DNA of 64,000 bases. Source: Zoogloea ramigera (GTDB lineage Bacteria > Pseudomonadota > Gammaproteobacteria > Burkholderiales > Rhodocyclaceae). This document shows, one piece after another, positions 1 through 64,000 of the stretch; the stretch's first letter is position 1; every line of letters begins with the position of its first letter. The stretch covers positions 1 through 64,000 of the forward strand of contig NZ_BJNV01000020.1 in NCBI RefSeq assembly GCF_006539865.1, written 5' to 3'. Below the pieces are notes generated by a model. That model searched no databases. It saw only the letters and a list, made by a program, of their open reading frames with translations, and had not been told where the DNA came from. The position numbers and the translations under genes are program-made.

Positions 1-81
1 GCTGCTGCGCTGCTCGGCGGCTCAGAAGGGGCTTTCCGGAATCACCGAGCGTTGCAGGGCGTGCGGGTGTGATCGGCGGAA

Positions 82-123
82 AGGCGACAGGCGACAGGCG
101 ACAGGCGACAGGCGACAGGCGAA
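82..123. repeat. 7-bp tandem repeat
   Basis: Five exact copies of AGGCGAC followed by one variant copy (AGGCGAA). It sits in gene-free DNA about 30 bp before the first REP-like element. It is probably a slippage-prone microsatellite, and I see no coding context. Confidence 0.9.
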
Positions 124-150
124 GGGCGGGAGATGGGAGTTGGAAAATGG

Positions 151-182
151 GTAGGTCGGGTTAGCGCAGCGTAACCCGACAT
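151..182. repeat. REP-like inverted repeat, copy 1
   Basis: The arms GTCGGGTTA (155-163) and TAACCCGAC (172-180) form a perfect 9-bp stem around an 8-nt loop, preceded by GTAG and followed by AT. The same element recurs at 348-383 and, in the opposite orientation, at 14957-14989; a decayed copy lies at 1979-2004. It resembles the REP sequences that are moved by Y1-type (RAYT) transposases in proteobacteria. No such transposase is in this window. The DNA after this copy (183-254) aligns with the DNA after copy 2 (384-458). Confidence 0.85.
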
Positions 183-254
183 TTCTCCGTTATATCGATG
201 CGCCATCGCTCCTGGCGGTATCCGCTGCTGTCCCCTTGTGCGGGTTCGTCTCAA

Positions 255-347
255 CCCAGGTCTGAGTGAGGATGATCCAGGTTGGAGTGAGACTGGAGCA
301 GGTCGAAGCGAGGACGGCGCAGGTCTGAGCGAGGATGACCCAGCTGC
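255..347. repeat. 21-bp degenerate tandem repeat array A1
   Basis: Four full units of exactly 21 bp (255-275, 276-296, 297-317, 318-338) and a fifth that is cut off at about 348 by the second REP element. The units share a CAGGTYTGAGYGAGGATGA-like core. The period is two turns of B-DNA. In several frames on both strands the array is open and translates as a 7-residue repeat, which produces spurious ORFs. It starts about 75 bp after REP copy 1. Confidence 0.85.
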
Positions 348-383
348 GTAGGTCGGGTTAGCCTGCAGGGCGTAACCCGACAT
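348..383. repeat. REP-like inverted repeat, copy 2
   Basis: Same arms as copy 1 (GTCGGGTTA at 352-360, TAACCCGAC at 373-381) but with a 12-nt loop. It interrupts the fifth unit of array A1. Its 3' flank (384-458) resembles the flank of copy 1: both carry a YATCGRYRCGCCAT-like string and end in AACCC just before an array begins. The unit of organisation therefore looks like REP, about 75-bp leader, then 21-bp array, present twice. Confidence 0.85.
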
Positions 384-458
384 CCCCCGTGCCCTATCGG
401 CACGCCATTGTTCCGCGCGGCGGCGTCGGTTGCCCGTTGTTCTGGGGCGCCTTGAACC

Positions 459-731
459 CGAGTCAGGTTGAAGGGGGCGCGGGTCGGGTTCAAGCGAACT
501 CCGGTCGGGTTTGAGCTGACTCGGGTCAGGTTGAAGGTGGCCCGAGTCAGGTCTGACCGAACTCGGGTCTGGTTCAAGCTGACCCGGGTCGGGTCGAAGC
601 AAACTCGAGTCGGGTCTGAGCGAAGCTGAGTCAGGTTCAAGCCGACTCGGGTCAGGTCTGAGCCGACTCAGGTCGGCTTGAAGGTGACTCGGGTCGGGTT
701 GGAGTGAGGATGTGTCGGGTTGAAGCGCACC
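459..731. repeat. 21-bp degenerate tandem repeat array A2
   Basis: Thirteen consecutive units, all exactly 21 bp (13 x 21 = 273). They are built around CGGGTCGGGTTGAAG with a variable 6-nt end. No two units are identical, but GTC and the GGT block are nearly invariant. Each unit boundary carries an imperfect dyad (for example GACTCGGGTC). The array ends directly in the strong hairpin at 728-756. There is no plausible gene: the ORFs here are 7-residue repeats open in several frames. Confidence 0.9.
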
Positions 732-786
732 GGGCCGTCGCGAGGACGGCCCGGTGTTGCGGACCCCCGGGGCGCCCCCGGGGGGT
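728..786 (-). terminator. two strong hairpins after the 788-1264 gene
   Basis: CACCGGGCCGTC (728-739) pairs perfectly with GACGGCCCGGTG (745-756), a 12-bp stem with a 5-nt loop. A second hairpin pairs ACCCCCGGGG (763-772) with the C4G6T string at 776-786. Both lie just downstream of the minus-strand gene that ends at 788, so they are probably its transcript end. There is no clear U tract, so termination is an inference. Confidence 0.55.
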
Positions 787-787
787 G

Positions 788-1264
788 TCAGTTGGCGCTG
801 TCTTCGGGGGTCGGGCTGCGCTTGCCGTTGGACGCGAAGCGCTCCGAGCCATGCTCCTGCAGCGCATCGGCCACCGCGCTGCCGTCGGTGGCCTTGGCGA
901 AGCGGTAGGCTGCCAGCGCGGATTCGTAGAGGTCGTTGCCCAGGGCCCGTTCGGTGTCGTCGGCCCGGCCGGCGAGCTGGCGCAGGCGGCTGAAGATCGG
1001 CCGCAGCTGGTCGAGGGCCACCAGGTCGCGCTGCATCTCTGCGAGGTCGAAGCTGCGCGGCAGGATGTCCGGGTCCTGCTCGAGGGTGTCGAGGGTGTGC
1101 CGCACGAAAGACTCGGAGCGCGCGCCCATCCGCAGCAGCGACACCCGCTGCGCCGCCGTCAGCTCGACCATTGCCTTGAGCTTGTCCTCAAGCCCGGCCA
1201 GCATGCCGCGGATGGCGGCGAGATCGTCGTTGGAAAGGGAGATCGAAACGATGTTCTGGGACAT
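788..1264 (-). CDS. hypothetical protein, 158 aa
   Basis: I do not recognise a family. The ATG at 1264 is preferred over the one at 1270 because GGAGG ends 8 nt upstream of it and only 2 nt upstream of the other. The protein starts MSQNIVSISL, is predicted to be largely helical (segments such as LAAIRGMLAGLEDKLKAMVE), has no signal peptide or membrane segment, and ends in a polar tail. It is soluble and probably cytoplasmic. It stands alone, with strong hairpins after its stop codon. The good Shine-Dalgarno sequence and protein-like composition support a real gene; the function is unknown. Confidence 0.75.
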   Translation of the reverse strand: MSQNIVSISLSNDDLAAIRGMLAGLEDKLKAMVELTAAQRVSLLRMGARSESFVRHTLDTLEQDPDILPRSFDLAEMQRDLVALDQLRPIFSRLRQLAGRADDTERALGNDLYESALAAYRFAKATDGSAVADALQEHGSERFASNGKRSPTPEDSAN

Positions 1265-1433
1265 GGGCATAGCCTCCGGATCATTGAAACCGGGGGCTTT
1301 CGCGCGCCCCCGAATGCGCCGGGGGATTGTAGGGGTATTTGGAATGTGTATGTAAATAAATTATTAGGGCGGGCGGGGGCGGCGACTGCGGGGTGCGTGA
1401 TGGAGGCGTGCCTTGCATTAATCCGCTTCGAAC

Positions 1434-1955
1434 TCAGGAACTGGCCGGAGCGGAGTGATCCAGAAAAATGGCGCTCAGGGAGACTCTTTCGATGGCATTG
1501 CGCCGCATGTACTCCGTCGAGTCCAGCAACTCGCGGGCGGAATACTCTTCAAAGACGACCTTCAGGAACTTGCCCAGGACGAGGCGTGGGATCGAATCAC
1601 CCCGGCCTGCGCCGATAGACCACTGATATGGATCGAGGGCGCCCTTGGTCAGATTGCATGGGGCACACGCACGAACCATGTTGTCGATGTTGTCCGGGCC
1701 CCCCAGCGAAACCGGGATGATGTGCTCCCACTGCAATGAGCCGGTCGTACCGCAATAAGCGCAGACGTCGCCAAGCATGAAGAGCTGCTTGTTCTCGGTG
1801 AGGATGGCCGACGGGCTTATCTTCCCTTCAACCAGCTTGCGAAACGTGAAGTTGACGAACTTGAAGTTCAATCGGTCGCCGATCGCGCTGCCGGAAATAA
1901 TCTTGGCGTATTCCCAGTAGATGAGATTGCGGACAGTGGCGAAGCGGCGGGGCAT
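1434..1955 (-). CDS. HNH endonuclease domain protein, 173 aa
   Basis: The C-terminal half carries a zinc-finger HNH fold: CAYCG at about residue 67, EHIIPVSLGG with the catalytic His pair at about 79, then NMVRACAPCN supplying the second CxxC and the Asn. Such domains cleave DNA in homing endonucleases, McrA-type restriction enzymes and phage proteins. The N-terminal 60 residues have no motif I know. There is no obvious Shine-Dalgarno sequence before the ATG at 1955. The neighbours are an unknown protein and a PLD-like protein on the same strand, which suggests a small accessory or defence block, but a partner is not established. Confidence 0.85.
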   Translation of the reverse strand: MPRRFATVRNLIYWEYAKIISGSAIGDRLNFKFVNFTFRKLVEGKISPSAILTENKQLFMLGDVCAYCGTTGSLQWEHIIPVSLGGPDNIDNMVRACAPCNLTKGALDPYQWSIGAGRGDSIPRLVLGKFLKVVFEEYSARELLDSTEYMRRNAIERVSLSAIFLDHSAPASS

Positions 1956-1978
1956 GGTGAGGTCTGATCCTGAGTTGC

Positions 1979-2004
1979 GTCGGGTTGGTGTAGCGTAACC
2001 TGAC
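1979..2004. repeat. decayed REP-like element
   Basis: GTCGGGTT and GTAACCTGAC flank a short loop, with one mismatch relative to the intact REP arms at 151-182. It lies between the HNH gene and the PLD-like gene. It is assigned by similarity to the other copies in the window. Confidence 0.55.
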
Positions 2005-2044
2005 TCGCCTCACGCCGCCCGGAGGCCTTGTTCGCCGAGCGGGT

Positions 2045-2737
2045 TCACAGCTTGAAGTTTTCCGGCCACAGGAAGTAGGGGCCGAATTTCGGGCTCATGC
2101 GAAATTCGCCACCGGCTTCCTTGCCGCGGGAGGTCAGGTAGTTCTTGCCGTCGCGAACCTCGAGGTGGCCTGTCGCGGCCAGCTTCTCAAGCAGTTCGTT
2201 GGTTTTCAATCCGAGCTTTTGCGCCAGCTTGGATGAGGTGACTTTGTCGGAGGTTTCCTCGGTTTCGGGCTTGCTCTCGGGCTCGTTTGCCACGCGTTCG
2301 AGCGAAATCCTGACTTCGTCGCTGATCCGGATGATGCGCTGCGCCTCTTCGTAGGCGTCCTTGTAGAGTTCGGTGTCGTCGGCGCGACGGATCAGCACGC
2401 CCATCTCGTTGTTGTTGATCTGGCTGAACTCATACAGGTTCAGGCTGGTGACGATGCACAGCTCTTCGTTCATGTAGCACTTGGCGTGCAGGTTCTTGCA
2501 GAAGCTCGTGCGGACGTAGGTGAGCTCCTTGAGCCAGTTGATCTCTTCCGGCTGCAGCTCGCTCTTGCCATAGACGATACGGACATCGATCTTGAGGCGG
2601 TTCTTGTCAGCCAGGAGCTCCTTCATCCGGTCGTTGAGCTTGAGGAAGGGGCTGATCAGAATCAGCCTGTCGCGGGCTTCCTTGATCAGTTCTTCGAGGA
2701 AGTAGTTTGTTGCGCTGGTGTTCAGGAACTTGGCCAT
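2045..2737 (-). CDS. phospholipase D-like domain protein, 230 aa
   Basis: Residues 1-155 resemble a single-HKD phospholipase D/nuclease fold: RLILISPFLKL near the start, then LHAKCYMNEE and IVTSLNLYEF at about residues 83-105. The motif reads HxK(x4)E with TSxN, so the usual Asp is a Glu. Enzymes with one motif dimerise to make an active site. Residues 160-230 look like a separate winged-helix-like module (SKLAQKLGLKTNELLEKL, then KFGPYFLWPENF at the end). The likely role is a DNA- or phospholipid-directed hydrolase. It lies upstream of the HNH gene on the same strand, separated by a decayed REP. Confidence 0.8.
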   Translation of the reverse strand: MAKFLNTSATNYFLEELIKEARDRLILISPFLKLNDRMKELLADKNRLKIDVRIVYGKSELQPEEINWLKELTYVRTSFCKNLHAKCYMNEELCIVTSLNLYEFSQINNNEMGVLIRRADDTELYKDAYEEAQRIIRISDEVRISLERVANEPESKPETEETSDKVTSSKLAQKLGLKTNELLEKLAATGHLEVRDGKNYLTSRGKEAGGEFRMSPKFGPYFLWPENFKL

Positions 2738-2905
2738 AAGTCACTTTCAGATTGCGTACGGGTATGCAATTGTAAAAGACGATCCCTGGCTGTGGGGCGC
2801 GCCGGCATGGCAGGAATGCGCGTGCTGGATGGCCCTGGCTGTTCAACGCCCTTCGCAGCGCGATTGGCCTTTGACTCTCTTGACGCTAGCGAGCCGTCAC
2901 CCCGG

Positions 2906-3373
2906 TTAGCCGAGATTGCGTAGCAGGCGGGTATCGGTTTGCAGTGACTGGGGCGCGCCGAGCGTGATGCGGGCGAAATCCGGGTGGCGGGGGTTGAGCA
3001 GATAGTTGCGCTCCGCCGGGACCACCGCGCTGGGAACGCTCAGAACCGCGGTCTGCATGTCTTGCAGCCACGCTTGCCCCATGGCGTGCAGTACATCGCG
3101 GGCACCGATGGTGCGCCAGTCGCCTGGCAGCTGCTCTGCATCGATGCGTGTCTCGGGCAGGCCCGAGGGCAGGTGCGCGGGGATCAGGATGTAGTGGGCG
3201 CGCAAGGGGTCGTCCTGCACCATCAGCTCGAGCAGGGCCAGGGATTGGGATTCGGCGGTATAGACCACCTCGCAGCCTTTGGGATTCCAGCGCCCCCCGT
3301 AGCGCCGCGCGCCCTCGCCGCTGAAGGCCGTGCCGGCAAAGCGGGCGGTGGTGATCCGCCAGACGGTCCGCAT
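2906..3373 (-). CDS. RES-domain toxin, 155 aa
   Basis: The whole protein matches the RES family: an N-terminal TARFAGTAFSGEGARRYGGR block with the conserved Arg, then VVYTAESQSLALLEL with the Glu, and NYLLNPRHPDFARI near the C terminus. Characterised RES toxins degrade NAD+ and arrest growth until neutralised by an Xre-type antitoxin. The ATG at 3373 overlaps the antitoxin stop (TGATG), so the two are translationally coupled with the antitoxin first, as usual for this type II system. It looks complete. Regulation is probably by the antitoxin binding the upstream promoter. Confidence 0.9.
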   Translation of the reverse strand: MRTVWRITTARFAGTAFSGEGARRYGGRWNPKGCEVVYTAESQSLALLELMVQDDPLRAHYILIPAHLPSGLPETRIDAEQLPGDWRTIGARDVLHAMGQAWLQDMQTAVLSVPSAVVPAERNYLLNPRHPDFARITLGAPQSLQTDTRLLRNLG

Positions 3374-3825
3374 CAGGCGAACACGCCGTGCTCGATGCGC
3401 CCGAGGGTGTCCAGCACGCTGTCGGCGCCGATGTCGGTGTCGAGCAGTGACAGCGGGGTGACGCCGCCCAGGGATGCGTTGGGGCTCTGGAGCCAGTTCA
3501 GGGCGCTGTCGGCGTCCTCGAAGACGGTCTCTGCGCGCTCCACCACGCGGGCGAAGCGCACGAGCTTGGCCGACTCTTCGGGGGACAGGGCGCCTTCGCG
3601 TTTGCGCCGGGCCAGGGTGCGCTCGGGAATGGCCAGCGCATGGGCCAGATCGCTCTGCGTGATGCGGGTGGTGCGAACCACCGCATCGACACAGGCCGAT
3701 GGCAGGCCCCGACGCACCAGGGGTATCCAGTCCATGACGACCCGAGGCTTGGCCCGCAGCACGCCTTCGCCGCCGAGCAAGGTGACGGCCGAAACAAGGG
3801 AGGTATTCAGGCTGATGGTGCTCAT
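3373..3825 (-). CDS. Xre/MbcA/ParS-type antitoxin, 150 aa
   Basis: An N-terminal helix-turn-helix region (TRITQSDLAHALAIPERTLA, about residues 57-76) is followed by the DUF2384/Xre C-terminal toxin-binding domain (VERAETVFEDADSALNWL, then NASLGGVTPLSLL). The ATG at 3825 is chosen because AGGAG lies 6 nt upstream; an ATG 9 codons earlier lacks this. It should neutralise the RES toxin encoded directly downstream and repress the shared promoter. The order (antitoxin then toxin) and the one-base overlap are typical of Xre-RES pairs. Confidence 0.9.
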   Translation of the reverse strand: MSTISLNTSLVSAVTLLGGEGVLRAKPRVVMDWIPLVRRGLPSACVDAVVRTTRITQSDLAHALAIPERTLARRKREGALSPEESAKLVRFARVVERAETVFEDADSALNWLQSPNASLGGVTPLSLLDTDIGADSVLDTLGRIEHGVFA

Positions 3826-4040
3826 GGGTAGCTCCTGGAGTGGTGAAGCCATCTGGCGGCAGTATTGATCAAAAATGGCAAGGGAGTCCAGCCGGCTGCC
3901 GCTGTCTTTGTCTTGCCTCGACCGGGGACGGGCGCTGCGGCCAATTCCGCCAAGCCAGACCGAGTCGTGTCGCCGTCAGCGAACGGCCCATGGGGGCGAT
4001 GGCGTGCAGTGCCTTGCCAGCCCGCGCAACCCCTCCCCGG

Positions 4041-4062
4041 CCCTCCCCTTGTCAGGGGAGGG
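4041..4062. repeat. short hairpin after hemW
   Basis: CCCTCCCCT (4041-4049) and AGGGGAGGG (4054-4062) form a perfect 9-bp stem with loop TGTC. It begins 13 nt past the hemW stop on the minus strand. Sequences of this form are common dispersed hairpins in high-G+C proteobacteria. It may help end the hemW transcript, though it has no U tract. The rest of 3826-4074 shows no gene. Confidence 0.55.
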
Positions 4063-4074
4063 AGTAAGCCGCTC

Positions 4075-5286
4075 TCACTCCGCCAGAAACAGCATCAACA
4101 GCTCATTGAGGAAATGCCGGCCCCGGGTGGTGGGGCGGATGGTGTCGCCGTCGGTTTCGATGAGGCCTTGCTGGCGGGCCTTGAGGAGGCCGGGTTCGGC
4201 GGCTTCGAAGGGGAGGCCGGTGCGTTCGGTGAACAGGTGGCGGGGGAAGCCCTGGTTGAGGCGCAGGGCGTTCATCATGAACTCGAAGGGCAGTTCGGCG
4301 GCGCCGAGGCTGCGCCGTTCGGCGACGAAGCTGCCGCTGTGGTGGGCGGCGAGGTAGGCGGCGGGGTGCTTGGGGCGGGCTTCGCGGACGATGCCTTCGT
4401 GGGACGAGAGCTTGCCGTGGGCGCCGGCGCCGATGCCGAGGTAGTCGCCGAAGGCCCAGTAGTTGAGGTTGTGCCGGCATTCGCGGCCGGGCTTGGCGAA
4501 GGCGGAGGTTTCGTAGTGGCGGTAGCCGGCGTCGCCGAGGCGGGCTTCGATGCGGTCCTGCATGTCGGCGGAGGCGTCGGGGTCGGGCACCTCGGGCGGG
4601 TTGGCGGCGAAGGCGGTGTTGGGCTCGAGGGTGAGGTGGTAGCAGGACAGGTGGCCGGGGCCGAGGGCGAGGGCGGTGGTGAGGTCGGCGTCGGCTTCGG
4701 CTAGCGTTTGGCCGGGCAGGGCGTACATGAGGTCGAGGTTGACGGCCTCGAAGTGGGTGAGGGCGGCTTCGGCGGCGGCGATGGCGTCGGCGCGGCCGTG
4801 GATGCGCCCGAGTGCCTTGAGGTGGCGCTCGTCGAAGCTCTGGATGCCCACCGACAGGCGGTTGACGCCGGCCTGGCGGAAGGCCTTGAAGCGGCCGGCG
4901 TCGACGGTGCCGGGGTTGGCTTCGAGGGTGATTTCGGCCAGCGGGTCGAGCTGCACGCGCATGCGGATGGCGGTGAGGAGCTCGTCGAGGCCGTCGGGGC
5001 TGATGAGGCTGGGAGTGCCGCCGCCGATGAAGATGCTGTGCACGCGGCGGCCCCAGATCTGCGGCAGGGCGCTCTCGAGGTCGGCGACGAGGGCGGCGCG
5101 GTAGGCGGCCTCGGGGATGCCGTCGTCACGTACGGCGTGGGAGTTGAAGTCGCAGTAGGGGCACTTCTGCACGCACCACGGGAAGTGCACGTAGAGCGCG
5201 AGGGGCGGCGAGGCGCTGAGCTGCGGGGCCCACCCGCCGCTGCCGGCGGCGCGGGGGGCGATGGGGATGATGCGGGCTTCGGCCAT
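4075..5286 (-). CDS. hemW: HemW-like radical SAM haem chaperone, 403 aa
   Basis: The radical SAM cluster CxxxCxxC appears as HFPWCVQKCPYCDFNSHA at about residues 34-51, followed by the glycine-rich GGGTPSLIS and the HemN_C-like C terminus (NELLMLFL). HemW, formerly called a coproporphyrinogen oxidase-like protein, binds haem and delivers it to respiratory enzymes. The start at 5286 (MAEARIIPI) is chosen because the open frame runs on upstream only as the shadow of rdgB. It is the third gene of the rph-rdgB-hemW operon, 20 bp after rdgB, an arrangement typical of Betaproteobacteria. Confidence 0.93.
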   Translation of the reverse strand: MAEARIIPIAPRAAGSGGWAPQLSASPPLALYVHFPWCVQKCPYCDFNSHAVRDDGIPEAAYRAALVADLESALPQIWGRRVHSIFIGGGTPSLISPDGLDELLTAIRMRVQLDPLAEITLEANPGTVDAGRFKAFRQAGVNRLSVGIQSFDERHLKALGRIHGRADAIAAAEAALTHFEAVNLDLMYALPGQTLAEADADLTTALALGPGHLSCYHLTLEPNTAFAANPPEVPDPDASADMQDRIEARLGDAGYRHYETSAFAKPGRECRHNLNYWAFGDYLGIGAGAHGKLSSHEGIVREARPKHPAAYLAAHHSGSFVAERRSLGAAELPFEFMMNALRLNQGFPRHLFTERTGLPFEAAEPGLLKARQQGLIETDGDTIRPTTRGRHFLNELLMLFLAE

Positions 5287-5306
5287 TGTGCGGTGGGGCT
5301 GGGTGA

Positions 5307-5903
5307 TCAGGCCTGCTGCTCGGCGCGCAGGCGGTCGAGGAGCTGGCGCATGGCCTTGCCCCGGTGGGACAGGACGTTCTTGAGGCTGTGGTCGATCTCG
5401 GCGGCGGTCTGGTCGAGGTCGGGGACGAGGAACAGCGGGTCGTAGCCGAAGCCGCCCTGGCCGCGGGCGGCCTCGAGGATTTCGCCGTGCCATTCGCCGC
5501 AGGCGATGATGGGTTGCGGGTCGTCGGCGTGGCGGACGAGGGCCAGCGCGCAGTAGAAGCGGGCGCCGCGCTTGGGCTCGTCGGCCAGGCGTTCGAGGAG
5601 CAGGGCGTTGTTGCGGGCGTCGGACTTGGGTTCGCCGGCGAAGCGCGCCGACAGCACGCCGGGGGCGCCGCCGAGGACGTCGACGCACAGCCCGGAGTCG
5701 TCGGCGAGGGCCGGCAGGCCGGTGGCGCGGGCGGCGTGGCGGGCCTTGGCGATGGCGTTCTCGACGAAGCTGGGGTGGGGCTCTTCGGCTTCGCTCACGT
5801 TGAAGGCCGACTGGGGCAGCACCTCGATGCCCAGCGGGGCGAGCAGCGAGGAGAGTTCCTTGAGTTTGCCGGCGTTGCCGCTGGCGAGCACGAGTTTGTC
5901 CAT
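5307..5903 (-). CDS. rdgB: XTP/dITP pyrophosphatase RdgB, 198 aa
   Basis: The protein opens with MDKLVLASGNAGKLKEL, the signature of the HAM1/RdgB family. It also has the SFVENAIAKARHAA metal/substrate segment, ALADDSGLCVDVLGGAPGV, and the C-terminal FGYDPLF and LSHRGKAM blocks. It hydrolyses non-canonical purine nucleoside triphosphates (dITP, XTP) to monophosphates and so keeps them out of DNA. Its length is normal for the family. It lies between rph (19 bp upstream) and hemW (20 bp downstream) on the minus strand. Confidence 0.96.
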   Translation of the reverse strand: MDKLVLASGNAGKLKELSSLLAPLGIEVLPQSAFNVSEAEEPHPSFVENAIAKARHAARATGLPALADDSGLCVDVLGGAPGVLSARFAGEPKSDARNNALLLERLADEPKRGARFYCALALVRHADDPQPIIACGEWHGEILEAARGQGGFGYDPLFLVPDLDQTAAEIDHSLKNVLSHRGKAMRQLLDRLRAEQQA

Positions 5904-5922
5904 GGCGGGGCTCCGATGGGGG

Positions 5923-6672
5923 TCAGGCGAGGCCGAGGGCCTGTTTTTGTTCGGCGACGAGGCGGGTGATGCCGGCGCCGGCGAGTTCGAGCAGGGCGTC
6001 GAGTTCGGCGCGGGAGAAGGGGCTGCCTTCGGCGGTGCCCTGGACTTCGACGAAGCCGCCGCTGCCGGTCATGACGACGTTCATGTCGGTCTCGCAGTCG
6101 GAGTCTTCGAGGTAGTCGAGGTCGAGCACCGGCACGCCCTTGTAGATGCCCACCGAGATGGCGGCGACGAAGTCGCGCATCGGGTTGGCGGGCAGCTTGC
6201 CGGCCTTGACGAGGCCGTCGAGGGCTTCGTGGACAGCCACGCAGGCGCCGGTGATGGAGGCGGTGCGGGTGCCGCCGTCGGCCTGCAGCACGTCGCAGTC
6301 GATGGTGATCTGGCGCTCGCCGAGGGCCTGCATGTCGACCACCGCGCGCAGGCTGCGCCCGATCAGGCGCTGGATCTCTTGCGTGCGGCCGCTCTGCTTG
6401 CCCTTGGCGGCTTCGCGCGGGCTGCGGGTGTGGGTGGCGCGGGGCAGCATGCCGTATTCGGCGGTCAGCCAGCCCTGGCCCTTGCCGCGCAGGAAGGGCG
6501 GCACCGATTCTTCGACGCTGGCGGTGCACAGCACGCGGGTCTCGCCGAACTCGATGAGCACCGAGCCTTCGGCGTGGCGGGTGAAGCCGCGGGTGATGCG
6601 GACCGGGCGCAGGTCGGCGGGCGTACGGCCGCTGGGGCGGACGGTGGGGCTGGTGGGGGCGTTTGTGCTCAT
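5923..6672 (-). CDS. rph: ribonuclease PH, 249 aa
   Basis: RNase PH signatures include [41 protein letters not shown], the phosphate-site [18 protein letters not shown], and [18 protein letters not shown]. The enzyme trims tRNA 3' ends by phosphorolysis and works as a hexamer. The family is usually about 238 residues; the slightly longer N terminus ([11 protein letters not shown]) is polar and may be partly untranslated. It is the first gene of rph-rdgB-hemW, with its promoter somewhere in the 584-bp gap upstream. Confidence 0.96.
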
Positions 6673-7256
6673 GCGGGCTCGCTGGAGTCGTCCGCCGGGT
6701 GCGGCGGGTGGGGGTTGGGGCCGGCCGGCGAGGGCCGCCGGGGTGTTGCTGCCATTGTAGACGCTCGCGGCGCTGCCGGTCTGCAGGTGGGGCGGCGGTG
6801 GCCTTGTTTTCGGGGTTGCTGCGAGGGGCGCAGCGCCCTGGCGTGCGGGCGCAGATCTTGCATCAAACCTTGTCTTGCCACGCCGCCATGCTCCATGCGC
6901 TTATACGCAGGAGATGAGGAATTTTTTACGGTATTACTCTATGAATCATGCAAGCATGGATGCCGTTGGCGTGACCACACTTTGAAGGGGTTCCTTGCGA
7001 TGCGCACCAGACTTGCCGTTTTCCATTTCGGGGCCGTGCTCCGGCTGTTGCAGGCCTGGCTGGTCGATACGACCCGGGAGAGCCGGGCGGCCCGGTTGTC
7101 GACCCTCGGGCTGCCGTCTGGTGGGCGGGGCAGTTCGTGGCAGGACGATTCGTCGCAGCGCATGCGCTGAGGGCGGCTCGCCGGGGCCGCGCACCGGGCT
7201 GGTGCAGGCCGCGAGGGGCCGGGCGAGGCGGCGCGCCGGCAAAGGCGCGGCGCGGC
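6673..7256. other. intergenic region upstream of rph
   Basis: This 584-bp gap lies between the starts of the rph operon and the end of the PP2C gene. It must carry the rph promoter on the minus strand, but I cannot place it. The stretch around 6900-6960 is AT-rich relative to its surroundings. Apart from the weak small ORF at 7000-7170, I see no gene, tRNA or repeat. Confidence 0.6.
7000..7170 (+). CDS. possible small protein, 56 aa
   Basis: An ATG at 7000 is preceded by AAGGGG about 9 nt upstream and opens MRTRLAVFHFGAVLRLLQAW, a basic amphipathic start, followed by a polar Arg/Ser-rich tail. It is the only plausible ORF in a 584-bp gap and is convergent with the PP2C gene. No family is recognised. 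The tail composition is what any high-G+C frame would give, so this is a weak call that could be noise. Confidence 0.25.
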   Translation: MRTRLAVFHFGAVLRLLQAWLVDTTRESRAARLSTLGLPSGGRGSSWQDDSSQRMR

Positions 7257-8165
7257 TCACTTGAACTTGTGGATGGCGGCGTTGATCTCGCGGATGGCGC
7301 GCTCGATCTCGTCTTCGCTGAGGTCTTCCTGGTCGCGCTTGCTGCGCCCGAAGCCTTCCATCTGGGTGGTGTAGGCGTCGGCCGGCATGGTGCGGGTGGA
7401 CACGGTGTCGGGGATGTCTTCCTGCTGATCGTCGTGCCAGGTCATGGCGATCAGGGTCATGTTGTCGCACTGGGGGCCGCCGAGGGTCTCGGCCTGGTTC
7501 ATCAGCTTGGGGACGCCGTCCATGACGCGCCCATCGGCGAGGGTGTTCACGATGGTGTCGGCGTCGAGGGGGCCCCACACGCCGTCGGAGCAGATCGCCA
7601 GTACGTCGCCGTTGATCAGCGAAACCCCGCGGGAGAACTCGATCTGCGGCGGGTGGTTGCCGCCCAGGCAGCTGAAGATGCGGTTGCGCCCGGGGTGCAC
7701 GGCGGCGGCCTCGGCGTCGAGCAGGCCCTGGTCGAGCATCAGCTGGACGCGGGAGTGGTCGCGGGTCTGGGCGGCGAGCTTGTTCTTGCGGATCATGTAG
7801 AGCCGGGAGTCGCCGGCGTGGGCCCAGTGGGCCACGCCCTCCTGCACCAGGCAGGCAACGATGGTGGTGCGCGGCACGTCGGAGAGCTGCTTGTCGAAGG
7901 CGTAGTCGAGGATCGCGTGGTGGGCGTTGCTCAGCACCCGCGAGAGGAACAGCACCGGGTCGGAGACCTTGGGGCGGGCCTCCTGCTGGAACGACTGGGC
8001 GATGAACTGCACGGAGATCTGCGCGGCGACTTCGCCATAGAGGTGGCCGCCCATGCCGTCGGCGAGGACGAGCAGCAGCGCGTCGCGGGTGTACGAATAG
8101 GCGACGCGGTCCTGGTTGGTCTTGCGCTTGCCGACCCGGCTTTCCTGGAAAATGGTGAATCTCAT
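7257..8165 (-). CDS. PP2C-family protein phosphatase, 302 aa
   Basis: The PP2C metal-binding motifs are present: KTNQDR at residues 15-20, LADGMGGHLYGEVAA at 34-48, HAGDSRLYM, and the C-terminal CDNMTLI. The enzyme would remove phosphate from Ser/Thr residues using Mn2+ or Mg2+. A C-terminal acidic/helical tail of about 50 residues (DLSEDEIERAIREINAAI) follows the domain. The ATG overlaps the stop of the upstream kinase gene (ATGA), so the pair is translationally coupled and the two enzymes probably act on the same targets. No membrane segment is seen. Confidence 0.93.
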   Translation of the reverse strand: MRFTIFQESRVGKRKTNQDRVAYSYTRDALLLVLADGMGGHLYGEVAAQISVQFIAQSFQQEARPKVSDPVLFLSRVLSNAHHAILDYAFDKQLSDVPRTTIVACLVQEGVAHWAHAGDSRLYMIRKNKLAAQTRDHSRVQLMLDQGLLDAEAAAVHPGRNRIFSCLGGNHPPQIEFSRGVSLINGDVLAICSDGVWGPLDADTIVNTLADGRVMDGVPKLMNQAETLGGPQCDNMTLIAMTWHDDQQEDIPDTVSTRTMPADAYTTQMEGFGRSKRDQEDLSEDEIERAIREINAAIHKFK

Positions 8166-9112
8166 GTGCGGCCTATCATTGTTTTGAGGCGGGAGCCCAG
8201 CCCTTCGAGCCAGGTTTTCTGCTGGGGCGGCGCCTCCCGGTGGCGCTGGGCGAGAACCTTCTGCAAGGCGAAACAGCTTTGTGGGCGCTTCAGCGGGTCG
8301 AGCTGAAGGCACCAGTCGATGGTGGCGAGGAAGTGGGGCGAATACTGGCCCGCCCAGGCCTTGGTGGCCGGGACCACGTTGTCGTGCTTGACGCGCTCGT
8401 CGGAGCGCTGCGGCGAGGAGCCCGCCAGGCAGGCGTACATGCTGGCCCCCACGCTGTAGATGTCGCTCCACGGGCCGAGGGCTTCGCGGCTGTGGAACTG
8501 CTCGGGCGAGGCGAAGCCGGGGGTGTACATCGGCTTCAGGATGGGCGTGTCGGAGAGCAGGGTCTGGCGCGCGGCGCCGAAGTCGAGCAGCACCGGGGTG
8601 CCGTCGGCCCGCAGGTAGATGTTGGACGGCTTGATGTCGAGGTGCAGCAGCTTGTGGGCGTGGACCTCGCGCAGGCCGTTGAGCATGCGGGTGAACACGC
8701 CGCGGATGAAGCGCTCGCGCACGTTGCCCTTGTTCTTCTGGACGTAGTCGTGGAGCGTTCTGCCGCGCTCGAACTGCATCACCATGTAAACAGTGCCGTT
8801 GGCGCGGAAGAAGTTGAGCACGCGCACCACATTGGGGTGCACCAGCTTGGCCAGCGCCCGGCCCTCCTCGAAGAAGCACTTCATGCCGTAGCGGAAGGCG
8901 CCCTGGTGGGCTTCGGTGACGTGGGGCGTGACCTCGCCCTCGGCGCGCAGGGCCAGGGAGTTGGGCAGGTATTCCTTGATGGCGACCGGCGTGCCGTCCT
9001 GATCGTAGGCCAGATAGACAATGGAAAAGCCGCCCAGTGAGAGCTGTCGTTCGACGCGGTAGTGGTCGAGCAGAAAACCAGGGGGGAGGGCGCAGTTCTG
9101 TTGAGTGGCCAT
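8162..9112 (-). CDS. Ser/Thr protein kinase, 316 aa
   Basis: Eukaryote-like kinase domain: glycine loop LSLGGFSIVYLAYD at residues 25-38, ATP-site Lys46 in VAIKEYLP, catalytic loop LLHLDIKPSNIYL at about 155 (HLD in place of HRD, as in many bacterial members), DFGAAR at about 178, and ASPEQ as the APE motif. There is no transmembrane segment or sensor domain, so it is cytosolic. The start at 9112 (MATQQNC) is preferred over the upstream one at 9184, which would leave no room for the divergent yicC promoter. It is cotranscribed with the PP2C phosphatase by a 4-bp overlap. Confidence 0.92.
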   Translation of the reverse strand: MATQQNCALPPGFLLDHYRVERQLSLGGFSIVYLAYDQDGTPVAIKEYLPNSLALRAEGEVTPHVTEAHQGAFRYGMKCFFEEGRALAKLVHPNVVRVLNFFRANGTVYMVMQFERGRTLHDYVQKNKGNVRERFIRGVFTRMLNGLREVHAHKLLHLDIKPSNIYLRADGTPVLLDFGAARQTLLSDTPILKPMYTPGFASPEQFHSREALGPWSDIYSVGASMYACLAGSSPQRSDERVKHDNVVPATKAWAGQYSPHFLATIDWCLQLDPLKRPQSCFALQKVLAQRHREAPPQQKTWLEGLGSRLKTMIGRT

Positions 9113-9198
9113 CGGGCAGGGCGCTACACTTCGTCTTTTGGTGGCGTTCGGGGTCGATAGTTTACCTGCGGATCGCCGCTCCACACCGGGAAAAACAC

Positions 9199-10065
9199 AT
9201 GATTCTCAGCATGACGGGCTACGCCGTCCAGACCCGCGACCTGGGCCGAGTTGCCCTGCACCTCGAACTGCGCAGCGTCAATTCCCGCTACCTCGATCTC
9301 GCCTTCCGCATCAACGACGATCTGCGCCAGGCCGAACCCATCCTGCGGGAAGCGATCACCGGCAAGTTGAGCCGTGGCAAGGTCGAATGCCGTTTCAATC
9401 TGCAGACGAAGGATAGCGCACCTCGCGAGCTTGCGATGAACGCCGTGCTGCTTGGTCAGCTGAAAAATGCCCAGCTCGCCATCCAGGCCGAGCTGCCCCA
9501 GGCCGCGCCCCTCAGCGTGGCCGAGGTGTTGCGCTGGCCCGGTATGCTCGCCGACGATAGCCCGACCTTCGACGCGCTGCAGCCCGAGATCGTCCGGCTC
9601 GTCGCGGCGGCCCTCGACGAGCTCGTCGCCACCCGCCGCCGCGAGGGCGAAAAGCTGGCCGAGATGATCCGCGGCCGCATCGCCCACATGCGCGGCCTGG
9701 TGGCCCGGGTGCAGCCCCGGGTGCCGGCCCTCGTCGCCGAATACCAGGAGAAGCTCGCCACCCGCCTGCGCGACGCCGCCGCCACGCTGGACGACGACCG
9801 CATCCGCCTCGAAGTGGGCCTGTTCGCCCAGCGCGTCGATGTGGCCGAGGAGCTGTCGCGCCTGTCCACCCACCTCGACGAGGTCGAGCGCATCCTCAAG
9901 ACCGGCGGCGCCAGTGGCAAGCGCCTCGACTTCCTGATGCAGGAGCTCAACCGGGAAGCCAACACCCTGGGCTCGAAGGCGATGGCCGCCGACATGACCG
10001 CGATCGCCGTCGAACTCAAGCTGGCCATCGAACAGATGCGCGAGCAAGTGCAGAACATCGAGTAA
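9199..10065 (+). CDS. yicC: YicC-family endoribonuclease, 288 aa
   Basis: The protein begins MILSMTGYAVQTRDLGRV and has the LRSVNSRYLDLAFRI and DVAEELSRLSTHLDEV segments of the YicC family, ending in the conserved MREQVQNIE. E. coli YicC is an endoribonuclease linked to sRNA turnover and stationary-phase survival. The ATG at 9199 matches the family start; an in-frame extension to 9037 would overlap the divergent kinase gene. It starts the yicC-gmk-rpoZ-spoT cluster, with gmk 9 bp downstream. This order is widespread in proteobacteria. Confidence 0.95.
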   Translation: MILSMTGYAVQTRDLGRVALHLELRSVNSRYLDLAFRINDDLRQAEPILREAITGKLSRGKVECRFNLQTKDSAPRELAMNAVLLGQLKNAQLAIQAELPQAAPLSVAEVLRWPGMLADDSPTFDALQPEIVRLVAAALDELVATRRREGEKLAEMIRGRIAHMRGLVARVQPRVPALVAEYQEKLATRLRDAAATLDDDRIRLEVGLFAQRVDVAEELSRLSTHLDEVERILKTGGASGKRLDFLMQELNREANTLGSKAMAADMTAIAVELKLAIEQMREQVQNIE

Positions 10066-10074
10066 GGAAACCCC

Positions 10075-10689
10075 ATGCCCGGCACCCTCTTCATCGTCAC
10101 GGCGCCCTCGGGGGCCGGCAAGACGACCCTCGTGAGTGGCCTCCTCGAGCGCGACCCGCTCGTCCGCCTTTCGGTCTCATACACCACCCGCGCGCCGCGC
10201 ACGGGCGAGGTGAACGGCCAGCACTATCACTTCATCGATGTGCAGGGCTTCCGCGCCCTGCGCGACAAGGGTGAATTCCTCGAGTGGGCCGAGGTCCATA
10301 GCAATTACTACGGGACGTCGAAGCGCTGGCTCGAGGAGCAGATCCGCGCCGGCCGCGACATCCTCCTCGAGATCGACTGGCAGGGCGCCCAGCAGGTGCG
10401 CAAGGTGTTCCCGAAGGCGGTCGGGGTGTTCATCCTGCCGCCCTCCGTCGAGGAGCTCGAGCGCCGCCTGCGCGGCCGCGGCACCGACAGCGAGGACGTG
10501 ATCTCCCGCCGGGTGCTCGGCGCGCGTGGCGAGATGCGCCATGTGGCAGAGTTCGACTACGTTATAATCAATGAAAACTTGCCCGCCGCCATCGAAGATC
10601 TGGTGGCCGTGGTGAGGGCATCCCGGCTCCGCTACGCCAACCAGGAGGCGCGCCAGCCGGCGTTTTTCCATTACCTCGAACAGGATTGA
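10075..10689 (+). CDS. gmk: guanylate kinase, 204 aa
   Basis: P-loop [18 protein letters not shown] at residues 10-27, GMP-binding [20 protein letters not shown], and the lid region with [16 protein letters not shown]. It converts GMP and ATP to GDP and ADP in the nucleotide supply for RNA, DNA and (p)ppGpp synthesis. The length is standard. It sits 9 bp after yicC and 1 bp before rpoZ. Placing gmk next to rpoZ and spoT links GTP supply to the stringent response. Confidence 0.97.
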
Positions 10690-10690
10690 T

Positions 10691-10906
10691 ATGGCCCGCG
10701 TTACCGTCGACGACTGTCTTAAAAGAATCCCCAACCGCTTCCAGCTCACCCTGGCCGCAACCTACCGTGCCCGTCAGCTGACGGCCGGCGCCACCCCGCA
10801 GGTCGAGCTCGACCGTCACGACAAGGACAAGCCCACCGTGATCGCGCTGCGCGAAATCGCAGCCGGCAAGGTCGGCGCCGAAGTCCTCAATCGCGGTCAG
10901 GCCTGA
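10691..10906 (+). CDS. rpoZ: RNA polymerase omega subunit, 71 aa
   Basis: Typical omega sequence: [20 protein letters not shown], then YRARQL and [16 protein letters not shown]. Omega helps assemble the beta' subunit of RNA polymerase and forms part of one ppGpp site. The protein is somewhat shorter than E. coli omega (91 aa) because the C-terminal tail is short, as is common in Betaproteobacteria. It lies between gmk and spoT, so the polymerase subunit, the GMP kinase and the ppGpp enzyme are in one cluster. Confidence 0.97.
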
Positions 10907-10931
10907 GCCTGCCCTGCCTGAGCGTAATGTC

Positions 10932-13142
10932 ATGGACTCCGCCGCACCGGTTCCTTTCAGTGGTGGCGGCGTTTCCCGACCCCCTGCATCCAGCGTCCTG
11001 CCCCTCGATTTCGGGCAACTGAGGGCGCTGGTCGCGGGTTATCTCCGGCCCGAAGACCTCGGCCGCATCGAAGCCGCCTACCACTTCGCGGCCGACGCCC
11101 ACACCGGGCAGCTGCGTAAGAGCGGCGAACCTTACATCTCCCATCCGGTAGCCGTCGCCGAGATCCTGGCCGGCTGGCACCTGGATTCCCAGGCCCTGTG
11201 CGCCGCCCTCCTGCATGACGTGATGGAGGACACCCACATCACCAAGGCCGAGATCGCCGAGCGCTTCGGGCGGGTCACGGCCGAGCTGGTGGATGGGGTC
11301 TCCAAACTCGACAAGATCGAGTTCCAGTCCCACGAGGAAGCCCAGGCCGAAAACTTCCGCAAGATGCTGCTGGCGATGGCCAGCGATCTGCGGGTCATCC
11401 TGATCAAGCTGGCCGACCGTCTGCACAACATGCGGACCCTCGACCACATGCGCCCCGACAAGCGTCGCCGCATCGCCCGCGAGACCCAGGAGATCCACGC
11501 CCCGATCGCCAACCGGCTGGGCCTCAACGCCATCTACCGGGAGCTCCAGGAGCTGGCCTTCAAGCATCGCTACCCGCTGCGCTTCCGGGTGCTGTCCAAG
11601 GCGATCCTGGCCGCCCGGGGCAACCGCCGCGAGGTGGTCGGCAAGATCCTCGCCGCCATCGAGGAGCGCCTGCCCCAGTGGAACATCGAGGCCGAGGTGT
11701 GGGGGCGCGAGAAGCACCTCTACAGCATCTACCGCAAGATGACCGAGAAGCGCCTGTCGTTCTCGCAGGTGCTTGATATTTATGGTTTCCGCGTCGTGGT
11801 GCCCGACGTGCAGACCTGCTACCGCGCCCTCGGCGCGCTGCACGGGCTGTACAAGCCGGTGCCCGGCAAGTTCAAGGACTACATCGCGATCCCCAAGGGC
11901 AACGGCTACCAGTCGCTGCACACCACGCTGATCGGGCCCTTCGGCACGCCGGTCGAAGTGCAGATCCGCACCCCCGAGATGAACCACGTGGCCGAGAGCG
12001 GCGTCGCCTCCCACTGGCTCTACAAGGAAGACGAAAAAACCCTCACCGAGCTGCAGCACAAAACCCACAGCTGGCTGCAGTCGCTGCTCGAGCTGCAATC
12101 CACCTCGGGCGATTCCAGCGAGTTCCTCGAGCACGTCAAGGTCGACCTCTTCCCGGGCGAGGTGTATGCCTTCACGCCCAAGGGCAAGATCTTCGCGCTG
12201 CCCCGCGGCGCCACGGTGGTCGACTTTGCCTATGCGGTGCATACCGACGTGGGCAACCGCTGCGTCGCCGGGCGCATCAACGGCGAGCTGATGCCGCTGC
12301 GCACCGAGCTCCACAACGGCGACCAGATCGAGATCATCACCGCCGCCCACGCCAGCCCCAACCCGGCCTGGCTCAGTTACGTGCGCACCGGCAAGGCCCG
12401 CGCGCAGATCCGCCACTTCCTCAAGAATGCCCAGCAGGAAGAGGCCTCGACCCTCGGCGAGCGTCTGCTCAACCAGGCCCTGCGCCCCCACGGCCTCACC
12501 CTCGGTCAGGTCAGCACCTTCGCCTGGGACCGTCTGCTGCGCGAGGTCACCCTCGCTACCCGCCGCGAGCTGATGACCGACATCGGCCTCGGGAGGCGCC
12601 TGCCGGCCATCGTCGCGCGTCGCCTGGCCGAGATCCAGGACACCGAATCGGGCCGCGCCGACGTGGTCAAGCCCAAGCCCGCCGGGGCCATCCTGATTCG
12701 CGGCACCGAAGGCGTGGCCGTCCAGCTGGCGCGCTGTTGCCGGCCGATCCCGGGCGACCCGATCGTCGGCATCATCCGCAAGGGCCAGGGCCTCGAGGTG
12801 CACATGCACGACTGCCCCCAGGCCCGCAAGCTGCGTTCCGAGCGCGACCGCTGGATCGACGTCGAGTGGGAGCCCGCCAGCGACCGCCTCTTCGACGTCA
12901 CCCTGCGGGTGCTCACTCAAAACGTGCGCGGCGTGCTCGGCAAGGTCGCCAACGCCATCGCCGAGCAGAACTGCAACATTCAGAACGTCAGCACCGACGG
13001 CGAGCAGGGCACCTACACCTCGCTCAACATCACCGTCCAGGTCACCCACCGGCTGCACCTCGCCAAGGTGGTCCGGGGGGTGCGCAACATCCCCGAGGTG
13101 GTCCGCATCACCCGCCTCAAGGCCGACCAGAAAGCGGGCTGA
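10932..13142 (+). CDS. spoT: bifunctional (p)ppGpp synthetase/hydrolase, 736 aa
   Basis: Domains in order: the HD hydrolase (HPVAVAEILAGW and the metal-binding HDVMEDT at about residues 96-102), synthetase (GFRVVVPDVQTCYRALG, then KFKDYIAIPKGNGYQSLHTT at about 317-336), TGS (VDLFPGEVYAFTPKGKI), a helical/zinc-finger region with CCRPIPGDPIVG, and a C-terminal ACT domain (TQNVRGVLGKVANAIAEQNC). The intact HD motif argues that hydrolase activity is kept, so spoT rather than relA is used. It starts 25 bp after rpoZ. The N-terminal 25 residues are poorly conserved. Confidence 0.95.
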   Translation: MDSAAPVPFSGGGVSRPPASSVLPLDFGQLRALVAGYLRPEDLGRIEAAYHFAADAHTGQLRKSGEPYISHPVAVAEILAGWHLDSQALCAALLHDVMEDTHITKAEIAERFGRVTAELVDGVSKLDKIEFQSHEEAQAENFRKMLLAMASDLRVILIKLADRLHNMRTLDHMRPDKRRRIARETQEIHAPIANRLGLNAIYRELQELAFKHRYPLRFRVLSKAILAARGNRREVVGKILAAIEERLPQWNIEAEVWGREKHLYSIYRKMTEKRLSFSQVLDIYGFRVVVPDVQTCYRALGALHGLYKPVPGKFKDYIAIPKGNGYQSLHTTLIGPFGTPVEVQIRTPEMNHVAESGVASHWLYKEDEKTLTELQHKTHSWLQSLLELQSTSGDSSEFLEHVKVDLFPGEVYAFTPKGKIFALPRGATVVDFAYAVHTDVGNRCVAGRINGELMPLRTELHNGDQIEIITAAHASPNPAWLSYVRTGKARAQIRHFLKNAQQEEASTLGERLLNQALRPHGLTLGQVSTFAWDRLLREVTLATRRELMTDIGLGRRLPAIVARRLAEIQDTESGRADVVKPKPAGAILIRGTEGVAVQLARCCRPIPGDPIVGIIRKGQGLEVHMHDCPQARKLRSERDRWIDVEWEPASDRLFDVTLRVLTQNVRGVLGKVANAIAEQNCNIQNVSTDGEQGTYTSLNITVQVTHRLHLAKVVRGVRNIPEVVRITRLKADQKAG

Positions 13143-13200
13143 GGCTGCTAAAATCCACGCCTGTTTCAAGGCAATCCAAGAACTTCCAGGGAGACGAGTC

Positions 13201-13389
13201 ATGGCAATGTACGAATCCGAGCACACCAAATTCATGCGCGAGTGGATGGCAAAGCATCCCGAAGAGCGCGAAGAGCAGAAAAAAGGCCGCGCCCTGTGGT
13301 GGGACAAGCCCCAGGAAACCCAGACCACCCGCGAGTTCGCTGAGGCAAGGCTTCCCTCCAAGGCCTACCCCTACGCCACCGAGTCCTGA
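13201..13389 (+). CDS. DUF3460 family small protein, 62 aa
   Basis: The sequence MYESEHTKFMREWMAKHPEE with WWDKPQE and a C-terminal VPSKAYPY-like tail (here LPSKAYPYAT) matches the small DUF3460 proteins of Betaproteobacteria, whose function is unknown. It is soluble, highly charged and has no signal peptide. AGGGAGACG lies 6-12 nt before the ATG. A TAAAAT box upstream in the spoT-DUF3460 gap could be its -10. A weak G+C-rich hairpin (13403-13415) follows. Confidence 0.88.
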   Translation: MAMYESEHTKFMREWMAKHPEEREEQKKGRALWWDKPQETQTTREFAEARLPSKAYPYATES

Positions 13390-13465
13390 TCACCTCAGCC
13401 TGACCCCGCGGGGGTGACGCATCTGCCGCCCGTCGGCTCCTCACCCCTCGCGCAGCACCGCACAA

Positions 13466-14866
13466 TTGCTCCCACGCCTCGCCTTCATCGACGTTGAAAC
13501 CACCGGCGCCAACCCGGTGGTCGATCGGGTCACCGAGATCGCCATCCTGCGCGTCGAGAACGGCGTGCTGGTCGAGCGCTGGTCCAGCCTGGTCAACCCG
13601 GGCATGGGCATCCCGCCGAGCATCCAGGGCTTCACCGGCATCACCGACGCCATGGTCGCCGGGGCGCCGCCCTTTGCCGAGCTGGCCGATGGTGTGCGGG
13701 CGCTCTTGGCCGACTGCGTCTTCGTCGCCCACAACGCGCGCTTCGACTACGGTTTCATCAAGAACGAGTTCCGCCGCATCGGCCAGGATTTCGACGCGCC
13801 GGTGCTGTGCACCGTCAAGCTGTCGCGGGCGCTGTACCCGCAGTTCCACCGCCACGGCCTCGACGCGTTGATCGAGCGCCACGGCCTCACCTGCACCGCC
13901 CGCCACCGGGCGATGGGCGACACCGAGGCGCTGCACCAGTTTGCCGGCATCGTCGCCGGGGAGTTCGAGCGCGACGTGCTCGAGGCCGCCATCGTCAAGG
14001 CCATGAAGGCCCCCAGCCGTCCGGCGGGCCTGCCCGAGGGCGTGCTCGAGGGCCTGCCCGAGGGGCCGGGCGTGTATTTCTTCTATGGCGAGAACGACCT
14101 GCCGATCTACATCGGCAAGAGCGTGAGCCTGCGCTCGCGGGTGATGAGCCATTTCTCGGCCGACCACCGCAGCGGCAAGGAGGCCAAGCTCGCCCAGCAG
14201 GTGCGCCGCGTCGAGTGGCAGCAGACCGCCGGCGAGCTCGGCGCGCTGCTCCTCGAGGCGCGCCTGATCAAGGAGCGCAAGCCCACCGAGAACCGCCTGC
14301 TGCGCGAAACCGACGCCGTCTTCGGGCTGCGTTTCGACCCCACCCGCAAGCGCAGCCCGGTGCTGGTGCGCGAGCTCCTGGGCGGCGGTGATCCGGCCGA
14401 CTGGGCCGAGGTGTACGGCAGCTTCCGCACCAAAAAAGAGGCCGACAACGCCCTCCGCGAGCTCGCCACCCTCTACAAGCTGTGCCCGCGCCGCATCGGC
14501 ACCGAGCCGTGGGGCGACGGCGCCTGTCTGGCCCACCAGATGAAACGCTGTGCCGGCGTCTGCGCCGGCCGCGAGAGCCATGCCGAGCATGACGAGCGCC
14601 TGCTGAAGGTGCTCGAGAGCCTGCGCCTGCGCCGCTGGCCGTGGCTCGGCCCGGTGGCGATCCGCGAATACCACGCCGACACCGGCCGCAGCGCGATGCA
14701 CCTGGTCGACCGCTGGTGCCTGCTCGGCACCGCGGAAGACGAAGCGAGCTTTGGCGAACTCGTCGCCACCCCGCCCGGCCGGGCCTTCGACCTCGACACC
14801 TACCGCATCCTGGTGCGCTGGCTGGACACGCCGGAGGGGCGGCGGGCGGTGACGGTGGTGGGCTGA
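13466..14866 (+). CDS. DnaQ-like exonuclease fused to GIY-YIG nuclease, 466 aa
   Basis: Residues 1-175 are a DEDDh 3'-5' exonuclease: FIDVETTGANP (ExoI), VFVAHNARFDYGFIKNEF (ExoII) and HRAMGDTEAL (ExoIII, His and Asp present). Residues 190-280 are a UvrC/Cho-type GIY-YIG nuclease (GPGVYFFYGENDLPIYIGKS, with the Glu in LLLEARLIK). The C-terminal 170 residues hold a cysteine-containing segment (CLAHQMKRCAGVCAG), a UvrC-like arrangement without the later UvrC domains. The start is TTG at 13466, directly before the first motif. This fusion occurs in other bacteria and is thought to act in repair as a Cho-like incision enzyme. Confidence 0.92.
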   Translation: MLPRLAFIDVETTGANPVVDRVTEIAILRVENGVLVERWSSLVNPGMGIPPSIQGFTGITDAMVAGAPPFAELADGVRALLADCVFVAHNARFDYGFIKNEFRRIGQDFDAPVLCTVKLSRALYPQFHRHGLDALIERHGLTCTARHRAMGDTEALHQFAGIVAGEFERDVLEAAIVKAMKAPSRPAGLPEGVLEGLPEGPGVYFFYGENDLPIYIGKSVSLRSRVMSHFSADHRSGKEAKLAQQVRRVEWQQTAGELGALLLEARLIKERKPTENRLLRETDAVFGLRFDPTRKRSPVLVRELLGGGDPADWAEVYGSFRTKKEADNALRELATLYKLCPRRIGTEPWGDGACLAHQMKRCAGVCAGRESHAEHDERLLKVLESLRLRRWPWLGPVAIREYHADTGRSAMHLVDRWCLLGTAEDEASFGELVATPPGRAFDLDTYRILVRWLDTPEGRRAVTVVG

Positions 14867-14956
14867 CGGGGGCCTCGCTGGCCTTGACGCCTGGATGTTT
14901 GCTGGGCGGGGGGGCTCGCAAAACGTTCGGTCAGTCTCGCTCGGATTCGCCCACGG

Positions 14957-14989
14957 ATGTCGGGTTACGCTGCGCTAACCCGACCTACC
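14957..14989. repeat. REP-like inverted repeat, reverse orientation
   Basis: ATGTCGGGTTACGCTGCGCT followed by AACCCGACCTACC is the reverse complement of the element at 151-182, with the same arms and loop length. Read on the minus strand, array B runs directly into this REP, just as array A1 runs into REP copy 2 at 348. The upstream part of this gap (14867-14956) shows no feature. Confidence 0.88.
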
Positions 14990-15180
14990 CTGCTTCCTGA
15001 GGCATCGATGGTTCTCGCCGACCCTCCATTGGGTCGCTGAGACCCTCGCTTGGGTATCCCGATACCCTCCGTTGCCTCGCGGCGACCCAAGCTTGCCCCA
15101 CGGTGGGGCATCGCTGGGTCGCGGATACCCTCCGTTGGGTGTCCCGCCGCCCTTCGTTGGCCAGCGCAGACCCATCACCG
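14990..15180. repeat. 21-bp degenerate tandem repeat array B
   Basis: Nine units of 21 bp (two are 22 bp) starting at 14990, 15011, 15032, 15053, 15075, 15096, 15117, 15138 and 15160. Several carry GATACCCTCCGTTGGG or close variants; the consensus is unrelated to array A. Individual units contain dyads such as GGTATCCCGATACC. On the minus strand the array is open and translates as a 7-residue repeat. It abuts the REP element at 14957-14989. Confidence 0.85.
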
Positions 15181-15221
15181 GGGCGCCGGGGGGGGCAGCC
15201 GTGGGGCGACTGGCCCCGGAG

Positions 15222-15259
15222 GCGGGGGCTTGCCACCCCCGCGAGGCCGCCGCGGCCTC
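15222..15259 (-). terminator. paired hairpins at the end of the RND gene
   Basis: GAGGCCG-CCG-CGGCCTC (15243-15259) overlaps the stop codon of the minus-strand RND gene, and GCGGGGG (15222-15228) pairs with CCCCCGC (15236-15242) just beyond it. They are strong G+C stems at the transcript 3' end, without a U tract. Termination is inferred from position. Confidence 0.5.
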
Positions 15260-18200
15260 AGCCCTGCCGCTTCTCCCGCCAGCCTTCCAGCAGCGAATAC
15301 ACCGCCGGCACCACCACCAGGGTCAGCAGGGTCGAGCTGATCATGCCGCCGACCACCGCCACCGCCAGCGGCTGGTTGGTCTCGCTGCCGGCGCCGAAGC
15401 CCAGCGCCGCGGGGGCGAGGGCCAGGATCACCGTCATCGAGGTCATCAGCACCGGGCGCATCCGGGTGGGGCAGGCGTTGCGCAGCGCGGCGTCCACCTT
15501 CAGGCCCTCGCCGCGGCGCTGGTTGGTGAGGTCGACCAGCAGGATCGAGTTTTTCGCCACCAGGCCGATCAGCAGCACCAGCCCGATCATCGAGTAGATG
15601 TTGAGGGTCTGCCCGCTGGCCCACAGGGCCGCCACGCCGCCGACGATGGCCAGCGGTTGGGCCAGCATCACGATGGCGGGCTGCAGGAAGCTGTTGAACT
15701 GGCTGGCCAGCACCATGTAGAGCAGGGTGAGGGCGAGCAGGAAGGTGAAGCTCATGTACTTCTGGGTTTTGCCGAACTCCTCGGCCTGGCCGATCATGAG
15801 CACCTGGTAGCCGGTGGGCAGCATCTCGGCGGCGGTGGCCTTGACCAGCTCGACGGCCTCGGCCAGCGGCAGGGTGGGGGTGGCGAAGAAGGTGGTGGCG
15901 TACTGCAGGTCGAAGCGCCCGACCACCGCCGGGCCCAGGGTTTCGTGGAAGCTGGCCACGCTGTCGAGGCGCACCATCTCGCCGGCCTTGTTGCGCAGGT
16001 AGATCTTCGACAGATCCGCCGGCTGGGTGAAGCTGCCCTCCACCGCCTTCACGCGGATGTCGTAGCGCTGGCCGTCGCCGGGCTCGTCGTTGAACTTGGC
16101 GATATCGACGCCGCCGGTGAGCATGTTGATGGCGAGGGCCACGTCCTGGGTGGCGAGGCCGGCGTCGGCGATGCGCAGGCGGTCGGGGCTGAAGATGAGC
16201 TGGGGCAGGTCGAGCTGCAGGTCGGTGTCGATGCGCCCGAGCGCGGGCAGGGCGGCCAGCTTGCGCTGCAGGGCCTGGGCGTGCTGGCCGAGTTCCTGCA
16301 GGTTGGTGCCGGTGAGCACGAACTGCAGCGGCTCGCCGCGGGCGCCCTGGACCATCGGGTAGGGCGCGGCGAACACCCGGGCGCCGGCGATCCGGGTGAA
16401 CTCCTGGCGCAGCATGGGGATCACGTCCTGCTGCTTGAGTGTGCGCTCGCCCCGCGGCGCCATGCGCACCACCACCGTCCCCTGGTTAACCTGGCCGGCG
16501 GCGCCGAGGCCGATCAGCGAGAACTCGGAGCGGATCTCCGGGTGGGTGTCGAGGATGGCCTCGACTTCGCGCAGCTTGGCGTCGGTGTAGTCGATGCTGG
16601 AGCCCAGCGGCGTGCGCAGCGACACCAGGAAGCGCCCCTCGTCGGCATCCGGCGCAAAGGCCTTGCCGATGTTGGCAAAGAAGAAGCCGCTGGAGGCCAC
16701 CACCGCCACGGTGGCCAGCACCACCCACAGGCGGTGGCTGAGGGCGCCGTCGAGCAGGCGCACGTAGAGGGCGTCGAGCCCCGCGAAGAAGCGGTCGAAG
16801 GCGCGGTAGATGGGGCCGTGCTGCTTCTCGACCTTGAGGTAGCGCGAGCACAGCATGGGGGTGAGGGTGAGCGAGACGAACAGCGACACCAGCACCCCGA
16901 AGGTGACCACCAGCGCGAAGCTGCGGAAGAACTGCCCGATGATCCCCGAGATGAAGGCTACCGGCGCAAAGATGCAGACCAGCGACAGGGTGGCCGCCAT
17001 CACCGCGAAGACCACCTCGTTGCTGCCGTTGATGGCCGCCGAGACCGGGTCGGGGTCGAGGGTCTCGCGGTGGCGGAAGATGTTCTCGAGCACCACGATG
17101 GCGTCGTCCACCACCACCCCGATCAGCAGCAGGAGGCCCAGCATGGTGAGCGAGTTGAGGGTGAAGCCGGCGAAGTAGATCACCGCGATGGCCCCCGCGA
17201 GCGACACCGGGATGGCCAGCGAGATGATCAGCGTCGAGCGCACCGAACGCAGGAAGACCCACACCACCAGCGCCGCCAGCAGGGTGCCCTCGATGAGGTG
17301 CTCCTTGAGGGAGTCGACGATCTCGATGATGAACACCGCGTCGTTGGACACCACCGACAGGCTCATGCCCGGCGGCAGGGCCGGGCGCAGCTCTTTGTCG
17401 ACGCGCTCCTGGATACGTTCGGTGATCGCCACGGTGTTGGCGTTGGCGATCTTCACCATGCCCAGGCCGACGGTGGTCTGGCCGTTGAAGCGGGCCAGCT
17501 GGCGCTTGTCGGCGAGGCCGTCGTCGATGCGGGCCACGTCGCCCAGATGCACCGGCGCCTTGTCACGCCAGGCCACGATCAGCTCGCGCAGCGCCTCGAC
17601 CTGGTGGAACTCCAGGTCTAGCTTGACCAGGCTCTCGGTGGTGCTGCCCACCACAAAGCCGCCGGCCAGCTGCACGTGCTCGCGGGCGAAGGCCTCGCTG
17701 ATGTCCTGGGCGGTGATCTTGTGGGCGGCCATCCGGTCGGGCAGCAGGTCGACCCGGATGGTGCGGTCGCGCCGCCCGCCCAGGCGCACCTCGCCGACAC
17801 CGTCGATGGTCTCGAGGCGCTTCTTGAGCACGTTGATGGCGTACTGGTTGAGCTGCTGCTGGGTGCGGTCGCCCTGCAGCGCCAGCCACATGATGGGCTG
17901 GGCGTTGGTCTCGACCTTGGCCACCACCGGCGGGTCGACATCCTTGGGCAGCCGGCGCAGCACCTGGTTGACCTTGGATTGCACCTCGTTGAAGGCCACG
18001 TCCACCTTCTTCTCGAGGGCGAAGGTGATGTTTACCGTCGACACCCCGGGCGACGAGGTGGACTGCACGTGCTCGATGCCCGGCACGCTGTTCACCGCCG
18101 ATTCGATGACGTTGGTGATGCTGGAGTCGACGATGTCCGGGTTGGCGCCCTTCAGCGTGGTGGTGATCGAGATCACCGGGAATTCGATGAAGGGGTAGCG

Positions 18201-18305
18201 GTCGAGGCCGACCCGCTGATAGCCGATGATGCCCACCAGCACCAGCACGGCGCTCATCATCCACGCCAGCACGTGGCGTTTGACGGAAAGCTCGGGCAGG
18301 GTCAT
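15258..18305 (-). CDS. RND multidrug efflux permease (HAE1/AcrB type), 1015 aa
   Basis: A full-length RND pump with an N-terminal membrane helix, two large periplasmic loops and about 12 membrane segments. The proton-relay Asp pair is in GVVVDDAIVVLENIFRHRET (fourth helix), and the second half repeats the fold (LLIGLVAKNSILLVDLTNQRR). It should export drugs, solvents or other hydrophobic compounds by proton antiport, working with the adaptor encoded just upstream (4-bp overlap). No outer-membrane channel gene is adjacent, so it would use one encoded elsewhere, such as TolC. The specific substrate cannot be read from the sequence. Confidence 0.95.
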   Translation of the reverse strand: MTLPELSVKRHVLAWMMSAVLVLVGIIGYQRVGLDRYPFIEFPVISITTTLKGANPDIVDSSITNVIESAVNSVPGIEHVQSTSSPGVSTVNITFALEKKVDVAFNEVQSKVNQVLRRLPKDVDPPVVAKVETNAQPIMWLALQGDRTQQQLNQYAINVLKKRLETIDGVGEVRLGGRRDRTIRVDLLPDRMAAHKITAQDISEAFAREHVQLAGGFVVGSTTESLVKLDLEFHQVEALRELIVAWRDKAPVHLGDVARIDDGLADKRQLARFNGQTTVGLGMVKIANANTVAITERIQERVDKELRPALPPGMSLSVVSNDAVFIIEIVDSLKEHLIEGTLLAALVVWVFLRSVRSTLIISLAIPVSLAGAIAVIYFAGFTLNSLTMLGLLLLIGVVVDDAIVVLENIFRHRETLDPDPVSAAINGSNEVVFAVMAATLSLVCIFAPVAFISGIIGQFFRSFALVVTFGVLVSLFVSLTLTPMLCSRYLKVEKQHGPIYRAFDRFFAGLDALYVRLLDGALSHRLWVVLATVAVVASSGFFFANIGKAFAPDADEGRFLVSLRTPLGSSIDYTDAKLREVEAILDTHPEIRSEFSLIGLGAAGQVNQGTVVVRMAPRGERTLKQQDVIPMLRQEFTRIAGARVFAAPYPMVQGARGEPLQFVLTGTNLQELGQHAQALQRKLAALPALGRIDTDLQLDLPQLIFSPDRLRIADAGLATQDVALAINMLTGGVDIAKFNDEPGDGQRYDIRVKAVEGSFTQPADLSKIYLRNKAGEMVRLDSVASFHETLGPAVVGRFDLQYATTFFATPTLPLAEAVELVKATAAEMLPTGYQVLMIGQAEEFGKTQKYMSFTFLLALTLLYMVLASQFNSFLQPAIVMLAQPLAIVGGVAALWASGQTLNIYSMIGLVLLIGLVAKNSILLVDLTNQRRGEGLKVDAALRNACPTRMRPVLMTSMTVILALAPAALGFGAGSETNQPLAVAVVGGMISSTLLTLVVVPAVYSLLEGWREKRQG

Positions 18306-19408
18306 GGCTTGGTGGTGGCCGGGCCGGCGGCGGGGGCAGTCTTGACGGTGACGGCGGCGCCGTCGGAAAGGAAGCCGGCGCCGTCCTCGGCGACGACCTC
18401 GCCCGGGGCCAGGCCCTTGACGATCTCGATCTTCCCGCCCTGCTTGACGCCGGGCTCGACGATGCGCTGGCGGGCCTTGCCGTCGGCGACGATGTACACC
18501 ACCTTGCCGGCCGGGCGCAGCACCACGCTCTGCTCGGGCACCACCACCGCGGCGGGCTTGCGGCCGGTGACGATGGCGCCATTGACGGTGCCGCCGGCAC
18601 GCAGGCTGCCATCGTTTTCAAGGCGTACCTGCACGTCGATGGCGCGGCTGGTTTCGCTGACGGTGGGCTTCACCTGCTCGACGGTGCCTTCGATCACCCG
18701 GCCGGGCGCCTGGGCGCTGGTGAGGCGCACCGGCTGGCCCGGGCGGATGCGCGGCGCGGCGCTCTCGGGGTAGGGCAGGTGGGCCTTGAGGATACGGTTG
18801 GAGACCAGCCGGTACAGCGGGTCGCCCACTTTCACGTAATCGCCGGCGGAGACGATCTGGGTTTCGATGACGCCCTCGGTGGGCGCGGTGACCTTGCTGC
18901 GGCCCAGGTTGTTGCGGGTGGCGCTGCCCCGGGCGCGGGCGTTGGCGAGCTGGGCGCGGGCCGCGTCGCGCTGGGCGCGGGCGTCGTCGGCGCCGTTCTG
19001 GGATATGAAACCCTTGGCGACGAGCTGCTGCTGGCGCTCGGCGAAGCGTTCGGCCTGGGCCACCAGGGATTCCAGCCGGGCGATCTCGGCGGCGTCGGCC
19101 TGGCCCTGGGTGTGGAAGTCGGTGGGGTCGATCTCGGCCAGCAGCTGGCCCTTGCGCACCCGATCGCCGCTCTTGGCGTGCACCGCGATCACGCGCCCGG
19201 CCACCTCGGCGCCGATCTTCGGGTCGATCAGGGCTTCGAGGCTGCCGAGGCTGTCTTCGGTGACGTCGAGGGCCATGCTCGCCGCCGCGGTGGTGGTGAT
19301 CAGCGTGGCGGGCGGCCCGGCCGGCTTGGCGGTGGCCGGCTCGGGCTTGCTGCCGCAGGCGCCGAGCCCGACGGCGAGGAACAGGGTGACGCAGGGGGCG
19401 AGACGCAT
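18302..19408 (-). CDS. RND efflux periplasmic adaptor lipoprotein, 368 aa
   Basis: The protein begins with a lipoprotein signal (MRLAPCVTLFLAVGLGAC, lipobox LGAC). A barrel-sandwich half (KIGAEVAGRVIAVHAKSGDR, KGQLLAEIDPTDF), an alpha-hairpin (about residues 90-160) and the second lipoyl half (KVTAPTEGVIETQIVSAGDY) follow. The rest is the beta-barrel and membrane-proximal region. It links the RND permease (translationally coupled, ATGA overlap) to an outer-membrane channel. There is no regulator next to the pair; lysA lies 31 bp upstream on the same strand, so readthrough from lysA is possible. Confidence 0.94.
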   Translation of the reverse strand: MRLAPCVTLFLAVGLGACGSKPEPATAKPAGPPATLITTTAAASMALDVTEDSLGSLEALIDPKIGAEVAGRVIAVHAKSGDRVRKGQLLAEIDPTDFHTQGQADAAEIARLESLVAQAERFAERQQQLVAKGFISQNGADDARAQRDAARAQLANARARGSATRNNLGRSKVTAPTEGVIETQIVSAGDYVKVGDPLYRLVSNRILKAHLPYPESAAPRIRPGQPVRLTSAQAPGRVIEGTVEQVKPTVSETSRAIDVQVRLENDGSLRAGGTVNGAIVTGRKPAAVVVPEQSVVLRPAGKVVYIVADGKARQRIVEPGVKQGGKIEIVKGLAPGEVVAEDGAGFLSDGAAVTVKTAPAAGPATTKP

Positions 19409-19439
19409 GATCGAGGCCTTCGGGCGGGCGGTGCTGGCG

Positions 19440-20698
<1,259 letters not shown>

Positions 20699-20702
<4 letters not shown>

Positions 20703-20911
20703 TGGGCAGAGTCCTGGGGGGCGGGTTTGTTATGATCGGCAGTCGGGGCCCGGGCGGGCGCCGGCGCGCTGTTGGCCGGGCCATCGGCGGGCTTGGCGGC
20801 CGGGCGGGCGATGGGCTTGGGAACCTGCGGGAGCTGCAGCGGCCCCTTGATGCCGCAGCCGCCCAGCACGATCAGGCCGCAGGCTGCGGCGGCAGTGGCG
20901 ATGGTTCGCAT
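20699..20911 (-). CDS. lptM: LptM-like small lipoprotein, 70 aa
   Basis: A lipoprotein signal (ACGLIVLGGCGIKGPLQLP) is followed by a Pro/Ala-rich tail. The C-G-x-K-G-P-L motif right after the lipidated Cys is the hallmark of LptM (YifL), which helps the LPS translocon LptD form its native disulfides. It lies immediately upstream of lysA with a 4-bp overlap and divergent from cyaY, the conserved gammaproteobacterial and betaproteobacterial order. Confidence 0.9.
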
Positions 20912-20959
20912 GATTTCCGCGCAAAAACGTGAATGTTAACAGATGGAAGGGAATGGGCG

Positions 20960-21280
20960 ATGGATGAAGCAGGGTTCAATGCGCTGGCGGATGCCGAACT
21001 TGAGCGCCTCGAGGGCTTGCTTGATGCCTGCGGGGCCGACTTCGATTACGAGGTGAAGCCCGGCGGCGTGCTCGAGCTGGAGTTCGACAATGGCAGCAAG
21101 ATCATCGTCAATCGCCACACGGCGGCCCGGGAGATCTGGCTGGCGGCGAAATCGGGCGGCTTTCATTTCCGCCCCGCCGACGGCCGCTGGCTGGGCACCC
21201 GCGATGGCGAGGATTTCTATGTGGTGCTGTCCCGCTGCATGTCGGAGCAGGCCGGCGAGCCGGTCAGCCTGAAGGGCTGA
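20960..21280 (+). CDS. cyaY: CyaY, bacterial frataxin, 106 aa
   Basis: The sequence MDEAGFNALADAELERLEGL, then LELEFDNGSKIIVNRHTAAREIW, and GFHFRP are frataxin/CyaY signatures, including the acidic first helix that binds iron. CyaY regulates Fe-S cluster assembly on IscS/IscU. The ATG at 20960 is preferred over 20933 because GGAAGGGA lies 8-15 nt upstream and the family begins at this point. It is divergent from lptM-lysA with a 48-bp gap. Confidence 0.94.
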   Translation: MDEAGFNALADAELERLEGLLDACGADFDYEVKPGGVLELEFDNGSKIIVNRHTAAREIWLAAKSGGFHFRPADGRWLGTRDGEDFYVVLSRCMSEQAGEPVSLKG

Positions 21281-21332
21281 AGGCTCCGCGCGCCCGGCTG
21301 GCCGATGGAGGCGCCGGGCGTGGGGATGCCCT

Positions 21333-23672
21333 TCAGCCGGTGGATGGCGGCAGCCCCGGTGCCGCTGGGGCCGGCGCCGCAGCGGGCGGCGGCGCGGCGG
21401 TCGGGGCTTCGTCGGCGGGGGTGCTCGGGGTGGCTTCGGCGGGAGCGTCCACCGGTACGTCGGGGAGGTTTTCCTTGTAGATCATCTCCTCGGTGGTGGC
21501 GCCCGCCGGCTGGACGCGGATCAGGCCCTCCGGTGCCTTCGGGAAGGTTTCGGGCACTCCGTCGAGGGCCTTGCGCATGTAGCTGATCCACATCGGCAGG
21601 GCCGCGTGGCCGCCGGTTTCGCCGCTGCCCAGGTTGCGCGGCTTGTCGAAGCCGATCCAGGCCACCGTGACGAGGGTCGGCTGATAACCGCAGAACCAGG
21701 CATCGAGGTAGTCGTTGGTGGTGCCAGTCTTGCCGGCCAGGTCGCTACGCTTGAGCACCATCGCCTTGGTGGCGGTGCCGCGGCGGACGACGTCCTTCAT
21801 GATCGAGTCCATCAGGTAGGCGTTGCGCTCGTCGATCGCCCGCTCGGCGGTCTCGCCGGCCACCGGTGGGTCGACGCGGGCCAGCACGTTGCCGGCATCG
21901 TCGCGGATCTCCTGCACCAGGTAGGGTTCGATGCGGTAGCCGCCGTTGGCGAACACCGCGTATCCGCGCATCATCTGCCAGGGGGTCACCGAGCCGGCGC
22001 CGAGGGCCATCGTGAGGTAGGCCGGGTGGCGTTCGGCATCGAAGCCGAACTTGGTGACGTAGTCTTGGGCGTAGCGCGGGCCGACCGACTTGAGCAGGCG
22101 GATCGAGACCATGTTCTTGGAGCGGGCCAGGGCCGTGCGCAGCGAGATCGGGCCATCGTAGCGGCCGTCGTAGTTCTTGGGCTCCCAGGCCTGGCTGCCG
22201 GTCTCGCCCGACGAGAAGGATAGCGGCGAGTCGTCCACCACGCTGTTGGGGCCGTAGCCCTTTTCGAAGGCGGCCGAGTAGATGAAGGGCTTGAAGCTGG
22301 AGCCCGGCTGGCGCCACGCCTGGGTGACGTGGTTGAACTTGTTGCGCGAGAAGTCGAAGCCGCCAGCCAGCGCGCGGATCGCGCCGGTGCGCGGGTCGGC
22401 GGAGGCGAGGGCGCCCTCGACCTCCGGCAGCTGGGTGATCTCCCAGCGGCCGTTGTCGTTGCGGGTGATGCGCACGATGGCGCCGGCGCGGATGCGTTTG
22501 TTGGGCGGGCCCTTGTCGCCCACCATGCGGTCGGCAAAGCGCAGGCCCTCGCCGCTGATGCGGATCGTCTCGCCGTAGCGGTAAACGGTGACCGCGCCCG
22601 CGCGGACTTCGGTGACGATCGCGGCCAGCATGTCGTCGTAGTCGGGGGTTTCGGCGAGGATCTCGTCCATTGCCTCACCCTCGGCCTTCATGCGGGCCGG
22701 GTCGACGTAGGCCTCGGCGCCGCGGTAGCCGTGGCGACGGTCGTAGTCCATGATGCCGCGGCGCAGGGCCCGGTGGGCGGCCTCCTGCTCGGCCCGGGTG
22801 ATGGTGGTGATGACCTTGATGCCGCGGGTGTAGGCCTCTTCCTGGAACTGTTCGTAGGCGATCTGGCGGGCCATCTCGGCCACGTAATCGGCGCTGCCGC
22901 CGAAGTCGGTGCCGCTGGTGACGACCTTCAGCGGTGTGTCGATGGCCTGACGGTGCTCGGCCTCGCTGATGAAGCCGAGCTCGAGCATCCGCCGCAGCAC
23001 GTATTGCTGGCGCATCGCGGCGCGTTTCGGATTGACGACCGGGTTGTAAGTCGAAGGTGCCTTGGGTAGCCCGGCGAGCATGGCGGCCTCGGGGATGTTG
23101 AGGTCGCGGATGGGCTTCCCAAAATAGGTATGCGAGGCCACCGCGAAGCCGTAGGCGCGCCGGCCGAGGAAGATCTGGTTGATGTAGACCTCGAGAATCT
23201 GGTCTTTCGTGAGATTTTGCTCAATCTTGAAGGCGAGGAGTATTTCGTAAAGCTTGCGAGAAATGGTCTTCTCTCGGGTGAGGAAAAAGTTGCGTGCCAC
23301 CTGCATCGTGATCGTCGAGGCGCCCTGGCGTTTTCCGCCGGTCGCGAGGTTGGCGCCGGCGGCCCGCAGGATGCCCAGGAAGTCCACGCCCGAGTGCTGG
23401 TAGAAGCGGTCGTCCTCGGCGGCGAGGATCGCCTGCTTGAGGACCGGAGGCACATCCTGGATGCGGATGAAGGCGCGCCGCTCCTCGCCGTATTCGCCGA
23501 TCAGGGCGCCGTCGGCGGTGTAAACCCGGAGCGGGATCTTGGGGTGGTAGTCGGTCAGGGCTTCGAGCGAGGGCAGGGTCGGCCAGGCGAAGGCGACCGC
23601 GAGGGCGACGATCGCGAGGCCGATCGTGATGAGGCCGAGGAGGGCGGCGAAGGGGTAAAGGAGCCAGCGCAT
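21333..23672 (-). CDS. mrcA: penicillin-binding protein 1a, 779 aa
   Basis: Class A PBP: a membrane anchor at residues 7-28, a GT51 glycosyltransferase (catalytic Glu in ILAAEDDRFYQHSGVD, then RQGASTITMQVARNFFL) and an OB-like insert. The transpeptidase has the active Ser in QPGSSFKPFIYSAAFEKG, SKN in ARSKNMVS and KTGTTNDYLDAWF. A Pro/Ala-rich tail of about 50 residues ends the protein. It polymerises and cross-links peptidoglycan in the periplasm. It is divergent from pilMNOPQ, an arrangement also seen in Neisseria and Pseudomonas. The shared 176-bp gap must hold both promoters. Confidence 0.96.
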   Translation of the reverse strand: MRWLLYPFAALLGLITIGLAIVALAVAFAWPTLPSLEALTDYHPKIPLRVYTADGALIGEYGEERRAFIRIQDVPPVLKQAILAAEDDRFYQHSGVDFLGILRAAGANLATGGKRQGASTITMQVARNFFLTREKTISRKLYEILLAFKIEQNLTKDQILEVYINQIFLGRRAYGFAVASHTYFGKPIRDLNIPEAAMLAGLPKAPSTYNPVVNPKRAAMRQQYVLRRMLELGFISEAEHRQAIDTPLKVVTSGTDFGGSADYVAEMARQIAYEQFQEEAYTRGIKVITTITRAEQEAAHRALRRGIMDYDRRHGYRGAEAYVDPARMKAEGEAMDEILAETPDYDDMLAAIVTEVRAGAVTVYRYGETIRISGEGLRFADRMVGDKGPPNKRIRAGAIVRITRNDNGRWEITQLPEVEGALASADPRTGAIRALAGGFDFSRNKFNHVTQAWRQPGSSFKPFIYSAAFEKGYGPNSVVDDSPLSFSSGETGSQAWEPKNYDGRYDGPISLRTALARSKNMVSIRLLKSVGPRYAQDYVTKFGFDAERHPAYLTMALGAGSVTPWQMMRGYAVFANGGYRIEPYLVQEIRDDAGNVLARVDPPVAGETAERAIDERNAYLMDSIMKDVVRRGTATKAMVLKRSDLAGKTGTTNDYLDAWFCGYQPTLVTVAWIGFDKPRNLGSGETGGHAALPMWISYMRKALDGVPETFPKAPEGLIRVQPAGATTEEMIYKENLPDVPVDAPAEATPSTPADEAPTAAPPPAAAPAPAAPGLPPSTG

Positions 23673-23848
23673 GAGGGGAGGGCAGGTGGCAAAAAAGTCT
23701 GTGCATTATACGAGGAGCCCCGGTTTGCCGCCCGTAATGCCGCTCCCATGATTTACAGGGCCTTGCTTTACACCTGTCATTGTTGTTGTTAGGATCTCAT
23801 GTAGATTGTTGTAAGTGCGTCTAACGTAAAGAATTTTCAGGACTTTTT

Positions 23849-24925
23849 GTGATCGACCTATCCTTTCTCAGCCCCAGGGCACGCCCCTTGATCGGTGTCG
23901 ACATCTCGTCGTCGTCGATCAAGATGGTCGAGTTGTCCGCCGTTTCCGGAGGGGGGTACCGGGTCGAGCGCTACGCGATCGAGGCGCTGCCCCGCGAGGC
24001 GGTGGCAGACGGAAACATCGCCAATCTCGAGGCTGTCTCCGAGGCGATCCGCCGCGCCTGGCGCCGTCTGGGCACCAGCACCAAGTTCGTGGCGCTGGCG
24101 CTGCCCGCCTCGGCGGTCATCACCAAGCGGATCATCCTGCCCGCCGGGTTGCGTGACCAGGAGCTCGAGGTTCAGGTCGAATCCGAGGCCAACCAGTACA
24201 TTCCCTTCGCCCTCGATGAGGTCAACCTCGACTTCCAAGTGATCGGCCCGGCCGCTTCCAGCGCCGAAGAAGACGAGGTGCTGATCGCCGCCTCCCGCAA
24301 GGAAAAGGTCGAAGACCGGGTCGCCGCAGCCGAGGCCGCCGGGCTGAAGGCGCTGGTGATGGACGTGGAATCCTACGCCGCCCTGTCGGCCTTCGAGCTC
24401 GTCCAGGCCCAGCTGCCCGATCAGGGCGAGGACAAGATCATCGCCCTCGTCGATGCGGGCGCCAACGTCATGAACGTGTCGGTGCTGCGCAACGGCGTTC
24501 AGGTCTATGCGCGCGAGCAGGCCTTCGGTGGTTTTCTGCTGACCCAGGACATCATGCGGCACTTCGGCATGTCCCTAGAAGAGGCCGAGGGCGCCAAGCG
24601 CAACAGCTCGCTGCCCGAAAACTACGAATCCGATCTGCTGCGCCCCTTCATGGACGCGCTGGCGCTTGAGGTGTCCCGGGCGCTGCAGTTCTTCTTCACC
24701 TCCACCCAGTTCAATCAGGTCGACCACATCGTGCTGGCTGGGGGCTGCGCGGTCATCCCGGGTTTGGCCGAGACGGTCGCGGGGCGGACCCAGGTGGACA
24801 CCCTGATCGCCAACCCCTTCGCGAACATGAGCCTCAGTTCCAAGATTCGCCCTAAAAACCTCACGGCTGACGCTCCGGCGCTGCTGGTGGCTTGCGGGCT
24901 GGCCCTGCGGAGGTTCGATTCGTGA
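23849..24925 (+). CDS. pilM: type IV pilus assembly protein PilM, 358 aa
   Basis: Actin-like ATPase fold: LIGVDISSSSIKMVEL at residues 13-28 (phosphate 1), IALVDAGANVMNVSVL, and the adenosine region VLAGGCAVIPGLAETV. PilM sits in the cytoplasm and binds the N-terminal tail of PilN to join the motor to the alignment complex. The start is GTG at 23849; CAGGA lies 6-11 nt upstream. It is the first gene of a five-gene operon in which every junction overlaps by 4 bp. Confidence 0.96.
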   Translation: MIDLSFLSPRARPLIGVDISSSSIKMVELSAVSGGGYRVERYAIEALPREAVADGNIANLEAVSEAIRRAWRRLGTSTKFVALALPASAVITKRIILPAGLRDQELEVQVESEANQYIPFALDEVNLDFQVIGPAASSAEEDEVLIAASRKEKVEDRVAAAEAAGLKALVMDVESYAALSAFELVQAQLPDQGEDKIIALVDAGANVMNVSVLRNGVQVYAREQAFGGFLLTQDIMRHFGMSLEEAEGAKRNSSLPENYESDLLRPFMDALALEVSRALQFFFTSTQFNQVDHIVLAGGCAVIPGLAETVAGRTQVDTLIANPFANMSLSSKIRPKNLTADAPALLVACGLALRRFDS

Positions 24926-25527
24926 TCCGCATCAACCTGCTCCCGCACCGGGAAGAAAAACGCAAGTCGCGTCGCCAGCAGTTCATCCTGTTCTCTGCCC
25001 TCGCCGCACTGGGCGGGCTGCTGGTGTGGTTCATCGGGCACTCCATCATCGCCGGCTATGTCGATGGCCAGGACGAGAAGAACGCCATGCTCAAGCAGGA
25101 GATCGCCCTGCTCGACAAGGAGATCTCCGAAATCAAGGGCCTTCGCGAACAGGCGGAGGCCCTCTTGTCGCGCAAGCAGGTCATCGAGTCCCTGCAGACC
25201 AACCGCACCGAGCCGGTGCACGTCTTCAACGAGCTGGCGCGCCAGATCCCCGAGGGGCTCTATTTCAAGAGCCTCAAGCAGACCGGTTCGCGCATCAACA
25301 TCACCGGCTATGCCCAGTCGAACGCCCGGGTTTCCAACCTGATGCGTAACCTCGACGCCTCACCCCAGCTCCAGAACGCCGAGCTGGTCGAGGTGAAGGC
25401 CGCCGTGCTCAACACCCGCCGCGTGAGCGAGTTCAATCTCAACGTCAGCCTCGAGCGCCAGCCGGTCGAGGATGCCGAAAAATTCAAGGGAAAGCCTCCC
25501 GTCAGCGCAGGAGGTAAGCCGCAATGA
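24922..25527 (+). CDS. pilN: type IV pilus assembly protein PilN, 201 aa
   Basis: The protein begins with the conserved INLLPHREEKRKSRR tail that fits into a groove on PilM, followed by one membrane helix (FILFSALAALGGLLVWFIG), a coiled-coil stretch and a periplasmic ferredoxin-like domain. The GTG at 24922 overlaps the pilM stop (GTGA) and has GGAGG 9 nt upstream, so it is preferred over the longer frame from 24892. PilN pairs with PilO in the inner-membrane alignment complex. Confidence 0.95.
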   Translation: MIRINLLPHREEKRKSRRQQFILFSALAALGGLLVWFIGHSIIAGYVDGQDEKNAMLKQEIALLDKEISEIKGLREQAEALLSRKQVIESLQTNRTEPVHVFNELARQIPEGLYFKSLKQTGSRINITGYAQSNARVSNLMRNLDASPQLQNAELVEVKAAVLNTRRVSEFNLNVSLERQPVEDAEKFKGKPPVSAGGKPQ

Positions 25528-26198
25528 GTTTCAAGGAGTCGCTGGAAAACCTCCGCACCCTGGATCTCCAGAGCCTGCTGCGTGACTTCAGGGGGCTTGA
25601 TCCGAACGATCCGGGGCAATGGCCGCTCGCGCCACGGGTCGCCACGCTGCTGGCGATCTTCTTTGCCATCGTCGTCGGCGGGTGGTGGTTCGACTGGAGC
25701 GATCAGTTGGGGCTGCTGGAGGCCAGGGAGCGCGAAGAGGCAACGCTCAAGGAAGACTGGGTCGGCAAGAAGCGCCAGGCCGTGAATCTGCCCGAGTACC
25801 GCCGCCAGCTGAGCGAGATCGACCGCCAGTTCGGCGCGCTGCTCAAGCAGCTGCCCAACCGCTCCGAGATGGAATCGCTGCTGGCCGACATCAACCAGGC
25901 GGGCCTCGGGCGTGGCCTGCAGTTCGAGCTGTTCAAGCCCGGCACCGAAGTCATGAAGGATTTCTACGCCGAGCTGCCGATCGCCGTCCGTGTCACGGGC
26001 AACTACCACGATCTCGGCGAGTTCGTCGGAGATGTGGCGCAGATGCCCCGTATCGTGACCCTCAACGACATTGCCATCGAAACGCAGAAAGACGGTGCGC
26101 TCAAGTTCGATGCGACCGCCATGACCTACCGTTACCTTGACGACGAGGAAGTGGCGCGTCTGCGCAAGGAAAAGGCCAAAGAAAAGGCGGGCAAGTGA
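25524..26198 (+). CDS. pilO: type IV pilus assembly protein PilO, 224 aa
   Basis: A cytoplasmic N-terminal stretch of about 40 residues (LQSLLRDFRGLDPNDPGQWP) precedes one membrane helix (RVATLLAIFFAIVVGGWWF), a coiled coil (about 65-110) and a periplasmic ferredoxin-like domain (LPIAVRVTGNYHDLGEFVGD). PilO forms heterodimers with PilN and binds PilP. The ATG overlaps the pilN stop (ATGA). Length and order are standard. Confidence 0.95.
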   Translation: MSFKESLENLRTLDLQSLLRDFRGLDPNDPGQWPLAPRVATLLAIFFAIVVGGWWFDWSDQLGLLEAREREEATLKEDWVGKKRQAVNLPEYRRQLSEIDRQFGALLKQLPNRSEMESLLADINQAGLGRGLQFELFKPGTEVMKDFYAELPIAVRVTGNYHDLGEFVGDVAQMPRIVTLNDIAIETQKDGALKFDATAMTYRYLDDEEVARLRKEKAKEKAGK

Positions 26199-26728
26199 CC
26201 ACCATGCGACTGACCCTGTTGCTGCCCCTGGCCGCTGCGCTCCTCGTGTCCGGGTGTGGCGACCAGGAGGACGACCTGCGAGCCTGGATGGCCGAGGCGT
26301 CCAAGGATCTCAAACCCAATCTCAAGCCCTTGCCGCCGATCCAGCAGGTCGTGCCGGTGAGCTACCAGGGGAGCGGGATGAGCGATCCCTTCAAGGCTGC
26401 CAAGCTCGAGCCCGACAAGAAGTCCGGCATGTTCGTGCCCGATGCCAACCGTCGCCGTGAGCCGCTGGAAGCCTATCCGCTGGAGTCCCTCAAGATGGTG
26501 GGGGTCATCATCAAGCAGGGGCAGTCCCACGCCATCATTGCGGCAGACAAGACATTGCACCAGGTCCGGGTTGGTAATTATCTCGGCCAGAACTACGGGC
26601 AGATCACGGCGATCTCGGAAACCGAGATCGCCCTCAAGGAGCTCGTGGAAGATCAATCCGGCGAGTGGGCGGAGCGCGTCAGTACGCTGCAATTGCAGGA
26701 ACAGGCGCCTCAGGAGGCAAAGAAATGA
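26195..26728 (+). CDS. pilP: type IV pilus lipoprotein PilP, 177 aa
   Basis: A lipoprotein signal (LLPLAAALLVSGCGDQEDD) is followed by an unstructured Pro/Lys segment and a C-terminal beta domain (ESLKMVGVIIKQGQSHAIIA, VGNYLGQNYGQI) that docks on the PilQ N0 domain. It joins the PilN/PilO complex to the outer-membrane secretin. The start may be the GTG at 26195 that overlaps the pilO stop, or the ATG at 26204. Confidence 0.95.
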   Translation: MTTMRLTLLLPLAAALLVSGCGDQEDDLRAWMAEASKDLKPNLKPLPPIQQVVPVSYQGSGMSDPFKAAKLEPDKKSGMFVPDANRRREPLEAYPLESLKMVGVIIKQGQSHAIIAADKTLHQVRVGNYLGQNYGQITAISETEIALKELVEDQSGEWAERVSTLQLQEQAPQEAKK

Positions 26729-28905
26729 AAATGAGACGTGGCGTCCTGCAGGGCGCATGGGTATTGACGGCAGTCTGTGGGGCCTTGCTGCCCTCCGCGC
26801 CGGTTTTGGCGCAGGCTCCCGCTGCCGAGGTCGTGCAGGCCGGCAACCGCATCGAGAAGATCATCGCGGCCGAGCAGGGCGGCAACGTCGTCCTCAAGCT
26901 GACGATGGCCAAGCCGCTCGCGGCAGCACCCGGAAGCTTCAGCGTGGCCAGCCCGGCGCGGGTCGCCTTCGACTTCCCCGACACCGGTAACGGCCTGGGG
27001 CGCAATAGCCAGCAGTTCAATACCGGCGACCTGCGCAGCGTGAACATCGTCCAGGTGGGCGACCGCACCCGGCTGGTGCTCAACCTGTCCCGCCTGTCGC
27101 CCTACGACATCCGCCTCGAAGACCGCGACGTCCTGATCACCCTGTCGGCAGCCCAGATGCGCGAGGCCGGCAACATTGTCTCCCAGTCCACCCAGTTCGC
27201 TGCGCCGGCGCCCATGGCCCAGGGAGAACGGCACTCGATCCGTGACATCAACTTCCGCCGCGGCAAGGAAGGCGAGGGCCGGCTGGTCGTCGATCTGTCC
27301 GATGCCAGCACCGGCATCGACATCCGCCAGCAGGGCACCAGCCTGATCGTCGACTTCCTCAAGACCGAGGCGCCCGAACAGCTCCGCCGCAAGCTCGATG
27401 TGATCGATTTCGGCACCCCGGTTTCCACCGTGCTCACCCAGAGCCAGGGCGGCAACGTGCGCATGACCATCACGCCGCGCGGCCAGTGGGAGCACAACGC
27501 CTACCAGAGCGACAACCAGTTTGTTCTCGAGGTGAAGCCCGTCAAGGAAGACCCCAACAAGCTCACCCAGGGCGTGGGCAAGGGCCGCTTCGGCGGCGAG
27601 AAGCTGTCGCTCAACTTCCAGAACATCGATGTCCGGTCGGTGCTGCAGGTGATCGCCGACTTCACCAACTTCAACATCATCACCAGCGACTCGGTGCAGG
27701 GCAACCTCACCCTGCGCCTCAAGGATGTCCCCTGGGATCAGGCTCTCGACATCATCCTGCAGGCCCGCGGCCTCGACATGCGCAAGAACGGCAACGTCAT
27801 CTGGATCGCCCCGCGCGACGAGCTGGCCGCCCGCGAGAAGCTCGACCTCGAAGCCAAGGCCCAGATCGGCGAGCTCGAGCCGCTGCGTACCGAGACCTTC
27901 CAGATCAACTACCACAAGGCCAAGAGCGTCGCTGAGTTCATCAAGGGCAAGGAACAGACCGTCCTCTCCAAGCGCGGCAACGTGAGCGCCGACGAGCGGA
28001 GCAACAAGCTCTTCGTCAATGACGTGCCGTCCCGCCTCGAAGACGTCCGCCGCCTCATCGCCGAGATCGACGTCGAGGTGCGCCAGGTGCTCATCGAAGC
28101 CCAGATCGTCGAGGCCACCGACACCTTCGCCCGTAACCTGGGCGTGCGGCTCGGCTTCGGTGGCAAGACCGGTGGCCTGCTTGGCACCACCACCGGTGGC
28201 GTGCCGGTGTATCGCAACACCTTCGGCACCGGCAGCCTCAACTCCACCGCCTATCAGGCGGGGCAGATCACCACCGTGCCGACCCTCGACAGCTCCCTCG
28301 GTGTCAATCTGCCGGCCTCCAACATCAACACCAAGCAGGTCGGCGCGCTGTCCTTCGCCCTCTGGAACAGCGCCGCCACGCGCTACATCGACCTGGAAGT
28401 GTCGGCCCTCGAAGCCGATGGCCGTGGCAAGGTGGTGTCCCGCCCCCGCGTGATGACCGCCGACAAGGCCGAAGCCATCATCGAGCAGGGCTCCGAAATC
28501 CCCTACCAGACCCAGACCAGCGCCACCGCGGTGGCCACCGTCAGCTTCAAGAAGGCCAACCTGTCCCTCAAGGTGAAGCCCCAGATCACCCCGGACGGCA
28601 AGGTCATGATGGCCCTCGACGTCAACAAGGACCAGCCCCGCTACGACCAGCCGGTCGCCGGCGGCAACGTCCCCATCGACACCAAGCACGTCAAGACCGA
28701 CGTGGTCGTCGAGAACGGTGGTACCGTCGTGATCGGCGGCATCTACATCCAGGAAGTTGGCAACAACACCACCAAGATCCCCCTGCTGGGCGACATCCCG
28801 GTGCTCGGCTACCTGTTCCGCAACAACGAGCGCAAGGACAACAAGACCGAACTGCTCGTCTTCATCACGCCCCGCATCATCAACGATCAGCTTGGGCTGC
28901 GTTGA
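26725..28905 (+). CDS. pilQ: type IV pilus secretin PilQ, 726 aa
   Basis: Signal peptide (VLTAVCGALLPSAPVLAQA), two AMIN domains that bind peptidoglycan (about residues 35-280), the STN/N0 domain (LSLNFQNIDVRSVLQVIADF) and an N1 domain. The secretin pore follows (EARIVEAT-like IEAQIVEATDTFARNLG through VVENGGTVVIGGIYIQE to the C-terminal LFRNNERKDNKTELLVFITP). It forms the outer-membrane channel through which the pilus leaves. The ATG at 26725 overlaps the pilP stop (ATGA); an earlier in-frame start would run inside pilP and lose the signal peptide. Confidence 0.97.
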   Translation: MKMRRGVLQGAWVLTAVCGALLPSAPVLAQAPAAEVVQAGNRIEKIIAAEQGGNVVLKLTMAKPLAAAPGSFSVASPARVAFDFPDTGNGLGRNSQQFNTGDLRSVNIVQVGDRTRLVLNLSRLSPYDIRLEDRDVLITLSAAQMREAGNIVSQSTQFAAPAPMAQGERHSIRDINFRRGKEGEGRLVVDLSDASTGIDIRQQGTSLIVDFLKTEAPEQLRRKLDVIDFGTPVSTVLTQSQGGNVRMTITPRGQWEHNAYQSDNQFVLEVKPVKEDPNKLTQGVGKGRFGGEKLSLNFQNIDVRSVLQVIADFTNFNIITSDSVQGNLTLRLKDVPWDQALDIILQARGLDMRKNGNVIWIAPRDELAAREKLDLEAKAQIGELEPLRTETFQINYHKAKSVAEFIKGKEQTVLSKRGNVSADERSNKLFVNDVPSRLEDVRRLIAEIDVEVRQVLIEAQIVEATDTFARNLGVRLGFGGKTGGLLGTTTGGVPVYRNTFGTGSLNSTAYQAGQITTVPTLDSSLGVNLPASNINTKQVGALSFALWNSAATRYIDLEVSALEADGRGKVVSRPRVMTADKAEAIIEQGSEIPYQTQTSATAVATVSFKKANLSLKVKPQITPDGKVMMALDVNKDQPRYDQPVAGGNVPIDTKHVKTDVVVENGGTVVIGGIYIQEVGNNTTKIPLLGDIPVLGYLFRNNERKDNKTELLVFITPRIINDQLGLR

Positions 28906-28930
28906 AAACCCAGATCTGAATGGAATAAAA

Positions 28931-30916
28931 ATGCACAGATTCATCGTAGCCGACTGCTCTCGACGGTCGGGTTTGATTTTGTCCATCCTCGCTGCTGCGC
29001 TGCTAGCCGGTTGTGGCGGTGGTGGCGGTGGGACTAGCAATGCAACCCCGACCTGCCTGCCCTACACAACCAATCCGACCTGCGCGAGCAATCCGTCGTC
29101 AACAATCGTGACCGATCTTTCGCTGACCGTTGATTCGCCGACGCTGCAAACCGATGGTTCTTCGGTGGTCACGATCAAGGCTGCGCTGAAGGACAAATCC
29201 AACGGCATCGTTAAGGGTGAGACGGTCAGTTTTTCCGTCGATTCCGGTTCGCTCTCCTCAAGCTCGGTGAAAACAGACGACACGACCGGTGTCGCAACCG
29301 TGACCTTCGATTCCAACGACAACAAGGCCAACCGCACCGTCAAGGTGACGGCGAGCTATCAGACCCTGGTGAAGGAAACGACTATTACCGTGCTCGGTTC
29401 CCGGCTCGGTTTCGGTGGCGACTCCTCGGGTGTCGTCGGTGAAAACGTCTCGATGACCGTAACCCTGCTTGACGGTGCTGGCAAGGCCATTGCGAATCAG
29501 AGCGTTGCGGTTAAGTCTTCGCTTGGTAACCCGGTCCCGGCTACCATCACAACTAATGCCAGCGGTCTGGCAACCCTGACTTTCAAGCCGACGGTCAACG
29601 GTACTGACGTGATCTCCGTTGATGCCCAGGGTGCTAGTGCAGTCAAGAGTCTCCCGATCTCGGCGATCAACTTTGCGTTCACGAGTCCCGCAAGCAATGA
29701 AACGGTGGCGATCAACACTTGTCGCGAGGTGGAGGTCCAGCTCCAAGGCGGCCTGACCGGCACGTCTGCGACCTTCACTTCCTCGCGAGGGTCTGCCTAT
29801 GCGACTCAGGCTGGGTGTGAGGCCGACCTGGCGTACAACAGGGCCAATACTGACAAGCGGACGAGCACGTCGGCAGCCGTGGCCTTCAGCGGCATGTCGG
29901 CAAAGGCCTACGTAACTTCCCCCAGCGCCGGGGCCGCAACGGTTTCCGCCATCCTGGCCACATCGGGTTCCGGCAGCGGTACGACAGCCAAGCGGGAGAT
30001 CTCCTTTGTTTCCATCACGCCGACCCAGATTGTGGTTCAGGCTGATCCGACCACCCTGTCGCCCAACAGCACGGGCAACATCTATGCGATCGTACGGGAC
30101 GACAGCGGTAACCCGGTTGCCGGGGCCAAGGTCATCTTTACGGCCCCCTCCGGCGGTGGGCAGGCAAATCCGTCCATTGCGGATACCGATGCGTCAGGAG
30201 TCGCTTCGACCACCTTCAAGGCAGACCCCAACCTGACGGGGAAGGATTCGGTCACTGTCGTGGCAACCGTCCTGGATACTTCCGTGACTAAGCAGACTCA
30301 GCTGACCGTTGCGGGGCAGGGAGTCAATATCGTCATCGGCACCGACAATCTCATCGAGAAGTTGACCGCTCCGCCGAAATACAAGTCCGTCTGGGGGGTT
30401 TTCGTGACGGACACGGCCGGCAACCCGATTCGCAATCAGGCCGTGACCATCGCGCTGAGGGGGGTCGAATTCCAGAAGGGTTACTTTGCCCAGGGTTCGG
30501 GAACCAATTCGGGTAAGTGGGTGAAGTACACCCAGGCCACCTGCCCCGCCGAAGATGCCAACAATGATGGCTTCTTCCAAGACGGGGAAGTGGGGGATGC
30601 AGACCTTGACGGTATTCTCGAGCCGAATGGCGCTGCGCTGGTGATGCCGCCCGTCGAGAATGCAACGGCTGCCACCAGTGTCACGGTGACCACTGATAAT
30701 TCGGGATCTGCCGCGTTCTGGGTCGTCTATCCCCCCGCGTATGCCGCCTGGACCAAGATCGAGTTGAAGGTGACGGCTGCTGTTGCGGGGCAGAACAATA
30801 CCGCTTCCCGGAGTTACTACCTGCCCTTTGTGGCAAGTGAGGTGAGTGATCTGGCTGTCTCGCCCTCCTTCCAGGATTCGCCTTTCGGCAATGCGCCGAA
30901 TTGCAATCAGCATTGA
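28931..30916 (+). CDS. Ig-like (Big-1) repeat lipoprotein, 661 aa
   Basis: A lipoprotein signal ends in LLAGCGGGGGG (Cys28). At least three bacterial Ig-like domains follow, at about 48-125, 128-215 and 355-450, with the recurring pattern of a GxxVxF strand, then a TDxxGxAxxTF turn and strand. Near residues 538-565 a DANNDGFFQDGE/DADLDGILEPN segment looks like paired calcium loops. The protein is probably surface- or periplasm-exposed on the outer membrane. It starts 25 bp after pilQ and has its own terminator, so it is probably cotranscribed with the pilus operon. Its codon use looks less G+C-biased than pilQ. I do not know an exact function; a role in pilus biogenesis or adhesion is a guess from position. 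Confidence 0.85.
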   Translation: MHRFIVADCSRRSGLILSILAAALLAGCGGGGGGTSNATPTCLPYTTNPTCASNPSSTIVTDLSLTVDSPTLQTDGSSVVTIKAALKDKSNGIVKGETVSFSVDSGSLSSSSVKTDDTTGVATVTFDSNDNKANRTVKVTASYQTLVKETTITVLGSRLGFGGDSSGVVGENVSMTVTLLDGAGKAIANQSVAVKSSLGNPVPATITTNASGLATLTFKPTVNGTDVISVDAQGASAVKSLPISAINFAFTSPASNETVAINTCREVEVQLQGGLTGTSATFTSSRGSAYATQAGCEADLAYNRANTDKRTSTSAAVAFSGMSAKAYVTSPSAGAATVSAILATSGSGSGTTAKREISFVSITPTQIVVQADPTTLSPNSTGNIYAIVRDDSGNPVAGAKVIFTAPSGGGQANPSIADTDASGVASTTFKADPNLTGKDSVTVVATVLDTSVTKQTQLTVAGQGVNIVIGTDNLIEKLTAPPKYKSVWGVFVTDTAGNPIRNQAVTIALRGVEFQKGYFAQGSGTNSGKWVKYTQATCPAEDANNDGFFQDGEVGDADLDGILEPNGAALVMPPVENATAATSVTVTTDNSGSAAFWVVYPPAYAAWTKIELKVTAAVAGQNNTASRSYYLPFVASEVSDLAVSPSFQDSPFGNAPNCNQH

Positions 30917-30933
30917 TTGGATGCTGCTGCATT

Positions 30934-30976
30934 GACTGGCGGCCCTGCGCGGGCCGCCAGTCCCTTGTAATATTTT
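30934..30976 (+). terminator. intrinsic terminator after the Ig-like lipoprotein
   Basis: GACTGGCGGCCC (30934-30945) pairs perfectly with GGGCCGCCAGTC (30951-30962) around TGCGC, a 12-bp stem, followed by CCTTGTAATATTTT. It ends the pil transcript and separates it from aroK. The T tract is broken but U-rich. Confidence 0.8.
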
Positions 30977-30986
30977 GACTTTGCCC

Positions 30987-31529
30987 ATGTCCATTGTCTC
31001 CAGCGAAAAAAATCGCTGCATCGTCCTCGTCGGCATGCCCGGTTCGGGCAAGACCACCGTGGGGCGGGATCTCGCCAAGCGGCTCGGCTTGCGTTTCGTC
31101 GACACCGATCACGAGATCGAGGCGCGGACGGGGGTCAAGATTCCGATAATCTTCGAGATCGAAGGTGAGGACGGGTTTCGCAAGCGCGAAACCCAGACCC
31201 TCGACGATCTGACCCGCGAATCCAACATGGTGCTCGCCACCGGTGGTGGTGCGGTGATCCGCCCCGAGAATCGCGCGCTGCTGCGGGAGCGCGCGGTGGT
31301 GGTGTTCCTGAGCGTGCCGCCGCCCATCTTGTGGGAGCGTACCCGCCATGACCGCAGCCGCCCGCTGCTCCAGGTGTCCGACCCCAGGGGCCGCCTCGAG
31401 GAACTCCTGAAAGTCCGCGGCCCCTATTACCGCGAAGTCGCCCACATCATCGTCGAAGGCGGGCGTGGAACGCCCCACGCGATGGTCAAGCTGATAGAGA
31501 AGGAATTGCAGGCCCTATGCGAACACTGA
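30987..31529 (+). CDS. aroK: shikimate kinase, 180 aa
   Basis: P-loop [20 protein letters not shown] at about residues 13-32, shikimate-binding [13 protein letters not shown] and [25 protein letters not shown], and the lid [11 protein letters not shown]. It phosphorylates shikimate in the route to aromatic amino acids. The ATG at 30987 is used; a TTG four codons earlier has no support. No clear Shine-Dalgarno sequence is visible. It overlaps aroB by 13 bp, the classic aroK-aroB pair. Confidence 0.95.
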
Positions 31530-32596
31530 GCGTCGCGCTGGATGCGCGCAGCTACCCCATCCACATCGGCACCGGGCTGCTGGCCGACCCGGGCCTGATC
31601 CTGCCCTACCTCAAGAGCAAGCGGGTCGCCGTGATCACCAACACCGTGGTCGGGCCGCTGTATCTGGCGCCCTTCGTCGCTGCGCTGCGCGAGCGGGGGC
31701 TGCGGGTCACCGAGATCGTGCTTCCCGATGGCGAGGCGCACAAAGACTGGCCCACCCTCAACCTCATCTTCGACGGCCTGCTCGGCGACCGTTGCGACCG
31801 TAGCACCACCCTCATCGCCCTCGGCGGAGGGGTGGTCGGCGACATGGTCGGCTTTGCCGCGGCCAGCTACCAGCGCGGGGTGCCCTTCATCCAGGTGCCC
31901 ACCACGCTGCTGTCCCAGGTGGATTCGTCGGTGGGCGGCAAGACGGCGATCAACCACCCGCTCGGCAAGAACATGATCGGCGCCTTCTACCAGCCTCGGC
32001 TGGTGCTGGCCGACATCGCCACCCTCGGCACCCTGCCGGACCGCGAGCTGAAGGCAGGCCTCGCCGAGGTCATCAAGTACGGCCTGATCCGTGACCTGCC
32101 CTTCCTCGATTGGATCGAGGCCAATCTCGACCGTCTGCTGGCTCGCGATGGCGAGGCCCTCGCCGAGGCCGTCGAGCGCTCCTGTCGCAACAAGGCCGAG
32201 GTGGTGGCCGCCGACGAGACCGAGCAGGGTGAGCGCGCCACGCTCAACCTGGGGCACACCTTCGGCCACGCCATCGAGACCGGCCTCGGCTACGGCGAAT
32301 GGCTGCACGGCGAGGCGGTGGCCGCCGGCGCGGTGATGGCCGCCGAGCTGTCGCGCCGCCTGGGCTGGCTGTCGGATGCCGACGTGGAGCGGGTGCGTCG
32401 CATCCACGAGCGCGCCGGCCTGCCGGTGAAGGGGGCTGCCCTCGGCGCCGATCGCTACCTCGAGCTCATGGCCCACGACAAGAAGGTCAGCGACGGCACC
32501 CTGCGGCTGGTGCTCCTGAAGGCGATCGGCCGCGCCGTGATCACCTCCGAGGCGAGCACCGCCGACATCCGCGCCGCCATCGAGGCGTGCTGCTGA
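31517..32596 (+). CDS. aroB: 3-dehydroquinate synthase, 359 aa
   Basis: Family signatures: [20 protein letters not shown], the NAD-binding [40 protein letters not shown], and the zinc ligands in [17 protein letters not shown] and LHGEAVAAG. It converts DAHP to 3-dehydroquinate, the second shikimate step. Length is standard. It overlaps aroK by 13 bp and is followed by dgt 13 bp later on the same strand. Confidence 0.97.
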
Positions 32597-32609
32597 GCGG
32601 CGCCCGCCC

Positions 32610-33734
32610 ATGAACGAGCTCGCGTCCTACGCCGTCAGCGAAGCCAACTCCCGCGGCCGCCAGGTGGCCGAGGCGCCGCCGCTGGCGCGGGGCGAGTTCC
32701 AGCGCGACCGCGACCGCATCGTGCATTGCACGGCCTTCCGGCGCCTCGAATACAAGACCCAGGTCTTCGTGAACCACGAGGGCGACCTGTTTCGCACGCG
32801 CCTCACCCACAGCATCGAGGTCGCCCAGATCACCCGCTCGATCGCCCGCGCGCTGCAGCTCAACGAAGACCTCGCCGAGGCCGTGGCGCTGTCCCACGAT
32901 CTTGGTCACACGCCCTTCGGCCACGCCGGTCAGGAGGCGCTCAACGCCTGCATGAAGGACTTCGGCGGCTTCGAGCACAACCTGCAGTCCTTGCGCACGG
33001 TGGATCTGCTCGAGGAGAGCTACGCCGAATTCAACGGCCTCAACCTCATGCACGAAACCCGGGAGGGCATCCTCAAGCACTGCTCGCCCAAGCATGCCGC
33101 CGAGCTCGGCGACATCGGCCGGCGGTTTCTCGAGGGCCGCCAGCCGTCCCTCGAGGCCCAGCTCGCCAACCTTGCCGACGAGATCGCCTACAACAACCAC
33201 GACGTGGACGACGGCCTGCGCTCGGGCCTCATCAGCCTCGAGCAGCTCGACGAAGTGCCCATCTTTGCGCGCAACCGGCAGTCGGTCGAAGCGCGCCATC
33301 CCGCGCTCACGGGGCGGCGCCTGATCCACGAGACCATCCGCCGCATGATCAACCTGATGGCGGTCGACCTCATCGAGCAGACCCGCGCCAACATTGCCCG
33401 GGCCGCGGTGGTCACCCTCGACGACGTGCGCGCCGCGCCGCGGCTGGTGGCCTACAGCGCCGAACTGCTGCCCGAACTGCGCGTGCTGAAGACCTTCCTG
33501 CGCGAAAAGCTCTACCACCACTACCAGGTGCTGCGCATGACCGACAAGGCCCGGCGCATCATCCAGGATCTCTTCGGCGCCTTCACAAACGATCCGCGCC
33601 TGCTTCCGCCCCAGTACCAGACCATGGCCCGCTCGGACAAGGCCCGGGCCATCGCCGACTACATCGCCGGGATGACCGACAGGTACGCCATGCGCGAGCA
33701 TCGCCGCCTGTTCGCCGTCGGCGAGATCTACTGA
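32610..33734 (+). CDS. dgt: dGTPase-like HD hydrolase, 374 aa
   Basis: HD-domain triphosphohydrolase: [20 protein letters not shown] with [11 protein letters not shown] (first metal His), then [18 protein letters not shown] carrying the HD pair and catalytic His, and [14 protein letters not shown]. Dgt-type enzymes hydrolyse dNTPs to deoxynucleosides and triphosphate. Members of this shorter subgroup (about 375 aa) are annotated dGTPase-like; substrate range varies and some homologues restrict phage by draining dNTPs. Here it sits in the aroK-aroB-dgt housekeeping order, so a dNTP-balance role is more likely. Confidence 0.92.
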
Positions 33735-33812
33735 CCCCGGCGGACACCGCCGTTCGGCTGCCAGCCCGCGCCGCGCAAGCGGTTCCCCCAGTTGCGGCGC
33801 TGCAAAAAAATC

Positions 33813-33842
33813 TTGAAAAACCTGCGCCTGCGGCGGTATATT
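33813..33842 (+). promoter_or_regulatory. sigma70-type promoter for gltBD
   Basis: TTGAAA (33813-33818) and TATATT (33837-33842) are separated by 18 bp. Transcription would begin near 33849, leaving a leader of about 160 nt before the gltB ATG. The AT-rich run just upstream (AAAAAAATC) may act as an UP element. It is called by sequence only. Confidence 0.6.
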
Positions 33843-33891
33843 CGACCCTCGCCCAATGTGTTTGAACGGTCTCTTCGTCGGGATCGGACGT

Positions 33892-33920
33892 AGCCGGCTG
33901 GCCAAGATGCCGGCTTTTTT
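33892..33920 (+). terminator. intrinsic terminator in the gltB leader
   Basis: AGCCGGC (33892-33898) pairs with GCCGGCT (33909-33915), and the stem is followed directly by a T run (33915-33920). It lies about 70 nt after the predicted gltB start site and 90 nt before the gltB ATG. It could terminate dgt readthrough, attenuate gltBD, or end a roughly 70-nt small RNA. Confidence 0.7.
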
Positions 33921-34011
33921 GACGGTTCGGGCGGGGCGTCTTCCCGCAGTCTGAAGGTCCGGTGCTACAGGAATGTGAGCGCCGGTGTGTGTTGTGTCGA
34001 GGAAAAACAAG

Positions 34012-38685
<4,674 letters not shown>

Positions 38686-38686
38686 C

Positions 38687-40153
38687 ATGGGCAAGCCAAC
38701 TGGATTCCTCGAGTACGAGCGCCTCTCCGAGGCCTACGCTCCGGTCGAGCAGCGTCTCAAGCATTACAAGGAGTTCGTCGTCACCCTGAGCGACGAAGAA
38801 GCCGCCAAGCAAGGGGCGCGCTGCATGGACTGCGGCATCCCCTTCTGCAACAACGGCTGCCCGGTGAACAACATCATTCCCGACTGGAATGACCTGGTTT
38901 ACCGCGGCAACTGGAAGGAGGCGATCGAGGTCCTGCACTCGACCAACAACTTCCCCGACTTCACCGGCCGCATCTGCCCGGCGCCCTGCGAAGCCGCCTG
39001 CACGCTCAACATCAACACCGACGCGGTGGGGATCAAGTCGATCGAGCACGCGATCATCGACAAGGCCTGGGCCAACGGTTGGGTTGTGCCGCAGCCGTCC
39101 GCCACCAAGACCGGCAAGAAGGTCGCCATCGTCGGTTCCGGCCCCGCCGGCCTGGCAGCGGCCCAGCAGCTGGCCCGCGTTGGCCACGACGTCACGGTGT
39201 TCGAGAAGAGCAGCCGAATCGGCGGTCTGCTCGGCTTCGGCATCCCCGACTTCAAGCTCGACAAGTCGGTCATCGACCGCCGCGTCGAGCAGATGCAGGC
39301 CGAGGGCGTCACCTTCCGTACCCAGGTGCTGATCGGCGACAAGAACCTGCCGGCCGGCATCAACAACGACGCCACCGAAACCATCTCGGCCGACCAGCTG
39401 AAGGCGGATTTCGATGCGGTGATCCTCGCCGCCGGCTCCGAAGTGCCCCGCGACCTGCCGGTCCCGGGCCGCGAGCTGACGGGCATCCACGCCGCGCTGG
39501 AGTTCCTGATCCCGCAGAACAAGGAAGTCCAGCAGGGCATCGCCAACCCGATCAACGTCAAGGGCAAGCACGTCGTCGTGATCGGCGGCGGTGACACCGG
39601 CTCCGACTGCGTCGGCACCTCCAACCGCCACGGCGCCGCCTCGGTGACCCAGTTCGAGCTGATGCCGATGCCGCCGGAGCAGGAGAACAAGGCCCTCACG
39701 TGGCCGAACTGGCCCTACAAGCTGCGCACCTCCTCGTCCCACGACGAAGGCTGCACCCGCGATTTCGCGGTGGCGACCAAGGGTTTCGTGGGTGATGGCC
39801 AGGGCAATGTGAAGGCGCTCAAGGCTGTTCGCCTCGACTGGAAGGATGGCAAGATGGTCGAAGTGGCCGGCTCCGAGTTCGAGCTGCCCTGTGACGCGGC
39901 CTTCCTGGCGATGGGCTTCACCAACCCGGTGGGCTCGCTGCTGGAAGCCTTCGGGGTCGACAAGGACGCCCGCAACAACGCCAAGGCCACCACCGACGGC
40001 GAGGGCTGCTACCGCACCAACGTCGAAAAGGTGTTTGCCGCCGGCGACGTGCGCCGCGGCCAGTCGCTGGTGGTGTGGGCGATCCGCGAAGGCCGTCAGG
40101 CCGCCCGCGAGGTCGACGCCTTCCTGATGGGGTCGTCGCTGCTGCCGCGCTGA
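38687..40153 (+). CDS. gltD: glutamate synthase small subunit, 488 aa
   Basis: The N-terminal cysteine-rich Fe-S region ([18 protein letters not shown], then [13 protein letters not shown]) is followed by the FAD site [20 protein letters not shown] and the NADPH site [20 protein letters not shown]. The C-terminal [17 protein letters not shown]-like segment closes the FAD domain. It takes electrons from NADPH and passes them to GltB. It is 1 bp downstream of gltB and ends before a strong terminator. Confidence 0.97.
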
Positions 40154-40176
40154 TCGGTTTTACGCGAGTCAACAAG

Positions 40177-40207
40177 AACGGCCCGGTGATCCCGGGCCGT
40201 TTTTTTT
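40177..40207 (+). terminator. intrinsic terminator of gltBD
   Basis: ACGGCCCGG (40178-40186) pairs with CCGGGCCGT (40192-40200), extended by A-T pairs, with loop TGATC and a T7 tract from 40201. It is a textbook terminator 24 nt after the gltD stop. Confidence 0.93.
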
Positions 40208-40299
40208 GCGTGCCTTCCGCGGTGGCGTCTTCTGAAGCCGACGCCAGGCCTGTATCGCGGGCGCCTGATCGCACGCCCGCGCCGGGTACTTGTCGCGGC

Positions 40300-41499
40300 T
40301 CAGCCCAGGCCGAGCAGGTTCACCGTGTGGTGGGCGATCATCCATTCCTCGTTGGTCGGCACCACCAGCACCTCGACCTTGCTGTCCTTGGCGTGGATGC
40401 GCGTGGCGTGGCGGTCGTTGGCGGCGGGGTAGAGGCGCACGCCGGTCCATTCGAGCCATTCGGCGATGCGGGCGCGGATCGGCGCGGCGTGTTCGCCGAT
40501 GCCGCCGGTGAACACCAGCGCCTCGAAGCCACCGGCGGCCATCGTCAGCTGGCCGATCATGCAGGCGGCGCGGTAGCAGAAGAGCTCGATGGCCTCCTTG
40601 GCGGCGACCTCATCGGATTCGAGCAGCGCGCGCATGTCCTGGCTGATGCCGGAGACACCCAGCAGGCCGGACTGCTTGTACACCAGGTTGCTCAGGGCCT
40701 TGGCGTCCATGCCCTTCTGTTCGATCAGGTGCAGCATCACGCCCGGGTCGATGCTGCCGGTGCGGGTGCCCATCATGATGCCGTCGACGGCGGTGAAGCC
40801 CATGCTGGTGTCGCGGGACAGGCCGTCACGCAGCGCGCACATGCTGGCGCCGTTGCCCAGGTGGGCCACGACGATGCCGCCGCGGGCCTTTTCGTCGCCC
40901 AGCAGCGCCGGCAGCTGGCGCGCCACGAACTCATACGACAGGCCGTGGAAGCCGTAGCGCTTGATGCCCTCGTCGAACAGGGCGCGGGGCAGCGGGAAGC
41001 GCGCCGCCACCGGGTGGCGGGTGCGGTGGAACGAGGTGTCGAAGCAGCCCACCTGGCGCACCTCGGGCATCAGCGAGAACAGCGACTTGATCGCCCGCAG
41101 GTTGTGCGGCTGGTGCAGGGGCGCCAGCGGGATCAGGGTTTCCAGGGTGCTTACAGCGTCCGGGCTGAGCACCACCGGGCCGCTGTAGTGGTCGCCCCCG
41201 TGCACGATGCGGTGGCCGGCGGCGACGATCTCGACGCCCGGGCTGTGGCGGCGGATCCAGTCGAAGACGAACTCGAGGGCGTTGCGGTGCTGGCCGTTCT
41301 GGTCGGTGCCGTCGGGCACGGCCAGGTTTTCGGTGAAACGCTCGCCGGTGTGGGTGTCCTTGGCGTGCATCAGCGGCTCGGCGCCGATGCCCTCGACCTG
41401 GCCGGAGAGCTGCGGCAGGTCGGCGAGCCGCGGCGTCATCGGGAAGAGGGCGAACTTGAGGCTGGACGAGCCGGCGTTGAGGATGAGGATGGCTTTCAC
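40300..41499 (-). CDS. ackA: acetate kinase, 399 aa
   Basis: Acetate kinase signatures: ILILNAGSSSLKFALF at the N terminus, GHRIVHGGDHYSGPVVL, FDTSFHRTRH, GIVVAHLGNGASMCAL, MGTRTGSIDPGVMLHL and VFTGGIGEHAAPIRARIAEW. It interconverts acetyl phosphate and acetate with ATP. The start is GTG at 41499, overlapping the stop of the upstream Pta fusion (GTGA); a longer frame from 41832 is a shadow of the pta domain. Together the two genes interconvert acetyl-CoA (or another acyl-CoA) and acetate. Confidence 0.96.
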   Translation of the reverse strand: MKAILILNAGSSSLKFALFPMTPRLADLPQLSGQVEGIGAEPLMHAKDTHTGERFTENLAVPDGTDQNGQHRNALEFVFDWIRRHSPGVEIVAAGHRIVHGGDHYSGPVVLSPDAVSTLETLIPLAPLHQPHNLRAIKSLFSLMPEVRQVGCFDTSFHRTRHPVAARFPLPRALFDEGIKRYGFHGLSYEFVARQLPALLGDEKARGGIVVAHLGNGASMCALRDGLSRDTSMGFTAVDGIMMGTRTGSIDPGVMLHLIEQKGMDAKALSNLVYKQSGLLGVSGISQDMRALLESDEVAAKEAIELFCYRAACMIGQLTMAAGGFEALVFTGGIGEHAAPIRARIAEWLEWTGVRLYPAANDRHATRIHAKDSKVEVLVVPTNEEWMIAHHTVNLLGLG

Positions 41500-42908
41500 A
41501 GGCGGACTCCCTGGCGACGTTTGTGGGCCATCAGCTGCGCGATGGCGCAGGAGGCGGTGCGGGTTTCGGCGGTATCGGCGCGGCTGGTGAGCACGATGGG
41601 CACGCGGGCGCCGAGCACCACGCCGGCCATCAGCGCATCGGCCAGGTATTCGAGCTGCTTGGCCACCATGTTGCCGGATTCGAGGTCGGGCACGACCAGG
41701 ATGTCGGCCTGGCCGGCCACCGCCGAGCGGATGCCCTTGGTCTTGGCGGCGACGAGGGAGATGGCGTTGTCGAAGGCCAGCGGGCCGTCGAGCAGGCCGC
41801 CCTTGATCTGGCCGCGGTCGGCCATCTTGCACAGGGCCGCGGCATCGAGGGTGGAGCGGATCTTGACGTTGACGGTCTCGACCGCCGACAGGATCGCCAC
41901 CTTGGGCTCGGGCACGCCCATCATGATCGCCAGCTCGATGGCGTTCTGGATGATGTGCACCTTGTCTTCGAGGGTGGGCTCGATGTTGATCGCCGCGTCG
42001 GTGATGAGGAGCGGGTGCGGGTAGGTGGGCACGTCGGCCATGAACACGTGGGACAGGCGGCGCGCGGTGCGCAGGCCGGTCTCGCGGGCGACCACCTCGC
42101 TCATCAGCTCGTCGGTGTGCAGCGAGCCCTTCATGAGCGCCTCGACTTCGCCGCTGCGTGCCAGCTTGACGGCGGTGGCCGCCGAGGCGTGGCTGTGGGG
42201 CACGTCGATGATGCGCACGCCGCGCAGATCAAGGTGCTCGCGCTCGGCCACCTCGCGGATCTTGGCCTCGGGGCCAACCAGCACCGGGATCACCAGGCCG
42301 GCGTCGCGGGCCTGCAGCGGGCCGCGCAGGGATTCGGTGTCGCAGGGGTGGGCCACCGCGATGGGGATCGGCTCCATGCCCTTGGTCATCTCGAGCACAT
42401 GCAGGTAGCGCTGCTGGCGGTCGGAGATGGTGATGCCGGGCAGGGCGATGCGCGGGCGCTTGATCTTCTCGGTGGGCGCCATCACCTCGGCGGTGCCGTC
42501 GATGACCTTCAGGCCGTCCTGGTTGACGCACAGGCATTCGAGCAGCAGGTGGTGGTTGTGCTCGAAGCGATGGGTGCAGGTGATGGTGACCGTGAGGGTG
42601 TCGCCGATGGTGATCGGGCGCCAGAACTTGAGGGTCTGGCCCACATACACGGTGCCCGGGCCGGGGAATTCGGTGCCGAGGATGGACGAGATCAGCACGC
42701 TGCCCCACATCGAGTGGCCGACCACCTCGCGGAACTGGCTCGAGCGGGCGAACTCCGGGTCGACGTGGGTGGGGTTGACGTCGCCCGACATCACCGCGAA
42801 CAGGTGGATGTCTTCGGGGCGGAGGGTGCGGACCAGATGCGCGGCGTCGCCGATGGCGATCTCGTCGAATGTCCGGTTCTGGATGAAATCGTGTGCTTCG
42901 ATGGTCAT
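41496..42908 (-). CDS. MaoC hydratase-phosphate acetyltransferase fusion, 470 aa
   Basis: Residues 1-150 are a MaoC-like hot-dog domain (FDEIAIGDAAHLVRTLRPED, FAVMSGDVNPTHVDPEFA with the hydratase Asp/His motif). Residues 165-470 are a phosphate acetyl/butyryltransferase (TESLRGPLQARDAGLVIPVL, ALMKGSLHTDELMSEV, the TDAAINIEPTLEDKVHIIQN region and GPLAFDNAISLVAAKTKGI). The combination suggests handling of acyl-CoA or polyhydroxyalkanoate precursors as well as acetyl-CoA. The ATG at 42908 (MTIEAHDFIQ) fits the MaoC start. It is coupled to ackA by a 4-bp overlap and is divergent from glmU. Confidence 0.93.
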   Translation of the reverse strand: MTIEAHDFIQNRTFDEIAIGDAAHLVRTLRPEDIHLFAVMSGDVNPTHVDPEFARSSQFREVVGHSMWGSVLISSILGTEFPGPGTVYVGQTLKFWRPITIGDTLTVTITCTHRFEHNHHLLLECLCVNQDGLKVIDGTAEVMAPTEKIKRPRIALPGITISDRQQRYLHVLEMTKGMEPIPIAVAHPCDTESLRGPLQARDAGLVIPVLVGPEAKIREVAEREHLDLRGVRIIDVPHSHASAATAVKLARSGEVEALMKGSLHTDELMSEVVARETGLRTARRLSHVFMADVPTYPHPLLITDAAINIEPTLEDKVHIIQNAIELAIMMGVPEPKVAILSAVETVNVKIRSTLDAAALCKMADRGQIKGGLLDGPLAFDNAISLVAAKTKGIRSAVAGQADILVVPDLESGNMVAKQLEYLADALMAGVVLGARVPIVLTSRADTAETRTASCAIAQLMAHKRRQGVRL

Positions 42909-43120
42909 GGGGATCTTTCTGGTTTCTGCAATGCAGCAATCGAATTCTACGGAAAACCGTGTGACGAACTTTAGTGTTAGATCAAAAACCCTGTTGCGTC
43001 GCATCATCCGGCGTGCAAGGCTGGCACCAAACCGAGAATTCTGACGCTAAGAGCGTAAATTTACCCGTGCTATCATCGGCGCGAAGCCGATTTCAATTCA
43101 AACCGCATCAAGGGAAGTCC

Positions 43121-44485
43121 ATGGAAGTCATCGTTCTCGCCGCCGGGCAGGGCAAGCGTATGCGTTCGGTGTTGCCGAAGGTCCTGCAGCCGCTGGCCGC
43201 CAAGCCCATGCTGGGCCATGTGCTGGATACCGCCCGCGCCCTCGAGGCGCGCCGCATCGTCGTGGTGTACGGCCACGGTGGCGAAGTCGTGCGCGAAGCC
43301 CTCGATGCGCCCGACCTGGCCTGGGCCCGCCAGGACCCGCCCCAGGGCACCGGCCACGCCGTGCAGCAGGCCATGCCCCTCGTCGAGGACGGCGACACCG
43401 CCCTCATCCTTTACGGCGACGTGCCCCTCATCGGCGTGCCCACCCTGCAGCGCCTGATGGCCGCCGCCGGCGACCGCCAGATGGCGCTGCTCACCGTGCA
43501 CATGGCCGACCCCACCGGCTACGGCCGCATCCTGCGCGACGCTGCCGGCCAGGTCACCCGCATCGTCGAAGAGAAAGACGCCACCCCCGACGAGCGCCGC
43601 GTCACAGAAGTTAACACCGGCATCCTCGCCGCCCCCGTCGAGCGCCTGCGCCACTGGCTCGCCAACCTTAAAAACGACAACGCCCAGGGCGAGTACTACC
43701 TCACCGACATCATCGCGATGGCGGTGGCCGAGGGCATCCAGGTGATCACCACCCAGCCCGACGCTTTCGAGGAGACTCTCGGCGTCAACAATAAAACCCA
43801 GCTTGCCGAACTCGAGCGCATCCACCAGCGCAACATCGCCCGCGGCCTCACCGACGCCGGCGTCACCGTGATCGACCCGGCCCGCCTCGACGTGCGCGGC
43901 CAGCTCATCTGCGGCCGCGACGTGGAGATCGACATCAACTGCGTCTTCGAAGGCCGCGTCGAGCTCGGCGACGGCGTGCGCATCGGCCCCAACTGCGTGA
44001 TCCGCAACGCCACCCTCGGCGCCGGCACCAAGGTTGCCGCCTTCTCGCAGATCGAAGACACCGTGATGGGCGAAGCCTGCGTGATCGGCCCCTACGCCCG
44101 CACCCGCCCGGGCACCGTGCTCGGCGCCGACGTGCACCTGGGCAACTTCGTCGAGGTCAAGAACAGCAACATCGCCGACCACTCCAAGGCCAACCACCTG
44201 GCCTACGTGGGCGACGCCGACATCGGCAAGCGCGTCAACGTGGGCGCCGGCACCATCACCTGCAACTACGATGGCGCCAACAAGTTCCGCACCATCATCG
44301 AGGACGACGTCTTCATCGGCTCCGACACCCAGCTCGTCGCGCCGGTGCGCGTCGGCCGCGGCGCCACCCTCGGCGCCGGCACCACCCTCTCCAAGGACGC
44401 GCCGCCCGAGCAGCTCACCGTCTCCCGCGCCAAGCAGGTGTCGGTAGAGGGCTGGAAGCGCCCGGTCAAAGCCAAGAAAGCCTGA
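43121..44485 (+). CDS. glmU: bifunctional GlmU, 454 aa
   Basis: The N-terminal pyrophosphorylase has [20 protein letters not shown], the [18 protein letters not shown] substrate loop, LYGDVPLI and the [10 protein letters not shown] segment. The C-terminal half is a left-handed beta-helix acetyltransferase ([50 protein letters not shown]). It makes UDP-GlcNAc from glucosamine-1-phosphate. The ATG at 43121 has AGGGAAG upstream; an in-frame extension to 42974 is rejected. glmS follows, pairing the first and last steps of the route. Confidence 0.97.
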
Positions 44486-44504
44486 TCCAACCCATTTCAT
44501 CTTC

Positions 44505-44526
44505 AATCCGGCCCCAGGGCCGGATT
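44505..44526 (+). terminator. hairpin between glmU and glmS
   Basis: AATCCGGCC (44505-44513) pairs with GGCCGGATT (44518-44526) around CCAG, followed by TCCTT. It could be a weak terminator or a processing stem in the glmU-glmS transcript. In E. coli glmUS mRNA is cut between the genes and regulated by small RNAs; whether that occurs here is not known. Confidence 0.55.
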
Positions 44527-44546
44527 TCCTTAAAGAGGCTCCCCCT

Positions 44547-46385
44547 ATGTGTGGCATCGTCACCGCCATTGCCCGTCGCAACATCGTCCCCGTGCTGCTC
44601 GAAGGCCTGCGCAAGCTTGAATACCGCGGCTACGACTCCGCCGGCCTGGCCGTCCTGAAGACCGAAGGCACGCCCGAACTCACTCGCCTGCGCGCCGTCG
44701 GCCGCGTGGCCGAACTGGCCGCCCAGGCCGACGCCACCCAGCTGTCCGCCAACATCGGCATCGCCCACACCCGCTGGGCCACCCACGGCGTGCCCTCCGA
44801 GCGCAACGCCCACCCGCACATCTCCGGCGGCCTCGCGGTGGTGCACAACGGCATCATCGAGAACTTCGAAGAGCTCCGCAGCAAGCTGCAGGCCAAGGGC
44901 TACGCCTTCACGTCCGAGACCGACACCGAGGCCATCGCCCACCTGCTGCACGACAAGCTCAAGACCATCCCCGACCTCTTCGACGCGGTGCGTGCCACCA
45001 TCGCCGAGCTCGTCGGCGCCTACGCCATCGGCGTGCTCACCGAGGCCGACCCCAGCCGCGCCATCGTCGCCCGCAAGGGCTCGCCGCTGCTGCTGGGCAT
45101 CGGCGAAGACGGCCACTACGCCGCCTCCGACACCGCCGCGCTGCTGCAGGTCACCCGCAAGGTGGTGTACCTCGAAGACGGCGACGTGGCCGAGCTCACC
45201 CTTGACAGCTACCGCGTCACCCTTCAAGACGGCACCCCGGTCGAGCGCCCGGTGAACATCTCCAGCCTGTCCGCCGACGCGGTCGAGCTGGGCAAGTACC
45301 GCCACTACATGCAGAAGGAGATCTTCGAGCAGCCCCAGGCCCTGGCCAACACCCTCGAGATCATCGCCGGCGGCGGCGGCATCAGCCCGCAGATCTTTGG
45401 CGCCGAGGCCGTCGACGTGCTCAAGGCCACCCGCCGCGTGCTGATCCTCGCCTGCGGCACCAGCTACCACTCCGGCTTCACCGCCCGCTACTGGCTCGAA
45501 TCGGTCGCCAAGATCCCGTGTACCGTCGAGATCGCCTCCGAATACCGCTACCGTGAATCGGTGCCCGACGCCGACACCCTGGTCGTCGTCATCTCCCAGT
45601 CGGGCGAAACTGCCGACACCCTGGCCGCCCTCAAGCACGCCAAGAGCCTGGGCATGACCAAGACCCTGGCCATCTGCAACGTGCCCGAGTCCGCCATCGT
45701 CCGCGAATCGGCCCTGCGCCTGATCACCCGCGCCGGCCCCGAGATCGGCGTCGCCTCCACCAAGGCCTTCACCACCCAGCTCGCCGCTCTGGCGCTGCTG
45801 ACGCTGGCCCTGTCCAAGATCAACGGCCACCTCAGCGCCGAGCAGGAAGCCGGCTACCTCAACCAGCTGCGTCACCTGCCGGTGGCCGTCGCCAAGGTGC
45901 TCGAGCTCGAACCCGAGATCGAAAAGTGGGCCCAGCGTTTCGCCGGCAAGCACCACGCGCTCTTCCTGGGCCGTGGCAGCCACTGGCCCATCGCCATGGA
46001 AGGCGCCCTCAAGCTCAAGGAAATCTCCTACATCCACGCCGAAAGCTACGCCGCCGGCGAGCTCAAGCACGGCCCGCTGGCCCTGGTCGACAAGGACATG
46101 CCCGTCATCGCCGTGGCCCCGGCCGACGAGCTCCTCGAAAAGCTCAAGAGCAACCTCCAGGAAGTCCGCGCCCGCGGCGGCGAGCTCTACGTGTTCGCCG
46201 ACGCCGGCTCCGAGATCCCGGAATCCGAAGGGGTGCACATCCTCCACATGCCCGAGCACTACGGCATGCTGTCCCCCATCCTCCACGTCATCCCGCTGCA
46301 GCTCCTCAGCTACCACGCCGCGCTCGTCAAGGGCACCGACGTGGACAAGCCGCGCAACCTCGCCAAGTCGGTGACGGTGGAGTGA
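44547..46385 (+). CDS. glmS: glutamine-fructose-6-phosphate aminotransferase, 612 aa
   Basis: The N-terminal class II amidotransferase has catalytic Cys2 ([12 protein letters not shown]) and [20 protein letters not shown]. Two SIS domains bind the sugar phosphate ([55 protein letters not shown]), and the C-terminal tail ends NLAKSVTVE. It makes glucosamine-6-phosphate, the first committed step to peptidoglycan and LPS amino sugars. Length is standard. It is followed by a hairpin at 46453-46474. Confidence 0.97.
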
Positions 46386-46452
46386 TTTTTTGGGAGCTTC
46401 AGCGGGGCTTTATGACTTTCTGAGTTGGAGATCCTGCGCCCTTTGATGTGAT

Positions 46453-46474
46453 AACGCCCGGCTTGCCGGGCGTT
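46453..46474 (+). terminator. probable terminator after glmS
   Basis: AACGCCCGG (46453-46461) pairs with CCGGGCGTT (46466-46474) around CTTG, followed by GTTGTTG. It lies 68 nt after the glmS stop. The T tract is weak. The rest of 46386-46771 (before the GmrSD gene) shows no gene or repeat. Confidence 0.6.
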
Positions 46475-46771
46475 GTTGCGTGTGAAGGCGGGGATGTGGA
46501 GTGTGGGGTGGTTTTCGGCCATTGCTGACGTTCAGCGTCGTCTGCTTGAACGTCTCAAGTACTACGCAAAGCTGACTGCACAGCCTCCGCAAAACCCGGG
46601 GCGATTCATCCACCACCAACCGGCCTACCCGCCATGAATCCTGGCGCAAGTGTGGTTCGCCGACTCTTTGGATAAGAGTCATACTGCAGACTGAATAGGC
46701 CAACTAGTCGAATAGTCATCCCGCGACGCGCCTGGGCCAGCACATCACAATAAGGAAGGGAGAAACGGCCC

Positions 46772-48850
46772 ATGCAGCCGAACAAAACTTCACCGCTGAC
46801 GCTTTTCAGTCAGTCCTTGCAGTATCTGGTGCCCATCTTTCAGCGTGGTTACGTCTGGACCGTTGAGCGTCAGATTCAGCCGCTGTGGGCCGACATCGTC
46901 GACCGGGCCCGTGAGCTGGAACGCTACATGGCTATTCGGCAAACCGCAGAGGCTCAAGGAGCCCCTCACTTGGCGCGAAAGCCTCGACAGCATTTTCTCG
47001 GAACAGTCATCGTCACCGAGCACCGGGATGGCACGATTGGCGAACCGAGAACTACCGAGGTAATCGATGGCCAGCAACGCATGACCACCACGCAAGTGCT
47101 GGCGCTGGCATTCCGCGATGTCGTGGCTGACCTTGATGATGAGTTCCTGCGTCAGTGCATGGACACCTACACTTGCAACGCAGGCACCTACCGCATGCCT
47201 CATGCGCGCTACAAGGTATGGCCCACCAATGCCGGGCACCAGGAAATGACTGATTTGGTTGAGTGTCGGTCGCTCAAGAAGGTCTGCGAGCGCTACCCGG
47301 TAGCGACGATCGGCGGAGGCAAGAGCCGCAAGCGCGTGCCCAGGCCTCTAATGGTGGAAGCCTATCTGTACTTCTACGGTGTCATCGGCCTTTTTTTGCG
47401 CAGTGTGGATTTCGACGAAGTGGTGCCACCCAAACCCGGCAGCCTGGAAGAGCTGACCGACGAGGTGTTGATGGACCAGGGCCACGACGTAGACCGCTCC
47501 CTCGGTGCCCATTGGATTCGTGAAATTCGGCACGAGTCCGACCCCAAGCTGCCGCGGAGCGAGCGGCCCATCCAACCTGAGCGCATTCAACTGCTGATTT
47601 CCACGCTGACAGAGTACGTGCAGTTGATTGAACTGCGTCTCGGTGCGGACGACGATGCGCAGGTGATCTTCGAATCGTTGAACGACCGAGGCGAACGGTT
47701 GACGCCAGCCGACCTGGTGCGGAACTTCGTGTTCCTGGAGGCCACTCGCAATAACACGTCTGCGGCCGCCTTGTACGACCAGCATTGGCGCGACTTCGAT
47801 GAGGCTCCGGCCGAGAAGGGGGCGGTCAGCAAGAGCAAGCTGTTCTGGAAAGTGGACGAGCGACAGGGGCGCCTGACGAACACGCGGTTGGACACCATGC
47901 TGTACCACTACGTGTCGATGCGTACGATGAACGACGTGAAGCTCGACCACGTCTTCGAGGAGTTCAAGCAGTGGTGGTTGGCCGGAAGGAAGGACGTAGA
48001 CCAGGAGCTTGTACGCCTGAAACAGGCTGCCGCCGTGTTCCGGGCGATGGTGTATCCGGACCGCACCACGCGCTTGGGCCGTTTTGCCCACAACCTACGG
48101 GTGTTGGACAGCACTACCGTCACGCCAGTGGTGCTGTTCTTGGCCGAGCGCCTGGGGTGCGACAGTGATGCCTTCCTGTCGTGCCTGACCGTGATCGAGT
48201 CCTACCTCGTGCGGCGTGCCGTGTGCGGCCGATCGACCAAGGCTTACAACCGAGTCTTCCCTGGGCTGCTGAAGCGTTTGAGCGAGGCGAATGCGCCAAC
48301 GTCTGAACTGCTTGCCGCGCATCTTCAAGGTTTGTCAGGCGGTGAGACCCAAGATTGGCCTGACGATGCGATCTTCCAAAAGGCGTGGCTGGAGTTCAAT
48401 ACCTACAAGGTGCTGCGTACTGCCAAGACGAAAATGCTGCTTGAGGCCTTGGAACTGGGCAGTCGCAACGAAGTGCACCATGAGTCGACGCAATTGCCGT
48501 CCGCCGCGCTTCATGTCGAGCATGTACTCCCTGTGGCTTGGGAAATCCATTGGCCTTCGCCAGGGGACGAGAATGCGGTGCTGCTGCGCAACCATCTGCT
48601 GCACAACATCGGCAATCTCACGCTGCTAACAGCGAAGCTGAATCCCTCTCTGAGCAACTCGGGCTTTGGCGTGAAGCGCCCTGAGATTACGAAGAGCCTG
48701 CTTGCGCTGAACGCCCACTTTCAAGGCACGATCTTTACCATCGCAGAGCCTGTGTGGGACGAAACGCGCATCCGCGAACGGGCTCAAGCACTATTTGCAG
48801 TCGCGGTCCGCATCTGGCCCTTCAGCGTATCGATTTCAGCGAGGCATTGA
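46772..48850 (+). CDS. GmrSD-type DUF262/DUF1524 nuclease, 692 aa
   Basis: The N-terminal DUF262 (GmrS-like, ParB-fold) domain shows VPIFQRGYVW at residues 20-29 and the nucleotide-site VIDGQQRMTT at 97-106. A middle segment has IFESLNDRGERLTPADLVRN at about 295-315. The C-terminal DUF1524 (GmrD-like) HNH domain has LHVEHVLPVAWE at about 578 and HNIGNLTLLTAKLNPSLSN at about 610. GmrSD-type proteins are type IV modification-dependent restriction enzymes that cut phage DNA with modified bases. AAGGAAGGGAG precedes the ATG. The gene stands alone between glmS and array C; its codon use looks less biased than glmS, which fits acquisition. Confidence 0.92.
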   Translation: MQPNKTSPLTLFSQSLQYLVPIFQRGYVWTVERQIQPLWADIVDRARELERYMAIRQTAEAQGAPHLARKPRQHFLGTVIVTEHRDGTIGEPRTTEVIDGQQRMTTTQVLALAFRDVVADLDDEFLRQCMDTYTCNAGTYRMPHARYKVWPTNAGHQEMTDLVECRSLKKVCERYPVATIGGGKSRKRVPRPLMVEAYLYFYGVIGLFLRSVDFDEVVPPKPGSLEELTDEVLMDQGHDVDRSLGAHWIREIRHESDPKLPRSERPIQPERIQLLISTLTEYVQLIELRLGADDDAQVIFESLNDRGERLTPADLVRNFVFLEATRNNTSAAALYDQHWRDFDEAPAEKGAVSKSKLFWKVDERQGRLTNTRLDTMLYHYVSMRTMNDVKLDHVFEEFKQWWLAGRKDVDQELVRLKQAAAVFRAMVYPDRTTRLGRFAHNLRVLDSTTVTPVVLFLAERLGCDSDAFLSCLTVIESYLVRRAVCGRSTKAYNRVFPGLLKRLSEANAPTSELLAAHLQGLSGGETQDWPDDAIFQKAWLEFNTYKVLRTAKTKMLLEALELGSRNEVHHESTQLPSAALHVEHVLPVAWEIHWPSPGDENAVLLRNHLLHNIGNLTLLTAKLNPSLSNSGFGVKRPEITKSLLALNAHFQGTIFTIAEPVWDETRIRERAQALFAVAVRIWPFSVSISARH

Positions 48851-49321
48851 TTGGGGAGAAACAGCGGATTCATCAACAGGCTTGGCGCGTCTTGAATCGC
48901 CCCGGCTTTCATAGTCGCATCCAAGGTCCGCATTTCTCTCTTGAACGGCCGGTATCACGAAGTCCATCGGGCGTCGGCCGACGACCAGTCAGACGCCTGC
49001 GTTGTCTCCAGCACCCTCCCAGGATTGGTTTGAACCGTTCGAGTTTCACGCGCCTCCGTGCCTGACCGAGGCTGCAAGGCCCGGCGCCCGGTTTTTGCCG
49101 GGAACACCGTCAGCTACACACCCCCCCCGCCGATCCATTTCCGCGCCGAACCATCTCTGCAACGACGACGCGTTCCAGACAGCCCGAATCAAGGCTGCCG
49201 CTCCGCCCGTCGCCCTCGACAACAAGCCGCGCTGCAGGCTTGCCCCGCTGGCGACGCCTGAGACCCGGCATCGAACGCTACCCCGCGCCCCGCAGGGCGA
49301 GCCAGTGCAGCAAAAAACGCG
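48851..49321. other. gene-free stretch before array C
   Basis: This 471-bp stretch follows the GmrSD stop. It has no ORF with a ribosome site or recognisable product; the frames open here are Arg/Pro/Ser-rich and overlap one another. A small CCCGG/CCGGG hairpin with a T5 loop lies near 49087-49105. The last part (about 49230-49320) is G+C-rich and leads into array C. Confidence 0.6.
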
Positions 49322-49611
49322 CTTTCACACCAAAAAACGACGTTGCCGGGCCTTGCAACGTCGTTTTTTCATTGAACAACGTCGTTGCACGACGTAAAAC
49401 AACGATGTCGGGCCTGACAACTCAATTGTTTGACCGAACAACAACGATGTTTAGCCTGACAACGTTGTTTCACGCCGAAAAACATCAATGTTTGTGCTGA
49501 CAACGACGTTGTCGGGCCCAACAATGACGACGTCGGGGCCGACAGCTCGATTTCACGGCGAAAAACTGGCTTGTCTGGCCGAACCGCCCGGTTTGCAGGC
49601 ACTGAAGCAAG
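49322..49611. repeat. 21-bp degenerate tandem repeat array C
   Basis: About fourteen units, mostly 21 bp (18, 20 and 23 bp variants occur), starting at 49322, 49343, 49364, 49385, 49408, 49429, 49450, 49468, 49491, 49509, 49530, 49550, 49571 and 49591. Two unit types mix: one around TTGTCGGGCCTGACAACGA, the other around TTTCACGCCGAAAAAC. Perfect dyads such as ACAACGACGTTGT recur. The consensus is unlike arrays A and B, but period and degeneracy are the same. No REP element is adjacent. Reverse and forward frames give 7-residue repeats. Confidence 0.85.
49332..49369. terminator. 15-bp hairpin with A6/T6 ends inside array C
   Basis: AAAAAACGACGTTGC (49332-49346) is perfectly complementary to GCAACGTCGTTTTTT (49355-49369), with an 8-nt loop. 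This has the form of a bidirectional intrinsic terminator and is formed by the first three units of array C. Confidence 0.75.
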
Positions 49612-49916
49612 GCTCTCCGCCTTGAGGCAAGCACGGTGTCCGTGTCGGTGATGCCTTCGCCGGGATCGGCAAGGTGTTCGAGGGGGTGCCCTGAACGCCC
49701 GGGCGGGCACAGATCGGCGTGTCGGCAGGTTTGTGGGCTTCAGCCGAGCCCGCGCCTTCAAGCAGGCCATGGCCCGGGCGCTGCTGACCGGCCGTGGCGC
49801 CCCGGTTGGCCTAGCCTGCGGCGGGTGCTCCCCGCCCTGCAGGCGAAGCCAGCTTTATTGACTTTTATCAGATTCGCGATAAATTATCCCTGCAAAGATA
49901 ATTTCGGATAATCGCC
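49612..49916. other. gene-free stretch between array C and the AAA ATPase
   Basis: No gene is supported over these 305 bp. Most of it is G+C-rich; the last 60 bp (49857-49916) turn sharply AT-rich and probably hold the promoter of the ATPase gene, including the inverted repeat at 49881-49904. Confidence 0.6.
49881..49904. promoter_or_regulatory. operator-like inverted repeat before the AAA ATPase
   Basis: AAATTATC (49881-49888) and GATAATTT (49897-49904) are perfect 8-bp inverted arms around CCTGCAAA, 12 bp before the ATPase start codon. GGATAAT follows. The position suits an operator or a transcript-leader stem. The regulator is unknown. Confidence 0.5.
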
Positions 49917-51101
49917 ATGATCGCCTTCCCCCGCAGCACCCTGGCGCAGGGTCTGGTGGCCGCCCTGCAAGGCAAGGCCCTGCTGGGCGATGCCCACAAC
50001 GGCCTGTTCCTGGCCGCGCCACGCCGCACCGGCAAGTCCACGTTCCTGCAGGGGGACCTGCGGCCGGCCTTGCAGGCCGTCGGCGTGGTGGTGGTCTATG
50101 TGGACCTGTGGGCCGACGCCCGGCGCGACCCGGGCGGGCTGATCGCCGAAGCCATCGCCCGGGCGCTGGCGCCCCAGCTGGGCCTGGTGGCGCGCACGGC
50201 CCGCAAGGCCGGCCTGGACAAGGTCAAGGTGGGTGGCCTGGAGGTGGACACCAGCAAGATCGGCAAGGTCGATGGCCTCACCCTCACCGACGCCCTGCGC
50301 CTGCTGCATGAGAGTGCGGGCAAGCCGGTGGCGCTGATCATCGACGAGGCCCAGCACGCCCTCACCAGCGAAGCCGGCGAGGCGGCCATGACGGCCCTGA
50401 AGTCGGCCCGCGACCAGCTCAACCAGCCCGGGGTGGTGAACCTGATGCTGGTGATGTCGGGCTCCGACCGCGACAAGCTGCTGCGCCTGGTCAATACCGT
50501 CGGCGCTCCGTTCTACGGTTCGCAGATCCAGCGCATGCCGCCCCTGGGGCCTGACTTCATCGCCCACATCGCTGCCCTGATCGAAGCGCAGCGGCCTGAA
50601 CTCCGGCCGGTGGATCAGGCTCTGCTGCAGCAGGCCTTCGAGGTGTTCGGCCATCGGCCCCAGTTCTTCATGGCGGCGCTGGGCCAGGTGCTCAGCCCCC
50701 TGGCCGCCCTGAGCGGGCGCTTCGAGGTGGCCCTGCTGGAGGCCGCGCAGCAACAGCAGGCCCAGGACGAGGCCCAGATGGAGTCGGAATACCTGGGGCT
50801 CAAGCCCACCGAGCAGGCCGTGCTGTGGCGGATGCTGGAGCAAGGCCAGCGCTACCGCCCCTACGACGCCGAGGCGCTGCGCTTCTACCGCGACAAAACG
50901 GGCCACCCGGTCAGCGCAGCCCAGGCCCAGCGGGCGCTGGAGGCCCTGCGCCAGCGCACGCCGGCGCTGGTGTGGAAGTCGGCCCGGGGCGAATACGCGC
51001 TGGAAGACGCGGCCATGCACCGCTGGTTCGAGACACGCAAGGAGGCCGGCCAATGGCCCCCCGCTGCGCCCCAAGGGCTGCTGCCCTTGGACGACGACTA
51101 A
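49917..51101 (+). CDS. AAA-type ATPase, 394 aa
   Basis: Walker A is LAAPRRTGKSTFLQGDL at about residues 31-47; Walker B is ALIIDEAQHAL at about 140-150; a sensor-like VMSGSDRDKLLRLV follows. The C-terminal third looks like a winged-helix region (LKPTEQAVLWRMLEQGQRYR) followed by an acidic tail. This layout resembles ORC/Cdc6-like or STAND-type ATPases that bind DNA. I do not recognise a named family. It lies between array C and the remnant of a type I restriction locus, so a defence or mobile-element role is possible. There is no Shine-Dalgarno sequence that I can see, and the start follows the AT-rich operator-like region. Confidence 0.82.
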   Translation: MIAFPRSTLAQGLVAALQGKALLGDAHNGLFLAAPRRTGKSTFLQGDLRPALQAVGVVVVYVDLWADARRDPGGLIAEAIARALAPQLGLVARTARKAGLDKVKVGGLEVDTSKIGKVDGLTLTDALRLLHESAGKPVALIIDEAQHALTSEAGEAAMTALKSARDQLNQPGVVNLMLVMSGSDRDKLLRLVNTVGAPFYGSQIQRMPPLGPDFIAHIAALIEAQRPELRPVDQALLQQAFEVFGHRPQFFMAALGQVLSPLAALSGRFEVALLEAAQQQQAQDEAQMESEYLGLKPTEQAVLWRMLEQGQRYRPYDAEALRFYRDKTGHPVSAAQAQRALEALRQRTPALVWKSARGEYALEDAAMHRWFETRKEAGQWPPAAPQGLLPLDDD

Positions 51102-51120
51102 AGCCGGCTCCCATGCGGGC

Positions 51121-51507
51121 ATGAGCGAGCGCATCGATAAGCCAGAACGGGCCACCCAGAACCGGGTGGTCGAACTGTTCACCCGGCAGCTGGGTTACCG
51201 CTACCTGGGCGACTGGTCGGGCCGCGAGGGCACGCACTGCATCGACGAGGGTTTGCTGACAGCCTTTCTGGCCCGCAGTGGCTACAGCTCGGCCCACATC
51301 AGCGCCACGCTGCACAGGCTGCGCACCGAAGCCTTGCGGCACGGGCGCACGCTGTACGCCGCCAACCAGGCGGTGTACCCGCTGCTGCGCTACGGTGTTC
51401 CGGTGAAGGTGGCGGCCGGCCAGGTGAAGAGGTTCTGGATGGCTGGTGCCGGCAGCAGCTGCGGGACGCGCTGCCAGCGCTACTGGACAAGTGGGAGCCC
51501 TTGCTGA
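51121..51507 (+). pseudogene. 5' fragment of type I restriction hsdR
   Basis: The first 100 residues match the N terminus of HsdR, the motor/nuclease subunit of type I restriction enzymes: TQNRVVELFTRQLGYRYLGD, then EGLLTAFLARSGYSSAHISA and NQAVYPLLRYGVPVKV. HsdR is normally about 1000 residues. Similarity stops at about 51424, after VKVAAGQ, and the frame continues with 27 unrelated residues to a stop. The nuclease (PD-ExK) and helicase domains are gone, so it cannot restrict DNA. The downstream sequence is the 3' end of another gene, so this is a deletion junction. No hsdM or hsdS is nearby. Confidence 0.88.
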
Positions 51508-51779
51508 AGGTGAAGGCCAGGCGGGTGTTCGTACAGCGCATGAAGACCAGATGGGGCCGCTGCACGCCCGCATCCGCTTGCATCCGGCTCAACACCGACC
51601 TGGCCAAGAAACCACCGGAGTGTCTGGAATACATCGTGGTGCATGAGCGGGGGCACCTGCTGGAGCCCACGCACAATGAGCGTTTTGCAGCGCTACTGGA
51701 CCTGCACTTGCCGCGTTGGCAGCACTTGAGGAAGCAGCTCAACCGCCTGCCGGTGCGGCATGAGGGGTGGGAATTCTGA
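51425..51779 (+). pseudogene. 3' fragment of YgjP-like (DUF45) metallopeptidase
   Basis: From about 51427 a different frame encodes VLDGWCRQQLRDALPALLDK, then FVQRMKTRWGRC and the zinc site HERGHLLEPTHNERF, ending NRLPVRHEGWEF. This is the C-terminal half of a YgjP/DUF45 M48-like metallopeptidase; such genes often follow hsdR. HExxH is intact, but the N-terminal half is missing. A TTG at 51501 could start a 92-residue product. Most likely it is a remnant joined to hsdR by deletion of several kilobases. Confidence 0.85.
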
Positions 51780-51825
51780 CGCAGGAGCGCCTGGGTTCGA
51801 GGGGGCGCCCGCCCACCTGCCGGCC

Positions 51826-52317
51826 TCAGCCCCCGGCGGCCTTGAAGCCCGGGTGGCGGAAGTATTTGGCGTAGGACTTGAGGGCCTGGACGACGCGCAC
51901 CGCGCCGTCGTGCCGCGGGGCGGCGGCCTTGCCTTCCATGGCCTCGGCGCCGGCCAGCAGCTCGGCGATGACCAGATGGAGCTGGGCGTCGGCTTCGGGG
52001 GCCAGCTTGCAGCGCTCGACGGCGTAGGCCACGTTGCGGTTGACGGCGGCGGCCAGGGCGTCGTAATCGGCCTCGCCGAAGCGGCTGTGGTGGATGGCGG
52101 GGAGCGCCTTGGCCATGGCCCGGTTGATGCCGTCCATCGACTGGCGCAGCGGGGTGTCGGTGGCCCATTGCCTGCCGGCGTTGAGGCGCAGCGTGGGCTC
52201 GCTGGCGTGGCTGTCGCCGTGGTGATGGTGGGCGTCGGCGGCCAGCGCGGGGAGGCTGGCCGAGGCGCCGGCGATCAGGGTGACGGCGGCGAGGGCGAGC
52301 AGGCGTGGGGTTTTCAT
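51826..52317 (-). CDS. DnrO-like exported protein, 163 aa
   Basis: A signal peptide (LLALAAVTLIAGASASLPALAA) is followed by a His-rich stretch (DAHHHHGDSHA) and a helical domain: LRQSMDGINRAMAKALPAIH, then VAYAVERCKLAPEADAQLHL and a C-terminal YFRHPGF. The pattern matches proteins annotated DnrO next to denitrification genes in Pseudomonas. It is periplasmic and may bind a metal or haem through the His cluster. Family assignment is from memory. An IscR-type operator lies 26 bp upstream of its ATG, suggesting iron or Fe-S control. Confidence 0.7.
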   Translation of the reverse strand: MKTPRLLALAAVTLIAGASASLPALAADAHHHHGDSHASEPTLRLNAGRQWATDTPLRQSMDGINRAMAKALPAIHHSRFGEADYDALAAAVNRNVAYAVERCKLAPEADAQLHLVIAELLAGAEAMEGKAAAPRHDGAVRVVQALKSYAKYFRHPGFKAAGG

Positions 52318-52342
52318 CGGGGGGGCTCCGGGTCGGCTGTTA

Positions 52343-52367
52343 ATACCTGACGACTATAGTCGGGTAT
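52343..52367. promoter_or_regulatory. IscR type 1-like operator
   Basis: The 25-bp site has arms ATACCTGAC and GTCGGGTAT around GACTATA. Compared with the type 1 IscR consensus (ATASYYGACTRWWW, then YAGTCRRSTAT) it matches at 23 of 25 positions. It lies 26 bp upstream of the DnrO-like start on the minus strand. The best known target of such sites is the isc operon promoter. Binding by IscR or another Rrf2 protein is inferred. Confidence 0.65.
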
Positions 52368-52419
52368 GGGCCGGCCGGCTTTAACCGGCATCAAGCCGGG
52401 CGCCGGGCCCGCCGCCGGC

Positions 52420-52956
52420 CTACCACATCAGGTCGTCGGGCACCTGGAAGGCGGCATAGGGGTCGTCCGCCTCGACCTCGGTGCTGGCTTTCTTGATCTG
52501 CACCACCAGCGACGGGTCGCGCTCGGCGATCTTGTCGGCGATCACCTTGGGCAGCAGCTCGGTGGCCTCGCCCAGGCAGACGATCACCAGGTGGCCGGCG
52601 ATCAGGTGCTCGCGCACCTTGGGCGACACGTGCACGCGCTTGATCTTGTTGTCGTGGGTGAAGTTGTAGGCGACGTCGCCCTTACCCTTGCTCTGGCGGT
52701 TCTGCTGAACCATTTGCACGATCTGCGCCATGATCGCCTTCTGGGTGGCCGCGGCGTCGCGCTGGGCGTTGAGCTCGCGGGCCCGCTCGGCGTTCTTGCG
52801 TTGGATCTCGAGGGCCGCCAGGCGCGCCTCGTCGACGCTCTGGGTGCCGGCCCGGCGCTCGTCCTTCTTTTGCTTGGCTTTTTCCTGGTGGACCTGCTTG
52901 GCCTTGCCCTTGTTGACCAGGCCGGCTTTCAAAAACTGTTCCTGCAAGGAGGCCAT
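52420..52956 (-). CDS. DUF2058 family protein, 178 aa
   Basis: The protein begins MASLQEQFLKAGLVNKGKAK, has a long highly charged helical region (residues 15-80), and then a compact domain with VAYNFTHDNKIKRVHVSP and HLIAGHLVIVCLG. This matches the DUF2058 (YaiL-like) nucleoprotein family of proteobacteria. The function is unknown; the basic N-terminal region suggests nucleic-acid binding. The gene is complete. It is divergent from nothing obvious and lies between the IscR-like site and a small zinc-ribbon gene on the same strand. Confidence 0.88.
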   Translation of the reverse strand: MASLQEQFLKAGLVNKGKAKQVHQEKAKQKKDERRAGTQSVDEARLAALEIQRKNAERARELNAQRDAAATQKAIMAQIVQMVQQNRQSKGKGDVAYNFTHDNKIKRVHVSPKVREHLIAGHLVIVCLGEATELLPKVIADKIAERDPSLVVQIKKASTEVEADDPYAAFQVPDDLMW

Positions 52957-53064
52957 GTCTGCCGCTCCGTAAATGGGTTCATCCGGCCGGGCTGAGGCGC
53001 CGGCCTGGGGGAGAGGCGGGAGGATAGCAAAGATGGCGGGGGAGCGGCTTCGGCGGGTGCGGCG

Positions 53065-53496
53065 TCAGCCGTCCGGTCCGGCCTTGGTGGAGCGGATCAG
53101 GCCGATCAGGTCGTGGGGCTGGCCGCGCATGAGCTTGAGCAGCTCATCCCGGGCGCGGGCGAATTCGACGCCGTCGGCCACCAGCTTGTCGAGCATCTCG
53201 CCAAAGCGCTGGCGCCGCCGCAGGCCCCCGGGCGACTGGTCGCGGCGGTCGGAGAAGGTTTCGAGCAGGGTCGAGCCGCAGGCGCAGTTGCGAAACACCT
53301 CGACGATCGCGGCGCCGTCCTCGTCGATGCCCTCCTTCAGCCCGGTGTGGTCGGGCCGCACCTGCCGGGTGGCGGCCAGAAACTCGGCGGCGTCCTCGTA
53401 TCGGTGCCCGCAGTTGCGGCATACCTTGGGGAAGGTCGCCTCTTCGAGGGCCCGCAGGCTGCGGAACAGGTCTTGGTGGGAGTAGCGGAGGCTCAT
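53065..53496 (-). CDS. small zinc-ribbon-like protein, 143 aa
   Basis: Two cysteine pairs, VCRNCGHRYED at about residue 25 and RNCACGSTL at about 70, form a likely zinc ribbon. The remainder is helical and charged (GEMLDKLVADGVEFARARDE). There is no signal peptide. The ATG at 53496 (MSLRYSHQDLF) is preferred over one 15 codons upstream because the extra N terminus looks like untranslated leader; neither has a good Shine-Dalgarno sequence. The family is not recognised and the function is unknown. Confidence 0.7.
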   Translation of the reverse strand: MSLRYSHQDLFRSLRALEEATFPKVCRNCGHRYEDAAEFLAATRQVRPDHTGLKEGIDEDGAAIVEVFRNCACGSTLLETFSDRRDQSPGGLRRRQRFGEMLDKLVADGVEFARARDELLKLMRGQPHDLIGLIRSTKAGPDG

Positions 53497-53623
53497 GGGG
53501 CCGGGATGGAGGCAAAGAAGCTTTAACGGCCACGGATGCATTCATTTTAGTGCGGGCGGCGGTGCGACAATCGGTCGCAGGCTGCGGCCCCGGGAATGCA
53601 CCGGCCCTTTTCCGTCGAGCAGC

Positions 53624-53642
53624 TATAATTGTAAGTAACTTA
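53624..53642 (+). promoter_or_regulatory. tetR-exporter promoter with operator
   Basis: TATAAT (53624-53629) is a perfect -10 box without a good -35. It is followed by TAAGTAACTTA (53632-53642), an odd palindrome that would lie at the transcription start. Further ATTACATAC extends the AT-rich site. The position, 17 bp before the tetR ATG, fits autorepression by the TetR protein. Confidence 0.6.
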
Positions 53643-53658
53643 TTACATACAAACGGCC

Positions 53659-54264
53659 ATGCCTTCCAATCCCCGCCAATCAACCGGGTCGCGTCAGGCC
53701 GAGATCATCGCGACGATGCTTGCGCTGGCGGCCGCCAGAAATCCTGCCGACATCACGACGACCGACATCGCCAAAGCGATGGGCGTTACGCAGGGCGCGC
53801 TGTTCCGGCATTTTTCAAGCAAGGAGGCGATCCGGCTGGCGGTGGCCGAGTGGATCGAGGCGCACTTGATGGCCAGGCTGGGCGAGGCGCGGCAGGCGGC
53901 TCCCGATGCGCTGCAGGGGCTGGAGGCGATGTTCCTGGCCCATGTGCAATTCATCCGGGAGCTTCCCGGCGTCCCGCGCTTTGTGTTTGCCGAGCTTCAG
54001 CAGCCGGGTGATTCGCCAGTGCGCCAATGCGTTCAGAAGATCATGCAGCGCCACCGCCAGACCGTGGCTGAAGCGCTGGAGAGCGCCAAGGCCGTGCAGC
54101 TGATCCGGCTCGACCTGGATTGCCACGCCGCGGCGGCCCTGTTTCTGGGTGCCATCCAGGGGCTGGTCATCCAGACCATGCTGGGCGAGGTGCCGGCGGA
54201 GATCGATGAGCGGGCCCGCGGGGTGTTGCGCCTGTACCTCTGCGGCCTGGGAGCCAGGCCATGA
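53659..54264 (+). CDS. TetR/AcrR-family regulator, 201 aa
   Basis: N-terminal helix-turn-helix: RQAEIIATMLALAAARNPAD, ITTTDIAKAMGVTQGALFRH and FSSKEAIRLAVAEWIE, the usual TetR DNA-binding domain. The C-terminal region is a helical ligand pocket (GAIQGLVIQTMLGEV). It is probably a local repressor of the exporter genes that follow, which overlap it (ATGA at 54261). The palindrome at 53632-53642 is a likely operator. Ligand unknown. Confidence 0.92.
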   Translation: MPSNPRQSTGSRQAEIIATMLALAAARNPADITTTDIAKAMGVTQGALFRHFSSKEAIRLAVAEWIEAHLMARLGEARQAAPDALQGLEAMFLAHVQFIRELPGVPRFVFAELQQPGDSPVRQCVQKIMQRHRQTVAEALESAKAVQLIRLDLDCHAAAALFLGAIQGLVIQTMLGEVPAEIDERARGVLRLYLCGLGARP

Positions 54265-55451
54265 AGCCTGGCAGCTTGTTCAGCCGCAAGGCCGGTCTTG
54301 GGCTCCTGGCGGCTGTCCTCATCGTCGGCTTTGGCTGGGTGGTCGCGCGCTCGGGCCCGCTGTCGCCCATACGTGTGACGAGCCTGCGTGTCGAGGCGGG
54401 CGCCTTGTCGCCGGCTATCTTCGGCATCGGCACCGTCGAGGCGCGGCGCAGCTATCTCATCGGGCCCACCGCCGCCGGGCGCGTGCGGGCCGTCCATGCC
54501 GACGTCGGCGAGCGGGTGAGGGCGGGGCAGGTGCTGGCCGAGATCGACCCGGTGGACCTGGACGAGCGCCTGCGTTCCAGCGAGGCGGCGCACACCCGGG
54601 CGACCAGCGCCGTCGCCGCGGCCGAGGCCCTGCGCAAGGATGCGCTGGCCAGACGCCAGCTGGCCGAGCTGAATGCCCGGCGCTACCGGGATCTGGGCGG
54701 CAGGAGCTTTGTGAGCACCAGCGCGGTGGAGGGCAAGCAGCAGGAGCTGGATTCCGCCGCCGCGACGCTGGAGGCCAGCGAGGCCAACCTGCAGGGCGCC
54801 CGGCAGGAGCTGCGCCGCCTGCAGGCCGACCAGGACGGCCTCTTGCAGCAAAAGCGCAACCTGCACTTGCTGGCCCCGCGGGACGGCCTGGTGATCAGCC
54901 GGGACGCCGAGCCGGGCTCCACGGTCGTCGCCGGCCAGGCAGTGCTCCGGGTGGTGGAGCCGGAGAGCCTGTGGGTGAAGGCGCGGCTGGACCAGGGGCG
55001 GTCGCGCGGGCTGGCGGTCGGGCAGGCGGCGGAGATCGTCCTGCGCAGCCATGCCTCGACGCCGCTGGCGGGCAAGGTGGCTCGCATCGAGCCACTGAGC
55101 GACAGCGTCACGGAGGAGCGCATCGCCATGGTGAGCTTCGAGCGGATTCCCGACGGGCTCGGAGTGGGTGAGATGACCGAGGTCACCATCAACACCGGTT
55201 CGGCTCAGCCCGGGCTGGTTGTGCCGAATGCGGCCATCAAGCCGATGGCCCAGGGGGCCGGGGTATGGAAGCTCACCGAGGGCAAACCGCGTCTCACCCC
55301 GGTAAAGTTGGGCAACACCAGCCTCGACGGCGCCGTGCTGGTGGTGGCCGGCCTGGCGGCGGGCGACGAGGTCGTTGTGCATAGCGAACGTGAGCTCGCT
55401 GAGGGTGCGCAGGTGAAGGTCGTCAGCCAGCTCGTGGGGGCGCCGCGGTGA
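54261..55451 (+). CDS. HlyD-family periplasmic adaptor, 396 aa
   Basis: One N-terminal membrane anchor (AGLGLLAAVLIVGFGWVVA) is followed by a lipoyl half (GPTAAGRVRAVHADVGERVR, AGQVLAEIDPVDLDERL), a long coiled-coil hairpin (about residues 105-195), the second lipoyl half (LLAPRDGLVISRDAEPGSTV) and beta-barrel domains. It is the membrane-fusion part of an ABC exporter of the MacA/DevB kind, working with the permease and ATPase encoded downstream. Both junctions overlap by 4 bp. Confidence 0.93.
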   Translation: MKPGSLFSRKAGLGLLAAVLIVGFGWVVARSGPLSPIRVTSLRVEAGALSPAIFGIGTVEARRSYLIGPTAAGRVRAVHADVGERVRAGQVLAEIDPVDLDERLRSSEAAHTRATSAVAAAEALRKDALARRQLAELNARRYRDLGGRSFVSTSAVEGKQQELDSAAATLEASEANLQGARQELRRLQADQDGLLQQKRNLHLLAPRDGLVISRDAEPGSTVVAGQAVLRVVEPESLWVKARLDQGRSRGLAVGQAAEIVLRSHASTPLAGKVARIEPLSDSVTEERIAMVSFERIPDGLGVGEMTEVTINTGSAQPGLVVPNAAIKPMAQGAGVWKLTEGKPRLTPVKLGNTSLDGAVLVVAGLAAGDEVVVHSERELAEGAQVKVVSQLVGAPR

Positions 55452-56641
55452 TCAGCCTGGCGGGGCGCGACATCCTGCACTCCTGGCCCAGGTTCGTGCT
55501 GACCGGGGTCGGCCTCGGCCTGCTGATCGGCGTCACCTTGACGATGGCCGGCGTGTACCGCGGGATGGTCGACGACGCCCGGGCGCTGCTCAACAACAGC
55601 GGGGCCGATATCTGGGTCGTGCAGCAGGACACCCAGGGGCCCTACGCCGAGTCGTCGAGCATCCACGATGACGCCTATCGCAGCTTGCGCGTGCTGCCAG
55701 GGGTGGCGCGGGCGGCTAGCGTCACCTACCTGACGATGCAGGTCCGGCGCGGCGACATCGACGTGCGTGCGATGGTGGTGGGCTTCGAGCCGGGGCAGCC
55801 GGGCGAACCGGGCTATCTGGTGGCCGGCCGGCAGATCACCCGCAGCCACTACGAAGCGGTGGCTGATGTGAAGACCGGGTTTCAGCTGGGCGATACCTTG
55901 CGCATCCGCCGTCACGACTATCGGGTGGTCGGCCTGACGCGGCGGATGGTCTCGTCGGGCGGCGACCCGATGGTCTTCATCCCGCTCAAGGACGCCCAGG
56001 AGGCGCAGTTTCTGAAGGACAACGACGCCATCCTGGGCGAGCGGGCCCGCACCGCGGCCAACCCGGCGCTCAACCGCCCCGGCGTGCCGGGCTTGCTCGA
56101 GGCGCTGCAGGCGTCGCAGACCGCCAACCGCAACGTCAATGCGGTGCTCGTCCAGGTGGCCCCGGGGGCCGATACGGCCAGCGTGGCGGGCGAGATCCGG
56201 CGCTGGAAGCACCTGCAGGCCTACACCCGGCCCCAGATGGAGGAGATCCTGGTGTCCAAGCTGATCGCCACCTCGGCAAGGCAGATCGGCATGTTCCTGG
56301 TCATCCTGGCCATCGTGAGTGCCGCCATCGTGGCCTTCATCATCTACACGATGACGCTGGGCAAGATCCGCGAGATTGCCGTGCTCAAGCTGATCGGCAC
56401 GCGCAACCGCACGATCGCCGGGATGATCCTGCAGCAGGCGATGGGGCTCGGCCTCATCGGCTTCATGGTCGGCAAGACGGCGGCAACCGTCTGGGCGCCG
56501 TTCTTTCCAAAATATGTCCTGCTCGAACCTGGCGACGCCGCGCGCGGCCTGCTTGTGGTCATGGTGATCTGCGCCCTGGCCAGCACGCTTGCGATCCGGG
56601 TCGCCTTGCGGGTCGACCCGGCGACGGCCATCGGAGGTTGA
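55448..56641 (+). CDS. FtsX/MacB-type ABC permease, 397 aa
   Basis: An N-terminal membrane helix (RFVLTGVGLGLLIGVTLTMA) precedes a large periplasmic domain (residues 40-270, with DIWVVQQDTQGPYAESS). Three C-terminal helices follow, including IGMFLVILAIVSAAIVAFII and IREIAVLKLIGTRNRTIAGM, the typical FtsX region. This is the DevC/MacB-type mechanotransmission fold. It starts at GTG 55448 overlapping the adaptor stop. The substrate is unknown. Confidence 0.92.
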   Translation: MISLAGRDILHSWPRFVLTGVGLGLLIGVTLTMAGVYRGMVDDARALLNNSGADIWVVQQDTQGPYAESSSIHDDAYRSLRVLPGVARAASVTYLTMQVRRGDIDVRAMVVGFEPGQPGEPGYLVAGRQITRSHYEAVADVKTGFQLGDTLRIRRHDYRVVGLTRRMVSSGGDPMVFIPLKDAQEAQFLKDNDAILGERARTAANPALNRPGVPGLLEALQASQTANRNVNAVLVQVAPGADTASVAGEIRRWKHLQAYTRPQMEEILVSKLIATSARQIGMFLVILAIVSAAIVAFIIYTMTLGKIREIAVLKLIGTRNRTIAGMILQQAMGLGLIGFMVGKTAATVWAPFFPKYVLLEPGDAARGLLVVMVICALASTLAIRVALRVDPATAIGG

Positions 56642-56642
56642 A

Positions 56643-57347
56643 TTGGAAGGCTTCGGGATTCACATCGCGGGTCTCCGCAAGCGCTACGGCGAAGGGGAGG
56701 CCGTGGTCAATGCCCTCAAGGACGTCACCATGACCGTCGCCCCCGGCGAGGTGGTCGGCCTGATCGGCCCGTCGGGCTCCGGCAAGAGCACCCTGCTCAA
56801 ATGCCTCGGGGCCGTCATCGAGCCGACCGCCGGCCGGATGACGCTGGGCGACGAGGTGATCTTCGACGACGGCTGGAAGATCCCCGACCTCCGGGCGCTG
56901 CGCCGCGACCGGATCGGCTTCATCTTCCAGGCGCCCTACCTGATTCCCTTTCTGGACGTCACCGACAACGTCGCTCTGTTGCCGATGCTGGCGGGCCAGC
57001 CGAACGACGTGGCGCGCAGACGGGCGAGGGCATTGCTGGACGCGCTGGATGTCGGCCACCGGGCTAAAGCGCAGCCGTCCCAGCTCTCCGGTGGCGAGCA
57101 GCAGCGCGTCGCGATCGCCCGCGCCCTCGCCAATCAGCCGCCCGTGATCCTGGCGGACGAGCCGACGGCGCCGCTGGACAGCGAGCGGGCGCTCGGGGTC
57201 GTGCGCATCCTCAACGAAATGGCCGGGCAGTTTCGGACCGCGATCATCGTCGTCACCCACGATGAAAAGATCATTCCCACCTTCAAGCGCATTTACCAGA
57301 TCCGGGATGGCAAGACCTTTGAAGAGAAGGGCCAGGGAGCCGGCTGA
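56643..57347 (+). CDS. ABC transporter ATPase (LolD/MacB type), 234 aa
   Basis: Walker A GLIGPSGSGKSTLLKCLGA at about residues 39-57, Q-loop FIFQAPYLIPFLDV, signature QLSGGEQQRVAIARALANQP, Walker B VILADEPTAPLDSE and H-loop VVTHDEKI. It powers the exporter formed with the upstream permease and adaptor. The start is TTG at 56643: GGAGG lies 6-10 nt upstream, the frame begins right after the permease stop, and upstream in-frame codons are shadows of the permease gene. Confidence 0.93.
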   Translation: MEGFGIHIAGLRKRYGEGEAVVNALKDVTMTVAPGEVVGLIGPSGSGKSTLLKCLGAVIEPTAGRMTLGDEVIFDDGWKIPDLRALRRDRIGFIFQAPYLIPFLDVTDNVALLPMLAGQPNDVARRRARALLDALDVGHRAKAQPSQLSGGEQQRVAIARALANQPPVILADEPTAPLDSERALGVVRILNEMAGQFRTAIIVVTHDEKIIPTFKRIYQIRDGKTFEEKGQGAG

Positions 57348-57397
57348 GGCGCCGTAGGGCGATGGGGGCATTCGCCATGCAAGCAGAAGGAGCTCCG

Positions 57398-57679
57398 ATG
57401 AAGAGCCGGACTGCGAGAACTCGGGTGTTATCGATTTCCGCCGCATTCGCGCTGACGGCGTGTGGTGGGGGCAGTGGTGGGGCGGCTTCCGTCGATGCCA
57501 CCCAGCCGGTGGAGGTTGTCGTCGACGGCGTCGCCCAGATCAGCGCGGCGCGGCTCGGCGGCGTGCTGGGAGCCGTGCCCGTGGAGCCCTTGAGCACGGC
57601 GGAGCAGACGTCGCTGATGTTCATGCGGGAAGAGGAGAGGCTGGCCCCGGCCAAATATGCGGCCATCGTTGGCGGCTAG
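57398..57679 (+). CDS. truncated DUF2202-like lipoprotein, 93 aa
   Basis: A lipoprotein signal (LSISAAFALTACGGGSGG) is followed by VEPLSTAEQTSLMFMREEER, which resembles the start of DUF2202 ferritin-like domains (a MREEEKLA-type metal helix). The stop comes 11 residues later, while DUF2202 proteins run another 100 residues or more. AAGGAG precedes the ATG at 57398. It follows the ABC exporter genes by 50 bp. It may be a decayed gene or a short lipoprotein; the DUF2202 link is an inference from a short motif. Confidence 0.6.
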   Translation: MKSRTARTRVLSISAAFALTACGGGSGGAASVDATQPVEVVVDGVAQISAARLGGVLGAVPVEPLSTAEQTSLMFMREEERLAPAKYAAIVGG

Positions 57680-57718
57680 GCCGGGCGCGGCGCGTTTGCC
57701 CCGCGGGAGCGCCGCACT

Positions 57719-58267
57719 TCACCAGCTGCGCACGCGGCCGGTGTCGAGGTGCACGAACTGTTCCTTCGGGTAGTAGCCCACGCCGCCGGCCTGCAGGGCG
57801 AGGGCGGCGTCGCGCAGGCTGGCGAGGGGCACGCCGGGCAGGCGGATGTCGATGGCCTTGCCGTCCATGTGCAGGCTGCGCCGGGCAACGCCGCCGCCAC
57901 GGGTATTGCGCAGCGTGGTGTTGGTGGCCGGGCAGCGGTAGCCGGAGATCACCTCGAAGGCGCCGCCTTCGCCAAGGCTGAGCTGGAGCTGGTGGAGCAG
58001 GTCGAAGAGCTGCGGGTCGATGCTGCCGACCTCGCCCGAGTAGTGGTCGCGCAGCAGCAGGTTGAAGGCGGCCAGGCTGTCGGGCAGGTAGTGGGCGTCG
58101 ATGGCGTAGGTGAGGGCGAGCTGCTCGCCGGTGTGGGTGTGGCTGAAGGCCAGGCTACGGGTTTCGGGCTGGTTGGCCAGGGCCGGCAGCGCGGCGCCGG
58201 CCAGCAGCAGGCCGCTGGTGTGGCGCAGGAAGCGGCGGCGGGGCGGGCGGGGGTGGGCTGGCGTCAT
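57719..58267 (-). CDS. DUF882/YcbK-type murein peptidase, 182 aa
   Basis: A twin-arginine signal (RRRFLRHTSGLLLAGAALPA) precedes a peptidase M15-like fold. Zinc ligands are probably the His in RRSLHMDGKAIDIRLPG, its following Asp, and the His in QFVHLDTGRVRSW; ISGYRCPATN is the conserved loop. E. coli MepK (YcbK) of this family cuts 3-3 cross-links in peptidoglycan. The Tat signal implies folding with metal before export. It is convergent with the short lipoprotein gene. Confidence 0.92.
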   Translation of the reverse strand: MTPAHPRPPRRRFLRHTSGLLLAGAALPALANQPETRSLAFSHTHTGEQLALTYAIDAHYLPDSLAAFNLLLRDHYSGEVGSIDPQLFDLLHQLQLSLGEGGAFEVISGYRCPATNTTLRNTRGGGVARRSLHMDGKAIDIRLPGVPLASLRDAALALQAGGVGYYPKEQFVHLDTGRVRSW

Positions 58268-58431
58268 GGTCGGCGGTGGGGCGTCGGGGCGATTGTCAGG
58301 GTAGAGCCGGGTGGCGGTGATGGAGTTCCCCGGGGTGTCGGCACGCAGCTGCCGGCGATCCGTGAATCCGCTCGGCAGGCTCGCTCATTTTTACGCGCGA
58401 AGCCCCATCGTGGCGTTAGTAGCGGCGAGCG

Positions 58432-59127
58432 TTAGCCACCTGCCTTGCCGCGGGCCGGCTTGCGCTTCTTGTCCCGCTCACCAAGGACGATGTTTTTGGG
58501 GGCCGGTTTGGCGCCGCCGTCGGCCTGCTCCAGCCACAGCAGGGCGTCGGCGTAGTCCATGAAGTGCTTGAGGTAGGCTGGCGAGATGTCGCGCATCAGG
58601 CGCAGGGCGCGCAGCACCAGAAAGTGCGAGTTGAGCGGGCCGGCGTTCTCCGGCTCGTCGGCGAGGGCCTGGTGGAACTGCTGGTCGACGCGCAGCTTCG
58701 ACCAGGTGTCGCGGAAGCAGCTGAGGGCCTTGAGCTCGGCGGGCGCGGCGGGGTGGGTGGCGTCGGGCTCGGGGGCGGCGAAGACGCTGCGGTTCTGCCC
58801 GGCGATGTGGGCGAGGAGCTCGGCCAGCGGGCTGGCGGCGGCGGGGGCATCGCCGGGTGCGTCGGCGCGGCCCGGCACGCCTTCGCAGCGCGCGGCGTAG
58901 TCGTCGATGGCCCGGGCGAGGCGGCCTTCCAGCAGTGCCCGTGCCGTGCCGCGGGTGGCGGCGGTGCGGCGGGCGAGGGCTTCGATGAAATGGAAGCGCA
59001 CCGGGTCGCGCAGCCCGGCGCCCTGGGCGCGGAGGGCGGCGATGGCCCGCGCCGCGGGGCTGTCATCGAGGCTGTCACCGGGGCTGTCGATGGCGCCCGG
59101 CCCGGCCGGCGGCGGCATGGCGCTCAT
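58432..59127 (-). CDS. DUF2894 domain protein, 231 aa
   Basis: A Pro/Ala-rich N terminus precedes helical segments with RDPVRFHFIEALARRTAATR and TWSKLRVDQQFHQALADEPE, followed by SHFLVLRALRLMRDISPAYL and a basic Lys/Arg tail. This matches DUF2894, a family found with DUF3348, DUF802 and OmpA-like genes in Betaproteobacteria. It has no signal or membrane helix. It is the last gene of that four-gene operon, overlapping the OmpA gene (ATGA). The biochemical role is unknown. Confidence 0.85.
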   Translation of the reverse strand: MSAMPPPAGPGAIDSPGDSLDDSPAARAIAALRAQGAGLRDPVRFHFIEALARRTAATRGTARALLEGRLARAIDDYAARCEGVPGRADAPGDAPAAASPLAELLAHIAGQNRSVFAAPEPDATHPAAPAELKALSCFRDTWSKLRVDQQFHQALADEPENAGPLNSHFLVLRALRLMRDISPAYLKHFMDYADALLWLEQADGGAKPAPKNIVLGERDKKRKPARGKAGG

Positions 59128-59759
59128 TGGTTGGTGGCAGCCTTGGCCGACTTGGGCACCGGCGCCATCTCGACGCGGCGGTTCCTGGCGCGGCCGTCTG
59201 CGTCGGCGTTGGAGGCCACCGGCTGTTCGTGGCCGAAGGCGGCGGCGAACACCGACGACGAGGGCAGGCCCTCCTCGATCAGCGCGCGGGTGACGGTGAG
59301 GGCGCGCTGGGCCGACAGCTCCCAGTTGTCGGCGAACTGGCGGTTGCTGTCGCGCACCGGCTTGTCGTCGGTGAAGCCGCTGACCATCAGCATCTCGTCG
59401 CGGCCGGCCAGGTAGGCGGCCAGCGGCGCGGCGAGGCTCTTCAGCACCTGGCGGCCTTCGGGCTGCAGTTGGTCGGAGTTGAGGGCGAACAGCACGCTGC
59501 CGCTGATGCCGATGCGCCCGTTGGCGAGCGTCACGCGGCCGCTGGCGAGGGGCACGGCGAGGGCTTTCTCGAGGGCCTCGCGGCGCTGCTCCTCGATCTG
59601 GCGTTTCTGCACCTCGGCTTCGAGGCTGCTCACCAGCTCAAGCTGCACGCCGAGCACGCCCACCAGGATCAGCACGAAGGCCCCCAGCAGGCCCGACATG
59701 AGGTCGCCAAAAACGGCCCAGACGGTGGAGTGTTCGAGGCCGGCGTCGATGTCGTCCAT
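59124..59759 (-). CDS. OmpA/MotB-like membrane protein, 211 aa
   Basis: A single N-terminal membrane helix carries an acidic residue, Asp19 in AVFGDLMSGLLGAFVLIL, in the position of the MotB/ZorB ion-carrying Asp. A short coiled linker (residues 42-70) follows. The OmpA-like peptidoglycan-binding domain has LNSDQLQPEGRQVLKSL, VSGFTDDKPV, ELSAQRALTVTRALIEEG and GRARNRRVEM. This architecture is that of a stator subunit. It is coupled to the DUF802 partner (3-bp gap) and DUF2894. Confidence 0.92.
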   Translation of the reverse strand: MDDIDAGLEHSTVWAVFGDLMSGLLGAFVLILVGVLGVQLELVSSLEAEVQKRQIEEQRREALEKALAVPLASGRVTLANGRIGISGSVLFALNSDQLQPEGRQVLKSLAAPLAAYLAGRDEMLMVSGFTDDKPVRDSNRQFADNWELSAQRALTVTRALIEEGLPSSSVFAAAFGHEQPVASNADADGRARNRRVEMAPVPKSAKAATNQ

Positions 59760-59762
59760 GGA

Positions 59763-61973
59763 TCAGGCCTCGCTGGGTTGGGCCGCCTGGCGGGCCGGGA
59801 GCTGCTGCAGGTCGTCGACGATCTGCCGCTGCGACATGATGGAGAGGTCGATGATCTCCCGTGCCTGGGCCACGTAGTAGGCGAGCTGCTCGTCGCTGCG
59901 GCTCATCGACTGGGCGAGGGCGGCCTCGATGCGGCTGAGGGCGTCGGTGAGCTGCTGGTTGGATTCGCCGAAGCGCTCGACGGCAAAGCCGAAGGCCTCG
60001 CTGAGGCTGGCGACTTCGACCGCGCCGCCGGCGATCTGGGCGGCGGCCTCGGCGAGGCGGGTGGATTCGCTCTCGGTGCGCGCCTCGAACTGCTTGCCGA
60101 CCCGCTCGAGCAGGCTGGCCGACGACGTGACCAGGGCGTCGATGGCGCTCTTCTGCTCGGTGGAGGCGTGGTTGATGCCGTCGAGCAGGCTGGCCAGGGT
60201 TTCCATGATGCGGCTGCGTTCTTCGAGCAGGCTGTTGTCGCGGGCGATGCTGGCGGACAGCTCGTGGCGCAGCTGGCCGATGACCTCGGCGGCGGCGCGG
60301 GGGGCCTCGGCGGCGGTGAGCATCAGGCGCTCGACCTCGGCGATGGTGTGGCGGGCCTCGGCCTGGGTGCTGGCGCTGAGGCTGCGGGCGGTTTCGTCGA
60401 GGGTCCGGCAGATCTCGGCCTGGCGGGCCTCGGCCGCGTTGCCGGCGTCCAGCCAATGCTGCTGCAGCGAGGCGGCCAGGGCCTCCAGCGCCTCGCCCAT
60501 GCCGGTGAGGCGCTGGGCGTCGCGGGCAGCCAGCTCGGCCTGCAGCGCGGCGTGGGCGCCGTGCAGCGCGTCGAGCTGGGCCGCGGCGCCCCGGTCGAAC
60601 TTGTCGACGAAGGCGGCGAGGGATTCGCGGGTGTCGCGGGCGAGGGCGTCGCTGGTCTGCTCGTGGCGGGCGAGGGCGGCGGTCCACGTGTCGGCGACGG
60701 TGGTGACGGTGGTGCCGAAGCGTTCGGCGAGGCTGTCGAGCTGGGCTTCGACCTTGTCGGCGAGCTGGCTGTGGCTGGCTTGCGTTGCCTGGGTGAGGCC
60801 GGCGAGGGTGCCGGCCAGCTCGGTCTGCAGCCGGGCGTGGGTGTGTTCCACGCTGGCCAGCAGGCTGGCGGAGCGGGCTTCGAAGGTGTCGGTGAAGCGC
60901 CCGAGGGTGGCGTCGAGGCCGGTCTGCAGGGCGTCGCTGGTGTGTTCGTGGCGGGCGAGGGCGGCGGTCCAGGTGTCGGCGACGGTGTTTACGGTGCTGT
61001 CGAAGCGCCCAGCGAGGCCGTCGAGCTGGGCCTTGACGGTGTCGGTGAGGGTTTCGCGCAGGCTGCTGGTTTCGCGGGCGATGCCGCCCATGGTGGCTTC
61101 GACCACCGGCTGGATCGCCTCGCCGGCGAGGCGCGCGCTGTGGCTGAGGCTGTCGCGCAGGGACTGGTCCACCGAGGTGGCGAGCTCGGTGTACAGGCCC
61201 TTGGCTTCCCGGTAATGGCTTTCCTGGCCGGCGAGCAGGCGTTCGCCCAACTGCTGGTTGTGGCGTTCGAGCTGGGCCATCATGGTTTGCAGGGTGTTCA
61301 CCACTTCGGGCAGCGCCTGGGCCTGGGCCTGGATGGCCTTGAAGGCTTCCTGGCGCTGGTGGCCCAGGGAGAAGCCCCGCAGCGCGCCGGCGATGCGGGT
61401 GTCGAGCTGCTGCCCGGTGAGCAGGCGCTGGCGGCGGCACAGGGTGGACACCAGGCCCAGCATCGCCGAGGCGGCCACACCAGCCACCGAGGTGCCGAAG
61501 GCCACGCCCAGGCCCTTGACCGGCGCGGCCAGCGCGGCGCGGATGGTGTGCAGGTCGGTGGTGCTTTCAAGCGCCAGCACCGCGCCGTTGAGGGTGACGA
61601 CCATGCCCAGGAAGGTGCCGAGCATGCCCAGCAGCACCAGCAGGCCCACCAGGTAGGGCGCCATGGTGGGGCCGGGCAGGCCGCTGCGTTCGCCTTCGAT
61701 GCGCAGGCGCACGGCGTTGTGCAGCGAGGGATGGACCTTGCCGAGCCAGTCGCCGAGGCTGGCGAGCTCGTCGGGGATGGCTTCCAGTGCCCGCGCCAGC
61801 GAGGCGGTGGCCTGCTGGAAACGCAGCAGTTCGAGCCCGCCCGCAAGGTAAACCACGCCGATCAGCGCGGTCATCGTGAGGGCCAGCGGGCTGTGGCCGA
61901 TGTAGCCGGCGCCCACCCAGCCCACGGCCAGCAGGCCCAGCAGGAAGGCGGTCAAAGTAAGCGTTCGGTTCAT
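59763..61973 (-). CDS. DUF802 MotA/ExbB-like protein with long tail, 736 aa
   Basis: Four membrane segments lie in the first 180 residues (about 5-24, 30-50, 106-128, 154-176). The last two have the MotA/TolQ/ExbB pattern: LLGMLGTFLGMVVTLNG and GVAFGTSVAGVAASAMLG. The remaining 550 residues are a helical, coiled-coil tail in the cytoplasm. TVADTWTAALARHE occurs twice, about 105 residues apart. Such a tail on an ExbB-like core is the hallmark of ZorA. The ATG at 61973 overlaps the DUF3348 stop. DUF802 is known mainly from betaproteobacterial operons; its activity has not been described to my knowledge. Confidence 0.9.
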   Translation of the reverse strand: MNRTLTLTAFLLGLLAVGWVGAGYIGHSPLALTMTALIGVVYLAGGLELLRFQQATASLARALEAIPDELASLGDWLGKVHPSLHNAVRLRIEGERSGLPGPTMAPYLVGLLVLLGMLGTFLGMVVTLNGAVLALESTTDLHTIRAALAAPVKGLGVAFGTSVAGVAASAMLGLVSTLCRRQRLLTGQQLDTRIAGALRGFSLGHQRQEAFKAIQAQAQALPEVVNTLQTMMAQLERHNQQLGERLLAGQESHYREAKGLYTELATSVDQSLRDSLSHSARLAGEAIQPVVEATMGGIARETSSLRETLTDTVKAQLDGLAGRFDSTVNTVADTWTAALARHEHTSDALQTGLDATLGRFTDTFEARSASLLASVEHTHARLQTELAGTLAGLTQATQASHSQLADKVEAQLDSLAERFGTTVTTVADTWTAALARHEQTSDALARDTRESLAAFVDKFDRGAAAQLDALHGAHAALQAELAARDAQRLTGMGEALEALAASLQQHWLDAGNAAEARQAEICRTLDETARSLSASTQAEARHTIAEVERLMLTAAEAPRAAAEVIGQLRHELSASIARDNSLLEERSRIMETLASLLDGINHASTEQKSAIDALVTSSASLLERVGKQFEARTESESTRLAEAAAQIAGGAVEVASLSEAFGFAVERFGESNQQLTDALSRIEAALAQSMSRSDEQLAYYVAQAREIIDLSIMSQRQIVDDLQQLPARQAAQPSEA

Positions 61974-62719
61974 GGTTGTCTCGTTACCTCGTTGAGTGCG
62001 TCCATCAGGCCGGCCACTGGCTGCAGGCGCAGCTCGAGTTCGGCCAGCAGCACCGCCCGCATGTCCTGGCAGAAGGTGTGGAGCCAGGCCCCCGGCTGCA
62101 GCCACCGGGCCGGGTCGTCGGGGGTGGGCAGGGCGCTGCGGTGTGCTTGGTGGAGTTGTTCGAAATGCCGGCCCAGCAGCTGGGGCACGGTGGCGAGCAG
62201 GCTGCGCTCCCGGGGGGCCAGGGCCTGGTCAAGCACCCCGTCGAGGGCGGCCAGCTGGCGGAGCGCCGGGGCGCGTTGGGCCAGCCCGGCTCGCACGCTG
62301 GCGCGCAGCGGGGCGATGGCGGCGCCCATGTCCCGCTGGTGGGCCAGATAATAGCGGTGGTAGGGCAGGTAGTCGGCCGCGCCCGGGGTGCTGGCATGCC
62401 AGGCCGGCGCCGGCAGCCGGATGCGTGCCTTGCCGGGGGTGAGCACGCCGTCGGTGTTGATCGAGTCGAGCAGGGCGCCGCGCACGCGGGCGAACTCGTC
62501 CCGCAGCGCCGGGTGCTCCGCGGTGGCGGGGCCGCCCGCGGCGTCGGTTGAACCGTTGAGGGCCGAGAAAAGCGCGATCGCGTCGGCAAAGTCCAGCCAT
62601 TGGCCGAGCCGGTCGGCGAACGACTGCCGGGGCGGGGCGGCGTCGGTGCTGACCAGATCGGAGAGGGCGCGGATGAGCCTGGAGCTATCGAAACTTGTAC
62701 GCGGGGAACCTCGCGCCAT
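61970..62719 (-). CDS. DUF3348 family protein, 249 aa
   Basis: The protein has the DUF3348 start (FDSSRLIRALSDLVSTDA, FADRLGQWLDFADAIALFSA), with the middle LPYHRYYLAHQRDMGAAIAP and helical C terminus (ARWLQPGAWLHTFCQDMRAV). It is soluble and helical, without a signal peptide. It is the first gene of the DUF3348-DUF802-OmpA-DUF2894 operon, overlapping DUF802 by 4 bp. No Shine-Dalgarno sequence is clear before the ATG. Function unknown; constant linkage to the motor genes suggests a cytoplasmic partner of the tail. Confidence 0.87.
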   Translation of the reverse strand: MARGSPRTSFDSSRLIRALSDLVSTDAAPPRQSFADRLGQWLDFADAIALFSALNGSTDAAGGPATAEHPALRDEFARVRGALLDSINTDGVLTPGKARIRLPAPAWHASTPGAADYLPYHRYYLAHQRDMGAAIAPLRASVRAGLAQRAPALRQLAALDGVLDQALAPRERSLLATVPQLLGRHFEQLHQAHRSALPTPDDPARWLQPGAWLHTFCQDMRAVLLAELELRLQPVAGLMDALNEVTRQP

Positions 62720-62820
62720 AAAAACAACCGTTCAACAGCAAAAACGGCGCTAAGGCTACTACAAACCGGCAGGCAGGTCAGCGATGCCGATAGTCGTCCC
62801 GGCGCCGTCGGCCGCTCGTC

Positions 62821-63324
62821 TTACTGTGCCGTGGGTGTGCCGGCGGCGAGGACCCGGGCGAGGATGCGCGTGCGCCGGCGCATGTCGGGGCCGGCGAGCT
62901 CGCCGAGGGTCTGCGTGTCGGAGCTCGGCTGCAGGCCTTCGGCGGCGAGCTTGGCGCGCAGCGCTTCCGGCGTCTGCCGGGCGACGAGGGCGAGGGTGGA
63001 CAGCGGCGCGTCGGAGAGCGCGCGCACCGAAGCCATGAAGGGCGGCTCGCCCTTGGCGGCGGGCGCGATGAAGCTGAGGGCCAGCACCAGCGCAAACGCG
63101 CCCATCACCGCCAGCCCACCGCGGGACGCGAAGTGGCGCTTGAAGCCACCGAGGTTGGCGAGCACGTGGAGCACGACACCGCCGAGCAGCAGCCAGCTGA
63201 GCCATTCGTGGGCGGCCTTGTTGAGGCCGCTATCCACGTGGAAGAAGATCAGGACGCCGGTGACGGCCGACAGCAGGAAGGCGCCCGCCGCGATCGGCGT
63301 GGCCCAGCTTCGTTGTACGTTCAT
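62821..63324 (-). CDS. DUF4405 membrane protein, 167 aa
   Basis: Three membrane segments (about residues 9-29, 39-60, 70-90) hold His residues suited to haem b: FFHVDSG, AAHEWLSW and VVLHVLANLGGFKRHF. This matches DUF4405/cytochrome b561-like small membrane proteins. The C-terminal half is a soluble region with helical repeats (RALSDAPLSTLALVARQTPE). AGAGGG lies 9 nt before the ATG. It may carry electrons to or from the c-type cytochrome encoded 104 bp upstream on the same strand. Confidence 0.82.
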   Translation of the reverse strand: MNVQRSWATPIAAGAFLLSAVTGVLIFFHVDSGLNKAAHEWLSWLLLGGVVLHVLANLGGFKRHFASRGGLAVMGAFALVLALSFIAPAAKGEPPFMASVRALSDAPLSTLALVARQTPEALRAKLAAEGLQPSSDTQTLGELAGPDMRRRTRILARVLAAGTPTAQ

Positions 63325-63428
63325 GGTGAAACCCTCTGGAAGACCTGGGCCAATGGTCTTCCAGGGGCGTGTAAGCCGGCGTCAGCGCGGGGCAAAAGTG
63401 TGTAAAGCGTCTGCTGCCGATGGCGGGC

Positions 63429-63863
63429 TTACCTGGCCTGGATCCGGTTCAGGTAGTCGATGAGGGACAGGATGCGGGCCCGCGCATACATCTCCATGTT
63501 GTAGGGCATGTCGACGTAGTGTTCGCCGGCGCGGACGGTTTCGGCGCTGTAGGCCTTGCCCCAGATCGGCATGTCGCGGCTGCCGTGGCCCTTGACCGCC
63601 TGCCGGCCGTCAATCACCGCATAGACGTGTTCGAAGGGGAACACCCCGCCGTTGTTGCGGGACAGGGTGGTGAGGTCGGTGGGCGCCGTCCGCAGGATGT
63701 CTATCATGCCGCCGTCGCCCTTTCCGCTCTGGCCGTGGCAGACGGCGCAGCGGTCCATGTATTCCCGCTTGCCGCTGTCGTAGCGTTCGGCGGCCTGGGC
63801 GCCGACGCAAAAGGCCAGCGTCGATAGCGCGAGCACCTGCAGTGAGCTCGAGATCTTAATGAT
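63429..63863 (-). CDS. exported class I c-type cytochrome, about 145 aa
   Basis: A signal peptide (KISSSLQVLALSTLAFCVGA) precedes one haem-binding motif (RCAVCHGQSGKGDGG) and a distal Met in RDMPIWGKAY. It is a periplasmic monohaem cytochrome c. The only standard start in frame is GTG at 63914, which would add 17 residues before the signal. A strong AAGGAGGGG (63869-63877) instead points to ATC at 63863 (7 nt) or ATT at 63860 (10 nt) as the start, so a non-AUG start is favoured here. Partner may be the DUF4405 protein downstream. Confidence 0.85.
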   Translation of the reverse strand: MIKISSSLQVLALSTLAFCVGAQAAERYDSGKREYMDRCAVCHGQSGKGDGGMIDILRTAPTDLTTLSRNNGGVFPFEHVYAVIDGRQAVKGHGSRDMPIWGKAYSAETVRAGEHYVDMPYNMEMYARARILSLIDYLNRIQAR

Positions 63864-63914
63864 GCTTTCCCCTCCTTGTGTGGTGAATCCTGGGTGAAAC
63901 CTTTTTATATTCAC

Positions 63915-64000
63915 ATCAGGGCGGCAGATTGGCCTGCTCTGGTTTCATCATAGGCGGGAATCTCCGGCGGGCAAGCACGGCCGACGGTGCTTTGAGAAAA
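63915..64000. other. window end, no gene seen
   Basis: The last 86 bp lie upstream of the cytochrome gene and probably contain its promoter. No other feature is visible before the window ends. Confidence 0.6.

Follow-up and report, generated by a model that had tools for sequence, protein, structure and literature searches.

The closest described systems to the arrays in this study are the intergenic minisatellites (VNTR) of bacteria and the iteron and parC-type centromere arrays, the latter two being phased repeats for an oligomerising protein. Repeats of the GTAG superfamily of REPs also form clusters, with mention of the Thauera MZ1T GTAG-1 arrays (PMC3733652). The tandem repeats of Borg elements have near perfect units, with 14–38% of intergenic unit lengths divisible by three (PMC9879509). 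A literature search lying largely outside subscription papers turned up no description of such 21-bp arrays between Zoogloea genes. Tandem repeats are usually sorted by sequence; the arrays described here have for the most part only their spacing in common and replace each other at one site.

Layout of the window locus

The stretch of DNA that was analysed, referred to as the window, comprises 64,000 nucleotides of contig C20 of genome G000 (Zoogloea ramigera; 4.6 Mb, 207 contigs). In line with the genus, a response regulator of G000 has its best named match in a Zoogloea MAG (89% identity). The relevant features of the window are as follows.

1–86: terminal part of a MITE-like element, a long dispersed inverted repeat, cut by the contig edge (window 1–190 aligned with G007:C76)
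82–122: heptamer run, AGGCGAC x 5.9
151–180, + strand: REP 1, GTAG-tagged (pattern match)
183–254, + strand: leader 1 (alignment)
255–338, + strand: array 1, class A, 4 x 21 bp, without dyad symmetry (TRF, register, shift identity)
348–381, + strand: REP 2, GTAG-tagged, with a longer loop than REP 1 (pattern match)
384–455, + strand: leader 2, alignable with the G007 leader (alignment)
462–734, + strand: array 2, class A, 13 x 21 bp, dyad-symmetric (TRF, register, BLAST)
788–1270, − strand: flanking 160-aa ORF, putatively phasin-like; its end is orthologous in G007
49320–49560, + strand: second window array, class B, ~21-bp units of other sequence, dyad-symmetric

Two REPs, two leaders and two arrays of exact 21-bp units had been described at 151–731, and this was borne out at 151–735, where the arrays are non-coding, by pattern matching, TRF and the register of the units. 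TRF reported period 21 at 254–343 (4.3 copies) and 462–700 (11.4 copies), together with rows of period 63. In register, array 1 consists of 4 full units (255–338) rather than the 4.5 counted in the preliminary description, and array 2 of 13 units (462–734), as counted there, with no unit of altered length and the array proper ending near 735. Identity at a shift of 21 was 0.70 for array 1 and 0.64 for array 2, which far exceeds the 0.22–0.33 at shifts of 20 and 22, and the period is therefore not due to chance. The 21-bp units abut, with no unique spacers between them, in agreement with the earlier view that this is not a CRISPR; minisatellites are tandem units of 10–60 bp, a range in which the window arrays fall. 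A comparison of window 1–2000 with Rfam gave three matches, all far under the gathering score. A viral, phage or plasmid origin was rejected, with no relative of one window peptide in a viral scan and no plasmid or phage match.

Both window REPs match GTAGGTCGGGTTA-N(4,14)-TAACCCGAC exactly, a pattern with 41 exact copies in G000 and none for the backward control. The sequences at 151–180 and 348–381 thus have what defines a GTAG-superfamily REP, a tag beside an inverted repeat in many dispersed copies. The RAYT transposase (PF01797) has no match in G000, and five of 14 control genomes do match; the presence of RAYT in a genome is no condition for calling a REP. The 21-bp unit consensus carries neither the GTAG tag nor the REP stem, and the units are therefore not REPs, nor are the arrays a REP/BIME mosaic.

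Arrays, REPs and leaders at other sites

An array at C4:7512–7805 is 92% identical to array 2, in a match that spans the array and ends near the array ends. Further class A arrays in G000 separate a response-regulator gene from parE on C12 and dnaE from a cupin gene on C21 (gene names from reading translations), and class A arrays are also present in two sister species, G005 and G007. At the parE site, G000 and G005 have 12 colinear units each (identity 0.88 in register, 0.61 out of register), and the G007 contig ends after eight; the array is common to all three species and the REP is in G000 only. At the orthologous dnaE–cupin site there are 14 units in G000 and 4 in G005, a difference between species, and the idea that related arrays recur elsewhere in the genome, in conserved synteny and with variable length, was supported. 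In a pattern search of 23 genomes of the genus, clustered class A matches occurred only in G000, G005 and G007; five others had one or two scattered matches at three mismatches, about equal to the backward control. A 42-bp class A model (R1) matched 11 of 296 family genomes, with many matches in G000 and single weak ones in ten others, in a match list without G005 and G007, which were perhaps not drawn into the 296-genome sample.

The window site itself has an orthologue in G007, where the upstream repeat, the heptamers, a degenerate REP, the leader and the end of the downstream gene are all present, and where the leader scores better than all 2000 shuffles against both leader 1 and leader 2. 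The array at this site is of a different class, L. Its identity is 0.47 at a shift of 21, against 0.29 and 0.35 for shifts of 20 and 22, and 0.55 at a shift of 126; aligned locally with class A, it scores under the shuffle mean. A second site where one array stands in place of another is on C4, with class A in G000 and class F in G007; in all 17 other genomes whose two flanks fall on a single contig, only 43–108 bp separate the flank matches (three of the 17 intervals were read).

The REP, leader and array had been proposed to form one element, and a composite mobile element in which the three travel jointly is now very improbable. REPs do cluster near arrays in G000 yet form no part of them. 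A REP (≤3 substitutions) lies within 150 bp of four of the 11 G000 arrays that were not found via REPs, where ~0.1 would be expected (~1% per array, given three REPs across the 94 kb of non-coding DNA sampled), and there is a REP near the one G010 array and a degenerate one near the G007 window-site array. Regions opened at REP matches held non-coding arrays of 21 or 22 bp, or multiples, in 7/20 cases in G000, and such an array in 1/20 in G003, G012 and G014 combined. Against joint travel, no REP at the same threshold was found within 150 bp of any of the 16 arrays of G003, G005, G007 and G011 in that comparison, G000 has no PF01797 match, and the C4 copy matches array 2 over the array only. 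The parE-site orthologues in G005 and G007, with the array and no REP, largely refute it, and the G007 window site retains a degenerate REP and leader beside an array of differing sequence. The composite element was rejected on these orthologues, the REP proximity counts and the G007 window site.

The leaders are related, which was the test set in the preliminary description, but they are not tied to one array. End-to-end alignment of leader 1 with leader 2 beats shuffles (p 0.0005), and their best local alignment is no better than shuffles (p 0.25), suggesting that the two are weakly related. In BLAST, the match of REP 1 extends 38 bp into leader 1 at C4:104205–104273, and slightly less at C51:15732–15788; since the nominal p of 0.04 for leader 1 against the C4:104205–104273 flank is one among 77 candidate REP flanks compared, a leader common to other loci is not established.

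The MITE-like long imperfect inverted repeat (L227:2640–3310, window 1–86) was seen by eye to adjoin arrays of different classes (G005:C201, G007:C168), and sequence like window 1–86 lies beside arrays in L044 and L227, also by eye. In G012 (L256–L266), REPs occur as close pairs in 11/11 regions, with starts 57–61 bp apart and no 21-bp arrays.

Common period, unit length and symmetry

Array classes B, C, D, F–H and J–L, mostly unrelated in sequence, have the same ~21-bp period as class A. Class B is found at window 49320–49560 and also in G000, G005 and G007, class C at C9, C14 and in G007, class D at C4:42784, C57, G005:C14 and in G010, and class F at G007:C168 and C33, with G, H, J and K as further classes. 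When profiles were compared with column permutation, 5/105 pairs reached p<0.01, including the positive control, with ~1 expected; judged by these profiles, B–H, A–G, F–J and F–G011a may be distant relatives.

A census was made of 1.7 Mb in stretches not chosen for repeats (G000 642 kb, G003 400 kb, G011 280 kb, G006 388 kb), with TRF cut-offs of score ≥50 and length ≥60 bp, and with "non-coding" decided by a codon-composition rule and not by annotation. For each of the 11 arrays called non-coding, TRF reports a row with a period of 20, 21, 42, 43 or 88 bp, a grouping of periods chosen after the data were seen. The period rows (bp) by array were:

G000: 43; 21 and 43; 21, 42 and 84; 88 and 175
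G003: 21; 21; 42; 20
G011: 21 and 42; 21 and 63
G006: 21 and 27

The array in G006 (L214) is possibly coding. A control of 80 loci of other bacteria (888 kb, TRF score 60) gave 21 rows, non-coding at L160, L165 and L179, with a 21-bp array at one locus, L179, and is too small for the period to be called special to Zoogloea. The L179 array (1–291) stands beside a 14-bp array at the end of a Geobacteraceae MAG contig. Two non-coding arrays have 43-bp units, near twice 21.5 bp (L203:3200–3516, L206:13044–13233), another has non-coding 88-bp units in 4.9 copies that are 91% alike (L089:5771–6206), and four identical 21-bp units at L288:5233–5316 form an apparently young array. Higher-order periods of 42, 63 and 84 occur within arrays.

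The preliminary description held that units never change length, which is true of the class A pairs seen here and not of all classes. Five orthologous or homologous array pairs, which share branches, contain 175 substitutions (class A: 29 in C12/G005, 23 in C12/G007, 19 at the dnaE site; class B: 62 in G007:C133/G005:C183, 42 in window/G005:C305) and two non-unit indels, and the flanks of three of these sites contain 119 substitutions and eight inner gaps, the only gaps counted, one of which spans 63 bp and contains the REP (Fisher p 0.015; 0.042 without the class B window/G005:C305 pair). The inner array gaps are of 21 bp in the window/G005:C305 pair and of 1 bp and 22 bp in G007:C133/G005:C183. 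At the dnaE site, aligning the arrays without their flanks gives a difference of 210 bp, which is ten whole units. This alignment was used; with the flanks included, two gap events totalling 170 columns fell within the array. The window/G005:C305 pair has its left flank in common and the right flank of G005:C305 resembles that of C51, making orthology uncertain, and the flanks of the window's class B array, at 49% identity with 517 substitutions and 13 indels, are not alignable and were excluded from the flank counts. A looser flank count (18 indels/128 substitutions) takes in alignment-edge breaks and poorly alignable stretches and makes the deficit look stronger.

Seven paralogous pairs add 342 substitutions and two gaps of 1 bp, an inner one in class F and another, in class C of G007, at the last column but one. 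All pairs pooled give p 0.0004, on pairs that have branches in common and are biased towards arrays alike enough to be detected. Recent homogenisation is not hiding indels, because a unit is closer to its orthologue (0.88) than to the other units (0.61). Together, the alignments modestly suggest that non-unit indels are fewer in arrays than in flanks. Columns that do not vary in one array of class A vary less in another (p 0.019 and 0.029), and in young arrays column conservation is no predictor of change (rho −0.33, p 0.14; rho −0.10, p 0.66).

Many units are dyad-symmetric. In 10 of 18 distinct arrays they are more self-complementary than column permutations at p<0.05 (Fisher 4e-13), with p 0.0005 for class L; no significant symmetry was found in the young class A arrays (C21, G005:C201, window array 1) or in other young arrays (D, F, K, G011 L316). 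Fold energy is under that of 40 column-permuted controls each (z −2.3 to −8.0) for both strands of classes A, B, C, G and H and for one strand of D, and not clearly under controls for F, G011a and the other D strand (z −1.35 to +0.9), agreeing with symmetry in 6/8 classes tested on at least one strand. The symmetry of the units is equally compatible with a dimeric protein, with hairpins and with mutation templated by hairpins.

Explanations for the two-turn spacing

The best explanation, offered tentatively, is that the arrays are helically phased intergenic DNA for a putative low-specificity binder, and neutral two-turn amplification is just as likely as a phase-reading binder. Under the former, the two-turn period of 21 bp would be retained while the unit sequence is mostly free, and a dimeric DNA-binding protein of low specificity, nucleoid-associated or insulator-like, would occupy each unit. 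All bound copies would then lie on one face of the DNA, and intergenic DNA would be wrapped or bridged. A shift of 1 bp would rotate the remaining array by ~34 degrees and be selected against, with base changes tolerated; arrays would grow by slippage in unit multiples. The REPs and the long inverted-repeat element are found at the same sites. In favour of phased binding are the common period of mostly unrelated classes, the census, the shortage of non-unit indels, the dyad symmetry, the replacement of one array by another at the window and C4 sites, and the lower variation of invariant class A columns. The earlier idea of two turns and one face agrees with the common period, though its support from indels is modest. 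Counter to selection on phase is the perfect 21-bp array of class K, which suggests that 21 bp is set at birth, and counter to strict 21-bp phasing are the arrays of 20, 22, 43 and 88 bp. The young arrays, with neither significant symmetry nor a column conservation that predicts change, also weigh against it. It is rather doubtful that the arrays form an element class of Zoogloea set by helical phase and not by sequence, in which interchangeable two-turn arrays fill intergenic slots and phase is selected for a putative low-specificity scaffold.

A functionless mutational origin, in which a replication or repair process of the genus would duplicate about two turns, often at hairpin-forming DNA, and the resulting neutral minisatellites would drift, has an equal claim to phased binding. 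It fits the perfect young array and the higher-order periods, slippage would be favoured by hairpin energy and symmetry, array divergence is at least that of non-coding flanks (identity 0.891 vs 0.839 at parE; 0.756 vs 0.891 at the G007:C133 site), and the C4 site is only 43–108 bp in the 17 other genomes; taken alone, however, it leaves the scarcity of non-unit indels and the two array types per site unexplained. That the arrays are transcribed, with palindromic units as hairpins that stabilise or end transcripts, is a good deal less likely, as the low fold energies of A, B, C, G, H and one D strand are offset by those of F, G011a and the other D strand, by the lack of an Rfam match at gathering score, and by a 21-bp spacing that hairpins do not require. 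Coding heptapeptide repeats are less credible still than the composite element, for although 21 bp is seven codons and some frames are open throughout A, C and D arrays, window class B is stopped in all six frames, substitutions by column modulo 3 are 30, 16 and 31, and the composition by codon position does not resemble coding sequence under the rule applied; coding heptads were rejected for window class B and are unlikely for class A.

Such arrays would be natural test pieces for helical phasing in the organisation of bacterial DNA or, if neutral, would indicate a mechanism by which two helical turns are duplicated. Both outcomes are testable in this culturable genus, whose group comprises sludge bacteria.

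Compared with iteron and parC-type arrays, those in this study have several sequences and are dispersed over the chromosome. They resemble bacterial minisatellites and VNTR in their head-to-tail units and in a copy number that differs between species at one site, but here many mostly unrelated units in one genus have one period. The likeness to GTAG REPs lies in intergenic position, palindromy and the GTAG-tagged REPs beside several arrays, and the difference in a 21-bp consensus without tag or stem (PMC3733652). Borg elements likewise have many independent arrays per genome, whereas here the periods cluster at 21 and old arrays are degenerate (PMC9879509).
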